From assembly GCA_010356995.1 (NCBI GenBank), contig ML996703.1, positions 310,001-374,000 of the forward strand: a DNA stretch of 64,000 nucleotides, given 5' to 3'. This DNA comes from Trichodelitschia bisporula. Taxonomy: Eukaryota; Ascomycota; Dothideomycetes; Phaeotrichales; Phaeotrichaceae. A program made the position numbers and the translations under genes. The first letter of the stretch is position 1. The number at the start of each line of letters is the position of its first letter. Below, in pieces: positions 1 to 64,000 of this stretch. The notes beneath the pieces were generated by a model. That model was not told where the DNA came from, searched no databases, and saw only the letters and a list, made by a program, of their open reading frames with translations.

Positions 1-1474
1 CACAGCAATGGCCCGACGGAGATTCTCAGGGACCAGCGTCCAAGTGTTCGTTTGAGGTGTTTGGAAGAGCTCATTGATGCATCAGAAAGCAATTTCTGAC
101 TCGCAGTCGGAAGCTGGAGATCCAGTCAAAGATGTGCACACCCACGTGGGTCATGAAGTGACTTTTATAAAATCCTAGTCTGCTCTTTAGCGGGAGACGG
201 CGGGCCGGTACGCCCTAAGGAAGGTGAGATGTGCCTCCTGGCGGAACATCAGGCACGAAGAAACAGGGGAAAACAAGAGGGTTGTTTTGATGCTGCGCTT
301 ATGCGCCATGCAATAGGCTATGTTCTAGGAATGAGGCTGCGAAAACAGCGAAACAGAGCGAGGATGTTTCTGATGGGCTGGTGCAGAAATGGTGACGAGT
401 TCGGAGGTCAGAAAACGCCAGGAAAAGGCAAAAATGACATGCATTCTTGTGATCTGACTTCTTACAGGCTCATCTCGCGACTCAGGTCATCATCCACCAG
501 CTGACTGATGATGGCTATTACTAGTGCCAGAGATAGGAAGACCATATCCTACCGAAAGCTATCATCGTGAATGCTGGGTTGCTGAGGGAAGCTTAGGATA
601 GCAAAGTACAAAAGACCGGCTGAAAATGCCATGCGGTTCCGGTCCGGGGCAAGATACGTATTCTAGACGTTGTGGACGCGCGGAGAGAGACGCATGAGAG
701 ACGTGCATGTCTGCAGTCTCCTCCGATTGACCACAGCCCACTGGCGCCAAGTTGTGATGTCCTAGCGAAGTTGAGCGCCCCAGCGGTTCTCCGGAGCGCC
801 TCATAGCTGCAAGTCGCCGCCTTCCCGACTCCGCTTGCAAGCCTTCAACCCCCCCAACCCCCCCCCCAGTCTTCCAAGTCACTCCTCCTCCACCATCCAC
901 ACAACTCCACTACCTCCCCCACCATTCCCGCACCCGCATTCCCTACTACTCTTCACATCACCCCTCCCTCTTGCATCTGCATTTCACGAAGCGCAAACGC
1001 ACCATTCTCCGACATGCCCAATTGGTGAACGTGCCAGCGAACCCCCCGGCCCCATCAGGTTTTGTTGTCACAAGGGCTCGCCCAGCGCACTGCCGGCCCC
1101 CTTGTGCAGCGTCCATCCTTGCCTGCCGGCCTGGTTCGTCCTACCGACCGCAGCATCCCGAGCCCTTCAAAGTGACCTGCGGGTCCTGATTTCAAGCTGG
1201 CCGAGTGAGTAGCATCGTCATCACATCCCCTCTTACTTTGTGCACCAAAAATCCGCTCTTCGTTGCGAGCGCGTCGCGAACTGTCGCGCTGATGGTGTCC
1301 AGCTTCTTCCTGTGGGGCCACACCAGTGGCCTCGCCGCCCGCCTCTCACAACATTCCTCGCCGAAACGTTCCATATCGGCAACAACTGCGTCGCCGGGAC
1401 CGCCGACGCCCTTATCGCCGCCTGAGACAACTCGAACTCTCGCACACTCTTCATCAACACCCGCACTTGCCGCC
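1..1474. other. Upstream region of SEC2, no gene seen
   Basis: No convincing coding stretch on either strand. From about 840 to 1000 it is a C-rich, CT-rich leader typical of fungal promoters. A consensus 5' splice site, GTGAGT, lies at 1205, upstream of the SEC2 start, so the leader may hold a 5'UTR intron. I cannot place its acceptor. Confidence 0.5.
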
Positions 1475-3418
1475 ATGGCAGCGGCTGTCGCTCCCGCGCC
1501 TGCTATACCGTCGCGGCTATTTCCCGCAGACTCTGAAGCGATGAACACTATACGAGATCCCCGAACTCCGAGTCCGTCGTCCTCGCTCTCGCGTTCAGAC
1601 TCGACTGCATCAGCCCCGCACCCCGACCTCAGCAGCGAGGTTGCAACCCTGAGCTCCAAGCTCGTCAACGCCATCAACCACCAGACAAACCTCGATGATG
1701 CTCTACAGGGCGCGCGCCACGACCTCGAGATGGCACGGCGGAGGATGGACAAACTGGAGGCGGCGGTCAAGCAGCACGAACAACTCGTGAGCAGCGGTTC
1801 TCTGCTCCGCAAGGAGGACATTGAGGCACGCGAGGCCCGGATGGTGGCCGAGCTTGAGGAGGAGCGCAAGCTGCGGGCCAAGGCGGAGGCTGAAAAGAAG
1901 AAAATGGAGCAAGAGCTGGGAGATCTCACAACTGCGCTGTTCGAGGAGGCTAACACCATGGTGGTCACGGCACGTATGAAGGCCGAAGCCTTGGAGAAGC
2001 GCAACGAGCAACTTAAACTACAGATTGGCGATACGGAAGTGCTCCTCCGCTCTCAGCAGGACCAGCTGCACGACCTCAAAGTGGTGGTGGAAAGGATGAG
2101 CTCCGAGTACGACGAGAATGAGAGCACAGCCCAAATCTCCACAGCCCCTTCCACACCTGGCATACTGCCTCACGACAACCTGGTCAAGGCTTTTGAGGCG
2201 AGCAATGCCACGCCGTTGACTCCGATTGGCACGGAGGACGTGCAGCCAGATCAGCCTCTCCGCTTCCCGCACCTCCTACAACCAGTACTGCGCACGGACC
2301 TGACGGCGTTCAACGAGTTCAGGGCAATAGCCAAATCGATTCCTAAAGTTGGAGCCAGTCAGCCCCCCAGTCGCGTCACGAGTGGCAGCTTTGGGAGCCT
2401 CAACGTCATGGGCCTGGGGGCGGGACTTAATTTACACAAAACTTCCGCCTCCACGCCAGCCACACCGACCCATGCATCCTTCTCCTTCCCGCCGCGTGAG
2501 GTCACGCCGTCAATGCCGCTCAAGGACACGCCCGTGTACAAACGTGCGCTGGCTGAGGACATTGAGCCGACTCTGCGGCTCGACATGGCGCCAGGTCTTT
2601 CATGGCTTCAGCGTAGATCCGTCGTGCAGAGCATCAGCAGTGGCACGCTCTGCGTTGAGCCCCTCCCGGCGAGTAGCGTACCCTCTGGCGCTGCCACCAA
2701 GGCTCCGCCTTGCGCTCTCTGTGGCGAATCCCGCACCGAAGCCAAGTACGAGCGACGTCATCGCCTCCGCACGTCTGAAGAGAAGGAGGGTACTCAGCAA
2801 TCAAACACTAGCAGCAGGGACGCGGCCAAGTTTGCCTTGTGCGAGCACTGCGTTGCAGGCCTCAGGGCTGCATGCGACTATGTCGGCTTTCTGCGCATGG
2901 TGCGCGACGGGCTGTGGCGTGTTGAGAGCGATGAGGATGTGCGTGCTGCTTGGGAAGAGAGCGTGCGCCTCCGGGAGCGCATGTTCTGGATCCGCGTCGG
3001 CGGCGGTGTTGTGCCGACTACCGCCGCACGGGCCGAAGTTCGCTCCGACGAGGGAATCGAGGGGCGGATCAGCCAAGAGAAGTCGCTCGGGTCACCGGTC
3101 AAAAAGAGGGTCTCAATCTCGAATACGGTTGAGACCCTGATGTCTAAGCCGCATCCGCCTACCAACGTGCAGGCGGAGATAAAGGAGACTGGAAAGGTGG
3201 AGAATGCAGATGAAGATTCGGTGCGGAACTCGGTCGCATCGAGCGCTGGAGATACCGTAGTCGGAGCACAGGCTGCAGCTCTCACGACAGGGCTCGAGCC
3301 TGCGGCTCTTACTGAGGCTGTGGCCACACACGACGCAGCGACTACTCCTGCACCTCTCCCTGAGGCTTACGCCAGGGCCAACCGGCCAGGTCTTTCGATT
3401 CCGGGTGCTTTCGAGTGA
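1475..3418 (+). CDS. SEC2: Sec2/Rabin8-type Rab guanine nucleotide exchange factor
   Basis: 647 residues, one exon. Established role of the family: Sec2 activates the exocytic Rab Sec4 on secretory vesicles and recruits the exocyst. Residues about 45-210 are a long charged coiled coil containing the Sec2 GEF signature, LTTALFEEANTMV, followed by an R/K-rich heptad stretch. Between about 360 and 480 is the second block shared with Rabin8/GRAB. It begins with a CALCGES motif, continues with FALCEHC, and ends in a helix of the form FLRMVRDGLW...LRERMFWIR. The start at 1475 has a perfect Kozak context (GCCGCCATGG). The frame stays open upstream to 1205, but that stretch begins with GTG at a likely splice donor, and an in-frame ATG at 1292 is a weaker alternative. 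The C-terminal 120 residues are low complexity. Confidence 0.8.
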   Translation: MAAAVAPAPAIPSRLFPADSEAMNTIRDPRTPSPSSSLSRSDSTASAPHPDLSSEVATLSSKLVNAINHQTNLDDALQGARHDLEMARRRMDKLEAAVKQHEQLVSSGSLLRKEDIEAREARMVAELEEERKLRAKAEAEKKKMEQELGDLTTALFEEANTMVVTARMKAEALEKRNEQLKLQIGDTEVLLRSQQDQLHDLKVVVERMSSEYDENESTAQISTAPSTPGILPHDNLVKAFEASNATPLTPIGTEDVQPDQPLRFPHLLQPVLRTDLTAFNEFRAIAKSIPKVGASQPPSRVTSGSFGSLNVMGLGAGLNLHKTSASTPATPTHASFSFPPREVTPSMPLKDTPVYKRALAEDIEPTLRLDMAPGLSWLQRRSVVQSISSGTLCVEPLPASSVPSGAATKAPPCALCGESRTEAKYERRHRLRTSEEKEGTQQSNTSSRDAAKFALCEHCVAGLRAACDYVGFLRMVRDGLWRVESDEDVRAAWEESVRLRERMFWIRVGGGVVPTTAARAEVRSDEGIEGRISQEKSLGSPVKKRVSISNTVETLMSKPHPPTNVQAEIKETGKVENADEDSVRNSVASSAGDTVVGAQAAALTTGLEPAALTEAVATHDAATTPAPLPEAYARANRPGLSIPGAFE

Positions 3419-5246
3419 GTGAGGAGAGAGACGATATAATTTCGTATCTTGCCTTAGGCGTTTTGGGTTCGAAACACAGCATATTACTACATTCGCCTCT
3501 GTCGAACAGGCAAAAGCAGCATTATCAGTTATTTGGGAACCGCCCGTCTTGGTTAGGGTGCTTCTTGGGTTGGGCATTTGTGTCGGCGTGCTTTGAGTTT
3601 ACTGATACGGGAGTAGGGCGTTCACATCTTCCAAGGGCAAGGTGACCCGCGACTGCGCAGTCATGTAAAAAGAACGGCTGGAAGTCGATGGCTTGTGACA
3701 GCGTTAATTGTCCGCCCTCGTTTGCTTTGACGGTTGGTCTGCATATATTAGAGGGATTGGGCGTGGGTTGGTGTTTGTACGAATAGAGAGTGGTAATGTT
3801 TGAGTACGATAATTGATATAAGTAAGGAGCGCTGAGCTTGCTTCAACCGATCAATCGACGATGAAGTTTAAGAATGGAGTATGAGAGTCTGCGAATGTCA
3901 ATAAGTGAGCAAGGCAAGCAAGGCCATTGGCTGGCGTAACGGACAAGCTCGCCCCGCCCAGCGCCCTAACTGAGGACGGTTTAAATCGCCAAGTGATCGT
4001 GGGGTGCTGCCCCGCCGGGTCACGGACCACATCCTTCACCTTCCACTACGTCCCTAACCCTCATTATCGTACCCGCAAGACAACGAGGTCATACGACGAA
4101 GGGTCCTACGGTATCGTAGACCAGGAGCACACCCCTCCCTCGTCCCCGCGTTTCCCCGCAACGCGACCGAAACGGAGCAGCCGCATCTCGAGACAGCGAA
4201 CCTTGCTGCGACGGAACAAGCCATCCATCGACGAGTCGACAGGAGCCGTTCGAGCCGTCTACAGATGCCGTCGCGCGCGCCTCAAGCCCGCCCTCTTCCG
4301 CTACCGGCTCGCGGCCGCGATATCGCTGGTGGGATGTGCGGGATTTTGACAGTGCCTTCCTCACTGGCGATTGGGGTGTGTACGAGACGGAGACGCCGAC
4401 GGCTCGCCGACGGCTCGCTCACAACGCTCGGCGACGGATATGGCTTCTGGAAGACATACGCACGCTGCGCTCCGCTCCTTCGCCCTGTGGAGACGTGAGA
4501 GTCGCGAGTGGCAAGAGATAGAGCGCTGCGGGACGGCTGGGCGGCTTTTTGTCCGCGGTGGAAGCCGATTTCCAACCCTGGTCACGTGAAATGGCGGCAT
4601 CGAGCAAGCGGCAAAAAAAGGAACATGACGTGCTCACGCTTGGACCTTTTGTTCTGGGGATAGTGACGAAACGGGATGTTGTCAGCCTCAGGAACCCGGT
4701 GAATTTTTGTCGTCAATCGCTCGAGTGCAAGGGGTGGGGCCGGACTGAATAATGGTGACGGCGTACACTTGGTGGAGAAGTCCAAAGCTACCAAAGGATC
4801 GGGAAGTCGTCTTTTCTATCCCTTCAGCTGTGATGCTCTATTTCCTTCACTGATGCCCATTTGTCAGTCTTCCATAGTCTTGGCGGCTTCTCAGCCTGCT
4901 GTTGCGCTTGCCATTCCTCAGCTCACCCTGTCTGAGCCATGGGCATGACGCTAAGGATTGCGTGCTCGACAAAACCCGATGGGTATTTTGCCAGCACCGG
5001 GGCTGGCCCGGAGACATCCTCCCTTACGGATATATGCTCACTTTCTCTGCTCTTATTTCGCGGTCACTCTCCCGCACAGAAATCTCTTCTACTCGCGTGG
5101 CGTCGTAACACAAACCTTCTTCCTCAAGCCATCGCTGCAAACTACTGCTTCTTCGGGAAACCGTTACGCCTTAGATACCGGTTCTGATTGTGTACACTTG
5201 ACCCCTCCCACCACCCCTTCAACCATCCCGCAGATACCTTTCAACC
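3419..5246. other. SEC2-MET16 intergenic region
   Basis: 1.8 kb with no credible gene. A 140-codon open frame at 3927-4349 has no protein-like composition. The region contains the MET16 promoter, including an E-box and a near-match to the CYS3 site listed separately. The last 200 bp before MET16 are pyrimidine-rich, as in a fungal 5' leader. Confidence 0.5.
4581..4600 (+). promoter_or_regulatory. Possible sulfur-control sites: TCACGTG and near-CYS3 palindrome
   Basis: TCACGTG lies at 4582-4588. It is the core bound by Cbf1-Met4 at yeast MET promoters. Two bases later, ATGGCGGCAT (4591-4600) matches the Neurospora CYS3 consensus ATGRYRYCAT at 9 of 10 positions. The pair sits about 650 bp upstream of the PAPS reductase start, which is far unless there is a long leader. 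This is inference from motif and context only. Confidence 0.3.
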
Positions 5247-6205
5247 ATGGTGTCGCCGATTGATATCACGCCTCCTGCGACATCGCACGGCGACTCGGAC
5301 TCAACCTGCGAATCAGGCTATGCCAGCGCTACGTCTGATAATGGCGGCTTTGCGGAGATTTACTTCACCCGGCCCCACCTGAAGTACTTGAACAAGCAGC
5401 TGAGCCAGCTTGAGCCGCAGGGTATGTGCAAGCCTCTCATAATAGACCGGCAACTAACGTCATAGATATTCTGAAATGGTGCTTGATCTCTCTGCCGGGG
5501 CTGTTCCAAACCACGGCATTTGGTCTCACGGGGCTGGTTACCATCGACATGCTCTCCAAGATTGCCATTGACAACAAGTCACTGCCGCCACTCATCTTCC
5601 TCGACACACTTCACCACTTCCCGGAGACGCTGGCTTTGGTCGATCGTGTCACCGCCAAGTACCCGCAGCCTCTGCACGTGTACAAGCCGGCAGGCTGCGA
5701 GACGGCCGCGGACTTCACCGCCCAACATGGCGAGCGGTTCTGGGACGTCGACGATGAGCGCTACGACTGGGTGGCCAAGGTCGAGCCAGCGGAGCGCGCA
5801 TACGCAGAGCTGGGCGTTAAGGCCGTTCTGACGGGACGGCGTAGATCGCAGGGCGGCAAGCGCGGCGATCTGGACGTGCTCGAGATCACGGAAGCCGGGC
5901 TCATTAAAGTCAACCCGCTGGCAAACTGGACGTTTGCGCAGGTGCAGGCGTACGTGCGCGAGCACGACGTGCCGTACAACGAGCTCCTGGACCGCGGGTA
6001 CAAGAGCATTGGCGACTGGCACAGCACGCAGCCGATTCGCGAGGGCGAGGACGAGCGCGCGGGCCGGTGGCGCGGGAAGGATAAGACCGAGTGTGGTATT
6101 CACAATAAGAGGAGCCGCTATGCGCAATTTCTCATGGAGCAGGAGCGGCTGCGGGAACGGGAGGAGCTGCAGGGACGAGGGGAGCGGGTGGAGGTTAAGG
6201 CGTAG
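5247..6205 (+). CDS. MET16: Phosphoadenylyl-sulfate (PAPS) reductase
   Basis: 304 residues. Exons 5247-5421 and 5466-6205, with a 44-bp intron starting GTATGT; the phase joins correctly (GAT codon across the junction). It reduces PAPS to sulfite with thioredoxin, the third step of assimilatory sulfate reduction in the cytosol. The family signature LPGLFQTTAFGLTGLVTIDM follows the intron. The PAPS-binding region RRSQGG...GDLDVLE lies near residue 190, and the catalytic cysteine motif ECGIH lies near residue 272. Length matches other fungal Met16 proteins. The ATG context is ACCATGG. It is 1.4 kb upstream of, and on the same strand as, the ATP sulfurylase gene, which acts two steps earlier in the pathway. 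Confidence 0.95.
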
Positions 6206-7623
6206 GTGCAGCCTCGCAAGGCTGTTGCTAGTTATGGTGGATTTTGTGCTGCGCTTGGGCGTTTATGCGGCATCATGGCGCTGGGAGTTGGCTTGCGGGG
6301 GAAGGTGCTTCATGGGCTCGGCGTGGGTGGACTTTTGATCCTAAGTGTTTATATTCAGCATCGTGGGTGGCGATTATCAGGCATCTGGTAACGGATATTA
6401 TATCTAGAAGGTCCACGAACGGCTAGATTTTGAATCTAAAAAGCTTCATAGCTTAAGAGCAAGCGAGATGGTAGCACGTAAGGCGTGGGGAAAGCATGTG
6501 ATGTGCTACCACGATGTATCGTGGACTATTCCGCATTTTGAATAGACGACAAATGGCCCCGTAATCGCAATCGCGTGCTCCAGCTCGTGACCGGATGAGA
6601 GGCCAGTTTGGGAGGGTCAGAGCTCGTGATGCTTGTTCTCAATACTCGAAATGCTCTTAGGAGCCGGGGCTACGCAAAGACTTGACCTTCCAAAACTCGC
6701 AAGGTACAAGGAACCAACTTCGCGGCCAAGCGGAAAATGGCCTTGTGGCCGCGATCACGCAATTGCACTCCCCCGGCTGTGGTTTGGTAGTGTTCCGCAG
6801 ATGGCCGTGGGGAATACGCCATCGGGAAGCCGGTTGGAGCAGAATCTTACTTCTTGTCATTTTTGCCATTTTGCTGAGCTTTGGGTGATGCGCGGCGAAG
6901 CTCGGCGGGCTCTGCCGCCGTCCATGGGACGTTGCGGGTGGCTACTGTGGAAGGCGTGGTTCGCGTATGCGGATATGGTAGTCTACGGAGTTGCTGTCCT
7001 GTACCGGAGGTGGAAAGGTTTAACGGCGGTGGTTGAAGCTTTCTCGAGTAGTACATGTACCGCTGGACAGCCAACCCTCGACGTGAGATCTTTGCCGATT
7101 ACTTTTCTATCGCCGCGTGCCACCCGTCTTGTGTTGCTGATCTCCAAGATCGAAGCTACTGTAAGCACCACCTTATTCGTCCTGTGCCTTGCTTAAGAAT
7201 TCTTCTACTCCCATTCCCCCATCCCATCTACCCGCTTACTCTTTTACTCTCCGTTTCGTCCCCGCCGCTATTCCGCTTATCTCCCGCTCGTGCGCATCCA
7301 CTTCTTCCCCTTCTAGCTTCGAAATTTGCAGCATTGCGGGGCCGGGAATGGCGTCATAGCTGCGGGCTCACGGTTACTAGCCACGACGAGAGAAGATCTC
7401 TAGAAGCTAGAGCTAGAAACGCGAGTGGCAATTTGACGAGTCCCCGACGACCGTTGCCCCCCCTCCCCGAAAGTCTTTCAACGCACCACCGGCTGCAAGA
7501 GGTCTTGTTTATAATCCGAGCCGAAGAAAGTCGTCCCGCGTACCTTCTGTCCCCACGCTCCCGTCCCATCCTCATCACCCTTCACCAAAACCCTACACAA
7601 ACTCCACATCCACACTCCTCACA
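6206..7623. other. MET16-MET3 intergenic region
   Basis: 1.4 kb. Open frames at 6633-7196 and 7055-7711 have no recognisable protein pattern and overlap the pyrimidine-rich leader of MET3, so I reject them. It holds a perfect CYS3-type palindrome (separate entry). Confidence 0.5.
7348..7357 (+). promoter_or_regulatory. CYS3/MetR-type bZIP site (ATGGCGTCAT)
   Basis: ATGGCGTCAT matches the Neurospora CYS3 consensus ATGRYRYCAT at all ten positions and lies 266 bp upstream of the ATP sulfurylase start, a usual promoter distance. The consensus would occur about once per 64 kb by chance, so its position rather than its mere presence is the argument. Binding is not shown by the sequence. Confidence 0.5.
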
Positions 7624-9777
<2,154 letters not shown>

Positions 9778-10017
9778 TGGGTAGGGGATGGGGTTGAGGC
9801 GGAGCGTTTAGACGAATGATGGAATGAAGAGCTGAGGCATGTCGGGTTGCTTGTTGCATGCTGTGGAGTTGAATATCTTTGAGGCCGAACGTGGCAGTTG
9901 ATATCAAACGCATTCGAAATCCGCCCAGCACTCTCCAACCAAAGTAACAAGACACCCTTCCTCCGCCTTCGAACCTTCCAGTCGCTAGTCATCGCCCCGA
10001 TCCACAAAAGAAAATAG

Positions 10018-10290
10018 AGTCTTCTGCTCGCTCAAGCCTCACCGTTCAGAAACCTGTCCACGGAGACAACAAAACAACACCACCTCCTTCACTACAGCGA
10101 AAATATCCAAGGCTTTGTACTGCGTCGTTTGGGAGTACGGGGTCTGGTAGGGAAAACCGCAGCAGATCCCATACTCCCAAGCGGCACTGAGCCTGATATT
10201 ATTGCCGTAGTGAAGGAGGTGGTGTTTGTTGCGTCGTCTCCTATTGGGAGGTCCTGGACATTGATGCGTTGAGCGGACAGAAGAGTTCCT
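10018..10290. repeat. Long imperfect foldback 1
   Basis: The segment from about 10018 pairs with itself to about 10290. Arms are about 135 nt with a very small centre near 10152. The best block is CACCACCTCCTTCACTAC at 10079-10096, repeated exactly in inverted orientation at 10208-10225. The inner block TTGGGAGTACGGGGTCTG pairs with CAGATCCCATACTCCCAA. Outer parts are more diverged. I estimate about 70-75 percent arm identity by eye. No open frame or transposase is present. Confidence 0.75.
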
Positions 10291-10430
10291 ATAATTGAGA
10301 ACTATCGGTGGGGACAAAGTGGACGTGATCTTCCTCTCCTAAACTCTGATGTTGTGTCGAACTCTGCGTCGCTCGCAGACAGTTTGCTGGTAGATAGGGT
10401 CGTGTTGGTGATGTCTATCGAAGCGCGTCC

Positions 10431-10576
10431 GGATGAGCGCGCCGGTGATCGCTACAAAACATTCGACCTGCCACCGCCACTCAAGAGGGACGACATCGCC
10501 CAGAAGGGACGACGGCACCCTTCCAGAGTACGGCGCCAGATCGAATGTTCCGCAGCCGTCACCGACGCGCCCATCC
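10431..10576. repeat. Imperfect foldback 2
   Basis: The left arm from 10431 (GGATGAGCGCGCCGGTGATC) pairs with the right arm ending at 10576 (GTCACCGACGCGCCCATCC). Arms are about 67 nt with the centre near 10503, and many mismatches are transitions. Because of the symmetry both strands read similar peptides across it. It is unlike foldback 1 in sequence and lies 140 bp downstream of it. Weaker pairing may reach 10412-10595. Confidence 0.65.
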
Positions 10577-10719
10577 ATTGTCCGCCAACGAAGATGCGCT
10601 GAGTTGATTATTTCGATGGAAGTGTGTTAAGCTGTTGAGCTGTGGCCCATGCACCGCCTTTTCCCCGCCTCGGGCTTGGCACCCTTGCTTGCGCGGCGCC
10701 ACCATCGGCCCGCCAAAAA

Positions 10720-10728
10720 GTATATATC
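10720..10728 (+). promoter_or_regulatory. TATA-like element before MIX17
   Basis: GTATATATC about 125 bp upstream of the MIX17 start, the only TATA-like run in this otherwise GC-rich promoter. Confidence 0.4.
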
Positions 10729-10852
10729 CGGCGAACGCAACCTCACCTCGCCTCCACGTCGCCTCCCCTCCACCAACCCCCCAACCTACAATCGCTCTCC
10801 CACAACCTCACCACTCACCCACCAAAAACCCACCCTCCTCAAAAACATCACA

Positions 10853-11437
10853 ATGCCTCGCCAATCCCGCGGTCCCTCCCGCCCGGCCGCGCGCCCCGTT
10901 CCTCCCCCCCAGCGCCCCGCCGCACAGCAAACCCGCCCCGCGAGCACGAGCGCCGCACCCCCTGCGACGGCCGCGCCGACGAGCGTTGCGCAGCCGCAGC
11001 AGGCGAGCTCTGGTGGATCGGGGTTGTTTGGGCAGATGGCGAGCACGGCGGCGTAAGTAGCCTCGCGCCTGCAGTGGCGGAAAAACAAACGCGATGAGAA
11101 ATGTATGCTGACGAACGCAGTGGTGTCGCCGTAGGCTCCGCCGTCGGCCACGCAGTCGGCGGCTGGTTCGGTGGCTCCTCCGCGGCGCCGGCGGAGGCGA
11201 GCTCCACTGCGGCCCAGTCGACGGGTGACTCGTACCTGACGCAGAGCCAGTCCGGGCCGAAGGTGTGTGAGGGGGAGATTAGCAAGTTTAAGACGTGTAT
11301 GGATCAGAATGAGGTATGTCGCGTGTTGATATTGGAGGGTGAGGGGTAAAGGCTAATGGGCACAGGGCTCGCTTACGATTTGCGGGTGGTATCTTGATCA
11401 GCTTAAGAGCTGCCAGCAGATGGCGTCGCAGTACTAG
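10853..11437 (+). CDS. MIX17: CHCHD2/Mix17-like twin CX9C mitochondrial protein
   Basis: 154 residues. Exons 10853-11052, 11121-11313 and 11366-11437. The N-terminal third is rich in R, P, A and S, as in a mitochondrial targeting region. A Gly/Ala-rich hydrophobic segment, GVAVGSAVGHAVGGW, near residues 68-82 follows. The C-terminal CHCH domain has both CX9C motifs (CEGEISKFKTC and CGWYLDQLKSC), which form disulfides through the Mia40 relay in the intermembrane space. The family (CHCHD2/CHCHD10, yeast Mix17) supports respiratory-chain and cristae function. The domain order and the short hydrophobic stretch fit well; the exact paralog name is an inference. Confidence 0.85.
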
Positions 11438-12321
11438 GCGCGCGTGTCTGGTTGGTGGTTGAGGGTTAGGGTAGCGGGCATGGATGGAGTTCGGATGTAC
11501 GATTGTACATAGTCTGATGCTCAGCGCGCGGCTTGGTGGTCTTGTGGCTGCTGGGCTGGGCGTGCGAGCGGATGCAATGGGATCGCCACTTTGCCTATGA
11601 TGCCTATGATATGGGTTGTGTCACGGGTCTGGTCAGGTCCTTCCCAGACTGGGGGAGGAGCTCCTGCCAGACACTGGGGAGGATGGGGACTGAGGTCTTT
11701 TTCCTCTCACCCTCTTCTCCGCTCCCTCGACTTCTCCTCTCCCTCAACTTCTCAATTATAAGCTTCGATCGTCCTCGTCGTTCGGGTTCGTGACATTTTG
11801 GTGCCTGTGGTACGGTTGCTGCTGGCTTTCAGGTACCCAGCCTTCCTCCTGCGTATGGAAGGGCCGATTGTGACAGCAACACTGGAACCGGCGAACTTCA
11901 GCCCATACCGCCACATACGAGCTGGACATATTATCTGTGGAATTGGGTTCGACTGCCCTGGCTGTACTACCACGCCCTACAGATGTACTCGAATAACGAG
12001 CTCCCGCCAAACCCGGTCAAGATCGACAGTACTTCACCTTAAGCCAAGGTTGCGGGCGGTATCGACATCATCTAATCCCTGCTAAGTAGCAGCCTATTTT
12101 CCGACATAAAAGAAGAGTTCCTCTGAGATGGCGGCAACTTCATCCCAACATTGAAAGCAGTTGAGTTTTGCATCGGTCCAGCGCTGCAAGATGGCCACCA
12201 TCACGAACATCAATTCAGTCCCAAACTACAATTACTATCTACAACGCCCTCCACATCACCAAGGTATCACCAAGGTATCAACTTCTCCACCCTTCCACCC
12301 CCAGCTCGAAGACATAACCCC
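11438..12321. other. MIX17-OPT convergent intergenic region
   Basis: 0.9 kb between two converging genes. No coding stretch, RNA gene or repeat seen. Confidence 0.5.
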
Positions 12322-14974
12322 CTAATCACAGGCCTTCGGACACGCAATATTCGACCCAAACTTGTCCCCCGACCCACCCGCAATCTGCAAAATCGCATTA
12401 ATAACCCCTCCAATGCCCTCGCCCGCAATCAACCCCGCCGCAACTGCATACCCTAGAATCTCCCACCGGTGCGGATTGCGCTTCGCCCAAACCGTCGCAA
12501 TCGTAGCGCCCATGATCATGGCCGTGCCATCTGAAAAAAACCGTCAGCCTCATCCCTTCTGAAGGAGTCGGGGACAACTTACAGTACGTCTGCGGCAGGA
12601 CAAAAGCCAGCGCAATACACATCATATTGGGATGATACGCGCGGACCCACTCCAGCTTCCCAACCCACATGTAGTGCTTAACCAGCACCATCGCGCTGCC
12701 AAAAATGGAAAATACAATCGAGAATATGCCACTAGACTTCGGAATCGGGAAGCTAGGGTCCGTGACCGCGATAGCGGTTGCGTGCCACGCCGCTGCGCTA
12801 GGGTACGAGAACGCGCACGGCTCGCTCCTGGTGATGATGCATGGGTACGCGGTCATGAAGAGCTGGAACATGAGCGGTGCGATGAAGATGGCGACGAAGG
12901 TGCCGATGCCCTGCGCGATCCATTGCTGCAAAGGCGGCGTGCGCAGCAGGAATCCCGTCCGGAAGTCTTGCGTTAGGTCGGTGGACTGGTTGGCGCCCAT
13001 GTTGGCCAGCGCGCCGCCGAGCAGGTTCAGCTGGCGCGAGTGGTTCAGTTGCCAGTGTTCGCTCCTAGTCGCTCCGCCGAGGATGACTTGCGAGGCCTTG
13101 GAGGCTGCGGTGAGGGGGGTGATGTCTGTCCCGTCAGCCTAATCCAGCAGCCCAGTCGGAGTACCAAACTCACCGGTAACACCCGTGCACTGGATCGCCA
13201 AAAACGAGAAGAAAAACGCCAAAAAGATGGACAGCAGGCTCATGCCGACCGGCATCTGGTACTGGTAATACATGACCAGACAGCCTGCGATAATAACCAT
13301 GATCAGCCCCGGCAGCCACATCCACATCTTGACCAGCTCATGCGGCTCCGCGATATCCTCGATGATATCCTCGTCGTTCTGCCCCGTGCGCTTCCGGAGC
13401 CACTCGTTTTCCTTGCCGGCCCGGCGCTGGAGATCATAGATGCCACGTCCGATGCCACGGCCCAGGGCGCGGCCGGCAAAGAGCAGGATACGCCACTGGA
13501 GCAACAGCTCAGTGAAGGAAATGCACACCATGGCTAGCACACCTGGCCACAACAGCCAAAAGCGCGGGCTCGGGGTATCTTTGCTGCTGAACGGCTTGTC
13601 GAAGGACGCGAAATTCACGAGACCGTTCCATTTCGGATCCTTGGGGTACCTCACCTTGCCGAAGGCCATATTATTGTGCACCAAGGCCGGGCCGATGATT
13701 CCCCTGCAAAGTCAGCTTTGGCGCGGGTAAAGGGTTGGGGTACGAGCCAAGCAATGACGCTGCCGGCGAAAAAGGAGACCGACACGTTCATCCCGACGAG
13801 CATCCCCGAGCCGATGAAGGCCGGCGTAAACTGGACGAACCAGCCCCAGTTCTCTACCGCGAGAGCGGCATCTATCCCAGTTAGCCCGCATCTCGGAATT
13901 CAGAGAGATAACTTACTCTTGAAGTGGCCCCAGATGAAGAACCAGGTAAAGAACTACATTCGTCAGCCTTACCCGCAGCAATGCCGATATTACTCACATG
14001 CCATTCCCACAGAATCCCCACGGCATACTGTGAGACGACGCGTAAAACCAACGCCCCAATAAAGGCTGCCGATAGCGCCTTCATTTTCATCTTGCCGATT
14101 GCCTCGCCCTTCAGCGCATCGTGCATGCTACGGATGGTCATGGCGGTAGCCGAAGCCGACGGGAAGATGAGACGCATCTCGCGAGCGATGTAGAGGATGA
14201 AGAACTTGCGCACTATACGCCGTTAGACTGAACTCTGACATAGGCTTAAGGGCGCACATACGCGGCGTGGCGAAGAAAAACCCAAAGTATCCTCCAACAA
14301 CAGTAATGGATACGATACGCCAAAAATCCTTCTTAGGCGTGTCCATTAACCCCAGCTGGTACAGCGCCGGAAATGCCGATACGAAGACGTTGGACAGCCC
14401 GCCGGATGCCATGGCGGCAGTTTGGACGATGTTGTTCTCCCTCGGCCCGAAGGAGCCGCCCAAAATCGGGACGTTAGCGAAGGTCTTGGAGAAGAACTTG
14501 ATGATTGCGAAGCCAGCGATGGCCTGTTGCTCGATCAGCGTCGGCCATACATTGTTACGCAGCTCAACTTACGCCGAACAAGTTGGCGCCGAACGTCCAT
14601 CCTGACTTCAGGCCCAGGTACAAGTTGGACGCGTTCACGAGCACGCCGCAGATCAAGCCGATGAACACGGCGCGGATGGTCAGGATACGTGGGCGCTCCT
14701 CCGGCAGGTCGTTGAATGGCGTGAAGGGGTCCTTGGCGAAGGCGTCATGATACTCGTCATCAGGGCTACCATGTTCGTCGACAACTGGAATCTTCTCTTC
14801 TCCCGGAGCGTCCGAGTATTCCTTAGGGTTGGACTTCTCCGGAGCGTCTGAGTATTCCTTGGTGTTGTACTCAGACAGCATCGTGCTAGCTCCGTTAGCA
14901 GCTCGTCACAGTCACACTGGATATTGGGCAGCTCACCCATCTTGCGGGTCTACGTCGCGGTGCGCTGTCGCCAT
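12322..14974 (-). CDS. OPT-family oligopeptide/metal-chelate transporter (YGL114W-like clade)
   Basis: 756 residues in nine exons, high to low coordinate: 14974-14937, 14885-14573, 14523-14262, 14212-13998, 13953-13917, 13871-13748, 13703-13174, 13125-12583 and 12530-12322. The predicted membrane protein has many hydrophobic segments, starting with IRAVFIGLICGVLVNASNLY and the LYLGLKSGW motif typical of the yellow-stripe-like half of the OPT family. Yeast YGL114W is the nearest named relative I can think of. The substrate is unknown; related proteins move peptides or metal chelates. Intron 6 appears to be GC-AG (donor GCTCGT), since only that join gives the conserved AWGIIGP. The frame remains open and strongly acidic upstream of the chosen ATG to 15149, where a TATTAG acceptor-like site occurs, so an extra N-terminal exon is possible. 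Confidence 0.88.
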
Positions 14975-16822
14975 ACTATCTCGCGCAAGTAAGGCCTTCG
15001 ATTCGTCTTCGTCGTCTACGTCCTCGTCGTCCTCGATATCGTCCTTGATATCGTCGTCGTCGTCGTCGTCGGCAGAGTGTCTGCTCTCGCAATCTGGCAA
15101 CCGCTCAAACACGCCTCTCTCATCCCGCGTCCGGGTACGACCCTAATATAACCTTAACCAAGGCGACGCTCGCAACACACAGGGGTCTATCAACGCAAGG
15201 GAGAGATAAGAGGGGATAGACCACCAACAGTCCCGCGCACAACAGGGAAAGAGGGCAAACAGTCACACATCCCAGGGGTCTCGATATAACCCGTGCCGAG
15301 CATAGTCAAAGGATCTCTCGCAATCGGGGGCAACCATACCATGTCTCTTCCGCTCTGGCCCCCCCATCGCGCTCGCCGCAACCCCGACCCCCCGTCTCGG
15401 CGGCCGTTATCAGGCATTCCAGGTTCAGCGGGCGAATACCCGATTCTGGCGATCAGAAGCGTGGATCGCGGGTGCTCCGCAGTTCCAAGCACGGAATTCA
15501 GGGTTCCACAGTGCAACAATGCCCACGCCGAAGAGCGGGGCTGGCCGAAGCTACGGTTGTTAGTGGGACGGTTTGGGGAGGTGCGAGACTAGATCGTGGG
15601 GGGGTCGTCGGGGTGGGGCGGTGCGTGCTGTGAGCGTTCCTGGGTTGGAGGATGAGGGTGGGTGTCGATGCGCGACCGGTAATATACAGGGTGCATGGGG
15701 TGGGGGGCGAGACGTTGGATATAAACGGTGCTGCAAATGGGGTAAGCTTGCTGTGTCGCTGGGCGGACGGTGGGGATAGGAGGATTAATTCTACGGTTAA
15801 TGGAGCGGGGTGAGGCTCAGAAGTTCCGAAGTTTACATTTTGGTAGATGGGATGTGGTTGGTGAGGGAGTTGCATGAGAGGTGAGACGGACGACGGTGAG
15901 TGGTTGGTGAAGCCGGAGATGCGATTAGATAAGCCGGCAACACCGCGATAGCTTCAACAGAGGCGGAGGAACGCCCATCCTCCCATTCCCGTTCCTGCCG
16001 GAAAAAAAGACATCGAATACCTGCCAGCGAGCACATAGAACAAGCCATTTTCCATCCCCATTCCATCCCCTCCAGATCCCCCTCTCTACTCCGGACTACC
16101 ATGCCCATCCCGCGCCGAACTAAACCACCAATAGCGCCCCACCACCACAATCCATATCTGGGCACGCACGAATAACCTCACCCACCAACCAGGCATCCCA
16201 CCAGTCCTCCCTACTCCCTCGGCCTCCAAGCCCTCCCTGCCCCACCTCGGCCATCATGACACGCGCCGGCATTAGATACCGGGGGGGGGGTTCGGTACGG
16301 AACCGGGGAAAGGTCTCGGCATCAGGCCCCCGAGTACGGAAACATGGCCGAAAAGAGCTGCTCGGTAAATGCAATCGGCGCAAGCGCGGCGCAAGCACAG
16401 CGATAGAGATGTGATCGTAATCTACCGCTGCGATAAATTTACATCGCCGCAGCGGTCAAGGCTGTCGCTGCGACGGTCATGGCCATCACTTGATGCGTCT
16501 AGAAGGGAAACTCGGGGAGGGGGGATTCTGCCTGGCTTTTTATATCTTCGTGAGCCCCCGATGGCTACATCCTTTGGATGCAGAGGCAGGAGCAGAATGT
16601 CGTTGTCCTTTTTTATCGAGCGGCTTTACGCTACTGTACGAGCGTTGGGTCTTGGTCCTAGAATACAGCGCTCCACCGGCGGAAGCTTATCACAACGTCG
16701 CACCCGCCGTGCAGGAATGGCTCCCCACACCTCGGCATCCAGCATATCACGGCGCGCATTCGGCACGCCACACCGCGCCACTTCCCTCATGCCATCTGAC
16801 CCCCCGGCTTAGCCACGTTATA
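14975..16822. other. OPT-SCO1 intergenic region
   Basis: 1.85 kb. The first 175 bp may be additional OPT coding sequence (acidic frame, see the OPT entry). The rest is promoter-like, GC-rich with G and C runs. Open frames at 15498-15875 and 16490-17128 are low-complexity or antisense shadows. No gene supported. Confidence 0.45.
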
Positions 16823-17882
16823 TCACTGTCGCGGCTTGCGATCCAGCGGCCCGGTCCAGTCGTTGATATGGTCGCGAATAACCTTCGCAGCCTGTTCTGC
16901 AGTGAAGTTGCGCCCGATAGCCTCGACGAAGTCGCCCTCGGGATCTGTACGCGCATCATTAGCCGTCGCCACCAACCGAAGGAAAAGAAAAGCACACGAA
17001 CCCATGAGGTAGAAGTAGATGCTGTGATCGACGAGATAGTCCTGCCCCGGCTTCAGATGCGGCGGCGTGGAGAAGTAGACGCGGTACACCTTGCATGTGT
17101 TCTTGATCTCGTCGTAGCTGCCCGTTAGCCCGATTATGTCCGGGTGGAATTCGGCGAGGTATTTCTTCAGGATTTCGGGGCTGTCCCGCGCGGGGTCGCA
17201 GGTTATCATGACGGGGAGGAGGACGTCGCCGCTCGTGGCCTTGACGCGGTCGATCATGTCGGCCATCTTATCCAGCTCGTCGGGGCAGATATCAGGGCAA
17301 TTCGTGAAGCCAAAGTAGACCTAATCGTCAGCGCCACATTGCATCACCCCGTGTACAAACCCACCAGTGAATATTTCCCCTTCAAATCCTCGCTCGTAAA
17401 CGGCCGTCCCTCATGATCGATGAGGCTAAACGGCCCACCGACCTTCGGCTTCCCAATCCCCTTCGTCTGCTCCGCAATCCGTTTACGCTCGAGCCGCTCG
17501 CGCTCCTCGCGGAAGTACACGATAATCGCAATGCCGGTTACCACAAAGACAGCCCCTGCCTTCAGTGTCAAGGGCTGGGAGAGCGTCAGTGAAAGCGCAA
17601 AAACGCACCTCGTATCAGTGCCTGCGTGGGAGTGATGTTATGAAGTACCCCTAAGCGGCCGCGTGACCGTGCTTGCTCCACCGTTTTCCATGCCTGCCGT
17701 GGGACGCTGCTGCTGAAGGCGCGGTGGAGCGGGCGTTGTGATGTGGTTCTTGATGAAGAGTGCAGTGGCCGGAAGTGCCATTGTTGCGGCGCGCTGGTAC
17801 CGGGGCGCGAGAGACCGAAGCTCTGGGCTATGCACCGCAGCGCTGAGCGGGATTGCTGCTGTAGACAGTGTGGTCGTGACAT
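16823..17882 (-). CDS. SCO1: SCO1 copper chaperone for cytochrome c oxidase
   Basis: 294 residues. Exons 17882-17649, 17574-17365, 17320-17002 and 16944-16823. An Arg/Ser-rich N-terminus without acidic residues fits a mitochondrial presequence. A single membrane segment (AGAVFVVTGIAIIVYF) near residue 85 precedes the thioredoxin-fold Sco domain in the intermembrane space. The copper ligands are present: CPDIC (CxxxC) in FGFTNCPDICPDEL, and the distal histidine in VDHSIYFYLM. Sco1 delivers copper to the CuA site of Cox2. The third intron uses donor GTTCGT. A 48-codon open extension upstream of the chosen ATG lacks a presequence-like pattern. Confidence 0.93.
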
Positions 17883-18261
17883 GGTGGGGTTGTGGAAAGG
17901 CGTGAAGTCGTCAGCCGGCACTTCATCGACTTGACGATTTTTTGAAGCTCGGGCCACCTCATCGGAGCATCTCCCCGCAGGTGGTGCGGGACGGAACATC
18001 GCCGCGCGGAAATATCTCCAGAGCACGCGTTCAAGTTGCGACCATATTCAGCAAGAAGCAGAATCAATTTAGTCTAAATATGTATGCGACCCATTCGCCG
18101 TCCACTTTTCTCCATATTCCGCCGCCCGAGGCTGTCAGAAAGCTCAAGTAAACGCCATGCGGCCTTTCCAATCAGGGTATTGCCACCGAACAAAGATGAT
18201 ATACAAGCCCACACCGCGACAACCCGCGAATGCACGAGTATAAGTGTAAACGTGAGGTTCT
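17883..18261. other. SCO1 promoter / NOP6 3' region
   Basis: 379 bp between two minus-strand genes. Nothing recognisable beyond the upstream region of SCO1. Confidence 0.5.
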
Positions 18262-19495
18262 TCAAAGTCCCAAGAAGGCCCGACGTGACGGATGCATATC
18301 CTTATGCCGGTCAGCCTCAGCCTGGGCCGCCGCCTCCGGCGTCGCGTCCTTGCCAGCCAGTCTCTGCTTCTTCTTCTTCCGCTCCTCGACCTTGGCATCA
18401 TGTTCGGCCTTCCGCTTGCGCTGCTCATCCAGCCTCTCGTTCTTCTCCTTGAGCTTTGACTTGCGATGCTCGCTCTTGGAGCCGCCGCCGCCAGCGCTGG
18501 GTCGTTAGCTAGGGAAAGAGGCTGGAAGTAATGGGCAACTTACGTCAACTCCACGTTAATCTTGCGCGGCCCTGACTTGCCGCCGTCGTCGAAGGACGAG
18601 TGGTGGTACAGCTTGAGGCACGTCTTCATGCGGTCGTAGTTCTCAAACTCGAGGAAGGCGAAGCCGCGCGACTTGCCGCTGTCCTTTTCGGTAGCGAGGC
18701 GGACGGACTTGGGTGAGATCTTCTTGAAATGGGCCTCGACGGACTCGGCGGTCGCAGAGAAGGGGAGGTTGCCTTGATGATTAGCATTGAAAGCATGGTA
18801 CAGCCGGGTAGCTTACCAATGAAAACGATGAATCGGTTCTTATTGTCAGGATCCGCCATAACATCGGATTTCTCTTGCTCCTCGCTGACCTCCTCGCTTG
18901 CTCCATCTGCCTTCTTGGACTTCTTGTCGGACTTGGACTCCTTCTCAGACTTGGGCGTCTTTTCCTTCTTTTCCTTCTTTTCCTTCTTCTCTTTCTTGTC
19001 CTTCTTGTCTTTCTTCTCCTTGGGCGCTTTCTCGGTCTCGGGAGCATCGGCCTCGGGAGCATCGGCCTCGGGAGCATCGGCATCCACCATCGTGGTGTCC
19101 TCCAGCGAAGCCTCAACAACAGCCGCCGCACGAGCAGCCGCCAACTTCGCTTCCTTCTCCGCCTTCTTCAGCGCCTTCCGCTGCGCCTTCGCCTGCTTCG
19201 CTTCCTCATCGCGTTCCTCCCTCGACTTGCGCGCCTTCTTCACCGTAGGCTCCTCCTTAGTCTCAACCGCCGCACCGTTCGCCTTAGGCGTATCCACCTC
19301 CTCAATCTTCCTCTTCTTCGACTTCTCCTTCTTCTCCTTCACCGACTCAGCAGCAGGAATCGGCGTGTCAGGCATGGCATCGGTCGCCGCGGCGGGGACA
19401 TCAGCATCGTGGCTCGTCTTGCGCTTCTTGGACGCTTTTTTGTCCGATTTTTTGCCTTTGGCTTTGCGCTTCTCGGGTTGAGTGGCGTCGGACAT
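18262..19495 (-). CDS. NOP6: Nop6-like nucleolar RRM protein
   Basis: 380 residues. Exons 19495-18817, 18772-18544 and 18496-18262. The first 220 residues are extremely Lys/Glu/Ala-rich, with tandem EADAP and KEKKEKK repeats. One RRM follows: RNP2 is FIVFIGNLPF, interrupted by intron 1, and RNP1 is SRGFAFLEF. The C-terminus is a basic helix ending in HPSRRAFLGL. This layout matches yeast Nop6, an early 90S pre-ribosome factor bound near the snR57 site on pre-rRNA. The start has ACCATGT context and lies 239 bp from the start of divergently transcribed SURF1. The name rests on architecture and the C-terminal motif. Confidence 0.75.
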
Positions 19496-19734
19496 GGTGC
19501 GGATCAGTGAGAGTAGGAATGGTTGTGTGTTGTGACTTGTAATCGGAGTGTTCAATTTCGCAGCAGTCGCACCCAAATCTCTCAGAAAAATTTCCCAGCC
19601 TCGAGCGCGCCGCACCCCTGCCCCACCAGCACCGCCAAGCCCAGCCCTGCCCGGCCCGACTCCCACCGCGCCGCGACACCACCGCGTTACGCCGACCTCG
19701 CTGACTTTTTGATATCACTTCGTAGCACACTGTC

Positions 19735-20841
19735 ATGAGTGCTTCCACACCCCTCCTACGCCAATGCGCGCACGCCGCATCACGGTCCTTCTCCCGAACG
19801 CCCCTCCGGCCCCGGTGCGCCCCGGCCCCAGCCCTCCGCCCCGCGCGCCGCTTCTACAACCCCGCCGATCAGCCCGGGTTCACGAGCGTGGTGGACAATC
19901 CCGCCGTGCTGGTCAAGACGGGGCAGAAGCATGGGCCGGGGCTGATTATTTTGGGTAGGTGGCTCCTCCTCGCCCTCTCCTGCCCTCATCGCCCGGAAGC
20001 CGAAGCTGAGGGCCAAGTCAATGCTGCTTCTAACGCTCCGCAGCCCTCATCCCCATAACCGCCTTCGCCCTCGGCACATGGCAAGTCCAGCGCCTAACCT
20101 GGAAAACCGAGCTCATCGCCCGCTACGAAGACCGACTCACGCGGGACCCCCTCCCCCTCCCCCCCCGCATCGACCCCTCCGCCATTCCCGAGTTCGATTA
20201 CCGGCGTATCTACGCCACAGGCCGGCTGGCCCACGAGCGGGAAATGCTGATCGGGCCGCGCGTGCGCGAGGGCGAGGACGGGTATATCGTGGTCACGCCG
20301 CTGGAGCGCGAGGGCGGGAGCACGGTGCTCGTGTGCCGTGGGTGGATTGCGCGCAAATTTAAGGAGCAGGGGAGTAGGGTGCAGAGCTTGCCGAGGGGAG
20401 AGGTTACGGTGGAGGGTTTGTTAAGGGTGCCGGCCATAAAGAATATGTTTACGCCGGATAATCGCCCCGAGAAGGGGGCGTGGTATTTTCCGGATGTGGA
20501 GGAGATGGCGGCGTGGGTTGGGGCGGAGCCCGTGTGGATTCAGGAGACTATGGGTAAGGAGGTTCTGGGTATGTGGGACGTGGGCTTACGCTGTGCAGAG
20601 AAGAATCTGATTGAGGAGTACCGCCGCGAGGAGAAGGGCATCCCGATCGCGACGGCCGCGGAGGTCAATCTCAGGAATAACCACGCGCAGTACATATTCA
20701 CCTGGTATCTACTCCTCCCCATCCATGACGTCATTAACAAAGTCCAGGTACGCGCTCGGAATAGCAACGACCGTTATGCTCGGTATGGTTCTGCGCAAAC
20801 CGGCCAAGAGCGCGAAAGTGCGCCGCAACCGCGAGTGGTAG
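19735..20841 (+). CDS. SHY1: SURF1/Shy1 cytochrome c oxidase assembly factor
   Basis: 309 residues. Exons 19735-19954, 20044-20553, 20599-20704 and 20748-20841. It has an Arg-rich presequence, then a first membrane segment (ALIPITAFALGTWQVQRL) whose GTWQVQRL is the SURF1 signature. A large intermembrane domain with RRIYATGRL, MLIGPRV and VCRGWI follows, then a second membrane segment (YIFTWYALGIATTVML) completed across the 43-bp last intron. Shy1 helps insert heme a into Cox1 in the inner membrane. The stop codon is one base from the stop of CENP-T on the other strand. SCO1, another oxidase assembly factor, is two genes away. Confidence 0.93.
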
Positions 20842-20842
20842 T

Positions 20843-22594
20843 CTACTCGTCATCATCCTCCTGGATCGTAGCTAGCTTGCGCTTCTTCGCCTTCGGCGCT
20901 ATGCGCACTTCCTGCAGCAGCTCACGGGGGAGATATTTCTGCGCGAGCGAGAAGGGCGTTGCGCCGGGGGCTAGAAGGCGTTGTCTGCGGCGTGTAAGCA
21001 AAATGTACCCTAGCCTCTCCCAAACCAAAACAGAAAAGCAGAAATCACAAGGACAAGAACAAACAGCCAGCACATACCTCTTCATCAACGTGACCACATC
21101 CGCCTCCTCCACCGTCTTCCGCCCGGCATGATCGGCATAAACAGCCAAATCCTCGGCAATTTGCTCGAAGAACCAGTCCGACGTCTGCGACAACGCGGCC
21201 ACTGTCTCGGCAGTGAGTTTGCCGCTGCCGCCTGCTGAGCGTGCGAATGTTGTCGCTACCTTTTTTATTACGGCAGCAGGCAGGGACGGGAACTCGATGC
21301 CCCACTTTGAGATCTGGAGTTCCTTGCGCTTGCGTTTTGCGTGCTTGAGTTGTGCGGGTTGGGCGCCGCGTTCGGCGGCTGCTTGAGCTTCGACTGGTGG
21401 GGATGAGCCGAGTGGGATAGAGGGGTCGTGGACTTGGATGTCCTCGTCGTCATCGTCGTCGTTGCCTGCGACGTCGTCCAAGTCTGGAATCCCGTAGATC
21501 ACTTCGGCCTCTTCCCGTTCCCCTGCCTCCTCCGCTTCGTCTGCTTCGTCTGCTTCGTCGCCCTCCTCCTCATCAGCATCCGTCTCATCCGCTCCAGTTT
21601 CCACATCCAGAAACTGTCTCGCAGCAGCAGCAGCAAGACTCGACCGTGGCCCCGTAATCCTCCTCTGTTCTGGAATGCGAAAAACAAACGTAGGCTCGCC
21701 ATCCGTCTCCGGCGAATCCCTCAGAGCCAAATCCCCCGTCAAGCCAGACTGTCTCCTCTCCTCCAAAAGCGCCTGCAAATCCCCCGTAAGCTCATTCGCA
21801 ATCAACCGCCCAATATCCTCCGTCAACGCCCCCTGACCCACCCCAAACCCCTCCCCCTCCTCCTCATCCCCACTCCCAACCTCAACCCCCTCAGCATCCC
21901 CCCACCCCAACCCCAAACTCCCCCTCCCCACCGCCCGTCTCCCTTCCTCCACATCTTCCTCCCTCAACCTCGGCCCCTCCCCCTCCTCAAACCAACTCCC
22001 CTCCTCCTCCTCCTCCACCGGCATACTCATCCTCGGCGCCCTCCCCGGCGGACTCGGCACCTCCCCTACATCTAGCCTACTCCTCCTCCGGGCGGATGGG
22101 TTCGCGGGACTCTCCACCCGCGCCGTCCGCCCAGCGAGCACCCGACTCAACGCCCGCAAATCATCGCGCGGCGTCTCGCGGCCCCCGCGCCCGCTCCGCC
22201 GCCGGCCTGGCGTCTGCGCTGCGCGCCGCAGGGCTAGCGCGCGAATTGCGTGTGGAGTTGTGGGCGCGCGGCGGCGTGCGGTGCCCGGTGTGCGGGGTGC
22301 GGTGCCGGGGGTGTCGCGGGGCCGAGGGGTGGGGACGGTGGGCGTGCGGGTGGTGGGTGTGCGTTGCGGGCGGGGTGTTGGGGCGGCGGAGCGTTGCGCT
22401 GCGTCGACGGAGCGTTGGATTAGGCGGCCGAGGGTGTGCAGCTGTGGGAGTTAGACCAGATAGTAGGTTAGGGAAGGGGGACGCACGTTTTCAAAGGCCG
22501 TGGGCGTAGTCGTGCCCGTCGTTTCTGCAGTTGTTCCCGCGGCGGCAGAGACACGCGGCGTCGTGCGTACGCGCTTGGTGGTTGGTTCGGCCAT
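20843..22594 (-). CDS. CENPT: CENP-T inner kinetochore histone-fold protein
   Basis: 537 residues. Exons 22594-22487, 22441-21078 and 20984-20843. The N-terminal region is rich in TP/TPR sites (ARRRAPTTPH, GRETPRDDLRALSR), the pattern known in fungal CENP-T, where Cdk-phosphorylated motifs recruit Ndc80. The middle is acidic and disordered. The C-terminal histone fold begins about residue 405 (ISKWGIEFPSLPAAVIKKV), runs through WFFEQIAEDLAVYADHAGR and VEEADVVTLMKR, and after the last intron continues into the CENP-T extension (PFSLAQKYLPRELLQEVRI) that contacts CENP-H/K. It forms a nucleosome-like complex with CENP-W at centromeres. The last intron is required to restore this helix. Confidence 0.88.
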
Positions 22595-22795
22595 TGCTGT
22601 GCTTGCGTGTGGTTTGGATGTGCGGGTGTGGGGTTGCGATGTTGCAATGTTGTTGCACGCGTCAAGTAGAGTAGACGCGCCGTGGACCGGGGTGCGTTAT
22701 CGATAAGGAGTTTGGCTTGGCATCGAGATTTCCGGCGGCCGAACTTCACGGCGATCAGATCCAGCTCGATTTCCAGTTCAGAATCCACCACCACA

Positions 22796-23659
22796 ATGCC
22801 TTCCTCCTCCGTCTCCGGCGGCGTCGACCTACCCTCCCGCTCTCCCTCCCCCGCCCCGAAACCGAGTAAACGCAAGCGCCCCACCTCCCCCGCCCTCGAG
22901 AAGACAAAATCCTCCAAAAAGCGGCGCAAGGCGAAAAAACCCGCCGACATCGACGATGACTCCATGGACCTCACCTTGGGGGTGAACACCGCGCTAGGTC
23001 ATTTAGACAGCGCAATGCTCGTCGAGCACATCGCCGCGCGCACACGACGCTTCGAGCCGGACCTCAGCGGAGTCGAGTACGAAGACCTCCGGGTGCCCGT
23101 GCGAGCCATCCAGGACTCTACAGCCTGGGAAGAAAAGCGCGAGACAAAGCACTGGCCCGAGTTTCTAGAAATGTTCAAGGACAAGAAGGAAAAGCTCAGC
23201 GTAGCGCCGAAGGCGCCAGGCGCGCCGCATACGTTGATCATCACCGCGAGTGGGATCCGCGCTGCGGACGTTGTGAGAGCGGTTAAAGGGCTGGGCGGGA
23301 AGGAAGGTGGCGTGGCGAAGCTTTTTGCGAAGCATATTAAGCTGAAGGAGGCGGTGGAGTCGTGTCGGAAGATGAGGATGACGATTGGTGTGGGCACGCC
23401 GCAGCGGATATTTGATGTGCTCGATGAGGGTCGGTTCCGTTGCATGTACTCAATTGAACGAAAGCTAACCCCCCCAGGCGCATTATCAACCCAGCACCTC
23501 AAGCGCATCTGCATTGACGCGTCATACATCGACCTCAAAAAGCGGGGCATCCTGGACATGAAGGACACGCAGGTTCCGCTCATCAAGCTGCTCACCCGGA
23601 CGGATTTGAAGGAGCGGTATGAGGCCGATGTGGCGCCGGTCAAGCTCCTGTTCTACTAG
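22796..23659 (+). CDS. CMS1: Cms1-like pre-ribosome / U3 complex protein
   Basis: 271 residues. Exons 22796-23429 and 23478-23659. A basic Ser/Pro/Lys N-terminus with a likely nuclear signal (SKKRRKAKKP) is followed by a conserved domain with LIITASGIRAADVVRAVKG, KLFAKHIKL, IGVGTPQRI and HLKRICIDASYIDLKKRGI. That is the Cms1 family, a small RNA-helicase-like remnant found in the 90S pre-ribosome. It resembles the RecA-like nucleotide fold without a Walker A motif. The intron is 48 bp and stop-free in frame, so retention would insert 16 residues. I choose splicing because the family sequence runs GTPQRI...LSTQHLKRI directly. The promoter is shared with CENP-T (201 bp). Confidence 0.8.
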   Translation: MPSSSVSGGVDLPSRSPSPAPKPSKRKRPTSPALEKTKSSKKRRKAKKPADIDDDSMDLTLGVNTALGHLDSAMLVEHIAARTRRFEPDLSGVEYEDLRVPVRAIQDSTAWEEKRETKHWPEFLEMFKDKKEKLSVAPKAPGAPHTLIITASGIRAADVVRAVKGLGGKEGGVAKLFAKHIKLKEAVESCRKMRMTIGVGTPQRIFDVLDEGRFRCMYSIERKLTPPGALSTQHLKRICIDASYIDLKKRGILDMKDTQVPLIKLLTRTDLKERYEADVAPVKLLFY

Positions 23660-24180
23660 CAGTACAGTAGCAGGTGATCACCGGTTCAGTAGTAGAAGGC
23701 CTAGCTAGCGCATATACCCCGTGGCATCCAGCTCTATAATTCATGATAATCGGCATTGCCTTCTGGTTGCTCTTTTCTGCACACCGGCTGCCCTTCACGG
23801 CTTGTCATCCTGTTGTTCAGACGAATTCCGGCACGGTACCCCAGCGTCAGTAGTCGCGGTGAACTTGCTATGGACGATACATGCCGCGCACCATAGACTT
23901 AAAGACCCCTACTCTCTCGAGGTCTGGGTGCAATTACGGTTGTCAGCTTCAACCAAGTGTGAAACTGGTAGGCATCAAGAAGTAGAATTCACTCTACCGC
24001 GAACCTTAGTACGCCTAACTGTGGATTTCCATCACCCAAATTCCATGTCTTCAACGGACGTAGGCAAATCTTGAAACTTAAACATTACTGATAGTCCCAG
24101 CTATCACCCAAAAGCATTTACTACACAACCGAAGAGGGAATGACCTAGTACGAAACGACCCGCAGCACTGGCCTTTGACT
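23660..24180. other. CMS1 / L7Ae-like gene convergent gap
   Basis: 520 bp, AT-richer than the neighbours. No gene seen. Confidence 0.5.
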
Positions 24181-25141
24181 CTATGATAGTGAATCCATCG
24201 TTGCGCATGGTAGCGTGACCTCCTGTCCGGATACGGTCCTGTGATACAACTCCCATCCATTGATAGGCGCCAACCTTTCGCTAACCCAACTAATCTTTGG
24301 AGGAATAGAGACCAATGCGTTAGCCCTCCAAATATGAGCAGCAGCCGGATCCTCTTCGACAATGAAGCAAGCAAAGATGAAAGAATCGGAGCCCCCGTAC
24401 CCGCACGCCGTAGCGAGGTCATGACTGAAAGGATACCAGGTGTATGGAGTACCCACATTCTCGGCAATACAAGCGAGTCTAACGGCATTAGAAAAAGGTA
24501 GGCCGTCTATATCGAATTAGCCAGTTTTGTGTGGCATGGAATTGTACCCAACCCGTTGCGATGATGACACGACCAGTTACCCGGTCCTGTATCGCGCGGA
24601 GTGAATCTGCGTATCCCAGTCTGACCGGGCCGCGTTTGCGGGCCTCCCAGATCATTTTGTTCACCTCCGTCAGCTTTTGTGGCGTTGCCCGTACTATCTG
24701 GAATGCCGTACGGAGTTAATTAACTGTGTGCCACTGGGCAGGATGCAACATACCCATCATTTGGGTCACTCTGAGGACCTGGCCCATGTCTGGAGGATGG
24801 CTGGAGAGGTCGCACATGTCGGAATCTGGGTCGCTCCTCATAGACGCCGGGTCAACACCTGGGTTGCTCCTCGAAGACGCTGGGTCAGCATATAGGTCGC
24901 TCAAGGGCGCTAGAGGGGTCATGCTGGAATCCATGATTCGGCGGATGGAAGCTGGGTCGCTTCTCATAGACACTGGATCAGCACCTTGGTTGCTCCTCCT
25001 ATACGCTGGGTCGGCATACAGGTCGCTCAAGGGCGCTAGCGGGTTCGGGTCGGAATCCATGATTCGCCGGATGGAAGCTGCCACGGCTGCTTCCCTCCTG
25101 TCGCAAGTTGAGGGGCCCGTGTTGTGATATGGATGGTTCAT
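24181..25141 (-). CDS. Orphan protein: tandem 42-residue repeats plus divergent L7Ae/Snu13-like fold
   Basis: 284 residues. Exons 25141-24754, 24693-24553 and 24506-24181; introns have donors GTATGT and GTTGGG and end in TAG, and phases match. Residues 23-64 and 65-106 are two copies of a 42-residue unit (SIRRIMDS...PLAPLSDLYADPA...SMRSDP). Residues about 137-220 follow the L7Ae/Snu13/Nhp2 pattern step by step: RLGYADSLRAI where Snu13 has KGANEATKTL, GRVIIATDGLPF for EFIIMAADCEP, RLACIAENVGTPYTWYPF for PLLCEDKNVPYVFVP, and HDLATACGY for VALGRACGV. Two of the three kink-turn contacts differ in kind (Asn to Ala, Glu to Asp) and the Lys is Arg. Coding is inferred from spliced frame continuity; the fold assignment is by eye. 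I know no described homolog with the repeats. Confidence 0.55.
24828..25079 (-). repeat. Tandem duplication, two 126-bp units
   Basis: Two adjacent copies at about 24828-24953 and 24954-25079, roughly 85 percent identical by eye, in frame within the L7Ae-like gene. The duplication is an exact multiple of three (42 codons), and the ends share GGAATCCATGATTCG. Confidence 0.8.
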
Positions 25142-27515
25142 GTTCGAAGCAAGGTCGGTAAACTTCCTACGTATGGATCTGTATGCTGACAGTGAGGGTG
25201 GCGATAACCTAGATGCAGAGTGATGATGTTGGGAGAAGATGCAGATGAGGAGATGGGTTAAGAAGACTTGGGGGTGGATGTGAAGGGCCCATGTTGCGTA
25301 GATGAAGGAAGGAGAATGAGAGGGTCAGCGCTTGTGCTTCCTGATGGTAGAGGAGGCAAGAACGACAGACGACGAACTGTCCCTTCCATTGTTACACGCT
25401 GCTTGACAGCTGTATTGAGCTTGCCGTGGTGATGCGGGCTGAGAAAATGATGGGCAATGGCATGCCGCAGACATCGTGGTGCCCGGTCCATCGGCTTTAC
25501 AGTCCTCCGAAATCGCGGTTGGCCGGTTTGATCGAGACATGCTACGGTGTAGTTCGTGACCATATATAGCGTGGGGTAAGGCTGGCAACTCCGAACTCGG
25601 AATGCTCGAGCGGTACTCACTCATCAAAGCATTTAGGAAGTAACCCGTTTTGGATTCTGCAGCCTCAGTGAAGTAGATGGAAGCGCTAAATCGGCTCCAG
25701 CCCTGTAACCGCACTGATGGAGAGTGCTCGAGGGCGCCGAGGAGGTCGTCGAGCCTGCCCTGGTAGATGCGGCCCGACAAGGCGGATGACATCCTGGCAT
25801 ATAGATGAAGATAATCTCGCTAGTCACATTGCCGGGATGCAAACGGGTGGTCTAATCGCAGATTGTCAACAACAGCCCTTCCAACCTCCGGCGTTCTCGT
25901 TTTCCTGCTTCCAATTGTCGTCAGCTGCAAATGAGCCACGAGGCTAGCTGACGATACCCCGCACAGTACGCTATGAGGGGGGAGGAGCAAGGATGTGACT
26001 CCCTCCACACCCTCCTTCAGGGCTACGGAGACATGTGATCATCCAACGCTGCGGCAGCGGCTGCACGGCGTGCACTACGGTGCTGTCGACATTCTCGGTA
26101 TCACCATGGCTTTCTTTTTACGGGATGCGAGGCAATGGGAGGCGAGTGAGGCCCTCGGGGGGCTGCCGGGAGAACATTCGGCGCCGCCAACGAGCAAGTC
26201 ATCGCCATATTGCCTGCAGCGGGGCCGAGAAAGAGGCATCTGCAGATTGACCGCCAATTGGACAGGGCCACTCTATGCAGAGAGAGGTGCAGACGAGCGT
26301 TGCAGAGTGGCGTATGGCGGAGCACCGGGGGGCATGGCAGTGTGGCAGTTGAGGGCTAAGGAAGGAGAAGCGGAGGATTGGCTGTCAAGCAGAGACGCTT
26401 GAAGCGCTTGAACGAATCTGCCCTACGTTCTCTTCCTTAACCGCCGATGCAGTTGGTGCCAATCAGTTGTTGTAGCAGGCCAGTCGCGGTGGTGAGAGAG
26501 AGCAAGCTTCATCAACGTTTGAGCTTATTGCTTGGCGCGTAATGGCGTAGACTGAAGCGATTGAGGGAGAGAGAAGCTGGGGGAGGTGGGAAACAACAAC
26601 ATGATACGATGCCTCTGGCAGAGATGAAGGGGTTGGGATAGGATGGGAGAGAGGATGCAGAAGCAAACGCCCGGCTCCATGTCCAATAGACGCGATGGAT
26701 TGATGACCTTTGAGCGCCCGAAACTCAGCAAAAGAGAAAGAAGTTCCGCGCTCCGGCCCGCCAGTGCTGCTTGCCAGTTGCCTCGCATATCGTCCCGCGT
26801 TGCCGCGAGTCGTTGCTGCTTCTCGTTCCCGTTTGTCGACACCATCAACTCACCTTTCTTGTCCTCCGTCTCTCTTCCTCTCTCTTTATCGACTCTTTCC
26901 CTACATCTCAATCAGCAGTATTTGTTGAAGTCTGCAAAATTATAGTTGCTGTACTTTTCGTCTTAATAATTAGCGTGTGCGGTTCGTGGGCCGTAGCTTC
27001 TCATCACCTCCTCAACAGCATCACCCCGCCTGCCGCCTGGACTGGTATCTCATCCCACCTCCCTCGACCGCTCCTCTCTTTGATTGCTACGTTGCTCGTC
27101 CTGGGCAAATACCCAACCCAGCCCATCATCACCGTTAAGAGCGACAATCGTCTCTCGAGGTCTTATATTGCAGTCTGCAATTCTGCATAGCCAGTCACAA
27201 CTTGTTTTGTCTATTACGTCGAGTGTCTGCTATTCCGACAACCTACAGCTTTGTGCTGCAGTGGGCCGTGCTACATCGCTGCTATCCGCCCCCAGCAATT
27301 CCCCCAAACACCGACACCACCAAACTTCCCCGACGACCGCGACAAGCTATCGGTAAGCAGAAGCTCTCCCGGTGCATCCTACCGACGTAGACCATCTCAT
27401 TATCGCATTTGCCTAACCATTTGTAACTGCAGAGTCTGTTCCCACTACATCGCACGACTCGCACCAGCTCCCGCACCCGTACCCGCACTCCGCAACTCTT
27501 CTCACATCTTTCGCC
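25142..27515. other. Gene-poor 2.4 kb upstream of RAC1
   Basis: Apart from one doubtful minus-strand open frame (25325-25792, separate entry) I see no gene. 26600-27500 is the long CT-rich leader and promoter of RAC1. Confidence 0.45.
25325..25792 (-). CDS. Doubtful hypothetical ORF (MSSALSGRIYQG...)
   Basis: 155 codons from an ATG. The first 58 residues (SGRIYQGRLDDLLGALEHSP, then YFTEAAESKTGYFLNALM) look like real protein. A GTGAGT donor-like site follows immediately at about residue 58, so the true gene may be spliced and the rest intronic or leader. Downstream acceptors could not be chosen with confidence. I do not recognise the product. It sits head to tail with the L7Ae-like gene, 180 bp upstream of its start. 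Confidence 0.25.
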   Translation of the reverse strand: MSSALSGRIYQGRLDDLLGALEHSPSVRLQGWSRFSASIYFTEAAESKTGYFLNALMSEYRSSIPSSELPALPHAIYGHELHRSMSRSNRPTAISEDCKADGPGTTMSAACHCPSFSQPASPRQAQYSCQAACNNGRDSSSSVVLASSTIRKHKR

Positions 27516-28379
27516 ATGGCTGCCGCGCCTGCCACACAGTCGCTGAAGGTAGGACAGCGCCATCTCGGCATGTGATGTGCAGCGCAGTGCTGATGCTGTC
27601 ATTCTAGTGCGTGGTTACTGGCGACGGCGCTGTCGGCAAGGTACTTTCGTCGCAAGTGAATGATTGGGACCGTGCTGATCGTCGGACTAGACCTGCTTAC
27701 TGATTTCGTACACCACCAACGCGTTCCCTGGAGAGTATATACCTACTGTGTATGCACACTTCCTCCCGCGCACTGTTTGCCCCCTGCGCTAACACAAACA
27801 GCTTTGACAACTACTCCGCGAACGTCACCGTCGATGGCCGGCCCATAAGCCTCGGACTTTGGGACACGGCTGGCCAAGAGGACTACGACCGGCTGCGGCC
27901 TCTATCATACCCGCAGACAGATGTCTTTCTCATCTGCTTCTCCATTGTGAGCCGCGCATCATTCGACAATGTCAAGGCCAAGGTTCGTTCACCGCAAGTC
28001 TGCAAGACAGCGCTGATTAGACCAGTGGGCGCCGGAGATCGAGCATCACGCGCCAGGCGTCCCAATTATCCTCGTCGGAACAAAGCTCGACTTGCGCGAT
28101 GATGAAAACACCATCGAAAGCATGAAGAAGATGCGGACGAAGCCTGTCTCGTACCAAGAAGGTGTCGAAGTCAGCAAGCAGATCCGCGCGCATATGTACC
28201 TGGAGTGCTCTGCGCTTACACAGCGCAACCTGAAGCTCGTTTTTGACGAGGCCATCAGGTACGACCATTTTCTGCTTCGCAAGCCGTTGTCTGACCGCTA
28301 ACTCTTCAATAGAGCTGTCCTCAGCCCCCGACCGCAAAAAGGGCCGACCTCGAAGCGGCCGAAGTGCACGATTCTCTGA
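27516..28379 (+). CDS. RAC1: Rac-type Rho GTPase
   Basis: 201 residues in six exons: 27516-27548, 27608-27640, 27691-27749, 27802-27982, 28026-28258 and 28313-28379. G1 is GDGAVGKT, split from the next exon exactly after the Lys. Switch I is YIPTVFDNY, G3 is DTAGQED, G4 is TKLD and G5 is ECSALTQ. The Trp in [11 protein letters not shown] is the Rac-defining residue (Cdc42 has Phe). The C-terminus is a Lys/Arg/Pro stretch ending in CTIL, a CaaX box whose final Leu predicts geranylgeranylation. Rac controls polarity and hyphal branching in filamentous fungi. Exons of 33, 33 and 59 bp at the 5' end are unusual but leave a perfect family sequence. A long leader lies upstream. Confidence 0.95.
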
Positions 28380-29003
28380 TTACGCGCTCACAATTGATCG
28401 TTATAACATAGAGCGGAGGGCAGGATCGTGATGGGCCAAGTCATCTACGGGCGTGCGGTGTTAGGGACGCTGAGGACCTGCTGAGCGTGCTGCTATAGTT
28501 CGAGCATTGAAGGGCTCCGGGTGCATGTCCCGCGCATCCCCTCACCGCCAGCAGCACCCCCAAGCTTGCTTTGTTTTAACGTGCAATGGGGGTCTTTCTT
28601 TGGGGGAGGGGAACCGTTTTTCCGCGCTCACTTTAATGACGTTAGCGAATATCTGGGTGCTTTTTATCGTGTCTCAATTTGTAGATAGCAGGCTGAGGTT
28701 CAATCCCGACTTTGCCTTAATGGATGGTTGTGAGTGAGCGTAGCGTTTGGCTGTGCTGGTGACAGGAATGAGCTTTTCGCTAGTTGCGATCTTTCATCTC
28801 TTGAACTGCAGCTCTTGATCTTTATCCCTTAAACTGACTCTTGAGCTGCTTTGCTGCTGTGCCACAGTAGAGGAGGTGAATGCAGGGATCCGTGGCTGTG
28901 TACGCACGCCGCTGGCCGCGCGTTTGATGACCTCAACCCCAACTTCACATGTTCGACTTCTCCACGTCTCCACTTCCTCACTACTCACACACCTCCGTCC
29001 ACC
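28380..29003. other. RAC1-UBX intergenic region
   Basis: 620 bp. No gene. A GGTTCAATCCC run near 28690 resembles a tRNA B box but lacks the rest of a tRNA. Confidence 0.5.
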
Positions 29004-30629
29004 ATGTTCCACGAAGGTGACCTGCAGTCGGGCATTGCTCTTGCAGTGCAGACATCTAAGGCCGTCTTGTGCTTCGTTACCGGTAAGCCTGGCGAGCTCG
29101 CGATCTCACAATCCCCATGCTTGTACCGACGACTGACACCTGGCAACCAGATTCCTCCCCCACAAGCACCACCTGGGAATCAGACTGGCTCCAAGCCCCC
29201 GAGGCAAGCTGCCCATCCGCTCCGTCTTCCACCCGTCTAACCCACACAGCTCGCATCCCTCCTCACTGAAACGGCCATAGCGCTGCGCATCCAAGCAAAC
29301 ACACAAGAGGCCCTCTTTCTCGCCCTCGCGGCGCACTGTGCCTTGGGCGAAGGTCCTTCTATCGCTATAATTCTGTATGTAGCCCGTGGGCTTGGCTGAG
29401 CGCTACTAATGTGTGCCAGGAACGGCCAGCTGCGCGAGCACATCCAAGCCAATGCCTCCCGCGACGAGTTCTTCGATAGAGTCAAGGCCGCCCTGGGCGA
29501 TGCACCTAAGGCGCCCGTGAGCGAGACTACCACGACCGGACGAACAGTCGAGCGCACCGGCATCATGGACCCATCCCTCGAAGCCCCGACCCCCAGCGCC
29601 CTCCCCACCCCCGCGCCCGCACCCTCCCCTCCAGCCCAAACGACCCGACCCCCCGCGCCCATCCTCTCAACCTCCCAACCCGCCGCCCGACCTCCTCCCC
29701 CTCAACCCAGCAACCCTGCCCGTCGGGCCCCTCCCCCCCCAGACCCTATCCGCGCCGAACGCGCCGCCCGCCTCGCCGCCTCCGCCGCCGCGCGACAAGA
29801 TCCTACCGCTCCCCCGCCCCCCGGACCTAATAACCCCCAACCCTCGGATTCAACAGCCTGGGCCGTGACGCAGCGCCAGCGGCTGGCGGATGCGCGGCGC
29901 GAGCGGGATAGGGTGCTGGCGCAGATTGAGGCGGATAAGGCGGAACGGAGGGCTAGGGCTGCAGCGAGGAGGGAGGGGGAGGGGGGTGTCAAGAGTGAGG
30001 CTATTCCGCTGAAGGGGAAGAAGGAGGAGGGGAAGGGGGCGAAGGTGCATTTACTGGTTCGATTGCCGGAGGGGGGTGTGCTAAGGGGTGCTTTTGACCC
30101 TGAGGCGACTCTGGGGGGGGAGGTTAGGGGGTGGATTGGGGGGCAGGGCGTGGATGGTGCGTACAATTTTCGGTTGTTGCTTCCGCCGCAGCCGGCGAGG
30201 AGGATTGAGGTGGCTGAGGAGGGGGTGCCGTTGAGGGAACTGGGTGCCCTGCCGAGTGCGACGCTGGTGCTTGTTCCTGTGAGGCGGGCGGTGGGGGTGG
30301 GTAATGGGGCGATGGGGGGGGTGTGGGCTTTCCTGATGGCGATCTGGATGTGGCTTTTGGGGGTGTTGGGGGGGGTGGGTGGTGCTCTAGGGCTTGGGGG
30401 AGCGGGGAGGGGTGGGGAGGGTATGAGGGGGGAAGAGGGTGTGGGCGAGAGTAGTGCACGTGAGGCGGCGCCGGGTGCGGGTGCGAGGATACGCGTGAGA
30501 ACGCTGGCGGATCAGAGGGCTGAGGGGGGGGAGGAGGCGCAGAGGTGGTATAATGGAAATCAGTTGAGTACGGAGCCGAGGAAGAAGGGCGAGGGGAAGG
30601 GCGAGGGGGAGGGGAAGGAGGAGGAATAG
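29004..30629 (+). CDS. UBX-domain protein of the UBXN4/Ubx7 type
   Basis: 488 residues. Exons 29004-29082, 29151-29203, 29250-29374 and 29420-30629. The N-terminal 110 residues match the thioredoxin-like domain of UBXN4 (F..G.L..GIALAVQTSKAVLCFV, W-x-x-x-W, IAIILNGQLREHI). A Pro/Ala-rich linker and a highly charged R/A/E helix follow. The UBX domain lies at about 285-370 (VHLLVRLPEGGVLRGAF...YNFRLLLPP). A hydrophobic hairpin-like segment (WAFLMAIWMWLLGVL) comes near residue 400, then a charged tail. The family recruits Cdc48/p97 to the ER membrane for ERAD. Intron 2 is a consensus GC-AG intron (GAG followed by GCAAGC); skipping it would break the frame. The symbol is left open because UBX4 and UBX7 relatives are not separable by eye. 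Confidence 0.85.
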
Positions 30630-31830
30630 GGGAGAGGGAGAGGGTCTGATGTATGATTAGGAGGAGGAAATGGATGACGTTTCTTGTCACTGGCGCGATG
30701 TGTGTGAGCTACCGAGTAATAGCCTGAGGTATTATGCACGTAGTTGAGTGGTGAAAGGTACGCCATGGCTCGCACACGGCACCTTTACTACCACCTGCAG
30801 TACTACCCAAACACGCCTCTGGGACCCAGCTCCATACCTCCCCGGATCCTCCGCGCCGGCACACACACCCGGACCTGCATCTGACAACGGCCCGTACATA
30901 CCAGAATGCCAACCCGCGACCGGACGGACGACTTGTTGAGCAACCCGGCCCGATAATCGCAACCTAGTCCCAGGCGAGCGGTGCCGGCGCGGTTGCCGCT
31001 TCGTGGGAGGCAGTGAAACCTTCAGCCTTGCTCCTGACGTGTACCTTTTGTTCTTTGTCTTTGACGCCGAGACCATTCACTAGTGCCAGGCACGGGTTGC
31101 GTTTGTAGCTTTCTACGCTGCAACTCCGACATGAAAGCGAAGAAATCGGAGTCGCTACAAAGAGCTCGAGGTCTTGATTCGAACCGTGCCGTCTTTTTTG
31201 AAGTATTCCGTGATCTGCAGAGCAGCTAATGCGCGACAGCGCACGCACCTGAAGAGCATCGCGAAGATGGTCGAGCATAGACGCTATGCAAAGACTCGAG
31301 CGAAGTCCCTAGAATCCTCCATCTGCTCGGGTTTCTTACATAGGTTAGCGTCTATGCTTGTCCATGTTCGCAATGTTTTTCATGTGGCTGCGCTGTCGCG
31401 AATCAGGTGCTCGGCAGATCAAGGACCGGTTCAAGAGCGGTATGGTTCAAACTGTACGTTCGAGCTCTTTTCAATGGTTCCAACTTCGTTGTTTTGATGT
31501 CGGGGTTGCCGCACAGGTGATGCCATACAAGATTCCCTTAGCGAACCTATCCAGACTATGATCAGTTCTGAAACGCTGGAAAAGATATAGCACTGAACCT
31601 CGGAGGGAGTGATCCTAGATGAAGTTAATGAGATAGTGGTGAAGAATCTGTTTGGTGACACAGCCGAGACGTCATCGCCGAGACATGCCAGATCTCGCAA
31701 GCAACGGTACCCGCCGCGCCAAGCAACTAAACGCCGAGTCGCCGTGAACGCCATCTCCAGCTCGACATTGAACACCGCAACAGTTCCCGCTAATCCCAGC
31801 ATCAGCGACTTCAAAGCGGCAGGCGCTTCA
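30630..31830. other. UBX-GPI2 intergenic region with a large foldback
   Basis: 1.2 kb. The middle is the 430-bp foldback listed separately. No gene is supported. The frame upstream of GPI2 is open from 31609 but contains no ATG. Confidence 0.5.
31095..31530. repeat. Long imperfect foldback 3
   Basis: Two inverted arms of about 200 nt meet near 31315 with almost no spacer. TAGCGTCTATGCT at 31348-31360 is matched in inverted orientation by AGCATAGACGCTA at 31274-31286. Further out TGCGCTGTCGCG, TGCTC.GCAGATCA, TTCGA..TC and ATGTCGG.GTTGC.GC recur in the same order. I judge arm identity near 70 percent, with transversions as well as transitions. Similar peptides are read outward on both strands, so the duplicated unit may once have been coding or the symmetry may be kept at RNA level. 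Confidence 0.7.
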
Positions 31831-33304
31831 ATGCCGCCCTACGACGGCTCTCCGGCCAAGGCGCACAAGTCCGTCGTTACGCAGACGCTCGATCCGTCGC
31901 GTCTCGCCCCGGAGGATGCTTTCTACGCGCATTCCCCTCCGCGACGCCAACGCGCCCGCAGCCCGCTTGGTCTGGATGGTGCGGCGAGGGGCGACAAGAG
32001 TGAGGTTACGAGGAGACTGTCTGAGCGCAGAAGTTCGGGCAGGAGGAGGAAGAGCCAGTGGAGGAAGTTACTTTGGGTGAAGCAGAGCTGTGAGTTACGC
32101 TGGTGCCGAGGGAGGGACGTGCTCATGGATATAGATCCCGACAACTATACCGATGAATATACGTTCCTTGAACAGCTGCAACGCAACCCGCAGCTACGAC
32201 CGTACGAGTTCTGGCGGCTCGTGGCGGACTCCACTGCAATCGTCCAACACGTGTGCAGTGTTGCCATCTTCATCTGCTGCTTTACCGGAATATTCCAGGA
32301 GCGTGTCAGTCCACTCGTCATTGTTACCTGGGGAACAACTGGCACGGTTCTGGGCTGGGGCCTCTGGGACTCCTGGGTGACAAAGGCGGACGAGAAAGAA
32401 GCCGCAGCAAAGGCAGAAGAAGTGGCCAGACGAGTCACGGAAGGGGAAGACGACGACTCGATATCCGACAGCGGGTTGATAATGAAGGAGCGGAAAACTC
32501 CGAGTCTTGAACTTACGCGAAGCCCATCGGAAGAGCCGGCGCGCAATGGCCACGCTGTCCCAACGTCTCCCAATGGTGCCACCTTTCCTATATCTCCTTC
32601 CGCGGACAACTCGTCCGACGGATTCGCAACTCATGAGTACGACTCCATGGACGAAGACCATCTCCCGTGGGTACCTTCGCGGGCACAGCAGCGGCTGGCG
32701 ACTATTAAGTCCGCTCTTCTCATCTACTCCGCATTACTCGGGCTCAGCCCCATCCTCAAGTCTCTCACCAAATCGACGACCAGCGACTCGATCTGGGCGA
32801 TGAGTTGCTGGCTTTTGTGTATAAATATTTTCTTCTTTGATTACAGCAGCGGCGCTGGCGCAAAGTATGTGTATTCGCCTCTAGATGACAAACACTAATG
32901 GTCAAAGATTCCCTGCCTCTCTATCGACCAACGCTGCCCTAATGGCCTCAACGGTTCTCGCATCGCGGCTCACGTCGACCACGCATGTCTTTTCCCTCAC
33001 TCTCTTCTCCATTGAGGTCTTCGGCCTCTTCCCCGTGTTTCGGCGCCACCTCCGCCACGTGTCCTGGTCCGGCCACATTATGCTCACAATACTACTCGTC
33101 ATGGGCGCCGGCGCCGGCGTTGGCGTGACCGTAAGCGGAGGGGGGTGGAAAGCCGCCATCGTTGGCTGCGTGCTCGGGAGCATCCTCATGGTCCTGGCCA
33201 TGGGAATATGCAGCATGTGGCTGATCGGACTGCAAAAGTACAAGAACGAAATCCACGGGCCCTGGGATCCCGCGAGACCGATAATAAGACGACGCTGGGA
33301 CTGA
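31831..33304 (+). CDS. GPI2: GPI2/PIG-C subunit of GPI-GlcNAc transferase
   Basis: 461 residues. Exons 31831-32089, 32135-32864 and 32908-33304. Signature WRKLLWVKQSYPDNYTDEYTFLE spans intron 1, a classic GPI2 motif. Several hydrophobic segments follow (STAIVQHVCSVAIFICC, VTWGTTGTVLGWGLWD, SALLIYSALLGLSPIL, and the C-terminal pairs), with a long acidic disordered loop of about 120 residues between the second and third. GPI2 is part of the ER complex that starts GPI-anchor synthesis by adding GlcNAc to phosphatidylinositol. Intron 1 is 45 bp and stop-free in frame. It converges with the next gene, 29 bp between stops. Confidence 0.93.
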
Positions 33305-33333
33305 GGCGCCGGTGGCATTGTATTTTGCAATAA

Positions 33334-34353
33334 TTACATGTACGGAAACTCGCCGTCTGGCCACCTTTGCTGGTACTCGGTCAACGTGCTCCACCCGCTC
33401 CGCGTAAGCCCGCCCCGCTCTCCAGCCTCGTTATTTTGCGCTCGCCGGAAGTCTCTCCTGAATGCACGCCCGCTAACCACCTTCAAGCTGGCCGAAGGTC
33501 CCTCGGTTCCCCAGCAAACCATCATATCGTCGGGTTCCCCCTCGATGCATCCGGCCATCCATGTCAACAGGCCTGCCAACTTGGTAATCTCCATGACGCC
33601 AGTCAAGATCACCGGCCCCCATTTCTTCAAGTACTCCTCTTTCTTCCCCATCAGTAACCGGCTGCCATCTCCACCCCACACAACCACTGTTTCCAACCCA
33701 GACACACCCTCCAGGATCCTTTTCACGACAGACACGTTCCCTGTAGACGGAGACGGGAAGCGCCAGGCCAGTAGATTGATCCGCAGCACGCGTAAACCCG
33801 GTACGTCGGTGGTCAACCGCGTGGGAACTTCAAGCCCCTCTTTGGCAAACGGCCAGTACAAGGCGGATGCGAAGCTAGGCACATTTTTGCAGATGTAGGA
33901 TTCCCAGCTCGGGGCTGTGGCGTAACATGTGTAGGTCATGTTGTCCAGTTCGCGGAGGTCGAGTTCGACGTCCCTGATTAGTGCCGCGGCGGCGGGACGG
34001 TGCTTGAAAAAGAGGTGTGCGTGCTTGGCCAGCGTGAAGCTGAAGGTATTGCCGTAGAGGACGTCGATGGGGTGTTCGGAGTGGATGCGGCGGCATGTTC
34101 GGAGGAGGGCGGTTGAGAGGTGGGGGATATAGCGGCTGGATGGTCGGGAGGCGTCTGAGTAGGGGGAGGGGTCGACGATTTGGGACGGGGTGGAGAGAAC
34201 CAGCTCATAGATTATGTTGCGGAGCTCCGCGGGGAGGCGGAAGAAGATGGATGAGTCCTGGCTATTGACTTCATGGGTCGTGGCGGAGTCGACCGCTTCG
34301 ATGTTGGGGATAACAAGGGCTGAAGTCTGCGTGATGGTCCGGGTTAAGGACAT
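33334..34353 (-). CDS. DUF7730/2EXR-type F-box-like protein
   Basis: 339 residues, single exon. Residues about 35-55 carry FFRLPAELRNIIYELVL, the motif of the fungal 2EXR/DUF7730 group, whose F-box-like helix is very widely expanded in Pezizomycotina. Further conserved elements are LSTALLRTCRRIHSEHPIDVLYGNTFSF, typical of these proteins. No catalytic motif. Function is unknown; binding to Skp1 has been suggested for relatives but is not shown here. No introns, unlike most neighbours. Confidence 0.8.
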   Translation of the reverse strand: MSLTRTITQTSALVIPNIEAVDSATTHEVNSQDSSIFFRLPAELRNIIYELVLSTPSQIVDPSPYSDASRPSSRYIPHLSTALLRTCRRIHSEHPIDVLYGNTFSFTLAKHAHLFFKHRPAAAALIRDVELDLRELDNMTYTCYATAPSWESYICKNVPSFASALYWPFAKEGLEVPTRLTTDVPGLRVLRINLLAWRFPSPSTGNVSVVKRILEGVSGLETVVVWGGDGSRLLMGKKEEYLKKWGPVILTGVMEITKLAGLLTWMAGCIEGEPDDMMVCWGTEGPSASLKVVSGRAFRRDFRRAQNNEAGERGGLTRSGWSTLTEYQQRWPDGEFPYM

Positions 34354-34784
34354 GGTGGAAATCTGTGGAGACAGAATCCACGTGGGGAAGGCATGATTTT
34401 ATTCATATCTCAGCTAGCCATTCCTATCCACTCTCGGCGTGCAGTAAGCCGGCATCCTCAAGACCTATCTCTAGAACTAGGTGCTGTTGGTGGCTGATAC
34501 TAAAGATACCATACAGACCTGTGGCGTGTTGGTTGGAGTGTTGGACGATTTGGCTAGGAAAAAGCAACGGGTTTTGGGCTGAAAACCCCAGCCAGGCTGA
34601 GCCTGCGGAGTGAGTGTCAGCTTCTGACCAAGCGGTATTCCGTTAGTCAGGACTTCGAGATATAGGTAAGAGGTTGCATTGTCGAACGTCGTGATTAGTC
34701 TTTTTGCTGACGCCGGCCGTGAAGCCGCGGTTGCTTAGGGGTGGCAGGGCGGCATTGAAATGTCTACAATCGCCTAAACGCCGA

Positions 34785-35056
34785 TCGGCATGCCGACCGG
34801 GGGGCGGCATTCTGCAGGGTCCCAGCAGATGCGGCTGTTGGCATTGAACTGCTGGACCAATCCGACTACTGCGATATCGTATTTGCCGGATTTGAGTCCT
34901 CTGAGCTGGTGATACCGGATCGCATGATGAAGCCGGCGAACGGGCGCTTTGGTGGACCGCTGAAGGCTTTCGAGGAGTTTCAACACGTCTCTCGCAGGAG
35001 GGCTCTTTGCACAAGCCCCCTCCTATCTTTGGGCTGTCTTCTGCTAATCATTCGTG
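34785..35056 (+). pseudogene. Coding-like orphan fragment
   Basis: An open + frame just after a TAA reads AFCRVPADAAVGIELLDQSD, then YCDIVFAGFESSELVIPDRM, MKPANGRFGGPLKAFEEF and QHVSRRRALCTSP before a stop. Composition and codon pattern look like protein, but there is no suitable start and no partner exon that I can join. I do not recognise it. It may be an exon of an undetected gene or a remnant. Confidence 0.25.
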
Positions 35057-36348
35057 TCTGACTGTTGGATGGATTGCCGCGGATCCAACTCGGATGGCTT
35101 CAAGCGCAAGTCGCAGCGCTGACAGTTGCCGATGGATAGTAATCCTACAGCTGTAAAGCAAGCTGCCGGCGTTTCAACATACTAAGATGCGGTCAAGGGC
35201 CGTGCCGGCTTCCCGACGCCAGCTAGCCACAACCGTCGCCCTAATTCTTGCCGCAGCATCATCGGCAAACTGTAATTCGACCTCCGAGCTCTATTCCCCT
35301 CCTGTTTTATCAGTCGCTGGTTGAGTTGTACAAGCTCGCTGGGTTGCCGGGGCCACTTTGCTCTTGTCCTAAGGGCCCACATGGCGTTCAAGTCATAGCT
35401 TCTCAACATCAAACCCGCCGTCGAGCTTTGGCATAGCTTTGCAGCTAATGTGCCGCGTAGGACCAGTAGCGCCATCGTGGTTAGATTGAGCCGGCCTCTC
35501 CGCCGCTTGGACTCGCCTCAGATCTGGTCAGCGCCAGATGCCCTGAGATCCAGATAATGCTGGAAACTAGGCCGGGCAGTTCTTCAAACAACGCCCTATC
35601 TCATCGAAGAATAGGGATGAACAATATGCTTTCCCGTTGGTATCAGCGCCAAAAAGTCACGCACAGACGTCGTTCACAACATCGTGCACGAGATGTGCGG
35701 AATAAGGTGCCGGAGTCGACGTCACGTCATCTGAATCGCCCAGCTCCACGCTATTAAGTATGTCTTATGGCGCTTACTATCCAAAATTACTTGTCCTATC
35801 CGTTCCATCTCTTCTTTATATCCTCCACGGGCCACCGCCACCAGGGCCACGCACTCCTGCAGAGATCAACCTTCCAGAATCTCCGTCGCCGCGAGATTAA
35901 TAAGTTGAGGAGGATAATCTCCGCACCCGGGCTTCCCTCCTGGCTAGTAAATGCTCTATAGACCCTTTGTACCGCCAATCAATTAACGTTGCCTGTAGTT
36001 GTGAACCACTCTCCCGCCTTGCACCAAATACCAGCCACTGAGCGTCCTGCCATCGAGTGACCCCCATTGCAATATAGCCCACCCCAGATCATAGCGCAGG
36101 AGCTGAGCCATGCACCGCGGGGCGAGTCCACAGCCATTAGCGTTGAATCGGCGGTCGCTTCGTTTCATACATACACTCCCCAAGGACCGGGGTCAAACGC
36201 ACCCGCACACCTCAGCGGGCAGCACATCATGTGAAACAGCGGAACTTGGGACACGCTGCGGGAGCCGTAGCCGCTTTTTATCGGACCCAGTTCCCCTGGA
36301 TCTCCGCCGCCTGGGTACGCCGCAGTGAAGATCGATCCACGTCCTACC

Positions 36349-36359
36349 ATATATATATA
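36349..36359 (+). promoter_or_regulatory. TATA box of the Zn2Cys6 gene
   Basis: ATATATATATA, 73 bp upstream of the chosen start, followed by a GC-rich purine leader. Confidence 0.5.
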
Positions 36360-36431
36360 CGGCGCGGAGAGCGGATTCGAAGACGAGAACGAAGAACGAA
36401 GAAAGCAGCCCATACAGGGTCCGAGGCTACC

Positions 36432-37703
36432 ATGCCCGCCAAACGGGCGCACAAGAAAAGTCGTAACGGCTGCGGCATTTGTCGTGCCCGCCGCGTCAAG
36501 GTGAGTTTTCAGCACTGCGTCCCCGCTCTCGTTCAGCCTTGCTCATGCCAGCAGTGCGATGAAGTCCACCCCGAGTGCGGACCATGCCGCAAGCACGAGG
36601 TGCGGTGTAACTACGACCGCAGCGTCTTCGTGTCGGCGCGCTCGTCCAGTCAAGGGCAGAGCAGCACCACGAGCTCGAAATCCTACCAACTGTCACCATG
36701 CAGCGAATCCTCACCCATGGGCTTCCTCGACCCGCCGCCCCCCGCCTTCGGCCAGCCCTCCAGCCGCATGCTCGACCTACAGCTCATGAACCACTACACC
36801 TACATGCACCTCATGGGCAGCTGCAAGCACGATCCACGAGTCCGCAAAATGTGGGCCTACGACGTAGTGCAGCGCGCCGTCGGGTGCGACTTCCTCATGA
36901 GCGCCATCCTGTCCTTTTCCTCCATGCACCTGCACATCAACAACCCTTCCGACCGTAAAATGGGCCTGGTGAGCCATTACTACTTCGGCACCAGCCTGCG
37001 GCTTCTCACAGAACAGCTCTCTACTATCGGCCCGCATAATGCAGACCAGGCCTTTGCCGCAAGTATCATGATCCAGTTCCAGACGTTTATGAGCTGGAAG
37101 GATCCGTGTACGCGGCATATGGGCCCGTATGCGCCGCCTGTGCATTGGCTTGAAATGTGCCAGGGTGTGGGCTCGATTCTGCGCACGGCGGCTCAGTGCG
37201 TTGTCAACTCTGTCATGAAGCCGCTGCTCGATGCCAGTCCGGCCGCACTACCCCGCGGTGCGGGCCCGGTGTCCCCGGGCTTCGTCGACGAGGTGGAGAG
37301 CTACTGCCCCGATTTCGCGCGCTTCGGCGAATTCCTCACCGCGGACGCAGCCTCCGAGTCGCCCGACCCGGCGACCGCGGTGGTGCGGGATGTGTTCGAC
37401 ATCATCCACACGCTGTACATCGCGCACGAAGCCGGACAAAACCCAATCGCAACACGACGCCGACTTCTCACATTCCCCAACGCGCTGGATCCGCGGTTTA
37501 TAGAACTTTTGAGGGCGTGTGACCCCAGGGCTATGATTACGCTCGCGCATTACTTTGCGATTATGAAGAAGGCGGATGGGATTTGGTGGTTTATGGGCCG
37601 GCCGGAGTATGAGATTGAGGGGGTTTGGGGGTTGTTGGATGAGAAGTGGAAGCAGTACCTGAGTTGGCCGAGAAAGCTGGTTGCGGGGGGTGGGGGGTTG
37701 TGA
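36432..37703 (+). CDS. Zn(II)2Cys6 fungal transcription factor
   Basis: 405 residues. Exons 36432-36500 and 36555-37703. After splicing the N-terminus reads RNGCGICRARRVKCDEVHPECGPCRKHEVRC, in order the six zinc-binding cysteines; the intron sits inside the binuclear cluster, as in many genes of this family. A Ser-rich linker follows, then a helical middle domain (LDLQLMNHYTYMHLMGS, WAYDVVQRAVGCDFLMSAIL) like the C-terminal regulatory part of the sterol-uptake regulator (UPC2-like) group. The 54-bp intron is stop-free in frame; retaining it would separate the cysteines and spoil the cluster. The target is unknown, and no biosynthetic cluster surrounds it. Confidence 0.88.
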   Translation: MPAKRAHKKSRNGCGICRARRVKVSFQHCVPALVQPCSCQQCDEVHPECGPCRKHEVRCNYDRSVFVSARSSSQGQSSTTSSKSYQLSPCSESSPMGFLDPPPPAFGQPSSRMLDLQLMNHYTYMHLMGSCKHDPRVRKMWAYDVVQRAVGCDFLMSAILSFSSMHLHINNPSDRKMGLVSHYYFGTSLRLLTEQLSTIGPHNADQAFAASIMIQFQTFMSWKDPCTRHMGPYAPPVHWLEMCQGVGSILRTAAQCVVNSVMKPLLDASPAALPRGAGPVSPGFVDEVESYCPDFARFGEFLTADAASESPDPATAVVRDVFDIIHTLYIAHEAGQNPIATRRRLLTFPNALDPRFIELLRACDPRAMITLAHYFAIMKKADGIWWFMGRPEYEIEGVWGLLDEKWKQYLSWPRKLVAGGGGL

Positions 37704-38753
37704 GATGGGGTTTGGGGGATGCTGATGGTGGTTGGACTCGGTGTTGGAGAAAAGACGACGCTGGAAAGGGTCCGGGATACCACTTGATGGCATACAGCGA
37801 GCACTGCCGGAGTCTTCCATCTCAACATCAACTTCAACCCATCGGCAGAGGACCAACACAGGAAGTCTTCAACGAGACTCGCCGAAGCCGAAGGACAGGA
37901 TCAGAGGATTGAAGCAAAGCGCGGAGTTCAATTCTGGGTGGGAAAATTGCTTGATCGGCGCTGGTAAGATGCCATTTCCTTGGTGCACGGAAGGAGCTGG
38001 AATGGACAGGACAGGCGCATGGGATTCGGAGATGGGGTTCGCCATTTGGTGCCCCGTGAGGAGCCAGTTACGAATGATAACGGCCGCAGGCGAGATTGTA
38101 GGATTAAGAGAGAAGCTGAGTTGAGCTGAGGCCTCGACTTGGTGATGCCAATGAGACATCTACACTGCCTATTTGCTTTCACCACCCACTCCACCACCAA
38201 GTCCAAATCCCCTGCTCGAGCTCCATTAACACACCAGCGTCCCGAACTACCGTTCTCCCTCCCCGATCCCCTCTCACCTACCCCTCCCCCTCACCCCACC
38301 CACGTGCAACCCCTCCCCCTCCCCCAACCCCTTCCAGAACCCCCTTCCCCGCATCTCGCTACCACATTCCACACCCCAGTTCCATCAAGTACCAAGCCCT
38401 AAACCCACCGGGTCGCTTCTGCGCTTGCCCTGATTGGCCAAAGGGCAATCTACGCTGTATACGGAGCGAATGCGATCCCGCGCGCTGCTTTGGGCGAGGA
38501 GTGGCGCGCGGTGGCGGAATCAGGGAGGGATCGAGGAGGGATCGAGGTAGGATCGATCGGGTGGGAGATTAGGGGTGGTTGCGGCGCGGTTTGGCTGTGG
38601 GGGGGCGAGGGGCGTGGAGGTGTGCTGCGGGTTTGCTGGGAGTGTACTGGCCGAAAGCTGGAGAATGAAGAGCGCGTCTTCCGGGTATCATTCGTATCTT
38701 CGTGCAACAGGCCTAGAGATCTTGCGTCCTCGCAGCCGTGAGCCTCGCTGGCA
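37704..38753. other. Zn2Cys6 / CENP-O convergent gap
   Basis: 1.05 kb. 38200-38400 is CT-rich low complexity. Open frames there are repetitive in composition. No gene supported. Confidence 0.45.
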
Positions 38754-39554
38754 CTAAGCTCTCCGCCGCATACTCCCACCTCGAACAGGCTTATAGGGAA
38801 CAACCTCCGGAATCGTGACAGCCTCAATCCCGCCGTCAACCCCCAAGCGCAGCCTCTTGACATCTCCACCCTCAAACCTAACCTCCACCTCTCGCGCAGC
38901 TTCATCGCACCCCTCAACCCCCTCAACCCCAAACTCCCCCCCTCCCGTCCCCACCCACTCCCTCAACACCCCAACCATCTCCCCCCTCTTGACCAGTGAC
39001 ACACACTCCCTCCTAACCCCCCTCGCAAACCCCTCCAAGTCCCCTCCCCCCTTCCTCCTCAAGTACTTCTGCTCCAACCCCGCAAGCGGCACACTCTCCG
39101 GCAGCGTATGCCTCAGCACCCTGACCCCCTCTCCATCCTGCCCCACCAGAAACACAAACCACGGCACACTGAACCGTCCGCTTCCGGTATCAAACCCTTC
39201 GATCCGTATCCCTACCACTTCGCCCCCGTCCACGGCATTTGGGTCTGGGTCTTGCACCCTGAACAGTGTGAGTCCGGTGCAGGCGCGGTGGATGTTCGCT
39301 GTATTGGTCTCGGTCTGTGCGGTGATAGCGGTGAGGGCTTGGGACGCGCCTGGTAATTGTAGAGAGGCGGTGAGCTCGGTGTGCAGGGCGGGCCAGGACA
39401 GGAGGGTGGTACGGAGGAGGGAGCGGCGGAGGCGTAGGGTGGAGACTGCGGGGTTAGCTGGGTTGAGATTGCGGGGGGAGGGAGGCGTACTTTCTGCGCG
39501 CAGGGCGGTTAGTTCTGCGTCTAAACTCGAGGTATCTGATGGTATGGGATCCAT
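38754..39554 (-). CDS. MCM21: CENP-O/Mcm21 kinetochore protein
   Basis: 251 residues. Exons 39554-39491 and 39445-38754. The N-terminus is a short coiled coil (SLDAELTALRAE). The CENP-O core shows HRACTGLTLFRVQDPDP, GIRIEGFDTGSGRFSVPWFVFLV, LRHTLPESVPLAGLEQKYL and LEGFARGVRRECVSL, in the order typical of the tandem-RWD Mcm21 family. The protein is part of the COMA/CENP-O complex at the inner kinetochore. The intron is 45 bp with a good CTAAC branch site but is stop-free and a multiple of three; retention would add 15 residues. An 85-codon open extension upstream of the chosen ATG is not protein-like. Confidence 0.82.
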   Translation of the reverse strand: MDPIPSDTSSLDAELTALRAESTPPSPRNLNPANPAVSTLRLRRSLLRTTLLSWPALHTELTASLQLPGASQALTAITAQTETNTANIHRACTGLTLFRVQDPDPNAVDGGEVVGIRIEGFDTGSGRFSVPWFVFLVGQDGEGVRVLRHTLPESVPLAGLEQKYLRRKGGGDLEGFARGVRRECVSLVKRGEMVGVLREWVGTGGGEFGVEGVEGCDEAAREVEVRFEGGDVKRLRLGVDGGIEAVTIPEVVPYKPVRGGSMRRRA

Positions 39555-39934
39555 TGTTGGGGTTTGGTGTGGTGTTGTGGAGCGATGACGTTGTGAGGCG
39601 CGTATTGTGCATTGACGCGTCGTGGTGTTGGACGCGTTGATGGGCTTCCGAGGATGACTAAGCAGTGCAAGGCCGATGTCACATGACATATACTTACCCG
39701 GCAAGCTATGAAACCGACCACTGGAAGCTTGGAGCGACATCACGAGGAAATAGTTTGGCAAAAAGAATACAATTGATGGCCATCTATCTATGATAAGCCT
39801 CGCTTGCACAAGACACGAAGATTAACAGCCCCCAACGACCCATAGCCAGTTTTTACCGTAGTTGTGTCTAGATCGCTCCGCCCCTAACGCTGAAGAAGCC
39901 CATCGAACCTAGAACACCTTCAAGCAGAGGACCT

Positions 39935-42271
39935 CTACTCGTAGTCCATCATCTCTTCATCATAAGGAGAACGAGCACCACGAGACGGCGTCCCCGGCGC
40001 CAGGAAACGACGAGGCGTAGGCGTAGCCATCCCCGGATCCGTGAAGGAGCGGCCAGCAGCGCGCCGCGGCGTCGTCGGACTACCACGCGGCCAGGCACTC
40101 ATGGCGCGGATCTGCTCAGCGCGCGCCGTTGAGCGCTGCGTCGGCGTAAGCGAGCCATAGACGTCCGGAGACTGCGCGTTGAAGCCCATGTGGCGCTGAG
40201 AGTGCGGCGTGTGCGGCTGGACGGGCACATCGTCATTCACACGGCGGTTGCGACGAGGCGTCGTGGGGACGTAGTGTTCCTGGCGGACCTCGTGCGGCGC
40301 CATGACGTAGGGGTTGGGCTGCTGCGGGCGGACGAAGGGGTTGCCTTGCTGAGCGCCGAGGTATGGGTTGCCCTCCTGCGCGTACTGGTTGCCGTAGCTA
40401 GTCCCAAAGGCACCCGGATAGGGGCTCTGGCTCTGCGGGAAGGCACTAGGGCCCGAAGCCTGCGGAATCGGAATGCCGGCTGGATTGGCGTAACCCTGCT
40501 CATGCGGAGCGTCGATGAAGCGATGCTCGTAGCCGGGACCAGCGAACGGATTCTGACCGTGCTGTGCGTACTGCGGGACGTCCGGCGGGCCGTAGGCCAT
40601 CTGGTGCTGATCCGGGACAACCAGGGGAGGCCCAAAGCGCCGACCATTCGGAGAGGACACTATCGCGTCGTAGTTGCGCGAAGGAAAGGGCGATCCAGGG
40701 TGATCCGGCCCGGCTTGACGGTTGTAAGAGGCAAGCTGCGGATGCATCACGGGTTGCTGCTTGCGAGGCGTCATCGGGTACCAAGTCCCTTCCAGCTGAG
40801 CATCGAAGCCGCTGGTCGCTTCCTGCGACCGGTAACCCCGAGAGACAAACTCCTTGATGTTCTCGCTGGCATACGGCTTCGCCCACCCGTGGGTTGCCTG
40901 TGAGTTGTTAGCCACTGCTAAAAGAGAGTTCAATAGTATGTTAGGCATACAAGAGCCTTGTCCGCCGAAGAAACCTCGCTGTACATCACCACAAACACCC
41001 GCGTGTAGTCGTTGAGGATGAGGAAGGGAGCAACAGAAATGATATGACCGAACGTCAAGAACTGTCCATGAACGAGCTCAAGTGTAGTGAAAGGCGGTGG
41101 AGCGACGATGACGTTGGCTACGAGAGAGTTTTCATTGTTGTCTACCTTTTTGGCCGGCACCGTTTTGGCGGGCGAGACGGCGGTAAGCGCAGCATGGCGA
41201 CGAGGAGTGCTACCGCCGGACTTCTTGGAGTTGAGACCAAACTGCTTGTAATACAGCTGGTACTTGCTCATCGACTTGGGAAAGTCCTGCAACGTGGTTA
41301 GCCAGGCATTAAGGGGTTCGAGCAAACATACTTGCAACGCCTGCTGGCACTCCCCATAGTACTTGAATTTGACCCAAACGCCCTCGGGCAGCTCATACGC
41401 CTCCTTTTCGAAGCCACCAGGAATGACGACATCGTCGAGCGAGTACTGCTTGAGCGCCTGAATAGCCTCCTCGGGCCTGACCGGCTTGCCGTCGATTCGG
41501 GTGAAGAAGATGGAGCGATGCGCCTTTACAAACTCGACGCGGATCTTGCGACCCCGGACCGTCAGGCCTGCGCCTTGGTTGAACGCCACCTTCGCATGCT
41601 CCTCCTCCTTGAACTGGACGAAGCAGTACGGCATCGCATGGCCGTTACGATGAACGCTAATGTAGCATTCACCAAACTTCTTGAAGGCCACGTAGACCTG
41701 GTCTTCCAGTTGCCTATCGGTGTGGTTGCAGGGAAGATTCCCCACAAACAAACAGGCACTCGGGACGTAGGTCGCTTGCGCCATCTTGCCCGTGAGCTTC
41801 GGGTCAGCCTTGTCTTGAGAGCTAAGCTCTGTGTCTGAAGATTTGATAGTCAGTAAGCGGATTCGAGGGTAGTATGAGTAGAGGGCTTGGGCATACCGCC
41901 GTCGATGCCTAGAACGGGATGCTGAACGCAATGAAAGATGTCGACATCCGAATCGCCCATCTCGACGTCGGGAGCGTGAGACGAAAAGCTGCCAGATGGC
42001 CCGGGTTTGCCAGACACTCCGAAAGCACCAAACGTTGCAGGAGATTTGTTCTGAAGACTAAACGGGATCGGCGCAATCTGACCATATGCTGTGCAATGTT
42101 TAGCGCCAGGCACGAATAACGGAAGATACGCAAGCGAATTCAAACGCCCAGTAAGCGGTTACCTTTGATAGACTTCGAAGAAGTCGCCGCCTCCAGGCCG
42201 GAGGGATTCAGCTTGGCCATGGCTTGGGTCAAGCCCTTGACGTCGGCAGCCTGGTTCGCTTTGTCCGCCAT
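39935..42271 (-). CDS. RRM-containing RNA-binding protein with disordered C-terminus
   Basis: 700 residues. Exons 42271-42163, 42088-41897, 41834-41332, 41286-40951 and 40897-39935. The N-terminal 115 residues are variable. The RRM begins near residue 120 (ACLFVGNLPCNHTDRQLEDQ as RNP2, HAMPYCFVQF as RNP1). A second RRM-like unit follows (RSIFFTRIDGKPVRPEEAI), then a third conserved block around VHGQFLTFGHIISVAPF. The last 320 residues are Gln/Pro/Asn/Gly-rich with repeated NPF/NPY motifs and TPRR basic boxes, a composition common in proteins that form RNA granules. Intron 3 is 45 bp, stop-free and in phase 0. I cannot match it to a named yeast gene. Confidence 0.78.
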
Positions 42272-43101
42272 GCTTCCGGCACAGCGAGCTGTGGTGTGGT
42301 TAGTGATCAGCTTCAGAATGGCATGCTATGTACTCACAAAAGTGGGCGAGCGGGAGTTGCGGGGCGCAGTGGCAACGCGCAGACCGGCAGAACGATTGAA
42401 CTGGGGGCGCGATTGGTGATCTCGTGGTGGAGAGTTCAATAGCGCAGATGATGTGGATGGGTGGTGGAAAAAGAGAAGTGGAGAAATTCAAAGGTATATA
42501 AACGGTGGGGTGAAGGTAAAGGCTTGGAAGGTCAGTGCCGAGTGAGCTTGCGGGGATTTTGCAATGATGAATGCGGAAGGAAAGGGGGTCCTGCAAAAGG
42601 TTCTTGAAAATATTGCCAAGGACTTCTCCAGCTCATCGTCGCTATGAAACGAAGTCATATGGGACGAATGCCGACTTGCTGAAAGATGTTGAGAATGGAT
42701 ACGCACCTGTTAAGACACGTTCTCCGGTCCCACGCTCATATCCTGTACCACTTTAGATTTCTTAACACAATGATGGGGGAAGGAGAAACTCACTAAATAT
42801 AAACAATATATCATAGCCAAAAGTATACTTCAGTGAAGCCTGCTTCACATCGCCCAAAACTGTTTGTCTCCGTGATGGGGATCGGTAACCGAACTTGCAG
42901 TTAAACAAGTTCCCGAGGACGTCGGAAACCCGAGTGGGGATTGAGGGGAGCGAATCTCCAAGAGGCTCTGGCTCGTTAGTGACCGTGATGGGGAGTAAGG
43001 GGGCTTTATTGCCAGTCATCATGTATGTCGCGTTCCTGAATATAGCTATTCAGAAAGAGATTTGGAGAAGTGGAGAGGATCGAGTGTGGAGTCTGAACCG
43101 A
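42272..43101. other. RRM gene promoter and DUF7704 3' region
   Basis: 830 bp. No gene seen. 42490-42505 holds a TATAAA-like run in + orientation. Confidence 0.45.
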
Positions 43102-43633
43102 CTACTTAGATTTGAGCTCGCTTTTTGTACTGTGCTGTTCCTTTGTGGAGGGAGAGCCGCCGAAGAATCCAGCCAAGAAAAAAGTCCGCACGGCGAAGAG
43201 CACGGCCGTTATTCCGATATTTCCCCAGGTCACTGGGTTCCACGAGGCAAAGCCTAGCGACTTCTCCCAGCCAAGAGCATAAAGGGTCAAGCCGACGTGG
43301 CCGATATCTCCAAGCCATAACGCCCAGATATATGCGCGCACGACGCTGAGTTCTCGGGTAGTGTTCAAGACGAAGACCCCGACAAGCCCAAGCAGGAGAT
43401 AACAGTTTCCAAGCTGCCATGCTAGAAGCCGTGAAGTAGCGTCCGTTCCCAGAGGATACTTCTGATCAAGCTGCCCAGAGATGAAGTAGTCGGGTGTGAG
43501 CATGGGGGCGAGGAATCCCGCAACTCTGGGTAACAATCAGTGACCGATTTCTTGAGCATCTGGGAGCATACAGTGAAATTGGCTCGAGGACACAAAATAC
43601 TAAAAAGGGAATTGGTGCCAGAAGCGATGCCAT
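43102..43633 (-). CDS. DUF7704-type four-helix membrane protein
   Basis: 161 residues. Exons 43633-43572 and 43525-43102. Four hydrophobic segments: SLLAPIPFLVFCVLEPISLV (interrupted by the 46-bp intron), LLAWQLGNCYLLLGLVGVFV, VVRAYIWALWLGDIGHVGLT and TWGNIGITAVLFAVRTFFLA. The pattern, with EPIS near the start and W..GDIGH in the third helix, fits the fungal DUF7704 group, which resembles EXPERA-like membrane proteins. Function unknown. The tail is Lys/Ser-rich. An upstream in-frame ATG at 43687 would add 18 residues. Confidence 0.75.
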
Positions 43634-44174
43634 TTTATCCGCAAAGTGAGGAATTTCTCTTCGAGAAGTCGATGGTACAATTGGCACCTGGTTCGAGCTA
43701 GAAAGAGCACACCGGCTTTCGTTGTTATTTCAATATCTGTTCGACACAATGCAGCCTCAATAGCACTGTGACAGGTAGCACACTGCTTCAGAGCAAATCT
43801 AACTTGAATTGATCGTGAAAAGGTAGAGAGTCAGACTTGGGATATGTCAGAGTTAAGACGTGAAGTCCAACCCCCTGGTGATTGCCAAGAAACATGGGAC
43901 GGTCCCGACCCGCAACCCTGGCGGCTTGGGCGTCATGCCCCATTCGGCCGTTTGCGCACTGCGGGGAGGGAAAGCGTGATATCACAGGGCGGGGGTGAGG
44001 AGCGGGGGATGAGTAAGGGCCGTGGGCTGGCAGGGAACTATTTTCAACCACACCAAGTCCGCATCGTGACATTCTTTCTCTCTATCCACGCTACCTCGAG
44101 GCATCCGACACCTTAGCGTACATTGTGCACCCCGTCACAGTTACCGCAATCGCAAACCCCACTCCATTGCCAGC
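43634..44174. other. DUF7704-SNX3 divergent promoter region
   Basis: 540 bp between divergent starts. No gene seen. Confidence 0.5.
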
Positions 44175-44790
44175 ATGAGCCCTCCTACACCCCAGAAAAC
44201 GGGCGCGGCGAAGGGAATCTTCTCCACGCCGCCCACGAACCCCCATCTCGCGCACATGGCCACGCTGCCCGACGCACGACAACAGAGCTACGAGGAGATC
44301 TACGGGCCGCCAGAGAACCTGCTGGAGATTGAGGTATGGCTTGATCTGCAGCGGGATGGCGCGGTCGAACAAACTAACCGCGCTAGGTGCGCGATCCTCG
44401 GACGCACGGCACCGGCCGCCACATGTACACGGACTACGAGATCTATGTCGTGACGAACATTCCTGCCTTCAAGCTCAAGCAATCGTCGGTGCGCCGCCGC
44501 TACTCGGATTTCGAGTATTTCCGCGACATGCTGGAGCGCGAGTCTGCTCGCGTGACCATTCCCCCGCTCCCCGGCAAGGTGTTTACAAACCGGTTCAGTG
44601 ACGATGTGATTGAGCATCGCCGTGAGGGATTGCAGCAGTTCTTGAGGATTGTGGCTTCGCATCCGCTGCTGCAGACGGGGAGCAAAGTCATGGCGGCCTT
44701 CGTGCAAGGTACGATCCCGCCTTGGAAACATCTGCTCAGTCAACTAACGAAGTTGGCATAGATCCGAACTGGGACAAGAACTCGTGGTAA
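44175..44790 (+). CDS. SNX3: Sorting nexin-3 (Snx3/Grd19)
   Basis: 169 residues. Exons 44175-44333, 44387-44708 and 44762-44790. It is essentially a PX domain, with [20 protein letters not shown], then [14 protein letters not shown], whose RRYSDF contacts PI3P, and [12 protein letters not shown], the PxxP-containing loop, then [21 protein letters not shown]. Snx3 binds endosomal PI3P and, with retromer, recycles cargo to the Golgi. The final exon codes for only nine residues after the junction (DPNWDKNSW). Length agrees with yeast Grd19/Snx3. Confidence 0.93.
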
Positions 44791-45315
44791 GGAAGTTCAC
44801 TGGGCGATATGCGCATACGCAGCGTTCATTCTGCCCCGTCTTCACAATGCGGTACACATTCACGTCGTTCCGGGTTCATAACACATGCATGGCGCTGAGC
44901 TTGGATGAGGCTCAAGTACCTGCGCGGCAGTTCTTTGTTTATATTGCAGGTTCGATGGCAAGCGGGGTGTCTGGTTTCTGCGTCCTTTCTTGTTGGAGTC
45001 GTTGGAGAGCCGGAGTCGATGAGGAGTAAGTCATCCTTGTGCTCTGTAGCCTTGTTTGCTCAGTCAGTGAATTGAAGCGGTCCGAAGTTCAATACAACCT
45101 GTTGTCCACTCTCGAGTCTTCTAGCTTCTCTGTCTTAGGGGAATGGCAAAGTTAACGACTCATATGTCCATCCATTTACCCGAAAACACAACTCTACGCA
45201 TGCGATCATATCCTCTTCCAACCGTCACCAGATTCCACCTCCCCGGAGCAGAAATCATCACAACATAGGTATTGTGAAGTTGCAGAGGTAAATCTTGATC
45301 AAGTCGTTCTTATTC

Positions 45316-45642
45316 CTACTGATGAGATCTACTGCACCCGCATCTAGAGCCCACTTGTGGTTGGTTCTGGGTTTCGCCTCGGTGAGTAGGACGAGACTGA
45401 GCTGAACTCGAGCAACAAGTATGTCCACCCCGGCAAGCCATGTAAGCACCCTCCAACGGCTCCCAATAGTCGGCTGTCCAAGCACCGCAACACATGCGGC
45501 GCACCTCCTTCTGCCACTCCAGCAAAGCGACCGGCTCGCGGCTCGACCCGGTCCACCGGACGTGGCATACCTGCCGCTTCCCCGTGGTGTGAGTTTCGTT
45601 GATTATGTTGTCCTCAATGGTCTGGCTGTCATCAAGGAGCAT
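45316..45642 (-). CDS. Possible Cys-containing orphan ORF
   Basis: From an ATG at 45642 the frame reads MLLDDSQTIEDNIINETHTT, then KRQVCHVRWTGSSREPVALL, EWQKEVRRMCCGAWTADYWE and PLEGAYMACRGGHT. The frame is open further upstream to a TCTAG acceptor-like site near 45690. The preceding minus frame (45690-46061) reads FLVTPPIFRGEALHSHLAPA, so a two-exon small protein is possible, but no junction gives matching phase. Cysteine spacing and size would fit a small secreted protein; that is speculation. Not recognised. Confidence 0.25.
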   Translation of the reverse strand: MLLDDSQTIEDNIINETHTTGKRQVCHVRWTGSSREPVALLEWQKEVRRMCCGAWTADYWEPLEGAYMACRGGHTCCSSSAQSRPTHRGETQNQPQVGSRCGCSRSHQ

Positions 45643-46750
45643 GCCCGTGTGATAGTTGCGCGACGTGAGTGGGCGCGATTGGCGACACTCTAGAAGTAGG
45701 ATCCACTCATCAATTTACAAATCAGTCCATCATTCCATCTCATCAGCGCAGCAAGGAGGAAAGCAAGTGAGGGGAAGATGCCGGCCCGGGTTCTTCGTAC
45801 TGCTTGAGGAGGGAGAATGCGGACAGCTGGGACGTCGAAGCTTTCGATGCTCCCGGCATAACCGTCAGCTTCCATTGTAGCGTTTGGAGAGGTGTGGATG
45901 GAAACCCAATGCCCGTCCTGACGGCTCGCAACAAAAGCCGGGGCCAAATGGCTGTGCAATGCCTCTCCCCGGAAAATGGGCGGAGTGACTAGGAATGAGG
46001 CAGTGATTTGGGCTTTTTGTGGTGCCTGGGGTGGCTGTATGGTTGCAGTAGTGATTCCCAAGGCCTGGTGGGAGTATCAAGGTGGTGGACATGATCAGCG
46101 TAGAGATGGTGGAGACGTTCGCCGGCCCGAACATGGACCTCTCAAGGCCGCTTATGCCAGTGGCGCAGCTTTACACGTAGGGCGAAATTGCAAATGCGCG
46201 AAAGGGTGCGATGAGGGGAAGAGCCCGACCTTGACCGTCCATGAAAGCGTGCCCCATGGTGCACAAGTGCTTCCGGGGGTGTGATCCGGAGGGTATTGCG
46301 GCGAGCAGCAGGCAAGTCTTCATGACCACCGAGATCTGCGCATGACCACCAAAATCTGAGCAAAACCACGACCAGATCCGCCAGAAGAAGAAGAAAATCC
46401 CCATATTCACGCCCAGTATCCCGTAGGAAGTTGACCACATGGCCGCGGTACCGATACTGCGCACCACGCACCTTTCGTACTTCGATATGGACGTGTATCC
46501 GCGCAATGAGCATCTCCTCAACCTGCCACCCGAACCCGACCTCAGGATGGCAGGAAAGAAAGGGAAAAAGAGAGGTCGAGGTCGTTTTCAAGAATCTGGC
46601 CGTCCGCCGTCAAGGCCCGGTCTGACTGCATCGGAGTGCCCACGAACGAGCTAGAAGGAGAAGGGAAGCGCACAGCTCCACTGCTTCGCCTTGGTGTTGC
46701 TGTGAGGCACCATGGAGACCATGGACGGCGCCGCGATACTGAGTGAGAGG

Positions 46751-48155
46751 GGCCGTACTCGATGCCCGGTGTCACACTGGCCATGAACTTGGAATCCAGA
46801 ATTCATCTCCCCGATTTTCTGCTCCAGGAAGTGTGAACCCTTGCGCGGTGAGTCAAGGAGAGGTTGGTTGCTCGGTCTCAGTGGTGGAGGTGCCACCAGA
46901 GTAGCTGCTCCAGCGTAGCCCAACTCGAGATACCTAACGTGGAGAGCCGCGGGGAGGGCGAGGTACCGCGGTTGAGCTCCTGATTCTTCTTGCGCTCCTC
47001 AGCGGACTGGCCGCTGTGCTCGTGCGCAGTGACTGCCGGGGGCGTGAATGGCTTCGGGAGTACTCCAGCCGGGAACTTGACCGCGAGCACACGATTAGCG
47101 TCGGCAGTTCAAGGGTCGGGCATGCAGACGCACGCCTTGAACTTCTCGCCTCACCGTCGTGACGACCACATAACTCGTAGGCGAGGACACTGAATCTGAG
47201 GTCAATCATTGCTCGATAGACATACTAGATGCCTTACCTGTGAGGGCTGGCTGGTGTACAGCGGAGGCCTGGGGGTACTGACTGCCAGTCATGGCAGAGT
47301 GAGCAGTCCACCGCTGCTGAGACGCGTCTTGCACTGTACGGGATGTCAATCGGGACAGAAGACGCTGCGAGGAAGCCGAGCTGGTCAGGGTGCTCGTTGC
47401 TGTATAGTTCCGTACGTCAGTCACAGAGGGAAGCAAATCAGAGGCTTCCTTCTTGCGACGAATTGGAAGCTCCAAGATTGGAACAGGTGGCTCAGCTCCT
47501 TGCAGAAAACCTTGTTGCGGTGTGGTTCCATATGTCATGCCGTCGTCACAAGGAGAAGTGGACGCTGAGTGCGGAGTGCGACAGACACACCAGCAATGAG
47601 AAGGAGTGTCATCTGGAGCGCAAATGACGCCCGGGAGCAGGTGTATTACCCCCTCCTTCTCCAGGGTGTTCAACGCCCACCCTCTTTAAGAGCTTGTCCG
47701 GTTAGCCCAAGAATCAGAATTAAAATTTGACGAACCGTTCGTGTCTGTCAGGACCGCAGCATCCCATCGTGAAGTCATACTCGATGCCCGGCATCACACT
47801 AGCCATAAACTTGAGGAAGAAAACCAGGTACTGATCTATCCGGATGGCAACCTTGCTCTTCATCCCCCTTCCAGGGCTCCTGCAGGCTTGGACTGGGACA
47901 CCGGTTATTGTCTCCGTAACGCTGGGGCTTCAGGTATGCCCGTGGTGTCTTCAGGAGCTTGTTGAGTGTTGGCCATCGAACCAGAGTTGAAGCAGTAGAC
48001 ATACCCTCTTGTGCGGCAGGCTTCGTGGTCTTCTTTGTGCTCTTGCCTGTGACCCTTTTCACGACAGCCTTGACGGTGGACGGTGGTAGAATATAGGCTG
48101 GAGTTATTCCTCGGTGGATGCCAAACCGCGGAACGCTTGTGAGCTGGATACGCAT
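46751..48155 (-). pseudogene. Two coding-like fragments sharing a KFMASV-PGIEY motif
   Basis: Minus-strand frames near 46.78 kb (SKFMASVTPGIEYGPSHS) and 47.79 kb ([18 protein letters not shown]) share a stretch of about 40 bp at roughly 80 percent identity. The distal fragment is preceded by [16 protein letters not shown] and, further upstream, by an ATG frame at 48155 (MRIQLTSVPRFGIHRGITPA, then a Lys-rich KSTKKTTKPAAQEG ending at a GTATGT donor). This suggests one or two related, perhaps decayed, multi-exon genes. No family recognised. Confidence 0.25.
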
Positions 48156-48536
48156 ATTAGAGATCTGGACAAGGAGGAAGTGACAGCCGGAGGAGTGTGG
48201 ATTAGCTGGCGAAGTGGTTCTTGCGTGTGGACATATAGTGCCCGTAGGCGGTGGAGGATGATTGAGAACTTCTTGAAGAGAGGAGATGCGACGCTGAGCC
48301 GTGTCTAGAAAGGTAGTAAGTAGATAAGGCTGCGCATCATGACCAGCCCTTCCGCCAGTGCGGGTGAAAAGGGGATGAGGACCATAACAATACCATTAAC
48401 GAACGAAAACGGGGTATATATACATCACCACAGCCCCCGTCCGCCACCACCCGTCTGTCCAACCCACAAACACACAAACCATCCACAAACTCCCCCAAAC
48501 CACCCATCAGCAATCCCATCCAAACCGCCCTAGCAA

Positions 48537-48887
48537 TCACTCCCCGCCTGTCCCCGTAACCCACGCCGGCCTCACCTCCACCCCATCCTCCCCCATAACC
48601 TTCCCACGATCCCACTCCCTCCCCTCCCCCTCCCGCACCCACCTCACATCCTCTTCCCCCCTCTCCCCGCCCCTCTCCGACCGCCTCACTTCCTCCTCCG
48701 TGAACCCCGCCTCCCTTAACCGTCGCGCCCGCAACTGCCGCCACTTCATCCGGTCACGCATCGCCTCCACCACTGCCTCACAGTCATCCGTGGCATCCGG
48801 CTCCACGTCTAGGCCTGGGTCGTAATCGGCGCCGAAGCGTGCGTCCATGGCGGAGGGGCCGTGGGTGCCGCGGCCGCGAGGTTTAGG

Positions 48888-48935
<48 letters not shown>

Positions 48936-49801
48936 GCGGGAGCGGCGTTTTGTTCTGCTGGATTTGGATGGGGAGTGAGAGTCGTGCTTGCTCCGCCGGT
49001 CTGTGTCCTTGTCCTTGTGCCTGCGTCGATCTTTTTCCTTGTACTTGTGCCGCTCCCCACGCTCGCGGCCCCGGCTGCGGCTGCGGCTGCGGCTGCGGCT
49101 GCGGCTGCGTGACGAGTGGCGGTGCCGACGTTTCCGGGAGCTGCGCTCATGGCTGCGGGGGCGGGATCTAGACCGCGACGTCGACCGGTGGTGGGGGCGG
49201 TGCCTATGCGAGCGGTGATGCCGATGGCGCTCGTCCCTGTCGCGACAGTCCTTGTCCCGCGCCAGACCAGACTCCCGGTCTTTGTCCCGCGTTCGATCCG
49301 ACCCCGCGTCCTTGTCTCGCGTCCGAGTCGACTCCCGGTCCGTATCCGGCGTCCGACCCAAGGCCCGGTCGCTCTCCCTCCGAGCCGACTCGCGGTGTTT
49401 ATTTCGCGACCGACCCGTGTCGCGCTGATTCCCCATCTCGCGCTCTAGACGGCCAGCCCACCCCGCATTCCGGTCGCCGTCCGTTCTCCGTCTCTTCGCC
49501 GGGCGGCCGTCATCGGCCTCTGCTTCCCTTCCACCCAGCCCCCTCAACCTAGCCCTAGCCTCCTCCTCCCTCTCCAGCAACGCCTTATTATGCCCCGTCG
49601 TCTCCCTCAAAATATTCCTCAGAAAACGTGTATTCGGCTTTGGGGCAAGTGGGTTCGGCCTGCATCATCCATCAGCACTGTCCATCCAAACAAGAAAAGT
49701 ACAAACCTGCTCGCAACGAGCCCATCGCTGCGTCCAGCTATGGCCTTTGCGTCGGAAGCAAGGAGCTGCGCGACGTAGCTGTCGTTTAGGTCGTCGTCCA
49801 T
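48537..49801 (-). CDS. RS-domain nuclear protein (putative splicing-associated)
   Basis: 405 residues. Exons 49801-49707 and 49659-48537. The N-terminus (MDDDLNDSYVAQLLASDAKA, then PNPLAPKPNTRFLRNILRET, then HNKALLEREEEARARL) is a conserved module of fungal proteins usually annotated as pre-mRNA splicing related. I do not know a characterised member. The middle is an Arg/Asp/Ser/His-rich domain with a pure RS run (six RS repeats from a GGCTGC minisatellite on the + strand). Then comes a tract of about 16 prolines coded by a 46-bp homopolymer at 48889-48934, and a conserved C-terminal block (DDCEAVVEAMRDRMKWRQLR) with AGFTEEEVRR. RS domains usually localise to nuclear speckles. Confidence 0.72.
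48889..48934 (+). repeat. 46-bp pure G homopolymer inside a coding exon
   Basis: Uninterrupted run of G on the + strand (C on the coding strand), reading as polyproline in the RS-domain gene. The run length leaves the downstream frame intact as given. Such a run is prone to slippage and to sequencing error, so its true length is uncertain. Confidence 0.85.
49076..49110 (+). repeat. Hexanucleotide microsatellite (GGCTGC)n
   Basis: About six perfect copies of GGCTGC; on the coding strand this gives the alternating RS run of the RS-domain protein. Confidence 0.8.
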
Positions 49802-50015
49802 GGCGGGAAGCTGCAGTGTTGTATGGATGTAGAGTGGTTGTGATGGTGGCCAACGTCGAGGTGTGGCGCTTCCCGGCAGGGGTCAGGCCCAGTCCAGCCC
49901 TGCGGCGCACGGACTGTTTACAACCCCCGTCCCCCGGGCGGTGGGGAACGTAAACACCACGAGCCCAAGCATCACCACCACCAAATCATCGCAACCCACA
50001 CAACACACACTCACC

Positions 50016-50973
50016 ATGGCCGTCTCCATTCCCGCAATGAATGGAAATGCAAACTTCGACGCAGAAGCCCTCCTCACCGCCCTCGGCGCGCTGGACAAAC
50101 CCACCACCCTCTCAATCCTCAAACTCGCCTCCAGCCTCACCCCCGACCCCTCCTCCCCATCCTCAAAACGCACCAGCGACGCCAGCGAAGGGAGCACTTA
50201 CGCCGCAACCCCCGGTTCCCTCGCCGTCGACCTCGTGCACTACAAAGTCCGTCCCCCCAACCCCCTCCCCGTACCAACCCCTCCCTCCCCGCACTCTTCC
50301 CGTCCCCACCAAGCTAACCCCCCCCCCCCCCGGCCAGGACCTCTTCACAAAACTCCGCTTCTCCTACATCGAAACCGTGACCAAAGAAAAACTCCTCCGC
50401 TCGCTCACATCCAACCCCCCCATCCTGCCCTCCGCCTCCTCCAATTCCCTCCTCGAAGCCCAACTCGCCGAGGAAAAAACCGCCCTTAAGTCCCAAAAAG
50501 CCGCCGTCGCATCCACCCTCGCCGAGCTCGAAACCCGCGCCCGCACCCTCGCAACCCGCTATGCCGCGCTGCAGGAAAACCGCGAGACACTCTCAACCCT
50601 CATCCCCGCCGTCTCCGACCTCGAAGCCCACGTCGCGACCCTGCGCGCAGCCCACCCGCCCGAAGTGCGCGACGGACGGCCGGGTATGGATCTGGGGCTT
50701 CCTGCGACGAAGGCTCGGCTGGAAGAGCGACAGGCGGAGGAGCAAGGCCTGAGCGCGGAGGTGGAGCGATTGCAACGCCTGGTAGAAGCGAGGGGTGCGG
50801 AGGCCGCACGTCTTGAGAACGAAGCCACGGGCCTGGGCACGCGGCGCGCGGGCATTGTGGGCAGGGCAGACGCGGAGCGCGCGCGGCGGGAGGCGGGCGG
50901 CATCGCACCTGGCGAAGTCCGCGGAAGGTGGATGCGCGCCGCAGCAGGCGTGGTCGGCGGCTGCGTGGAGTAG
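50016..50973 (+). CDS. SOS7: Sos7-like kinetochore coiled-coil protein
   Basis: 288 residues. Exons 50016-50246 and 50338-50973; the intron contains a run of C. The N-terminus, with a Ser/Pro-rich insertion, ends at VDLVHYK, and exon 2 starts DLFTKLRFSYIETVTKEKLL, which I associate with the fungal Sos7 family (Sos7 is the Spc7 partner in fission yeast; budding yeast Kre28 is the counterpart). The rest is almost entirely coiled coil (LEAQLAEEKTALKSQKAAV, LEERQAEEQGLSAEVERLQR). Sos7/Kre28 binds Spc7/KNL1 at the outer kinetochore. It has a divergent promoter with the RS protein (214 bp). The family call is by memory of the motif, so moderate. Confidence 0.6.
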
Positions 50974-51181
50974 TACGTATCTCAGTCACGGTTGGAACGG
51001 GCGTTGGTGGTGGGACGGTTGGAAATACGCGGAACGTGTGGAGTGGTCTCGCGATTTCAGTCTCAGTCATGATTTGGAAGCGGCGTTTCCTGGTGGCAGC
51101 CGTCGGCGTTACACTATATACCCACAATCATTACACCTAGCAATGCGCCCCCATATCCATACCCATTAACCCACTCCATCC

Positions 51182-53585
51182 CTATCTATCCCGATCCACC
51201 TCCTCCCCTCCCCCCCACCACCGCCCCCACACCGCACTAACCCTTCCCACAACCCCCTCGCGCACCCACGCCGCACGCTCCAGATCAGGACTACGACTCC
51301 GCGCGCGCCTAGCCAGCAACCCATCCCCATCACCACGAGCCAGCAGTGCCGGTTCACCGACCGCAACACGCCCGCCGAGCAGACCCTCCTCCTCGTCCCC
51401 TCCGTCTTCGTCTTCTTCGTCGCTGAAATTAGTAACCTGCCTACTGGGCCCCTCCCCCCTCCCATTCCGGGCCAAACTCCGCACAACATCGCCCTTGCAA
51501 ATAGGACACGTGCGGCGGCGGGTAGTCAACCAAGGCGTACTACACACAATCATTAGCCCCAACAACCATATACGGACAAGAAGAGGCCCAAACTCACATG
51601 CACTCAACATGAAACTCATGCCCACACGGCAAACTCATAACCCGACTAACCCCATCCACATACTCCTCCAAACAAACCACACACTCCCTCTGCCGCCCCC
51701 CATACCGTCTCCTCCACTCCGCAAGCCCTGCCTCCCTCTTCTCCGCCTCGCTCATCGCGGCCTCCCCCCTCGCCGATCCCTCCGGCACCTCTGACGCCGT
51801 GCGACTCCGCGGGCGGGACCGACTCGGCGACCTCGACGGCCCGGGGCGCGCCGCGGGCTGAAGCAGTGGCGTGGTGGGACTCGTGCCCGTGGGCGAAACA
51901 CGCGCGGGCGTACTCGCCTCGCTACCAGCGATGGTGTGATACGTCCGGACGGGCAGACGATCGACCACGCTCTTGGGGGCGCGCCAGCGCCTCCGCCTGA
52001 TACGGCTGCGGAGGAGGAGGAGGGCGTAGACGACGGTGAGCGTGACGAGGGGGGAGACGACGAGGACGAGGAGGGTGTCGAAGAAGGGGGAGCTGGACAT
52101 GTTGGTTGGGGTTAGGGTGACCCATAGGCCGTCGTGGCGCGGGGAGCCGGGTGAGAGGGCTGTCTTGGAATTACCGGCTTGCCCGGCGGGGGCTTCGTGC
52201 CACCATGGGCTTTCGATGTTGGCGGACAGAGGCTCGGGGGCGTCGGCATCGGCGGAATACTCCCCGCTACCGGGCGTTGTGCTCCCGCCCTTGAGGTCGT
52301 GGACGTCACGCGGGGCGAGCGGAGCGGTATTCGCGTCCTTGAGCACGAGGTCGGGGTCGCGCCAGTCGTGCACGCCGATGACGAAGCTATCCCTCTCCTT
52401 ATCGGTCAGACCCTCGTTCTTCGCCTCCTCGATGTCCTCGAGGACCCAGTCATTGCTGCCAGAGCTGGGGGGCCGGACACTCACGCCTGCGGAGCGCTCG
52501 CGCCCGAAGCCGAGCCAGGCGAAGAGCGAGCGGAACCAGCCCTTCTTCGGCTTTGGAGTCGCGTCCTTGGCGGATGGGGCAGAAGTATCGCTAGCCGGCT
52601 TGGAGGGGACGTCCTTGGGGGGTTGCTTTGGCGTGATTTTTTCCTTCTTGCCTTTTGGTTTCGGTGTGATGCCAGCGGCGGGGAGCTTGAAGGCGCCGCC
52701 GGTGGGAATGAGCGAGGAGAGGAGATGCGCAGTGGTGTAGGACGTAAACAGCGCGGGAATCGTGACATTCGAGGTATCGCCGCGCGCGTACATGGTGACC
52801 AGCGGCCCGCCACGCACATCGTCGCCCACGATCAGCGCGATGCCACCACGACGCTGTGCCCATTTGACCTTCTCCAAAAAGCCGCAGCCTCCACGGCTCA
52901 GCAGCACCACCTTACCCGCAATCTCAGCACTCTCCTGCAGACTCTGGATATCAGCGTGATTATCCGACGACGCCTTGCCGTGCGGCTTCAACTCCGAGTC
53001 CGGCAGCGGGTGGTGCAGATAGTCATCCGTGCCGTCGTCCGCGTGCAATTTGCCCTTTCGCAGCGCCGCCTTCGTCTTGCCCGTATCCACAGTGTCGGGA
53101 TCGCTAACCAGTGAGCGGCGCGCCATTTCCTTCTCAGCCGCGATCTGGGAGTCTACACCGGGGGTGGCCGCCTTCGCCTTTCCTGCGTTGGCGGCACCGG
53201 GCTTGCTCAGCGTCGCGTCCCAGCCGGGCACATCGCTGCAGCCGAGTTCGCCCTCCGCCGTCGCTGCAAGTCCATGGCCCAGCACATTATCCTCGCCAAA
53301 GCCGCTGCCGATCCAGAGCTGACCACTCAGACCCTTTGACGGAAGGAGCGGGCCAAAAGCCGCCGGACGAGAGAGGAAGAAAGTGGAGTTATCATCGGTC
53401 AAGCTGATTACCGCCGACGGGGGGAACAGCGGCGTGTGAAACGAGAAGAAGGCGCGGAAGCGGGACTTTGCAGCGTCGGGAGTTTGCGACGATTCGAGCA
53501 CGGGCTGGCTGCGCGGGAGCAGCGAGAGCAGGCTCACGAAGAGGAAGCTGAAGAGCAGGGCGAGGAGGAGGCGGACGGGTCGCAT
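51182..53585 (-). CDS. PA-TM-RING membrane-anchored ubiquitin ligase
   Basis: 781 residues. Exons 53585-51598 and 51539-51182. A signal peptide/anchor (RLLLALLFSFLFVSLLSLLP) begins at the chosen start. A protease-associated domain near residues 215-300 shows GKVVLLSRGGCGFLEKVKWA and ALIVGDDVRGGPLVTMYA. A second membrane segment, FFDTLLVLVVSPLVTLTVVY, lies near residue 530. RING-H2 follows: CVVCLEEY...LPCGHEFHVECITPWL...CPIC, completed only after the 58-bp intron. The architecture equals RNF13/RNF167-type ligases, which ubiquitinate endosomal and vacuolar membrane proteins. The PA domain has a long Lys/Pro-rich insertion before the TM. The frame is open upstream to an ATG at 54110, but that extension is low complexity and would bury the signal peptide. 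Confidence 0.88.
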
Positions 53586-54789
53586 GGTGAAGTAGAAGCG
53601 CCCCCGTTGCGGGGCACTGTACGAGAGCGCGGTGGTGTCGATCGCGGTGGTGGTTACGGATGTGGTTGCATGGGGGAAGTGGATGAGGGCGAGGTGACGT
53701 GGGTATCGTCGGCTGACCCGGCGGACGCCGCTGCGCACGAGGGGTTGTGTGATGCTGCAACTTTTGCGGGGATTAGGGTACGTAGACGCAGGGTCGTAGA
53801 TCGCGGAGTTGACGAGAGAAAGAGAGGTAGAAAGGTAGAGAGGTAGAGAGGATGTTGCCCCGCGGAGGTGAGGCGGTTGGGTCGTCGTCTCGAGCGAACG
53901 GCGGGAGAGTTGGCAAGCCACCAGATAGGTGATGGAGGGTGGAGACAATTGGTGGGGGGCGAGGGAGAGTATGGAGAAAGAGAGACAGCGACAGCAAGAG
54001 GGCGGAATCGGAATAGCCTCACGTGCTGGGTGCAGCTGTTCTATCCGTCTGGTGATGCTTGCCTCAGATGAAGAGGTCGAGGAGAGCGATTGCAGCAATG
54101 CTAGAAACATCAGCAGGCAATATGCGCGGTTCTGCTTGACTCTTTCTATTTATCTGATGGTCCACCAACCCCTCTCTCTCCCTCATAATCTCCAAGCCTA
54201 GGCCAGATGCAGCTGAAATGCTTCACGATAACCCAAACAGCATCAGCCATCAGTCTCGGGCTTCTACCCCCTCTCCTTCACACTTGACTCTTTAACCCAT
54301 CCCTCTCTCCCCACACGCGCCCACGAGTTGGGTTATCCCAGTTGGTGGCACAGCAGCGACTGCTGAGAAATGTGGCTGTCGCTGCAAACAGGACGCCCCC
54401 CTCTGGAGTGAAACTGCACTCGAAACTTGCGAACAGCAACTCCGCCTGCGGAACGTCTCACCCGTAACTGTGGTAGTCGTTTCCGCAAGCTGTACCTCCT
54501 CCTCCGCACTTACTATGGCACCCCATATGCTGGATAACCTGTCAACCCAGTGTGCTGGTGATGGCGAGTCCTCTGGTGGGGAACTTGAGAGTCGACTGAC
54601 ATGACAGTCATGATGCCATTACCCTTTAGTAGTCTCCCTATAGCCTACCACTATTCGAGTTATCCGTGTCTTCCAGAAGTGCTATTGTCCCTGTGCCACT
54701 CGCATTCCGTAAGCGGCAAACATCAAATCCACCATGCTCAAAAGACCAAGCTGCCGCTTTGGGAATAACACCGTCGCACGGCAACCACC
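53586..54789. other. PA-RING / aquaporin divergent region
   Basis: 1.2 kb. The first 500 bp are the leader of the ligase gene with AGAGAGGTAG-type repeats near 53818-53850. No gene. An ATGATGCCAT at 54610 fits the CYS3 consensus, probably by chance. Confidence 0.45.
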
Positions 54790-56091
54790 ATGAGTCTCTA
54801 CGCGCTTTCTAACTTACCGTCCCGCAAGCGCGATGCCCTCGACTTCAAATTAGCCCAGCATGGCCCGGAGGCCGAGTATGTCTCTCCCACATCTGCTCCT
54901 CAACATCTCTCCTGTGTCCCTTTTGTCCTACAGAGCATAGCGTAACACTCGTTCGCATCTCAAGCATATATTTACTACACTCCACCTCCCCCCACAATTC
55001 CATCCTTCCGTAAGGCCTGGTTCCTGACCCGCTTTATCTGCAGCCTTGCACGCGACGTCGTCTTCGACATGAACCTCGCCCCGCCCCAGGCTCCGCCTAC
55101 CCCCCTCCCCAGCAAGCGGGAAGACGAAGACGGGACTCCGCGTCGTCTGTCATGGCTGCCAAACCGCATGCGAGGACACCTCGTCGCCATGCTGGGCGAG
55201 TTCTTAGGTACCTTTCTATTCCTCTTCTTCGCGTTTGCCGGCACCCAGGTCGCCAATGTGGACAAGACGGCGTCCATCGTCGCGAAGGTGCTGTACATCT
55301 CGCTGGCCTTTGGCTTCAGCCTGGCCGTGAATGCATGGGTATTTTATCGTATCAGCGGCGGCCTGTTTAATCCTGCCGTAAGAGAGAGTCCGAGGGCGAG
55401 ACGAAAGCTGACAGGACAGGTCACCTTCGCGCTCTGCCTCACAGGCGTCCTTAGCTGGACACGCGGCGCACTGCTCTTGCTCGTCCAGGTCCTCGGCGCC
55501 ATCGCAGCAGCAGCCGTCGTCTCGGCCGTGCTGCCAGGCCAAATGGTTGTCCGAACGACGCTCAGCCTGGCGCCGCGCACGAGCATCGCGCGTGGATTAT
55601 TCCTCGAGATGTTCCTGACGGCGCAGCTAATCTTCACCATGTAAGTCGTCCCACTCGCAGAATCCCAGGCCTAACGGCGCAGCTTCATGCTCGCGGCCGA
55701 GAAGCACCGAGCCACATTCCTTGCGCCCATTGGCATCGGACTCAGCCTGTTCATCGCAGAGTTGGCTGGCGTGCTGTACACGGGCGGCTCGTTGAACCCG
55801 GCACGGTCGTTCGGACCGGATGTTGTTTTGGGCCAGTTCAATGGGTACCACTGGATCTACTGGCTGGGGCCGGCGCTGGGCGCGTTGCTGGCGGTCCTGG
55901 TGTACAAGCTGATGAAGAAGCTCGAGTATGAGACTGCGAACCCGCCGCAGGACGCGGACAGCCCAAAAAAAGATATCGAGTCCATTGCTGGCGTCTCGCC
56001 TGAGGCCTATCACAACGACTTGAGGCCGTCGGGAACGCATTCGCGGCACTCCGATACGTATCAAACACCTGCCGAAGCGAGCCGGAGATAG
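54790..56091 (+). CDS. Aquaporin (MIP family)
   Basis: 349 residues. Exons 54790-54875, 55044-55377, 55420-55640 and 55683-56091. Six hydrophobic segments follow a 75-residue cytosolic N-terminus. The two pore loops carry GGLFNPAVTFA (first NPA, formed across intron 2) and GGSLNPARSFGPDV (second NPA). AEFLGTF-type start of TM1 is GEFLGTFLFLFFAFAGTQ. The tail is acidic and Ser-rich. Classical water-channel-like fungal aquaporin rather than an aquaglyceroporin, judged from the NPARSFGP loop; the substrate is not certain. Intron 2 is 42 bp, stop-free and in frame. Its retention would split the first NPA loop, so splicing state would directly decide channel activity. The first exon and its 168-bp intron are less certain than the rest. 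Confidence 0.88.
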
Positions 56092-56641
56092 TTGGTGCAG
56101 TGTTCAGATCGGAGCGTTGGCGTCGGGGCCTGGGATTCCCTCTTCAGCGCACAAATTGTCATTGTTAGTTTCCTCGAGTTGGATTCATTCCTGTACGGTT
56201 GTTGTCCGGGTCAATAACGATTTCATTGCTTGATTATGCATGCGTGAATGTTGAATGCCGGATGTGGTTTGGATACTGCAGTGGGCATATTGTTAGCGAT
56301 GGTGACGGACCACATCCACGTTATGAAAAACGGAAGAGCAGCATGGATAGTGTCAAATCGAATTGCCATCATACTGCAGTTGAAGCTCGTCTAAGATGTT
56401 TCGTGACTTTGTCAGGAACCCCTGCATGTGACCCGCACCTTACCCGCCCATTCCTTGGCACGGCACCGAGTTTATCCGACCCGCAGCACACAACGCGAGT
56501 TAGCGAAGCAAATCCAACAGCAACGTCCTTGGACCTCCGATCACCGCCAACTCCACATTCAGCTAACCCAGCAGTGTAAGTAGGTCTACGCACGTCGCCA
56601 TCTCACATTTGCTAACTGACAACTCTAGTCCCTGATTCAAG
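56092..56641. other. Aquaporin-RPL37 intergenic region
   Basis: 550 bp. No gene seen; promoter of RPL37. Confidence 0.5.
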
Positions 56642-57080
56642 ATGAGTACGTCGCATTCGAACCCTCCAAGGCCCAGGAATTAACGTCCGCGCAGCGAAGG
56701 GAACATCCAGCTTCGGCAAGCGCCACAACAAGACGCACACCCTGTGTCGTCGCTGCGGTATGTCTATCTTTATCGAGGAGTCACACAGCCATTGACGCAT
56801 CCAGGTCGCCGCTCCCTCCACATCCAGAAGCACACCTGCTCCTCGTGCGGCTACCCCTCGGCCTCCATCCGCAAGTGTACGTCACCTTTACCAACAACCC
56901 CCAAGCCCAACCCAGCTAACCACCCCAGACAACTGGTCGGAGAAGGCGAAGCGGAGAAAGACCACCGGCAGCGGCCGCGTCCGCTACTTGAAGACCGTCC
57001 CCCGGCGCGCGAAGAACGGCTTCCGGACCGGTGCTCCCAAGGGCGCGCGCGGCCCCTCGGCTGCCACTGCTTCGTCCTAG
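56642..57080 (+). CDS. RPL37: 60S ribosomal protein L37
   Basis: 96 residues. Exons 56642-56645, 56695-56757, 56805-56876 and 56929-57080. The first coding exon is just ATG plus one base, a pattern seen in some ribosomal protein genes. Spliced product [19 protein letters not shown] with the zinc finger CRRCG...[10 protein letters not shown] (two CxxC pairs) and the basic C-terminus [20 protein letters not shown] is eL37 throughout. Part of the large ribosomal subunit near the exit tunnel. Length normal. Confidence 0.96.
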
Positions 57081-57516
57081 ATGTCTTGACGCGAACGGAA
57101 AGGTGCTCGGGCGTGTGAATCATGGGTTCTGAATTGGCAATATGCGGCGTGATCCGGCGGGTTCGTGCGGTGTACTATGGGTTGTGCTAGACTCTCGAGG
57201 GCTGCCACTGCGCTACCCCCGTGGCCGATGCTAGGACATGTCAATCCATGGCTTTCACCCCGCTGTCCTATGTGCCTTTTATGTACGGATTGTATGTGCG
57301 GCATTACAGGCTTGATTGTGGTGTAGAGTGTGTGTCCCATTACGACTTCTATGATCGCTCCATGCGTCCAATGCCCAGCCAAAAGCCGCGGCCTCTACAA
57401 ACTGAAAGGAAGAATGCGCAATTAGCGCTAGTTATACACGGCTGCAGTCCAGCTCAACCAAGAAATGCACGCAAGAAAGCCAACCCCCACCCAATATGAT
57501 ACAAATCCCCCACCCC
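57081..57516. other. RPL37 / SED5 convergent gap
   Basis: 436 bp. Nothing recognised. Confidence 0.5.
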
Positions 57517-58566
57517 CTATCCAGCGATCAACACCCAAAGCAAGAAGAAAATCATCAACACGCCAAACATCTTCGCCACCAGCCACCGATTCCCCTGCAC
57601 CCGACTCCAGTACTTGAGCAGCTCGCGCTGCGCCCCCGCTACGTTGTCAAGTACGTCGTCGGTGTCGGCATCGATGCGCTGGATCTGCTCGCCTTGCTCT
57701 GAGACCATCTGCGCGAGTTGTGAGAATAGGCCGCCGAGCTCGTTGATCGTGCGCTCAATCGTTTCGACGGCTTCGCCGCGCGCTTGGATGTATGCGTTGC
57801 TGCTGCTCCCTTCCTCCATGAGCAGGAGTTGCTGGCTATGCGGTGCCGTGCGCGCGAGGGCGGATGATTGCCCCGTTGGCATGTCGAGAGACAACACGTC
57901 GGACGCGGCCGCGTTGGCGTAGGGCGATTTCGGGCGCGCGCTGCCGGCGGCGGGGGGTTGGTAGAGGGGCGAATCGGTGCGGCTGGGAATGAGGCTAGAC
58001 GGCGCACTCGCGTTCCCCACACTCGTGATGAAATTCTCCGTCCTCTCGCGGCTAGCCTGTATATTGCGCGTGCGCAGCTCGAGTGTATCTTTGAACGCCG
58101 CGCCTACGGACCCGAGCTTGCCCTTCAGCAGAAACAGAACGTTACGGTTATGTTCGCGCTCATGGTCGGCCGTCGCAGCGGGCTGCTTCGCGCCTTGGCT
58201 TAGGGATTGTAACTGGCGGATGTCCTGGTCTAGCCTAGCGAGGTCCTGCTTTATGACGAAGGTGAGCTCGTTGATTTCGACGGGCCTGTCGTCGAAGAGT
58301 GTTTTGCGTCGGGCGAGCGCGGCGAGACGTTCTAGTTTGGACATTGTGCTGCTTAGGCCGCGGCCAATGGTTGCGGCGCGACGGGCGAATTCGCTGCGGG
58401 TTGCAGGGGTGCTGGCGCTGCGTTCGGAGGATGAGAGGAGGGATTGTTGCGCGGGAGGGAGTTTCTTGGAGTGTGGTTGGCGTTGCGTGGCGCGGTGGAG
58501 GATGGTGCGGAATTCGGGGGTGCGGTCTTGGATGTTAGGCCGTACGGCGGTGGTAGGATACGACAT
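57517..58566 (-). CDS. SED5: Syntaxin-5 / Sed5 Golgi t-SNARE
   Basis: 349 residues, single exon. The N-terminal motif NIQDRTPEF is the Sly1-binding peptide of syntaxin 5. An Habc bundle follows (SEFARRAATIGRGLSSTMSK, LTFVIKQDLARLDQDIRQLQ). The SNARE helix runs from about residue 258 (YIQARGEAVETIERTINELG, LFSQLAQMVSEQGEQIQRID with the Gln zero layer). A single C-terminal anchor, MFGVLMIFFLLWVLIAG, ends the protein. It mediates ER-Golgi and intra-Golgi fusion. I start at MSYPTTAVRPNIQDRTPEF because the Sly1 motif must be near the terminus. An in-frame ATG 119 codons upstream lies in non-protein-like leader. Confidence 0.95.
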   Translation of the reverse strand: MSYPTTAVRPNIQDRTPEFRTILHRATQRQPHSKKLPPAQQSLLSSSERSASTPATRSEFARRAATIGRGLSSTMSKLERLAALARRKTLFDDRPVEINELTFVIKQDLARLDQDIRQLQSLSQGAKQPAATADHEREHNRNVLFLLKGKLGSVGAAFKDTLELRTRNIQASRERTENFITSVGNASAPSSLIPSRTDSPLYQPPAAGSARPKSPYANAAASDVLSLDMPTGQSSALARTAPHSQQLLLMEEGSSSNAYIQARGEAVETIERTINELGGLFSQLAQMVSEQGEQIQRIDADTDDVLDNVAGAQRELLKYWSRVQGNRWLVAKMFGVLMIFFLLWVLIAG

Positions 58567-59463
58567 GGTGCCGGTTGTGGGGGGGTGGTTGCTGTGTGTG
58601 TGGAGGGTTGGTATCGTGAGGGTGTGGTGTTGAGGAGAAGGGGGCCGAGGCGCGCGGTTTGAGTATCTTTGTGCAGGGCGGCTTGGGGCAGAGATGAGAA
58701 GAAAGTGAAGCGCGGGTTCTGGTAGCGTTGTGTCGAAGGGTAGAGGGTGAATAGAGATACCAGGATTCTCCGCTTCGACTTGGTCGTCGTGATGGTATCG
58801 GTTGACGTGGAGATGAGTGAAGGCGTTGGAGTGTGCTAATGTCACTTCTCGATGCCGCTTCCGGTTAGTGGCTTGGTGGACACGGTTCCGTCTGTACATG
58901 TGGCGAGAAACTTGAACGGCCAATCAATATGTTCATCTCCAGCACAGCCACATTCGCCGCCATCCTGGACGCCTTGTTCTTGGCTCGTCCTTGGCCCAAG
59001 CGGTCGCGGACGGTGGAGACGGAGCGCCGAAGGGGAGTAGAACTGTGGAACTGAACCCTTTCCACCTCGAAGCAACACCAAAAGCTCCCTCTCATCTCCT
59101 CCTCATCCTCCTCTTCTTCTTGTATACTGGACTCTGGTCGCCAGCTCTCGTTGCTACCAGCCTTGTCTCTCACTCCGCCACCGCGTGCCAGTCGTTTCTT
59201 GCTTCTGTCGTGCTTGGCCTGGCCCTCTCCTCGTACTCCGCCCACCCACCCGTTGCGCAGCCTCATCGTTCAAAACTCCACTGTCGCACGCCGTTCACAG
59301 CTCATTCAACGTGCACCGAGAGCTTCACTAGGCGCAGGATCTCATCTTTTTCCATCTCATTCATCAGTTCCTCCAACTGGCCGCGCCTCGTCCAATTGTC
59401 ACCAACCCGCAGCCTTACCGACCCATGAGTGCTGCCTCGTAGACGACCACAAGCTCGCCCGCC
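58567..59463. other. SED5 / disordered-protein divergent region
   Basis: 900 bp between divergent starts. CT-rich on both sides; no gene. Confidence 0.45.
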
Positions 59464-62400
59464 ATGGCGCATCCCTACCAGTTCTCCGACCGGGAGAACA
59501 GAGTGACATCGCCACTGTAGGTGCCCAAACATGCTGGAGAATACAGGTTCTAACTCTCACAGCGACCGTCAAGCACAAAACACCTTACGCCCGGATGAAG
59601 CCCCTTCCTTCAAGACCAACGTCCACCGCGCCAAAACGAAGAAATGGGTCGAGGCCAAATCATACTCGTACGAGGGCGACGACTGGGGCGAGTACGATGA
59701 GGACGACGAGTACGGCGTTGACGAGGCTCCGCCGCCGATGCCCACGGGCTTGCGGCAGCCGGGGCAGACTGCCAGGAGCGTGACGAACCCGCCTGTCCCA
59801 GCCGTGCAGCGTCGAAATTCTTTTGACAGAGGCGATGAGAAGCGTGCATTTTCATCGTCTTCTGCTGGGCCTCCGCCTCGGGCCAATACCGAACAATTCG
59901 CATCTAATGCCTCTTCGGCAGGGCCCGTACACCCCGCGCAGCATCCGCTGCCTGTCTCGCGAACGGCTACCCCTTTGCATGTTGAGACGTCCATAGCGGG
60001 TGGGCCCATGGATAGCAGTCCGAGCAACTATTCCACTGCTGGAGGAAGACAAACCAGCGCGGCCAGTGACTTTCGAGGTCAATCGCCGCTGAACACGCGG
60101 AACTCGCCTGCACCATCGGGTCCCGCCTCGGCTGGAGCGCGCTTTCCGCCGCGCAAGGGAAGCCTCTCGCATGAGGATACTCCCCTCCGCCCGTCTCCTC
60201 GTGGCACTCCAGCTCCCGAGCCTGCTCCACCAGCGTCTGAGCCCGCGTCTGCTTCAGTGACTAAGCCACTGCCTTTCATTCGTCCAGCCGACATCTACAA
60301 GCGCATGCAGGAGGCCATGGACAAAGAGAAAGAGAATCAGAAGCCCAGTGCTGAGGCTACCCCTGCATCTCCTGCTGCAGCTCCTCCCGCTGCCCCTCCT
60401 GCTGTGCAAGAGCCTGAGACTGTGTCTCAAGCACCACATCCCGTACCTAGCTATGAGCACTCCAGTGGTTATAACCTTGGAGCTCCCTTAGCGACTGTCC
60501 CCGAGCGGAACAGCGAATACATTCCTGACGACGCTCCAGCTGTGATCGGTGACGTAGGGAAGAACAGCGAGAAGGCACCGGCGTCGACCGCTACCATTGG
60601 CGACATTTCACTCCCACAGATTGGCGGAGCGTCGAGCTTCGGTGACGAGTTCTGGAGTTCTGCCCTGGGACCTTCGCAGGGCGCACCTCCATCCACCAGC
60701 CCTCCGCCGACGAACGGTACTCCCGATCAGCCGCTGTCACATCAGCCCTCGCTCGGGTTTACGTCGCTTGTGCATCAGGCTTTTGACGCGCCGGTCTCGA
60801 AACAAGATAGCCTCCGCTCCCAACCTACGAATGATTCTGTGTCGCGCAGCAACACGACGGGCACCTCTGACATTAGCCCCATCATCAGTCGCGCCTCAAG
60901 CAGTGCCGCTCAAAATACTGGGCGGGTAGAGGACCGTGCGCAGGGTTCGACGCCGGCCATCGCGGAGGAAGACGAACCGAAGCCTCGTCCGATGTCTCTC
61001 GAGACGGTCCCTGGGCCTCCCGTTCCGTCAAAACAGACTGAGCCCACGGTTGCCCCTGGCTACAGGCGCGACTTCAACAATCCCAACCCGCATAACTCGC
61101 CTGCTCGCAGTTTATCTTACGAACTCAGCAAGCAACTCCCCGTCCCAGAAGTCGCGCAGATTGCGATCAGCGATCCGCTCAACAACGGCCATAGCGAGGT
61201 AGCTCAAAGCATCGAAGCCGCGCCGTCCGTTCCTGACAAGATGGACGCTCCGATCGCTGCGCTGAAACCAACACCTGGTGCACGGCGCTCTGAATCCCCC
61301 GAGAAGGGCCGGGTGCGCGACCTCGCAGGCATGTTCGACGCAGGCTCCCGGCGCAACTCCGCAGCCAGCGTAGGAAGTGACAGGAAGAGCATCATTGAGC
61401 CTCCGGCTCTTGCACCGCCTCCACTAAAGACCGACCGACCTGCCGCCGAGCGCGAAGTCAGCTTCCGGCCGCATCTTCCTGGCCAGTGGGAGTCGTATAC
61501 TACGATTGGCACGACCGGTAGTGAACCCGTTGAGGCGGTTCTACCGCCGCTTAAGCCTTTGCCGTCGACGGTGTCTGAGGTCAGCCTTGAGCCTACTACT
61601 GCCAAGCGCGCGCTTGAGCCCGTGTCCGAACCGAAGGCCGAATCTAAGATCGATCCGCTTGTTGCACTTGCCGCTGCGGGTAGCGCTATGGGCGATGCGA
61701 TCAAGCGGTCTGTAGGCATGGATGTCGACAGTCCGACATCTAAGCATCAGCATGGCGACGTCTTGCACGGTCCGCTGCGGCCAGATATTTCACGCGAGCC
61801 AAGCGACTTCCCGCCCACGCCTCTGCCGAAAGACGAAACGGATACGAGCAAGAGCGAGGTGGCTGAGAGACCGGATACGCTTTCGCGCCAGGATAGCACT
61901 GACACGACAACTGAAGACCTGGAGAGCGACCGACTGCGCAGAGAAATCGTGCGCAGCTTGAGTCCCATCCCCGATTCAGCCTCGTCACCTACCCGCGAGC
62001 CCGGCCCTGTTTCTGCCTTCTTCCCGCCCGACAACAATGATATTGCAGACTCGCCTACCACACCCCCCGCTCTCAATGTTTCTAAGGCTGCTCAAGCTGG
62101 TGCTGCAGCCCTGGTGACCGGTGCAGTGCTTGGCGCGGGCGCAGTGACAGCCCATGAATCCAAAACAGCACCAGACCAGGATACTTCTGCGAAACCCACC
62201 GTCGCGGGCGATAAAGAGTTGCCGTTGCTGACGAAACGCTTCAGCTGGGAGCGCAGTCAATCGACCTTGCTGCAACAGCCTTCTAACGTCGTTTCGCCGC
62301 TCGCGGGTCCGGACCATGGGCCTACGAATCCCGCGAGCCTGTCGATTGTTTCGCCAATAGCGACGCCTGTGTCCGCGATTGTCTCGTCGAGTGGAGGGAA

Positions 62401-63124
62401 TACGGCGGCGCCGGGCATCACGGCTGGCGAGCGCGACATTGCGCTTGACGATCCGAAGTTGGGGACCGAGGGGTTGCACGTTATTAACGCGCAGCCGGGC
62501 GACATCCCGAGTCCGGACGAGTACCGGGCGGAGGAGAAGATCGTCGTCGATTCTACGCCCGCGCCCTTCGCGCCCATCACACTCCCCTCAATTACATCAC
62601 CAACCTCACAGGTCACTTCTCTAGGCATTGCCTCGCCGCTCACTCTCAAGGACTTCCCCCTCCCACCCACAACCGAAGTAAAGCCGAAACAATTCCGCGA
62701 AATCATGTTGCTGAAGACGCCCGAGGAGCGCATCTCCGCCTTCCAAACCACGCAGAAACAATGGGCGGGCATGAATTCCGGGCTCGATAACTGGCTCTCG
62801 CACACCGTGTCCGCACGGCCCGAGTTACGCGACCAGCTTCAAAGCGCGATGGACGTGCCGCAGCCCGACACGCCGGTGCGGCACAAAGCGACGGCCTCGA
62901 TCTCGCGCGTCTTCACCAAGGCGCACAGTCCCAGCGCGTCGTCTGGGGCCGCGGGGCCGGAGCCCATGGCTGAGGCGGGCGAGAGACCGCTCAAGGGGAA
63001 GGATTTGCTTCACACGACGAAGTTGCTGGGGGGGAAGGGGGTTATTGGGGCTAAAGGCCTGTTTGCGAAGGGCAAGAAGCGGTTTGGGGGCGGGAGTGGG
63101 GGGGTCGAAAAGGTAGATGAGTGA
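59464..63124 (+). CDS. Large disordered Ser/Pro/Ala-rich protein of unknown function
   Basis: 1204 residues. Exons 59464-59516 and 59563-63124, joined by a 46-bp intron (donor GTAGGT, branch TCTAACT); the spliced start is MAHPYQFSDRENRVTSPLDR. Conserved-looking islands are at the two ends. Near the start are FKTNVHRAKTKKWVEAKSYS and the acidic YEGDDWGEYDEDDEYG. Near residue 1075 is FREIMLLKTPEERISAFQTT, then WAGMNSGLDNWLSHTV, and the last 45 residues include KGKDLLHTTKLLGGKG and a basic FAKGKKRFGGG tail. Between them is low-complexity sequence with many SP/TP sites and one Ala-rich hydrophobic stretch (AALVTGAVLGAGAV) near residue 850. I do not recognise a named homolog. A start at 59531 without splicing is less likely. 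Confidence 0.7.
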
Positions 63125-63568
63125 TCCTTTCCTTGAATTCGTGCTTCCCCTCGTGTCTTTTTTCTTGCGCTGCGTCATGTTGTCTGCTTTACTTACGGCC
63201 GGTTTTTCTTGTGTGCTTGTAGGACGGGTGACCAAGCTCCTGGGAACGGGTTGGTGGCTGCAATGTAATGGATTCCATCAGCACTAGGCGGGCGTTTTGG
63301 GTCTTTTATGTGCTGGGGTCGACGACAACGAGACCACGAAAGGAGAGCTATGAACGAGTCGACGGATTCCCGCCTTTCATTTTGTCCTCAATCTTTCCTC
63401 GCATGTTTTTTTTCTCACCTTGGCGATTTGTACAATACTGAATTCCATTTCCCAATGCTCGGACCCGAACTGTGGTCCGTGATCGCCAATGTCCTCCTCG
63501 CCCTTCTTTCCTGCACATACTACCTATAACCTGAGGGACGCTTGCTCACTCCTTTTCCCGTTCCTTAG
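63125..63568. other. Gap before the right-edge gene
   Basis: 444 bp. It may contain the first exon of the right-edge gene: an ATG at 63455 followed by a GTGATC donor after eight codons would be in phase with the next exon. Confidence 0.35.
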
Positions 63569-64000
63569 GCCCGCGAACTAGACTCCGACGACGAGAGCGG
63601 AGTACATCCCGAGTCCGACGCCGATCATGACGACAGTCACGTGCGCCCCCGTTCCTCGCCCGACCCGTCTGCCGGCACGCGCCGTGGGTATCCGTTTTCG
63701 CGTCCCCGCGGTCTCAGCGTTACGGACAGCGATGCGGACCACGATGTCGCGCCGCAGAAGCGTAAGAATCGTCCGCTGAGTTTTCCGGCTTTTGGGTTTG
63801 GGCGGAGGCATGAGGAAGACACGGGCGGGGAGGCGGATGGCGAGGGCGACGTGGATGTGGATCGTACTCCGCGGGCGAGTCGGGTTGAGGGAGAGTGGAA
63901 GGTCCCGGAGGAGGAGGACACGACGCACGCGCCCGGCGGGTGGGCGGCTGCGCAGCCGGGTATGCTACGAGACGTGCGGCTGAGGCATGAGCGGGTTGTG
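63569..64000 (+). CDS. Partial gene running off the right edge
   Basis: An open frame of 144 codons begins right after a CCTTAG acceptor and reaches the window end without a stop. It reads RELDSDDESGVHPESDADHD, then RRGYPFSRPRGLSVTDSDAD, then QKRKNRPLSFPAFGFGRRHE, then an acidic stretch and GGWAAAQPGMLRDVRLRHER. Acidic and basic blocks alternate, with Ser/Asp sites of casein-kinase type; it looks disordered. Not recognised. The 5' end is unresolved (see the gap entry). Confidence 0.5.

Follow-up and report, generated by a model that had tools for sequence, protein, structure and literature searches.

The window analysed here, meaning the whole stretch of 64,000 nucleotides of Trichodelitschia bisporula DNA taken from contig ML996703.1, has a GC content of 51–65% per 2 kb. 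On its minus strand, between positions 25141 and 24181, we found a small putative gene for which a three-exon model gives an intact protein of 284 residues followed by a stop codon. The gene is located between CMS1 (plus strand, frame to 23656) and a gene encoding a Ras-family GTPase (plus strand, from about 27.5 kb). When 20 ORFs of the window were scanned, matches were obtained to Sec2, PAPS reductase, ATP sulfurylase/APS kinase, an OPT transporter, CENP-T, CMS1, a UBX protein, GPI2, CENP-O, the Ras-family GTPase, a fungal transcription factor and a syntaxin-like protein. Judged by this gene content, the window resembles part of a filamentous ascomycete chromosome. The PAPS reductase and ATP sulfurylase/APS kinase genes form a sulfate assimilation pair on the plus strand (5414–9774), about 2.3 kb apart, while the kinetochore genes CENP-T and CENP-O, at 20846–22450 and 38757–39821, are separated by less than 20 kb. 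A predicted fungal gene at 33337–34398 shows a match to DUF7730, accompanied by a 2EXR match below the cut-off of that family. Just upstream of the three-exon gene, on the same strand, lies an open frame of 164 codons (25328–25819), in which a GTGAGT near 25620 resembles a donor site; it gave no Pfam match above the cut-off and is possibly another small gene.

The organization of the gene is as follows, all features being on the minus strand. Exon 1 (24754–25141) begins with the ATG, holds 129 codons and one further base, and encodes an acidic, Ser/Pro/Asp-rich N-terminal tail. It is followed by intron 1 (24694–24753; 60 nt, GTATGT...AGATAG) and by exon 2 (24553–24693), which encodes the first half of an L7Ae-like domain, including the k-turn pocket G-Y-A-D-S-L-R. 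Intron 2 (24507–24552; 46 nt, GTTGGG...ATATAG) interrupts the region encoding the GRVIIATDGLPF motif, and exon 3 (24181–24506) completes the domain with its second half and continues into a C-terminal extension of about 55–60 residues, ending with the stop codon. A three-exon minus-strand gene for 284 residues had been proposed in the initial annotation, and the spliced frame indeed runs intact to its stop and contains all of the motifs that were quoted for the second half of the protein.

The choice of splice sites was assessed by pairing consensus-like donors within 400 nt with two nearby acceptors of intron 1, any pairing that created a stop at the junction being set to be skipped. Among the six pairings listed, an open frame starting with ATG results only when the donor at 24753 (GTATGT) is joined to the TAG. 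A looser enumeration, in which every GT or GC was allowed as donor and every AG as acceptor, yields 16 open frames, with the proposed model among them. The acceptor of intron 1 is a tandem CAG/TAG (24694–24700), where the CAG precedes the in-frame TAG by 4 nt and breaks the frame, and this is a real weakness of the gene model. Acceptor choice at this site would decide whether the L7Ae-like product or a frameshifted one is made.

Codon usage was scored with a model trained on 14 ORFs of the window, 13 of which have a Pfam match. Exons 1, 2 and 3 reach 0.038, 0.095 and −0.092, respectively, and for each exon the other five frames score lower. When left out in turn, the training ORFs range from 0.011 to 0.244; in sampled intergenic windows the mean is −0.329 and the maximum 0.034, with the 95% and 99% points at −0.070 and −0.009. 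Exons 1 and 2 thus look coding, since both exceed the intergenic maximum, while exon 3 falls within the intergenic range and below its 95% point. The GC3 of exon 3 is 0.50, compared with 0.634–0.774 in the 14 training ORFs. The low score and GC3 of exon 3 are what might be expected if the locus were a decaying duplicate of a Snu13/Nhp2/eL8-type gene, a pseudogene or nearly so, with pocket changes reflecting relaxed selection. The frame-breaking effect of the nearer intron 1 acceptor and the tandem duplication carried by the tail point in the same direction. Yet, the 284 codons are free of stops across the joined exons, the pocket glycine and the VIIA.D..P, PY and ACG motifs are retained, and the RIP indices of the gene differ from those of the window by less than one standard deviation, apart from TpA/ApT in exon 3, where the difference is just over one. 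Such decay seems unlikely to us. Decay specifically of the RIP type was also considered, and it is not indicated, as the indices of the gene are close to the window mean.

The tail encoded by exon 1 (residues 1–129) has a pI of 4.9, compared with about 7 for the C-terminal half of the protein. We determined that it contains two adjacent copies of a 126-nt (42-codon) unit, located on the minus strand at 24947–25072 (copy 1) and 24821–24946 (copy 2), which are 85% identical and differ at 19 positions, 12 of the differences being counted as nonsynonymous. The dN/dS ratio between the copies is 0.49 in frame, and the other two frames give 1.38 and 0.45; the closeness of 0.49 to 0.45 could be read in favour of decay, although these values are not diagnostic. 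No further copies were found within the window by tblastn, the next matches having E values of 1.4 for the repeat and 4.8 for the domain, and the exon 1 frame matched no Pfam or NCBIfam family. The two 42-residue units, earlier described as unlike anything known, are thus a real repeat, but one that amounts to a single tandem duplication.

The region following the tail shows similarity to the L7Ae superfamily in several comparisons. Pfam Ribosomal_L7Ae (PF01248) aligns with residues 139–212 with an E value of 0.0011 for the full protein (19.0 bits) and 1.8e-4 for the trimmed domain (21.6 bits), both below the gathering cut-off of 22.1 bits. The NCBIfam eL8 model (TIGR03677) matches at E 3.1e-5 and 23.9 bits, against an equivalog cut-off of 134.6 bits. 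A phmmer search of the PDB (E up to 10) is led by L7Ae (2.1e-4), Snu13, eL8 and Nhp2 among the best 60 of 70 matches, and hhalign comparison with L7Ae gives a probability of 72.5% and E 3.3e-5 over 74 columns, in line with the homology proposed initially.

To these curated families we added an L7Ae profile of 81 rows, consisting of 77 archaeal sequences (from 80 loci, three of which were dropped as duplicates, short or ambiguous) and four PDB fragments taken from the query's own matches. When all 1298 unspliced stop-free segments of at least 30 residues in the window were ranked against this profile, the exon 3 frame came first (9.2 bits) and the exon 2 frame second (8.6 bits), followed by the next segment at 3.5 bits. 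The two frames match successive halves of the profile in colinear order, and splicing lifts the score from about 9 to 28.2 bits, with an E value of 2.4e-7 in a local set of 3301 sequences that includes 2000 shuffles of the domain, the best of which scores 9.0 bits. The single exons are not significant, because their 8.6–9.2 bits are about those of the best shuffle; the summed domain is. Correspondingly small signals were seen for the exons in other searches: exon 2 alone matches L7Ae in Pfam at E 0.045, and against the PDB (E up to 10) it finds four unrelated weak matches and no L7Ae chain; exon 3 alone has no Pfam match, and neither of the two exons has a match in NCBIfam. Folding of exon 3, either alone (pLDDT 38.5) or with 31 archaeal rows of the 39 listed (pLDDT 49.7), gave models too poor to interpret. 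At the level of sequence comparison, the homology of residues 139–212 to the L7Ae superfamily is beyond chance. Viral contigs scanned with the spliced domain produced three pattern matches, of which none was confirmed as a relative.

The claim that the second half follows Snu13 motif by motif stands as far as superfamily homology is concerned but was overstated, because the leading PDB chains (among the best 60 of 70 matches) include L7Ae, Snu13, eL8 and Nhp2 alike. Only 18 of the 45 columns conserved at 95% or more in the profile are identical in the fungal protein, two of the 18 being in its poorly aligned tail, and the Pfam cut-off is narrowly missed. The retained features comprise the pocket glycine (column 35), the VIIA.D..P strand, PY and ACG. 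A conserved glycine about 15 residues ahead of a hydrophobic cluster is given as a mark of the superfamily in one study (PMC2746813), and the fungal protein carries it, with the glycine of LGYAD followed by VII at +16 to +18.

Differences affect the RNA-binding pocket. The three k-turn contact columns, which hold Asn, Glu and Lys in all 81 rows of the profile, a figure biased upward because the rows were chosen by similarity to L7Ae and the archaeal ones were found partly via a pattern containing the Asn-Glu-Lys stretch, are occupied by Ala, Asp and Arg in the fungal protein, just as had been noted at the outset. In human 15.5K these contacts are presumably numbered Asn40, Glu41 and Lys44. Loop 9 is reported to tune k-turn binding through contacts of Snu13 V93, S94 and R95 and their archaeal equivalents (PMC8413462). 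We observed that the corresponding residues are replaced in the fungal protein, with a 3-residue insertion relative to the Snu13 chain 5ewr_A, in a part of the alignment where confidence is low. Judged from these alignments, Asn and loop 9 are replaced, the Glu-to-Asp and Lys-to-Arg changes are conservative, and the pocket glycine is retained, a residue on which specific RNA binding by relatives is described to depend (PMC3017548). Neither the three contact residues nor the loop 9 residues of the k-turn-binding L7Ae/Snu13 group are present, which argues for lost or changed k-turn recognition.

The suggestion that RNA binding is altered or lost, as in Gadd45, goes further than the residues allow. 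Loss of RNA binding is not readable from them, because, among 14 L30e-like sequences from archaea, the Asn is absent in 12 and the Glu likewise in 12, and because Gadd45a is itself reported to bind RNA (PMC3017548). The L30e-like set was assembled from the second PF01248 matches of 16 archaeal genomes, two of which provided no locus; we take these second matches to be L30e. Their variability, including Arg at the Lys column in 5 of the 14, raises the alternative that the fungal protein is a functional RNA binder with L30e-like specificity, using another set of residues for a k-turn or a related internal loop. The RNA binding described for Gadd45a is in keeping with this, as is exon 2 alone, which leans to the L30e-like profile (12.3 bits against 9.1 bits for L7Ae). 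The whole domain, in contrast, scores 28.2 bits with the L7Ae profile and 12.5 bits with the L30e-like one, the C-terminal half of the protein is neutral, and Ala is found at the Asn column in none of the 14 sequences. We regard an L30e-like binder as improbable, to about the same degree as decay.

We also weighed whether the protein is an already known, fast-evolving ascomycete subunit of the L7Ae superfamily, e.g., of RNase P/MRP or another RNP, with orthologs that have been annotated. Fungal RNP subunits of the L7Ae fold can diverge, and this general property would accommodate the low similarity seen here. However, Ribosomal_L7Ae is the sole Pfam family found with the full protein at E up to 10, and the scores are far apart: among the best 60 of 275 matches of an archaeal L7Ae profile, Snu13 chains reach about 81–104 bits and Nhp2 about 71–86 bits, compared with about 28 bits for the fungal protein with a similar L7Ae profile. 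A known subunit thus appears to be the least probable of the alternatives, and we consider it very unlikely. Among the literature matches listed, from a search that covered few subscription journals, no title or abstract reports such a fungal protein.

Most likely, the locus is a small gene with two introns whose product is an L7Ae relative that has diverged strongly, with its pocket altered and its tail extended through one tandem duplication. The function of the protein can be proposed with less assurance. The reading to which we give about an even chance is that the gene is real and codes for a paralogue within the L7Ae/L30e superfamily that has diverged strongly, with changed k-turn recognition and an adaptor role. 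Its domain would keep the alpha-beta-alpha fold and would no longer recognise standard box C/D-type k-turns. The protein would most likely be the adaptor of an RNP or of a regulatory complex, acting through protein contacts, and might retain weak or altered RNA contacts via the preserved Gly/Arg side of the pocket. As for the acidic tail, it probably forms a flexible linker, in which the tandem duplication was tolerated. A more specific version, which we advance tentatively and hold to be clearly less probable, is that of a protein restricted to one fungal lineage: after duplication of an L7Ae-type core, its k-turn pocket and loop 9 would have been remodelled and splicing would have attached a disordered repeat tail, so that a core RNP fold acquired a new RNA or protein target.

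If the proposed reading is correct, the gene would offer a natural test of how the target of a highly conserved RNA-binding fold can change, with key k-turn contacts altered while the pocket glycine and the core are kept. Nothing already known would be overturned. Ordinary annotation can miss a gene of this kind, because its score lies just under the Pfam cut-off.

Gadd45 belongs to the same superfamily and also keeps the glycine (PMC3017548). None of the best 60 of the 70 PDB matches of the fungal protein is a Gadd45 chain. We know of no Gadd45 protein with a tandem-repeat tail. In the case of L30e (eL30), the fungal LGYADSLRAI resembles MGFRESLKAI of one archaeal L30e-like sequence. The L30e-like score hardly rises when the second half of the domain is included (12.5 bits for the whole, 12.3 for exon 2); eL30 chains in the PDB match at E 0.11 or worse among the best 60 of 70. 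Archaeal L7Ae and its eukaryotic counterparts Snu13, Nhp2 and eL8 differ from the fungal protein in that the latter has Ala/Asp/Arg for Asn/Glu/Lys, a replaced and longer loop 9 and extensions at both ends, the N-terminal one being a long acidic tail, and scores below the curated cut-offs. It nevertheless aligns colinearly with these same proteins over about 75 residues and shares the pocket glycine, the VIIA.D..P strand, PY and ACG with them, and it is most likely a fast-diverging fungal paralogue of the L7Ae/L30e superfamily that would no longer be a standard k-turn binder.
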